Shown here: positions 1 through 11,593 of the stretch, piece by piece
How the letters are laid out: every line of letters starts with the position of its first letter
Position numbering within the stretch: the stretch's first letter is position 1
Assembly (NCBI GenBank): GCA_018677115.1
Contig: JAHHOC010000387.1
Coordinates: forward strand, 1 to 11,593
Source of the DNA: Arenicella sp.
GTDB lineage: Bacteria; Pseudomonadota; Gammaproteobacteria; Arenicellales; Arenicellaceae
Direction: 5' to 3'
Length of the DNA stretch: 11,593 bases
Program-made: the position numbers and the translations under genes
Notes under the pieces: model-generated
What the model was told of the DNA's origin: nothing
The model's database searches: none
What the model saw: only the letters and a program-made list of their open reading frames with translations

Positions 1-518
1 AGTCCGTTGAAGGCGAAAACCCTTATCGCTGGGAAGATACAACAACCAAGGATATTTTTTCCGGAAAAAAAGTTGTCGTATTTTCACTTCCGGGTGCATT
101 TACACCCACCTGTTCTTCCAGCCATCTACCGCGTTACGACGAACTCCACGCTGAATTCAGCGCCCAGGGTATCGACGATATCGTCTGCATCTCGGTCAAT
201 GATGCATTTGTAATGTTTAAATGGGGAAAGGAGCAGAACAACCACAACATCAGGCTGCTGCCGGATGGCAATGGAGAGTTTACCCGCAAGATGGGGATGC
301 TTGTCGATAAGTCTAACCTGGGTTTTGGAATGCGCTCATGGCGTTATTCAATGTTGGTCAACGATGGTGAAATTGAAAAGATGTTCATAGAGCCTGACTT
401 TGGCGACAACTGCCCCACTGATCCTTTTGAAGTGTCAGATGCAGACACCATGTTGGCATACCTCAAAGGAGCCGCGAAGCAAGGCGTCGCTGAACCAAAA
501 GTGGCCGCTGCAGGTTGA
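1..518 (+). CDS. Prx5-type peroxiredoxin, 5' truncated by window edge
   Basis: This is a thiol peroxidase of the Prx5/AhpC-TSA (glutathione-type) family, which reduces hydrogen peroxide and alkyl hydroperoxides in the cytoplasm. The reading frame is open from base 3 with no start, so the N-terminus lies outside; 171 codons are visible. The peroxidatic cysteine is in the motif [16 protein letters not shown] (Cys codon at 111-113), followed by the family's [10 protein letters not shown] and [14 protein letters not shown] segments. The [12 protein letters not shown] stretch and the C-terminal [15 protein letters not shown] stretch match bacterial Prx5 proteins closely. Further cysteines sit in DIVCISV and in DNCPTD. 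Whether either acts as a resolving cysteine, or glutathione/glutaredoxin does, cannot be settled here. No intrinsic terminator with a T-run follows the stop; a structured non-coding stretch does. Family assignment is very secure. Confidence 0.95.
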
Positions 519-558
519 GTAGCTAGTGTCGGTTGACGAGTCCGCTTAGGACTGGGCT

Positions 559-608
559 GGAGAGCGTGTTCCGCAGGAAACCTGCTTAATCTGCGGAAAC
601 GCTACTCC
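559..608. repeat. Long imperfect inverted repeat (hairpin with a nested alternative)
   Basis: The left arm GGAGAGCGTGTTCCGCAG (559-576) pairs with the right arm CTGCGGAAACGCTACTCC (591-608), leaving two single-base bulges and a 14-base loop. A second, mutually exclusive hairpin, GCAGG-AAA-CCTGC (573-585), uses the inner part of the left arm, so two folds compete. No poly-T follows. It could be a structured RNA element or a palindromic repeat unit; copies elsewhere in the genome would decide. Confidence 0.55.
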
Positions 609-631
609 CAACCAACCCGGTCGGCTGCCTG

Positions 632-645
632 AGAAACATGTTTCT
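632..645. repeat. Perfect 14-bp palindrome AGAAACATGTTTCT
   Basis: Bases 632-645 read identically on both strands, centred between 638 and 639. A perfect dyad of this length could be an operator half-site pair or part of a larger structured element. It lies more than 200 bases from the next start codon, which is far for a repressor site of that gene. Confidence 0.5.
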
Positions 646-656
646 ACTATAGCGTC

Positions 657-708
657 AGTAGCTCGGTATTGTGTTGCACGCAACACCTTGCCGAAACACC
701 GCGCTACT
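657..708. repeat. Nested hairpin, three stacked stems
   Basis: AGTAGC (657-662) pairs with GCTACT (703-708), TCGG (663-666) with CCGA (691-694), and GTGTTGC (671-677) with GCAACAC (680-686). The terminal stem leaves only two unpaired bases, so as DNA it could form a cruciform and as RNA the top would open slightly. No T-run follows on either side, which argues against a terminator. Confidence 0.5.
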
Positions 709-854
709 AGCAATGCAGCTTAGCGTGCCCGAGTGGACCCGAGCGGAAAAGGAACTGGATAAGTTTTGCCGCGCCGCATAAACTCTACGTAGTCATAACA
801 CCAGCCCTGATATGCTCGGCGCCTCAATTTCGCGTATCGGAAAATATCATTAAA

Positions 855-1250
855 ATGAATGACTTAAGTGTAATAGCAGGTAAGGTTCTGTTGTCAATTT
901 CAGCAATGTTGTTCATCGCCTACGGATTGGCGGGGTTTGTTTCGCCGACTATTCCTGCAGGTTTTGCCGGCCTTGGCATAAACAGCGGAGATGCGTTTGT
1001 TGAAATCGGTGCAATGTATGGAGGGCTGCAAACCGGGATTGGCCTGTTTTGTGCGCTGGCAGCATGGCGCATGGCATATTTCCGCTCGGGACTGGCATTG
1101 CTGGTATTCAGCATCGGGATGCTGGCGCTGGCAAGGCTCTATTTTACCCTGACCGTGGAGGAGGCCGTGACCGCGTATACTTATGGAGCGCTGGTCTATG
1201 AAATGGTGACGGCCATCCTGGCCGCCGTATGCCTGAAGCAAACGCAATGA
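855..1250 (+). CDS. DUF4345-like small integral membrane protein
   Basis: This 131-residue, very hydrophobic protein has about four predicted transmembrane helices, near residues 5-29, 50-70, 75-95 and 105-125. The layout and the conserved-looking GAMYGGLQTGIGLF stretch (about residues 52-65), between helix 1 and the later helices, match the DUF4345 family of bacterial inner-membrane proteins, whose function is unknown. No catalytic or metal-binding motif is visible. The start ATG at 855 has no strong Shine-Dalgarno sequence; a GGA lies about 15 bases upstream. Its stop overlaps the start of the next membrane protein (ATGA at 1247-1250), so the two are probably translationally coupled. Family assignment rests on pattern recognition only. 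Confidence 0.75.
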   Translation: MNDLSVIAGKVLLSISAMLFIAYGLAGFVSPTIPAGFAGLGINSGDAFVEIGAMYGGLQTGIGLFCALAAWRMAYFRSGLALLVFSIGMLALARLYFTLTVEEAVTAYTYGALVYEMVTAILAAVCLKQTQ

Positions 1251-1786
1251 CTCAACACGAATATATTTTTATTGCAGTCTCGATCATTCTTGGATTGGCA
1301 ATTACGCGCTTGTTACATACCGTGGGCCTGATCACCCGGGCGCATGACAGGGTAATTTTTCACTGGTCATCAGCGCTGTGGGGTGGCAGCATCTTAATTT
1401 ATATTCTGCAACTGTGGTGGGTAGGTTGGGGGCTGCGCGACATTGAAGATTGGACCTTTCTTCACTTCATTATCCTGATAATCGGCTCGACTTTTCTTTA
1501 TGGCGCTGCGGAGATGGCATTTTCAGAGCCAGGCGAGGGTGTGCTTGATTTGCTGCAACACAGCCAACACCTTGGCCGCCTGTCAGCGTTGTCAATGCTG
1601 CTGTACTTTCTGGTCGGGCCATATGTGAATATATTTATGTACAACAATGCCGTAATTCCCTCAATTGCTGTTCCTTCCTTAGGAATATTGTTGATGTTAT
1701 TAGTGATTTTCTTGCCGTCTAAATTTAAACTCTGGTCAGTCCTGTTTTCAGCCTATTCACTCATCGTTGTTGCCCTTACGGTGTAG
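1247..1786 (+). CDS. Unassigned five-helix membrane protein
   Basis: This 179-residue integral membrane protein has about five predicted helices and no soluble domain. It opens with MTQHEYIFIAVSIILGLAIT, then has a charged/His turn (RLLHTVGLITRAHDR) and a Trp-rich second helix with LQLWWVGWGLRD. This N-terminal style recurs in unnamed proteobacterial membrane proteins, but I cannot name the family or function. I chose the ATG at 1247, giving the ATGA overlap with the upstream stop; an ATG at 1229 in the same frame would add six residues and overlap by 22 bases. The pairing with a DUF4345-like protein suggests joint action. No terminator is evident in the 168 bases before gspH. Confidence 0.8.
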   Translation: MTQHEYIFIAVSIILGLAITRLLHTVGLITRAHDRVIFHWSSALWGGSILIYILQLWWVGWGLRDIEDWTFLHFIILIIGSTFLYGAAEMAFSEPGEGVLDLLQHSQHLGRLSALSMLLYFLVGPYVNIFMYNNAVIPSIAVPSLGILLMLLVIFLPSKFKLWSVLFSAYSLIVVALTV

Positions 1787-1954
1787 ACCAGCTAAGTAGG
1801 GCGGGTGACAGCGAGCTTGGTTGACGCCCGGCCGACTCACACTGCTGATTGCGCTCGACAAGGTGCTTTGGGGGTGCGGTTAGGTGAAGCCGGAGGGCGC
1901 TCATGACCATTGCTTAACTACCACCGGTATTGTTGATCACGTATTATTCAGCCC

Positions 1955-2473
1955 ATGCAGTTGATAGAGCCCCAATTTCATAGCCGCAGAGCGCAGGAAG
2001 GATTTACCCTGCTGGAGATTATGGTTGTGTTGGCTATTGTTGGCACCGTGATCGCAGTTGTTGGCATCAACCTCACTCCCGACACAGACCGCCTGGCGCG
2101 GCTGGAGGCGGGACGTTTTATTACAGTCGTTAATGAAGTCAGGGATGAGGCCATTCTTGCTGGAGAGAGCTACTTTTTATTGATCGATGATAGGAATATG
2201 AGCTATCAATTTATTGGCATCAGGGCGGATCGCAGTAAATCCCGCGATGAAGGGCTGTTGAGGGTTCGCAGCGTAGAGCAGGGTGTTTCCCTGGATTGGG
2301 AGGTGTTCGAGCAGTTTGATAGTGAAGAATCCGAAAAACGGGTGTTGATTACTGCGCTGGGGGAAATAACTCCTTTCGAAGCATGGTTCGAGGGTGATGA
2401 AAATCAGTATCGTGTTTACGTTAACGAAGATTACCAGCTCGAGCAACGCACCGATGAGTCGTCCCGCTTGTGA
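1955..2473 (+). CDS. gspH: GspH, type II secretion minor pseudopilin
   Basis: GspH is a minor pseudopilin of the T2SS pseudopilus. It is inserted in the inner membrane, processed by prepilin peptidase GspO, and assembled with GspI, J and K near the pseudopilus tip. The protein is 172 residues. The type IV prepilin signal is EG^FTLLEIMVVLAIVG, with cleavage after Gly16 and the conserved Glu at +5 (Glu21), followed by a hydrophobic helix to about residue 40 and a soluble beta domain with acidic segments. No other in-frame ATG supports a different start. No Shine-Dalgarno sequence precedes the ATG, and a -10-like TATTAT sits at 1942-1947 without a good -35. gspG, normally directly upstream, is absent. 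It heads the gspHIJKLM block and ends one base before gspI. Confidence 0.92.
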   Translation: MQLIEPQFHSRRAQEGFTLLEIMVVLAIVGTVIAVVGINLTPDTDRLARLEAGRFITVVNEVRDEAILAGESYFLLIDDRNMSYQFIGIRADRSKSRDEGLLRVRSVEQGVSLDWEVFEQFDSEESEKRVLITALGEITPFEAWFEGDENQYRVYVNEDYQLEQRTDESSRL

Positions 2474-2474
2474 T

Positions 2475-2864
2475 ATGCGACTTGATGCTGAAAACGGTTT
2501 TACCCTTATTGAAATCATCGTCGCGTTGGCGGTAGTGGCAATTGCAGTACTGTCAATGATGGGTAGCATGAGCACGCATGCCCATGTGAGTGGTGAATTG
2601 GAAAAAAACGTCATCTCGCGTTGGGTTGCCAGCAACGTAATCGCGGAAACCCGTTACCAGGCGCAGTTTGAGAGAATCAGGATTGGCAGGTCAAGCGACA
2701 CTATAAGGATGGGTGGACACCGCTGGCGTGCGCGGAGTACTGTTGCCAAAACTGACGTGGAACAAGTATTTCTGCTGACCGTAGAGGTTTTTGATGAAGA
2801 TACGAAGGATGATAAGCCGCTCAGCCGGCTGACCACCGCGCTTGCCTATTCTGGTGAATTATGA
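2475..2864 (+). CDS. gspI: GspI, type II secretion minor pseudopilin
   Basis: GspI is the minor pseudopilin thought to nucleate the I-J-K tip complex of the T2SS pseudopilus. From ATG 2475 it has 129 residues, close to the family norm, with a short leader MRLDAENG^FTLIEIIVALAV, cleavage after Gly8 and Glu at +5. The start lies one base past the gspH stop. An in-frame ATG at 2454 would give a 15-residue leader and a 20-base overlap; neither start has a strong Shine-Dalgarno sequence, so 2475 is preferred on spacing. The soluble part contains an MGGHRWRA motif common in GspI proteins. Its stop overlaps the gspJ start (ATGA), which implies translational coupling and stoichiometric synthesis. Confidence 0.92.
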   Translation: MRLDAENGFTLIEIIVALAVVAIAVLSMMGSMSTHAHVSGELEKNVISRWVASNVIAETRYQAQFERIRIGRSSDTIRMGGHRWRARSTVAKTDVEQVFLLTVEVFDEDTKDDKPLSRLTTALAYSGEL

Positions 2865-3553
2865 TGAAGCGCGGATCCGGATTTACACTCATCGAAATAG
2901 TGGTTGCCGTTGCTATTTTCGGAGTGATTATGAGCATTGTGTTCCCGACCCTGGCGCAGTTTCTGGATCTTCGCGAACGGCTTCAGCAAAAGCATCAAGA
3001 GATTGCCGGTCTTCAAAAAGCCTTTCTGTTCATGGCCAATGATTTTCGCTACGCTGCGAATCGGTCGCCCAAAGACGAATACGGTGAACCGGTTAAAACC
3101 ACCTTGAGTATCGATGACGGGGCACTGATTAACCTGACGGCGCTGTACCCGGATGTGAATCTGGATGGGCTTAATGTGCCGCGCCGCCTGCAGTGGGTGC
3201 TTGAAGATGGTGCACTTAAACGCATTCAGTACCCGGTAATGGACCCCGACGCGACAACACGCGCCGTCACACAAATACTATTGCGCGACGTGCAAAGTGT
3301 TGCTGTGGAAGTGAGTCACATCGAGGACGGGCGCAGTAATACAGACGATAAATGGAGCGAGGGCTCCAGCCTCCCAGGATTGATAGCCATCGACGTCGAG
3401 TTTTTGGATGGTACCGAATTCCGCCGGGTGTTCACCATGGTAGGTGGCGATAAACAAAAGGCTGTCGCAGCGGAAGCAGCAACTTCTGTCGAACCATCGA
3501 TTAACCCCGAATCGGATGAGTCCACGAGCGATCAGGACACCGGAGACAGTTGA
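2861..3553 (+). CDS. gspJ: GspJ, type II secretion minor pseudopilin
   Basis: GspJ forms the pseudopilus tip with GspI and GspK. The protein is 230 residues with a very short leader, MMKRGSG^FTLIEIVVAVAI, cleaved after Gly7, with Glu at +5. The soluble domain has typical GspJ elements: the DFRYAANR segment (about 61-68) and VPRRLQWVLEDGALKR (about 107-121), the latter resembling the family's strand preceding a basic turn. The C-terminal 30 or so residues (from about 201) are a Ser/Glu/Asp-rich, probably disordered tail. ATG 2861 overlaps the gspI stop; ATG 2864 is an equally possible start. The stop overlaps the gspK ATG by one base (TGATG), and GGAG at 3542-3545, inside this gene, serves as the gspK ribosome-binding site. 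Confidence 0.92.
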   Translation: MMKRGSGFTLIEIVVAVAIFGVIMSIVFPTLAQFLDLRERLQQKHQEIAGLQKAFLFMANDFRYAANRSPKDEYGEPVKTTLSIDDGALINLTALYPDVNLDGLNVPRRLQWVLEDGALKRIQYPVMDPDATTRAVTQILLRDVQSVAVEVSHIEDGRSNTDDKWSEGSSLPGLIAIDVEFLDGTEFRRVFTMVGGDKQKAVAAEAATSVEPSINPESDESTSDQDTGDS

Positions 3554-4677
3554 TGAAATCGGGCTCAACAATAAACCCTCCGGCGCAGAGCGGCCTGGCA
3601 CTGGTCACCGTGCTGTTGATCGTTGCCCTTATTGCCTCTTTGCAAGTGTTCCTGATAGAACAGCAGCATTTGCTGATACGCATGATAGGCAACCAAAAAG
3701 CAGCTGAGCAGAGCTTTCAATATGCGCAGGGAATTAATACGTGGGCGACGCGGGTGCTGTATGAAGACGCAAATCCTGCCATCGACTATTGGGGTGAGGA
3801 CTGGTACAAGTTCGGTAAACCAGTCGAGCAGCAGCAAAATCAGAATGTTGACCAGTCGGACTTTTCCCTGCAGACAACCCGCCAGGCAGCTGAGGAAGAA
3901 GAACCCATGCCACAGGTAGACTTTGGCATTGAGGGACTGAAATTTGAAATACAGGATCTGCAGTCACGCTTCAACCTCAACAATCTTGAGGATAAAAATC
4001 CGGCTGCGATGAAAGCATATAAAACGATTTTTCTAAACCTTCTGGAAATCCTGCAGATTGGCGAGATAGCTGATCGTGAACAGTTGTACGGCGCACTGCT
4101 GGATTGGCTTGACGAAAATGACTTGGCAAGCGCCAGTGGTTATGAGAGTGGCGATTATCAAATAAAAACCACGCCCTATTATTCTGCCGATCAAAAACTA
4201 ACTTCACTGGGCGAGCTTCGTTTTGTCGAGGGGTTTACAGCGGAAGTGATTTCAAAGCTCAGGCCCTATGTGACTGCTTTGCCAATTAATAATGCTAAAA
4301 TCAATCTGAACACCGCCAGCGCTGAGGTCGTGGCGGCCCTTAGTGCTGTTCCGGTCACTGATCTGGGGAGCATCTCAGCATTTCTCAGTGAACGCGAAGA
4401 AGAGGCCTTTTTAGGATTCCAAAGCGCAGATATCCAGCGCGCCGAAAGTGCTATTATTGGCGCATCCGTTATCGGTAAAACGCCGGTTCCAAATATGTTG
4501 CAGACCTTCAGTCAGTTTTTCAGCGTTAACGCCCACATTAGCCTCGGTGATCACAGTTACTGTACCAGAACTGTTGTTATGCGGGAGGCTGCAAATCCAG
4601 ATGATTCTGCAGTGCCAGGAATCACCATTATTGGGCGGGAACATGACACGTTCTGCGTCGATTCCCAGACTTTATAG
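3553..4677 (+). CDS. gspK: GspK, type II secretion minor pseudopilin
   Basis: GspK is the large pseudopilin that caps the tip of the T2SS pseudopilus. From ATG 3553 it has 374 residues. The prepilin signal is SG^LALVTVLLIVALIA, cleaved after Gly14; as is characteristic of GspK, the +5 Glu is absent (Thr). Family landmarks are DLQSRFNLNNL (135-145), LLDWLDEND (182-190) and INLNTASAEVVAAL (250-263). Residues about 90-122 form a Gln/Glu-rich low-complexity insert just before the core. Two cysteines near the C-terminus (337 and 368) could form a disulfide in the periplasm. The start is supported by GGAG seven bases upstream and by the TGATG overlap with gspJ; a TTG at 3550 in frame is less likely. 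Confidence 0.93.
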   Translation: MKSGSTINPPAQSGLALVTVLLIVALIASLQVFLIEQQHLLIRMIGNQKAAEQSFQYAQGINTWATRVLYEDANPAIDYWGEDWYKFGKPVEQQQNQNVDQSDFSLQTTRQAAEEEEPMPQVDFGIEGLKFEIQDLQSRFNLNNLEDKNPAAMKAYKTIFLNLLEILQIGEIADREQLYGALLDWLDENDLASASGYESGDYQIKTTPYYSADQKLTSLGELRFVEGFTAEVISKLRPYVTALPINNAKINLNTASAEVVAALSAVPVTDLGSISAFLSEREEEAFLGFQSADIQRAESAIIGASVIGKTPVPNMLQTFSQFFSVNAHISLGDHSYCTRTVVMREAANPDDSAVPGITIIGREHDTFCVDSQTL

Positions 4678-4682
4678 CGCCT

Positions 4683-5852
4683 ATGCAACTCTATATTCGA
4701 TTAGAAGCCCCGTTTGAATGGGTGCGTGTCAACGGACGTAAAGTTGAATCCTTCGGTGAAGTGGCCTCGCCGGCTGATTACCCTGTGTCAGCTGACTATG
4801 AAGTAATCGGTGTAGTACCAGGTACCCTGGTTACTGCGCATCGGGTTAGTCTTCCGGCAAAATCCCGCAAACAGTTTCAAACCGCGTTGCCATACGCGCT
4901 GGAAGAAACCGTTTCAGAAGAAATTGATGATCTGCATTTCGTAGTGCCGCAGTGGCAACCCGGTCAGGCGTGTACAGTACTCGTTGTGGCCAAACAACAT
5001 ATGCAAAGATGGCAGGCGCTTGCTGACGATAATCGCCTGCCGGTTAACACGCTGGTTCCAGATTACGCGTTGCTGCCGATCCATGATGCAGCAGATTGCA
5101 CATTGTGCCGTCAAGATGAGCGTGTGTTGACTAACCATGAGGGAGGTTTTGGGGTCAGTCTGGATACGGAATTCATTGAATCATGGTTAATGGATGTACC
5201 CGTGTCATCGGTGATCGCAGTGAACGACCAGCAATTGACTGAGCAGCTCATTGAAAAACACCCGGATCGCGATTTTCGGCATTGGCCAATCGGTGAAAAG
5301 ATGGCACATTGGCTGGAGTACCCCAGGGTGATGGAGCTTGATCTATGGTCAGATGCCTACCGTCCTTCGGTCAATAGTCTGGATTGGCGGTCGTTCTCGC
5401 TGCCGCTGATCATTTTCGGGATTGCCGTTGCTGCGCTATTCTTATTCGATACCTATCGGTATTTCTCGCTACATGCCGAAGTGCGATCAATAGATGCAGA
5501 GATGCAGGACATCATCAAGCGTACATTTCCTGAGATCGACACTGTTGAGGTCAATAACGAACGCTATATCATGCAGCAGGCACTTGAGCGACGCCGTGGG
5601 CCGGTCATCTCAGGTGGAATGCACACATTATTGGCAGAAACATCGGCCGTACTGCGGCGCGAAAAAATCACCCTGTCAAATATCGTTTACCGCGACTCGG
5701 AATTGGTCATCACCTGTCAGCTGAATGACTTTTCGCAGGTTGACAAGATTACCCGGCAATTAAATTCCAGACCGGCAATCAGTGCCACTTTGCAGTCTTC
5801 AGCGTCGGATGATGGTGAAATCGTCGCCAGCTACGCATTAACCGAAAGTTGA
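4683..5852 (+). CDS. gspL: GspL, type II secretion inner-membrane assembly platform protein
   Basis: GspL links the cytoplasmic secretion ATPase GspE to the inner-membrane platform and the pseudopilus. The 389-residue protein has the family's order: an N-terminal cytoplasmic actin-like domain (about 1-230), one transmembrane helix (about 238-256, LPLIIFGIAVAALFLF), then a periplasmic ferredoxin-like domain (about 300-389). The PYALEETVSEEIDDLHFV segment (70-87) is a recognisable GspL signature. ATG 4683 is five bases after the gspK stop, without a good Shine-Dalgarno sequence, suggesting translation by coupling. It is followed after 18 bases by gspM, its structural partner. Length and order are normal; nothing suggests decay. 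Confidence 0.93.
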   Translation: MQLYIRLEAPFEWVRVNGRKVESFGEVASPADYPVSADYEVIGVVPGTLVTAHRVSLPAKSRKQFQTALPYALEETVSEEIDDLHFVVPQWQPGQACTVLVVAKQHMQRWQALADDNRLPVNTLVPDYALLPIHDAADCTLCRQDERVLTNHEGGFGVSLDTEFIESWLMDVPVSSVIAVNDQQLTEQLIEKHPDRDFRHWPIGEKMAHWLEYPRVMELDLWSDAYRPSVNSLDWRSFSLPLIIFGIAVAALFLFDTYRYFSLHAEVRSIDAEMQDIIKRTFPEIDTVEVNNERYIMQQALERRRGPVISGGMHTLLAETSAVLRREKITLSNIVYRDSELVITCQLNDFSQVDKITRQLNSRPAISATLQSSASDDGEIVASYALTES

Positions 5853-5870
5853 TAGAGAATACACAGAGCC

Positions 5871-6374
5871 GTGCAAAATATTATTAAATCAAAATGGGCG
5901 AAATTGGAGCAGCGCGAGAGACTTGTGCTGGGCTGGGGCGCTTTTATTGTCGCAGCGATAATTTTCTATGCATTTATCTGGCAGCCCTGGCATCGTGCGA
6001 TTGAGCACATGGAGCAAGCTTTGCAGCCGCGGCGTGAAAGCCTTGTGTGGATGCGTCAGCAGGCGGAAATAATAGAAAAAGGGCCGGCCAGGAATAGTGC
6101 GGCAAACTTTAAAGGCATGTCTGAGTCTTTATTGTCGGTGATTGAAAAAACTGCCAGGGTCAGCAAAGTGCGTGAATCCATTCAGCAAATGGTACCCAGT
6201 TCGAACGGTGATGAAGTGCGCGTGGTTCTTGAGGAGGCAAATTTTAATAACTGGGTACGCTGGATTGACGTGCTCATCAAGGATTATGGCGTCACCGTGA
6301 AACAGCTTTCTGCCGAGCGTGATGAAGATTCGCCCAATGTCGCTGAAATAAGAATTACCTTCGAGCGAGTTTAG
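5871..6374 (+). CDS. gspM: GspM, type II secretion inner-membrane platform protein
   Basis: GspM is a bitopic inner-membrane protein that binds GspL and stabilises the T2SS platform. It has 167 residues, with a short cytoplasmic N-terminus (WAKLEQRERLVL), one transmembrane helix (about 20-37), the typical W-x-P exit (WQPW, 37-40), a periplasmic helix (about 42-70) and a C-terminal ferredoxin-like domain containing NFNNWVRWIDVL, a GspM hallmark. The start is GTG at 5871; no in-frame ATG precedes the hydrophobic helix, and AGAG lies just upstream. It ends the gsp block: a strong terminator follows at 6397-6424, so gspN is not in this transcript. Confidence 0.92.
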   Translation: MQNIIKSKWAKLEQRERLVLGWGAFIVAAIIFYAFIWQPWHRAIEHMEQALQPRRESLVWMRQQAEIIEKGPARNSAANFKGMSESLLSVIEKTARVSKVRESIQQMVPSSNGDEVRVVLEEANFNNWVRWIDVLIKDYGVTVKQLSAERDEDSPNVAEIRITFERV

Positions 6375-6396
6375 TTGTTGATGTTTTGCCAAACGT

Positions 6397-6424
6397 AAAA
6401 AAGTCCGCAGGGGCGGACTTTTAA
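6397..6424. terminator. Bidirectional rho-independent terminator between gspM and the cytochrome gene
   Basis: A perfect stem AAGTCCGC (6401-6408) / GCGGACTT (6413-6420) with loop AGGG extends by flanking A:T pairs. On the plus strand it ends in a T-run, and on the minus strand the run of A at 6397-6402 becomes T. It therefore terminates both the gsp operon (stop at 6374) and the convergent cytochrome gene (stop at 6489). Confidence 0.9.
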
Positions 6425-6488
6425 TGATTTTTATTGGCGTATCAGGTGTATCGAATTTTCACCCGCGTTGGGAAAACTTTACCGCCGA

Positions 6489-6977
6489 TTAGAGCTGTTC
6501 GACCATATAGTCAACAGCAGCCTTTACTGAGTCATCTGAGAGCGCTGTATTGCCACCCTTGGCAGGCATCATGCCGGCTTCACCTGTATAACCATTTATG
6601 GCATTCGCATAGAGCGCTTCGATGCCCTTTGTCACACGTGACTCCCAGTCTCCCGCATCTCCTAACATCGGAGCGCCAGCCACGCCCGACGTGTGACAGG
6701 CCCCACAACTGGCATAGGCTTGCTCACCAGTCAGTGCCTCCGCAACTACTACTGGTGCAGCCGCAGCGGTTTCCGCTGCGAATGCTCCAACTGGTGCAAT
6801 GCGCTCGGCAATTGAGTTGCTGTTTTCCAATTCACTGCGCGCGTCCAGACGCTCGTTCACATCGCTTGCTGCGAATGTGGCAACAAACATTAGCAAAACG
6901 GCAATTACCGACATTGCAATGATCATAATGATAAATAGACGATTGAACGTTGAATCGTTCATTTGTTCTTCACTCAT
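6489..6977 (-). CDS. Membrane-anchored cytochrome c5-family protein
   Basis: This 162-residue monoheme c-type cytochrome probably carries electrons at the periplasmic face of the inner membrane. Residues about 14-36 form a hydrophobic helix, most likely an uncleaved signal anchor. A long Ala/Glu-rich linker (about 37-80) follows, then the heme domain. The heme motif is CGACH (Cys91, Cys94, His95) within ALTGEQAYASCGACHTSG. The likely axial Met is in GMMPAKGG (Met137 before Pro138), in the position used by cytochrome c5 proteins. The C-terminal VKAAVDYMVEQL helix also fits. The start MSEEQ is preceded by CAGG at good spacing; a second Met follows at residue 6. A TATAAT promoter lies about 45 bases upstream. 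The electron partners cannot be told from this window. Confidence 0.9.
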   Translation of the reverse strand: MSEEQMNDSTFNRLFIIMIIAMSVIAVLLMFVATFAASDVNERLDARSELENSNSIAERIAPVGAFAAETAAAAPVVVAEALTGEQAYASCGACHTSGVAGAPMLGDAGDWESRVTKGIEALYANAINGYTGEAGMMPAKGGNTALSDDSVKAAVDYMVEQL

Positions 6978-7021
6978 TGAATTACCTGTGCAGCTTTTTT
7001 GACGGAATTTGAACGGGGGCG

Positions 7022-7049
7022 ATTATAGCCTATCCGAAGATATGGAAAA
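7022..7049 (-). promoter_or_regulatory. Probable sigma-70 promoter of the cytochrome c5 gene
   Basis: On the minus strand a perfect TATAAT (7022-7027) is preceded, after 16 bases, by a weak -35 TTTTCC (7044-7049). Transcription would start near 7015, giving a 5' untranslated region of about 38 bases. The -35 abuts the yjgR terminator hairpin, so the cytochrome gene seems to be its own unit. Confidence 0.55.
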
Positions 7050-7068
7050 ACCGTTTTTGAAACGGTTT
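7048..7068 (-). terminator. Rho-independent terminator of yjgR
   Basis: A perfect 9-bp stem AAACCGTTT / AAACGGTTT with a three-base loop lies 22 bases past the yjgR stop. On the minus strand it runs into a U-rich tail (five U in a row including the stem end). The stem is A/T-rich at its ends, so strength is moderate. Confidence 0.7.
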
Positions 7069-7090
7069 AGGGTTTGCCAACTGCCATTCC

Positions 7091-8590
7091 TCAGCCCTTA
7101 AAAAGCGAGCCAAGAACACCCCGAATAACACGTCTGCCGAGCGAAGAGCCGATAGACCTGGCTGCGCTGCTGATAAACGCCTCGGTCGGTGTTTGCCTGG
7201 TCGAGCGTCGTTTTTTGGTTTTGCTCTGGGCTTTGGCTTTCTGTTCCGCCAATTCGCGCTCAGCTTCCTGTTTCTGCAAACGCGCCTCTTCTGCTGCCGA
7301 CTTCTGGGCACGTGCCACCAGCATTTCATGGGCAGAGTCACGATCGAGTGTTTTGTCGTAACGGCCTCTGTAAGGGGATCGTTGCACCTGTTCTTTTCTT
7401 TCTGCTGCGCTCATCGGCCCGATCCTTGATTCCGGGGGGCGAATCAAAATCCGCTCGACCTGGGTTGGAATTCCCTTGGCGTTTAGCGTTGATACCAATG
7501 CTTCACCCACCCCCAGTTCGGTAATCACACCTTTGGTATCCAGTTTGGGATTGCTGCGAAAGGTATCAGCCACAATTCGCACTGCCTTTTGATCCTTGGG
7601 TGTGAATGCACGCAGCGCATGTTGAATCTTCAGGCCTAGTTGACCCAATATTTCTTCAGGCACATCCAGCGGGCTCTGCGAGATAAAGTAGATACCGACA
7701 CCCTTGGAACGAATCAGCCGGACTACCTGTTCAATTTTATCCACCAGGACCCTTGGCGCATCGTCAAATAACAGGTGTGCCTCGTCAAAAAACATAACAA
7801 ATTTTGGTTTCTCCGCATCGCCGACTTCAGGCAGGCTCTCAAATAGCTCAGCCAGCAACCAGAGTAGAAAAGTCGCATACAGCTTGGGGGAAGTCTGGAT
7901 GAGTTTGCTGGCGTCGAGAATGTTGATAACACCGCGACCTGAGAAATCAAGGCTCATCAGATCATCGAGCTCAATCGCCGGTTCGCCCAGTAAATACTCT
8001 GCGCCTTGCTCTTCAAGCACCAGTAATCCGCGTTGGATGGCGCCGATTGATGCGGTTGATATATTGCCGTATTCAGATCTCAGCTGTGCGCGATTATCAC
8101 CCATCCATATCAACATGGAACGCAGGTCCTTTAAATCCAGAATCAATAATCCCTGATCATCGGCAATCTTAAAGCAGGAATAGAGAATTCCGGTCTGGGT
8201 CTCGTTCAGTTCAAGCAGGTTCGACAGCAATAAAGGGCCGATTTCGCTGACAGTGGTACGAATTGGATGCCCTTTTTTGCCGAACAGGTCCCAGAACACA
8301 ACCGGACTCGGCTGCATTTCGTAGTTCTCGATGCCGATGGTGGCGATACGCTCATCTATTTTCGGGTGTGGTTTGGCGGGCTTGCCGACACCCGATACAT
8401 CACCTTTCACGTCTGCCAGGAACACAGGTACCCCAATCTGCGAGAAATTCTCCGCCAGAATTTGCAGGGTTACTGTTTTACCGGTACCTGTAGCGCCCGA
8501 AACCATGCCATGGCGGTTTGCCATGCGCGCGTCCATCGTTACCGTTTGTGTGCCATTGCCGCCGATAAGCAGGCTGATTTTTTCAGTCAT
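7091..8590 (-). CDS. yjgR: YjgR-like DUF853 P-loop ATPase (HerA/FtsK-type fold)
   Basis: This 499-residue ATPase belongs to the DUF853/YjgR group, related to HerA-type helicases/translocases. Its biological role is not established. The Walker A motif is GATGTGKT (32-39), followed by [10 protein letters not shown] (58-67). Walker B is [12 protein letters not shown] (264-275), with Asp269 and Glu270. The segment [19 protein letters not shown] (301-319) and [12 protein letters not shown] (324-335) are typical sensor regions of this family. The C-terminal part (about 425-465) is a Lys/Glu/Ala-rich helix with a basic stretch KTKKRRSTR, then a helix rich in Ile, Arg and Gly. The length matches the E. 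coli homologue. It is transcribed alone, with a terminator after it; the start ATG has no clear Shine-Dalgarno sequence. Confidence 0.93.
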
Positions 8591-8625
8591 AAGCTAGTTG
8601 AATAGTTTTCCAGTGATTCGCCATT

Positions 8626-8651
8626 GTAAGTCGGATTTGGTCCGCTCTTAC
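8626..8651. promoter_or_regulatory. Inverted repeat upstream of yjgR, possible operator
   Basis: GTAAG (8626-8630) and CGGA (8632-8635) are matched by TCCG (8641-8644) and CTTAC (8647-8651) in inverted order around a five-base centre. On the minus strand a -10-like TACAAT overlaps its yjgR-proximal edge (8623-8628), about 33 bases before the yjgR start. The placement would suit a repressor or activator site, but no -35 of quality is seen. Confidence 0.3.
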
Positions 8652-8710
8652 GCCAGATTCAATACCATCTTGTTTGCCATCGAAGTCTAACAGTGATTGG
8701 GCTGCGCTTG

Positions 8711-8732
8711 AAGGATGAGGCTGATCCTTTTT
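8711..8732 (+). terminator. Orphan terminator-like hairpin
   Basis: AAGGAT (8711-8716) pairs with ATCCTT (8724-8729) around a seven-base loop, followed by T through 8732. The stem is short and only one-third GC, so it is weak. No plus-strand gene ends here, so if real it would end a small RNA or antisense transcript. Confidence 0.25.
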
Positions 8733-9011
8733 ATCTCACTGGACCAGTTAATTTCAACTTCGTCTGTTGCTGCGCCAAGTGACCGCTGCATCTGGCGTAT
8801 AGCAAGTTGTGGGATATATCTTCAGATTGCGGGGCAATGAGAGATTGTGGCGTTGTTGAAGCACAGCCAGAGCCACCGAGAATGCGTGGGCATATGGATA
8901 AATCAGACTGTCCAATCGAATGGCACAGAACCGTGCCAGATTTTCTATGGCCAATCCAGCATGTATAGGCTGAATTACCCTGTTATTGCTTACAATTGCC
9001 CGAGAATATCA

Positions 9012-9040
9012 TTGCAATTTGTTCAGCATACTCATACATT
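9012..9040 (+). promoter_or_regulatory. Possible sigma-70 promoter of the response regulator cluster
   Basis: TTGCAA (9012-9017) and TACATT (9035-9040) each match four of six consensus bases with a 17-base spacer. The start would be near 9047, leaving an untranslated leader of about 105 bases that includes the hairpin at 9081-9095. A consensus TTGACA at 9039-9044 has no acceptable -10 downstream. Confidence 0.3.
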
Positions 9041-9080
9041 GACATATTCATTGGCAAGTTCTGTTGCATCGCCCTGACTG

Positions 9081-9095
9081 GCGCGAAAATCGCGC
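9081..9095. promoter_or_regulatory. Perfect GC-rich hairpin in the response regulator leader
   Basis: GCGCGA (9081-9086) and TCGCGC (9090-9095) flank AAA, followed by TTTA. It lies 57 bases before the ATG of the response regulator. It could be an attenuator-like or protective 5' structure, or a protein-binding dyad; the T-run is too short for a confident terminator. Confidence 0.4.
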
Positions 9096-9152
9096 TTTAT
9101 ATGATGCGGCGGGGCAGATTTGTTAGCAGGTAATTTTTCGAACAAAACTAAC

Positions 9153-9842
9153 ATGCGTATTGCGATACTCGAGGACGACAAGGATCAGGCTGATTTGCTG
9201 AAACTGTGGCTGGAAGAGAAAGATCACCAGTGCTCGGTTTTCAGTGATGGCAATGCTTTTATTCGAGCATATTCGCGTGACAGTTATGATGTCGTGTTGC
9301 TGGATTGGATGGTGCCGCATCTCAGCGGCATAGATGTGCTCAAACATCTTCGAAATCATCTCGACCCACAGGTGCCGGTTGTTTTTATAACGCAGCGAGA
9401 CACGGAGGAAGATATTGTCGAAGCACTGAGTGCTGGCGCTGACGATTTCATTGCTAAACCAATCCGGCAAATGGAAACCATGGCTCGTATCGACGCGATT
9501 GCGCGGAGGGTTGGCTATGGCGATGAAAATACAGCTGAGAATTATGATTTTGCACCGTATTCGATTGATACCAAGACGCGCCAGGTTCGCTACCAAGGAG
9601 AACTGATTGACATGACGCAAAAGGAATATGAACTTACTTTGTTCCTGTTTAAGAATCTGGGACGGGTCATCTCGCGCGGGCACCTGCTTGAAATGGTTTG
9701 GGGAACGAGCTCTCAGATCAATACGCGCACGGTGGACACTCATATAAGCCGCTTGAGGACTAAACTGCAGCTTGATCAACAGGATGACTGGAAGTTAACT
9801 TCGGTATACCGGCACGGATACCGCTTGGAAAATGTCAGCTAA
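9153..9842 (+). CDS. OmpR/PhoB-family response regulator
   Basis: This is a two-component transcription regulator of 229 residues. The receiver domain (about 1-118) has the acidic pair Asp8/Asp9, the phospho-acceptor Asp51 in VVLLDWMVP, Thr80 in VVFITQ and Lys102 in FIAKP, so it should be phosphorylatable. The winged-helix domain (about 130-228) contains MTQKEYELTLFLFKNLGRVI, LLEMVWG, TRTVDTHISRLRTKL and VYRHGYRLE, the usual OmpR/PhoB signature. I start at ATG 9153 (MRIAILEDD), which fits the receiver fold exactly; a TTG at 9120 would add 11 unlikely residues. No clear Shine-Dalgarno sequence precedes it. No histidine kinase is in view. It lies 57 bases before the coiled-coil gene with no terminator between, so it may be co-transcribed with it. 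Confidence 0.93.
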   Translation: MRIAILEDDKDQADLLKLWLEEKDHQCSVFSDGNAFIRAYSRDSYDVVLLDWMVPHLSGIDVLKHLRNHLDPQVPVVFITQRDTEEDIVEALSAGADDFIAKPIRQMETMARIDAIARRVGYGDENTAENYDFAPYSIDTKTRQVRYQGELIDMTQKEYELTLFLFKNLGRVISRGHLLEMVWGTSSQINTRTVDTHISRLRTKLQLDQQDDWKLTSVYRHGYRLENVS

Positions 9843-9867
9843 ACTTATTATTATTCAACCGTTAATG

Positions 9868-9888
9868 CGAAGTTATTGTAGTACTTCG
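9868..9888 (+). promoter_or_regulatory. Hairpin next to the ribosome-binding site of the coiled-coil gene
   Basis: CGAAGT (9868-9873) pairs with ACTTCG (9883-9888) around a nine-base loop. Its last base overlaps the Shine-Dalgarno sequence GGGAG (9888-9892) of the gene starting at 9900. There is no T-run, so it is not a terminator. It may tune translation of the second gene. Confidence 0.3.
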
Positions 9889-9899
9889 GGAGTTGCAGC

Positions 9900-10445
9900 A
9901 TGAGCCAAAAAGGCAAACGTCCGTCAGCCGAAATAATCAACCCGGGGCTGGCTGAGATTGATAAAGTCCGAGATATCCTGTTCGGTAAATATGTCGCTGA
10001 CTTTGAACACCGGTTTGCGGAGCTGGAGAAGCGCATGGAAGCCGATGTAGATACCCTCAAGGAACGTTTGGTCAAAAAGATCGAGAGCATGGATGACACA
10101 GTGGGCAATTCAATTGCCAAGCTGGATGAGCGCCTGGCACTTGAAAAGAAAGACCGTGATAGTGAATTAAAAGCGTTGCAGAAAATGCTGGACGATGCGC
10201 AGGCGTCATTGCAACATTCGATAAATACAATGGAGGATCAGGCCAATCAGGATTTGGGAGTGGTGCGGAAAACGCTGGAGAGTAGCCAGCAGGATATGCT
10301 GGATCAGATGAATAAGGCGCAAAAGGAACTGACTGCCATGATTGAGAAGCAAAAAGATCAACTAGAATCCGACAAAGTTGGTCGGCAGTCACTGGCTCTG
10401 TTGTTGGATGAAGTTGCCCTTCGTCTGCGCGGAGATGACGAGTAA
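9900..10445 (+). CDS. Coiled-coil protein with N-terminal KVRDILFG motif
   Basis: This 181-residue soluble protein lacks a signal peptide or membrane helix and is dominated by charged helix. Residues about 32-160 have heptad-like spacing rich in Glu, Lys, Asp, Gln and Leu, so a long coiled coil is expected. Two ends stand out: EIDKVRDILFGKYVADFEHR (19-38), and a C-terminal block, GRQSLALLLDEVALRLRGDD (161-180). I recognise this end-to-end pattern from uncharacterised proteins, including cyanobacterial ones, encoded beside OmpA-like membrane proteins; the function is unknown. GGGAG (9888-9892) supports the ATG at 9900. It lies 69 bases before the OmpA-like gene, whose N-terminus carries a related motif, suggesting a shared complex, probably cytoplasmic at the inner membrane. 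Confidence 0.8.
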   Translation: MSQKGKRPSAEIINPGLAEIDKVRDILFGKYVADFEHRFAELEKRMEADVDTLKERLVKKIESMDDTVGNSIAKLDERLALEKKDRDSELKALQKMLDDAQASLQHSINTMEDQANQDLGVVRKTLESSQQDMLDQMNKAQKELTAMIEKQKDQLESDKVGRQSLALLLDEVALRLRGDDE

Positions 10446-10514
10446 GGCGATCAATAGGGAATTATTTCCGGACCCCGGGTATCGCTTGGCGAACATGCCG
10501 TTGAGTCCTGAATC

Positions 10515-11593
10515 ATGAGCCAGATAGAAGAGCTGCGGCAGATTCTGGTTGGTGATAATGCCGAGGAGCTTGCCAAACTGCGCAACAGGATTGATAGCCT
10601 GGATCAGCGTACCAAAGATGTGGCAGAAGTGCTCGCGCCCGCTATCGATGCCGGAATCAAGAAAAACGACAAGTTGGTTAATTCGCTGGCGGGCCCGGTA
10701 TCGAGCAGTTTGAAGACTGCTATTCGCGCTGAACCCGACAATTACGCAGAAATCCTATACCCGGTTATGGCGCCGGCAATCCGCCGGGCTATTTCCCAGG
10801 CGATCAGTTCGCTGATGGTGACGATTAACCAGACTATGGCCTCGGCGACATCCGCAGAGGGAATCAGTCTGCGTATGCAGTCGTGGCGAACCGGCGTGCC
10901 TTATGCGCAACTGGCGTTGCGCAAGTCATTGCAATACCGCGTTGAGCATGTCTATTTGATCGACCGCGAGTCAGGGATGATGGTGACCGAGTGTGGGGTG
11001 GAGGAAAGTGGCACACTGGATAGTGATGCTGTCAGCGCCATGTTTGCGGCGATTCAGAGTTTTGTGCAGGATTCGTTTTCAGGACGTGAGGATGATCGGT
11101 TGACCGACCTTAAGGTGGGTGAATACAACGTGTGGATCGCCCACGGGCGCAAATTGATGTTAGCCTGTGTCATAGACGGCGATCCCCCGGAAAGTTTTAA
11201 AACTGTTATGTACGATACGCTCGATGGAATCCGTAGTGACTATGCCAATGAGATTGAGGATTTTGACGGTGATAACAGTGCCTTCGGAGGTGTTGAGGAG
11301 AGGTTGCAGCCGTTGTTGCAATCACAGCTCAAAGAAGAACAAGATGAAGCGGACAGTGACCAGGCAGTTGATTTAAAAACGCTGCTATTTGCGATGCTGG
11401 CTTTGGCGCTGGTGGCCTATCTGGTCTATGGATGGGTAACCGCAGCTACCCAGAGGCAAACAGTAGAACATTACCTCAAGCAGACTCCGGGAATGGCGAT
11501 TACCGAAACCTATTGGCAAGATGACCGGATCGTGGTGCAAGGCCTGCAGGATCCTGATGCTGAAATTCCCTTCGCTACTCTCAAAGCTCACAG
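10515..11593 (+). CDS. OmpA-family-like membrane protein with roadblock/longin-like domain, 3' truncated
   Basis: The frame is open from ATG 10515 to the edge (359 codons); the gene continues outside. The N-terminus (1-40) is a charged helix with ELRQILVGDNAEELAKLRNR. Residues about 42-140 form a helical region containing YPVMAPAIRRAISQAISSLM (82-101). Residues about 143-250 read as strand-strand-helix-strand-strand-helix: VEHVYLIDRESGMMVTE, a helix over DAVSAMFAAIQSFVQDSF, KVGEYNVWIAHG, KLMLACVIDG, then a long helix to DFDGD. This order is roadblock/longin-like. An acidic linker (about 270-286) precedes one transmembrane helix (about 288-306), then TPGMAITETYWQDDRIVVQG. I recall this layout from proteins that end in a peptidoglycan-binding OmpA domain, but that domain is not visible here. 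No convincing Shine-Dalgarno sequence precedes the ATG. Confidence 0.8.
   Translation, partial: MSQIEELRQILVGDNAEELAKLRNRIDSLDQRTKDVAEVLAPAIDAGIKKNDKLVNSLAGPVSSSLKTAIRAEPDNYAEILYPVMAPAIRRAISQAISSLMVTINQTMASATSAEGISLRMQSWRTGVPYAQLALRKSLQYRVEHVYLIDRESGMMVTECGVEESGTLDSDAVSAMFAAIQSFVQDSFSGREDDRLTDLKVGEYNVWIAHGRKLMLACVIDGDPPESFKTVMYDTLDGIRSDYANEIEDFDGDNSAFGGVEERLQPLLQSQLKEEQDEADSDQAVDLKTLLFAMLALALVAYLVYGWVTAATQRQTVEHYLKQTPGMAITETYWQDDRIVVQGLQDPDAEIPFATLKAH

Follow-up and report, generated by a model that had tools for sequence, protein, structure and literature searches.

A membrane protein with a predicted longin-fold domain in a Group 1 Rup GTPase neighbourhood of Arenicella

The Group 1 Rup neighbourhood was described in 2014 from gene neighbourhoods by Wuichet and Sogaard-Andersen (PMC4316618), and its marks, as given in the portions of that paper available to us, are a GTPase that lacks the G3 glutamine and an output module whose N-terminal part carries an invariant glutamine; the domain of its OmpA-linked protein is listed there as unknown. 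MglA-MglB and the actinobacterial conservon CvnA-D resemble the locus described here in combining a Ras-like GTPase with a partner of the roadblock/longin class and in their two-component link (PMC4316618), but MglB and CvnB are of the Robl_LC7 type without a membrane anchor (PMC4316618 and, in part, general knowledge), whereas the present protein is membrane-anchored, longin-like and without a Robl_LC7 match. The longins of eukaryotes (the Rab-GEF cores TRAPP and Mon1-Ccz1, Fuzzy-Inturned, and the SNAREs Sec22b, Ykt6 and Vamp7) appear alike in predicted fold and element order and likewise go with a Ras-family partner gene; the present protein is however bacterial, is 7-17% identical to the longin rows listed by VIA-align and is fused to transmembrane and BON or OmpA parts. 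For the Asgard archaeal longin (PDB 8yqg), the available text states that the small GTPase genes of MK-D1 generally lie outside longin operons (PMC10933270), whereas longin-fold and GTPase genes are neighbours in most of the loci studied here. Neighbourhoods with FtsZ-like, OmpA and GTPase genes (PMC2875224) were taken to be a different system, since the accessible part of that text contains none of the terms Ras-like, small GTPase, longin or Rab. In the accessible parts of PMC8527833 and PMC7703760 there is nothing on bacterial longins, and in a literature search covering few subscription papers, and these and other sources in part, the domain of the Rup/OmpA protein was nowhere called a longin and the phrases 'bacterial longin' and 'prokaryotic longin' were absent. 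An earlier mention of bacterial longins is possible, since a review table (PMC4917890, available in part) lists 'Longin/Roadblock' jointly as present in bacteria, citing other work.

The window, by which we mean the whole stretch of 11,593 nucleotides that was analysed, is identical with one contig (C349) of an Arenicella genome that is fragmented into 510 contigs. The protein in question is encoded on the plus strand at 10515..11591 with an ATG start and an open end at the contig boundary, 359 residues being seen, and its complete homologs in the genus have 484-538 residues. It is preceded on the same strand by a coiled-coil-type protein of 181 residues with an N-terminal IDKVRDILFG motif (9900..10445; sequence and sub-threshold Pfam hits) and by an OmpR/PhoB-type response regulator of 229 residues (9153..9842; PF00072 and PF00486), counted from the second Met of an ORF listed from a TTG at 9120. 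By Pfam, this regulator is found at the same place in the window, in the relative L024 and in five further relatives that were checked. Elsewhere the window holds Type II secretion genes at 1955-6374 (N-methyl pseudopilin and, by Pfam, proteins J, K, L and M), followed by two minus-strand genes, one for a cytochrome c at 6489-6977 and one for a HerA-like ATPase at 7091-8590.

A PF00071 search of the window's own genome found three places, namely two frames of 807 and 434 residues and, at the very start of contig C481, a fragment of a GTPase. This fragment is the C-terminal half of a GTPase, with the G4 NKRD and G5 SAK present and the G1-G3 part missing, and it is followed by genes identified by Pfam as a hybrid histidine kinase (285-1838), an Hpt protein (1846-2169) and a Zn-peptidase (2219-3076). 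Since this is the gene order of the genus, as in the relative L024, C481 likely follows C349 in the genome. By its gene content, this neighbourhood matches the already described Group 1 Rup system: all four components of the published description, that is the coiled-coil gene, the gene for a protein with domain, transmembrane segment and OmpA part, the GTPase and the output module, recur here. It departs from the available description (PMC4316618) in that the domain is a predicted longin, that the genus copies are without OmpA, and that the system is bordered by genes for an Hpt protein and a regulator of the OmpR type.

The protein occurs in 18 of 61 related genomes, a set that counts the window's own: besides this one, 15 are of the same genus, one is of the same family and one of the same order. 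A contig scan by alignment found that 471 of 561 candidate stretches encode a relative; in an earlier scan with a single sequence, 15 stretches had matched the pattern and none encoded one. The locus set used below (L040-L119) is the best 80 of these 471, of which 13 (L040-L052) belong to the same genus, overlapping with the same-genus members of the 61 genomes, and 67 lie outside it. The relatives outside the genus, mostly metagenome bins with names as labelled, carry the labels Gamma-, Alpha- and Deltaproteobacteria, Variovorax, Acidobacteria, Nitrospirales, Acaryochloris, Planctomycetota and Latescibacterota, together with one Bacteroidetes bin. The protein is furthermore present in 33 of 299 genomes of an even sample of the phylum, own genome included, and relatives are also found on four plasmid records of Rhizobium, Mesorhizobium and Nostoc.

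The AlphaFold2 model of the window protein (m169ca4f423c3; 81-row alignment, mean pLDDT 84.3, pTM 0.50) begins with a helical N-terminal region of residues 1-128 (10515..10898, plus strand), in which residues 81-93, LYPVMAPAIRRAI, are among the most conserved blocks of the family. The predicted longin-fold domain follows at residues 139-271 (10929..11327, plus strand) and is slightly longer than the 10940-11274 first proposed from the sequence. In ten-residue blocks the pLDDT averages about 88 over residues 141-270, with values of 75-77 in 161-190. The strands are modelled at 139-150, 156-161, 198-201, 204-210 and 214-222 and the helices at 170-187, 227-242, 244-248, 254-257 and 260-268, which gives the longin-type order β-β-α-β-β-β-α-α and an extra C-terminal helix; the same order is seen in a model of the relative L079, which has the same fold and again matches longins. 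The first-pass annotation had read a β-β-α-β-β-α order, and the general roadblock/longin class that it named is indeed what the model predicts, but the strands number five instead of four and the C-terminal part has more than a single helix. The LIDRExG turn that it saw after the first strand is found in the model at the end of strand 1, as L148-I149-D150-R151-E152-S153-G154.

According to Foldseek and VIA-align, the window model resembles solved longins over most of a longin domain, and among the best structural matches there are, besides GEFs, also subunits of adaptor complexes and longins of SNAREs. The α-β-β-α-β-β-β-α roadblock fold is represented in Foldseek by a match to MglB (E 1.2e-3 to 3.1e-3), and MglB is absent among the 50 VIA-align rows listed for either model, an absence from which no exclusion follows. 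In a profile comparison, hhalign gave the family profile a probability of 3.4% against 35 Robl_LC7 sequences, the positive control reaching 99.9%. Since longin-class rows fill the VIA-align list and the Robl_LC7 profile match is this low, the fold looks like a longin rather than a roadblock, and the roadblock was set aside as the closer fold. The longin link rests on predicted structure, since neither a Pfam longin or roadblock match nor a PDB sequence match above chance was obtained: the window protein matched no Pfam model at E <= 1 and two chance-level NCBIfam models (E 0.019 and 0.12) far under their cut-offs, a profile search of the PDB returned three chance-level rows (E 0.21-0.65), and none of the 81 family members matched a longin or roadblock (Robl_LC7, PF03259) model of Pfam at E <= 0.01, the same scan giving eight unrelated families with one member each and a best E of 0.0011. 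In the absence of a curated longin-family match the domain is therefore not filed in any named longin family. Conservation is highest in helix 170-187 and strand 141-149, and L148, M176, A179, I180, F183 and G222 are invariant in all 81 aligned sequences; the helix and the strand would be the first candidates for a dimer or GTPase contact.

After the domain there is, as was first annotated, a single transmembrane segment, at residues 290-308 (11382..11438, plus strand) by hydropathy and within a model helix of 287-323. By the same measure exactly one such segment is present in 74 of the best 80 of 471 family ORFs, two in four and none in two. The positive-inside rule was tried for topology and was uninformative, since the mean net charges flanking the segment are near equal (+1.12 before, +0.87 after). 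Since OmpA domains lie in the periplasm and the GTPase in the cytosol, the longin domain is most likely cytosolic. The residues beyond the segment (11439..11591, plus strand) are the start of a predicted BON-like part, which would lie on the periplasmic side and the remainder of which falls past the contig end. The annotated link to the OmpA family holds for the relatives, since a C-terminal OmpA domain (PF00691) is found in 55 of 69 full-length family ORFs scanned at E <= 0.001, a scan that left out 11 genus copies (L042-L052); it does not hold for the window's own genus, where no OmpA and no Pfam domain whatever was matched in 12 of 12 complete copies (L040-L050 and L052, L051 being cut by its contig) and where, in the alignment, the copies end ahead of the OmpA region of the other relatives. 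Since none of the complete genus homologs has OmpA, the window protein is probably without an OmpA domain that binds the wall.

The statement in the first-pass annotation that similar proteins stand beside GTPase genes in other phyla is borne out, as a same-strand ORF for a Ras-type GTPase follows within the next 1.5 kb in 65 of the best 80 of 471 loci, and in 53 of the 67 outside the genus, all 65 neighbours matching PF00071. Fifteen loci are without an adjacent GTPase: five have less than 600 bases of contig left, among them L104 with a GTPase on the other side of the gene, and the ten that have at least 1.5 kb are nine Thiotrichales-type bins and one Latescibacterota; in L086 the GTPase is found 3.5 kb downstream. 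Across the 61 genomes, PF00071 gave 18 hits of at least 75 bits, a line drawn after the list was seen, in open frames of 156-195 residues; these fall in 17 genomes, all among the 18 that have the protein, with none in the other 43, and the eighteenth is the window's own with its GTPase fragment. Weaker stand-alone GTPase frames (about 20-33 bits, 177-205 residues) occur in G002, G007, G008, G011, G014 and G017, and also in G016, which is without the protein.

A second stand-alone Rup-like GTPase gene is present in genome G015 (L125, 990-1481), and within the 6 kb read there it has no partner of the present type. Robl_LC7 is matched elsewhere in six of the 61 genomes at E <= 0.001, four times over the curated cut-off (L126-L131, respectively in G002, G016, G011, G005, G007 and G017). 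Except in G005, each of these has a weak match to PF00071 on its contig at a distance of no more than about 2.5 kb; these are apparently separate MglA/MglB-like pairs.

Upstream, an ORF bearing a KIRDILFG-type motif is found in 65 of the best 80 of 471 loci and in 52 of the 67 outside the genus, whereas shuffled ORFs gave none; eight of the 15 loci without it have no upstream ORF of 90 residues. The coiled-coil protein and the membrane protein open with similar motifs, IDKVRDILFG (window 9900-10030) and IEELRQILVG (10515-10620), and an hhalign comparison of the two N-terminal families, run without a negative control, gave a probability of 77% across 25 columns. The common motif may possibly be a shared docking module. 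Downstream, output genes were represented by 59 rows, namely the C481 kinase and, for 58 of the 65 loci, the longest ORF that follows the GTPase gene; since there are short ORFs and one further GTPase among these rows, not all are the true output gene. Their domains include HATPase_c in 31 rows, guanylate cyclase and HD in five each and a sigma-54 activator in three.

Considering the predicted fold, the transmembrane segment, the gene order and co-occurrence and the two glutamine features, the protein is in our view probably the membrane subunit of the Group 1 Rup system, its longin domain being the docking site and nucleotide-state regulator of the downstream Rup GTPase. Held at the inner membrane by one helix, the domain would dock the GTPase and set its nucleotide state, most likely in a GEF-like manner or else as a platform, and the part beyond the membrane, with BON-like units and in most relatives OmpA, would sense or anchor to the envelope and supply the input. 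GTP-loaded Rup would then act on the output enzyme that the operon encodes, at its N-terminal region, which may itself supply the missing glutamine and thereby end the signal; in the genus the path would lead from the hybrid histidine kinase (kinase-receiver) to Hpt and perhaps to the response regulator of the OmpR type (9153-9842). Parts of the system may be bridged by the coiled-coil protein, and the system as a whole would couple a cytoplasmic switch to the envelope.

The strongest alternative, possible although less than probable in our judgement, is that the domain is an MglB-like GTPase-activating partner, the missing glutamine being supplied in trans by the domain or by the output protein. 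Indeed the residue at the G3 glutamine position, after WDxxG, is not glutamine in any of the 65 neighbouring GTPases (E 27, R 13, T 8, N 4, K 4, S 3, D 3, A 2, G 1, Q 0), a conserved N-terminal glutamine (the Q115 column) is found in 54 of the 59 output rows, and R120, directly ahead of the domain, is invariant in 81 of 81 sequences. The consulted portions of PMC4316618 furthermore speculate that a GAP, as yet unknown, contributes the glutamine in trans, and the roadblock protein MglB is the GAP of MglA (PMC4316618, PMC3521125, both available in part). However, dimers of the RB/longin class are mainly GEFs according to the available text of PMC10933270, and the predicted fold looks nearer to longin than to MglB.

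It counts against the preferred reading that a shared fold does not by itself reveal function, and longins serve also as SNARE regulators and coat subunits. The domain might alternatively act as a scaffold or as an anchor for localisation, bringing the GTPase to the inner membrane and leaving its nucleotide state unchanged, which would agree with the adaptor-complex subunits and SNARE longins among the best structural matches and with the frequent coiled-coil-type gene upstream; we consider this rather unlikely, since the near-invariance of a helix and a strand across phyla hints, short of proof, at an interface that reads the switch. That the domain is a PAS-, GAF- or profilin-like sensor, its longin likeness reflecting the wider fold class and its adjacency to the GTPase a shared pathway without contact, is quite improbable, even with longins belonging to the PAS-like fold class (PMC3521125, available in part) and with no sequence match to longin families.

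The preferred reading, a membrane-bound longin that docks and regulates the Rup GTPase, makes the longin-fold partner a candidate regulator of Group 1 Rup GTPases, and what appears new here is the assignment of a predicted longin fold together with a testable model in which a longin platform at the membrane would set the nucleotide state of a Rup GTPase, and this GTPase would gate either a phosphorelay or an enzyme of second-messenger signalling. Bacteria may use Rab/longin-like switch control linking the envelope to signalling, since a longin-like predicted fold goes together with a neighbouring Rab-like gene in the relatives, and it thereby becomes testable whether bacteria have a counterpart to the partnership of longin and Rab known from eukaryotic trafficking. 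A transmembrane and often wall-linked protein gating two-component or second-messenger signalling through a GTPase would be an unusual route. The wider proposition that many bacterial phyla carry true longins in Rup operons, within proteins that cross the inner membrane and often extend to the wall, and that these represent a partnership of longin and Rab-like GTPase of prokaryotic age, a transmembrane switch from envelope to phosphorelay or second-messenger output, is put forward tentatively and seems to us close to evenly balanced, leaning against; if true, longin control of Rab-like GTPases predates an archaeal or eukaryotic start.

The system seems dispensable in the genus, as the same-genus genomes G006 and G016, the latter 99% complete, have neither the protein nor a PF00071 match of at least 75 bits. 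The operon of the G004 species looks decayed, since an in-frame stop divides the gene (L037, 9510-10769) and the region of the kinase consists of several short ORFs. In nine loci of Thiomargarita, Parabeggiatoa, Thioploca and other Thiotrichales-type bins (L075, L080, L081, L084, L085, L086, L088, L091 and L112), which have no GTPase within 1.5 kb downstream, the protein has 861-1267 residues and an enlarged N-terminal part. In Rhizobium and Mesorhizobium (L020 and L021, 7842-10907) it has 1021 residues with a unit repeated several times before the C-terminal OmpA region, and in L021 a gene for an adenylate/guanylate cyclase comes after that for the GTPase.
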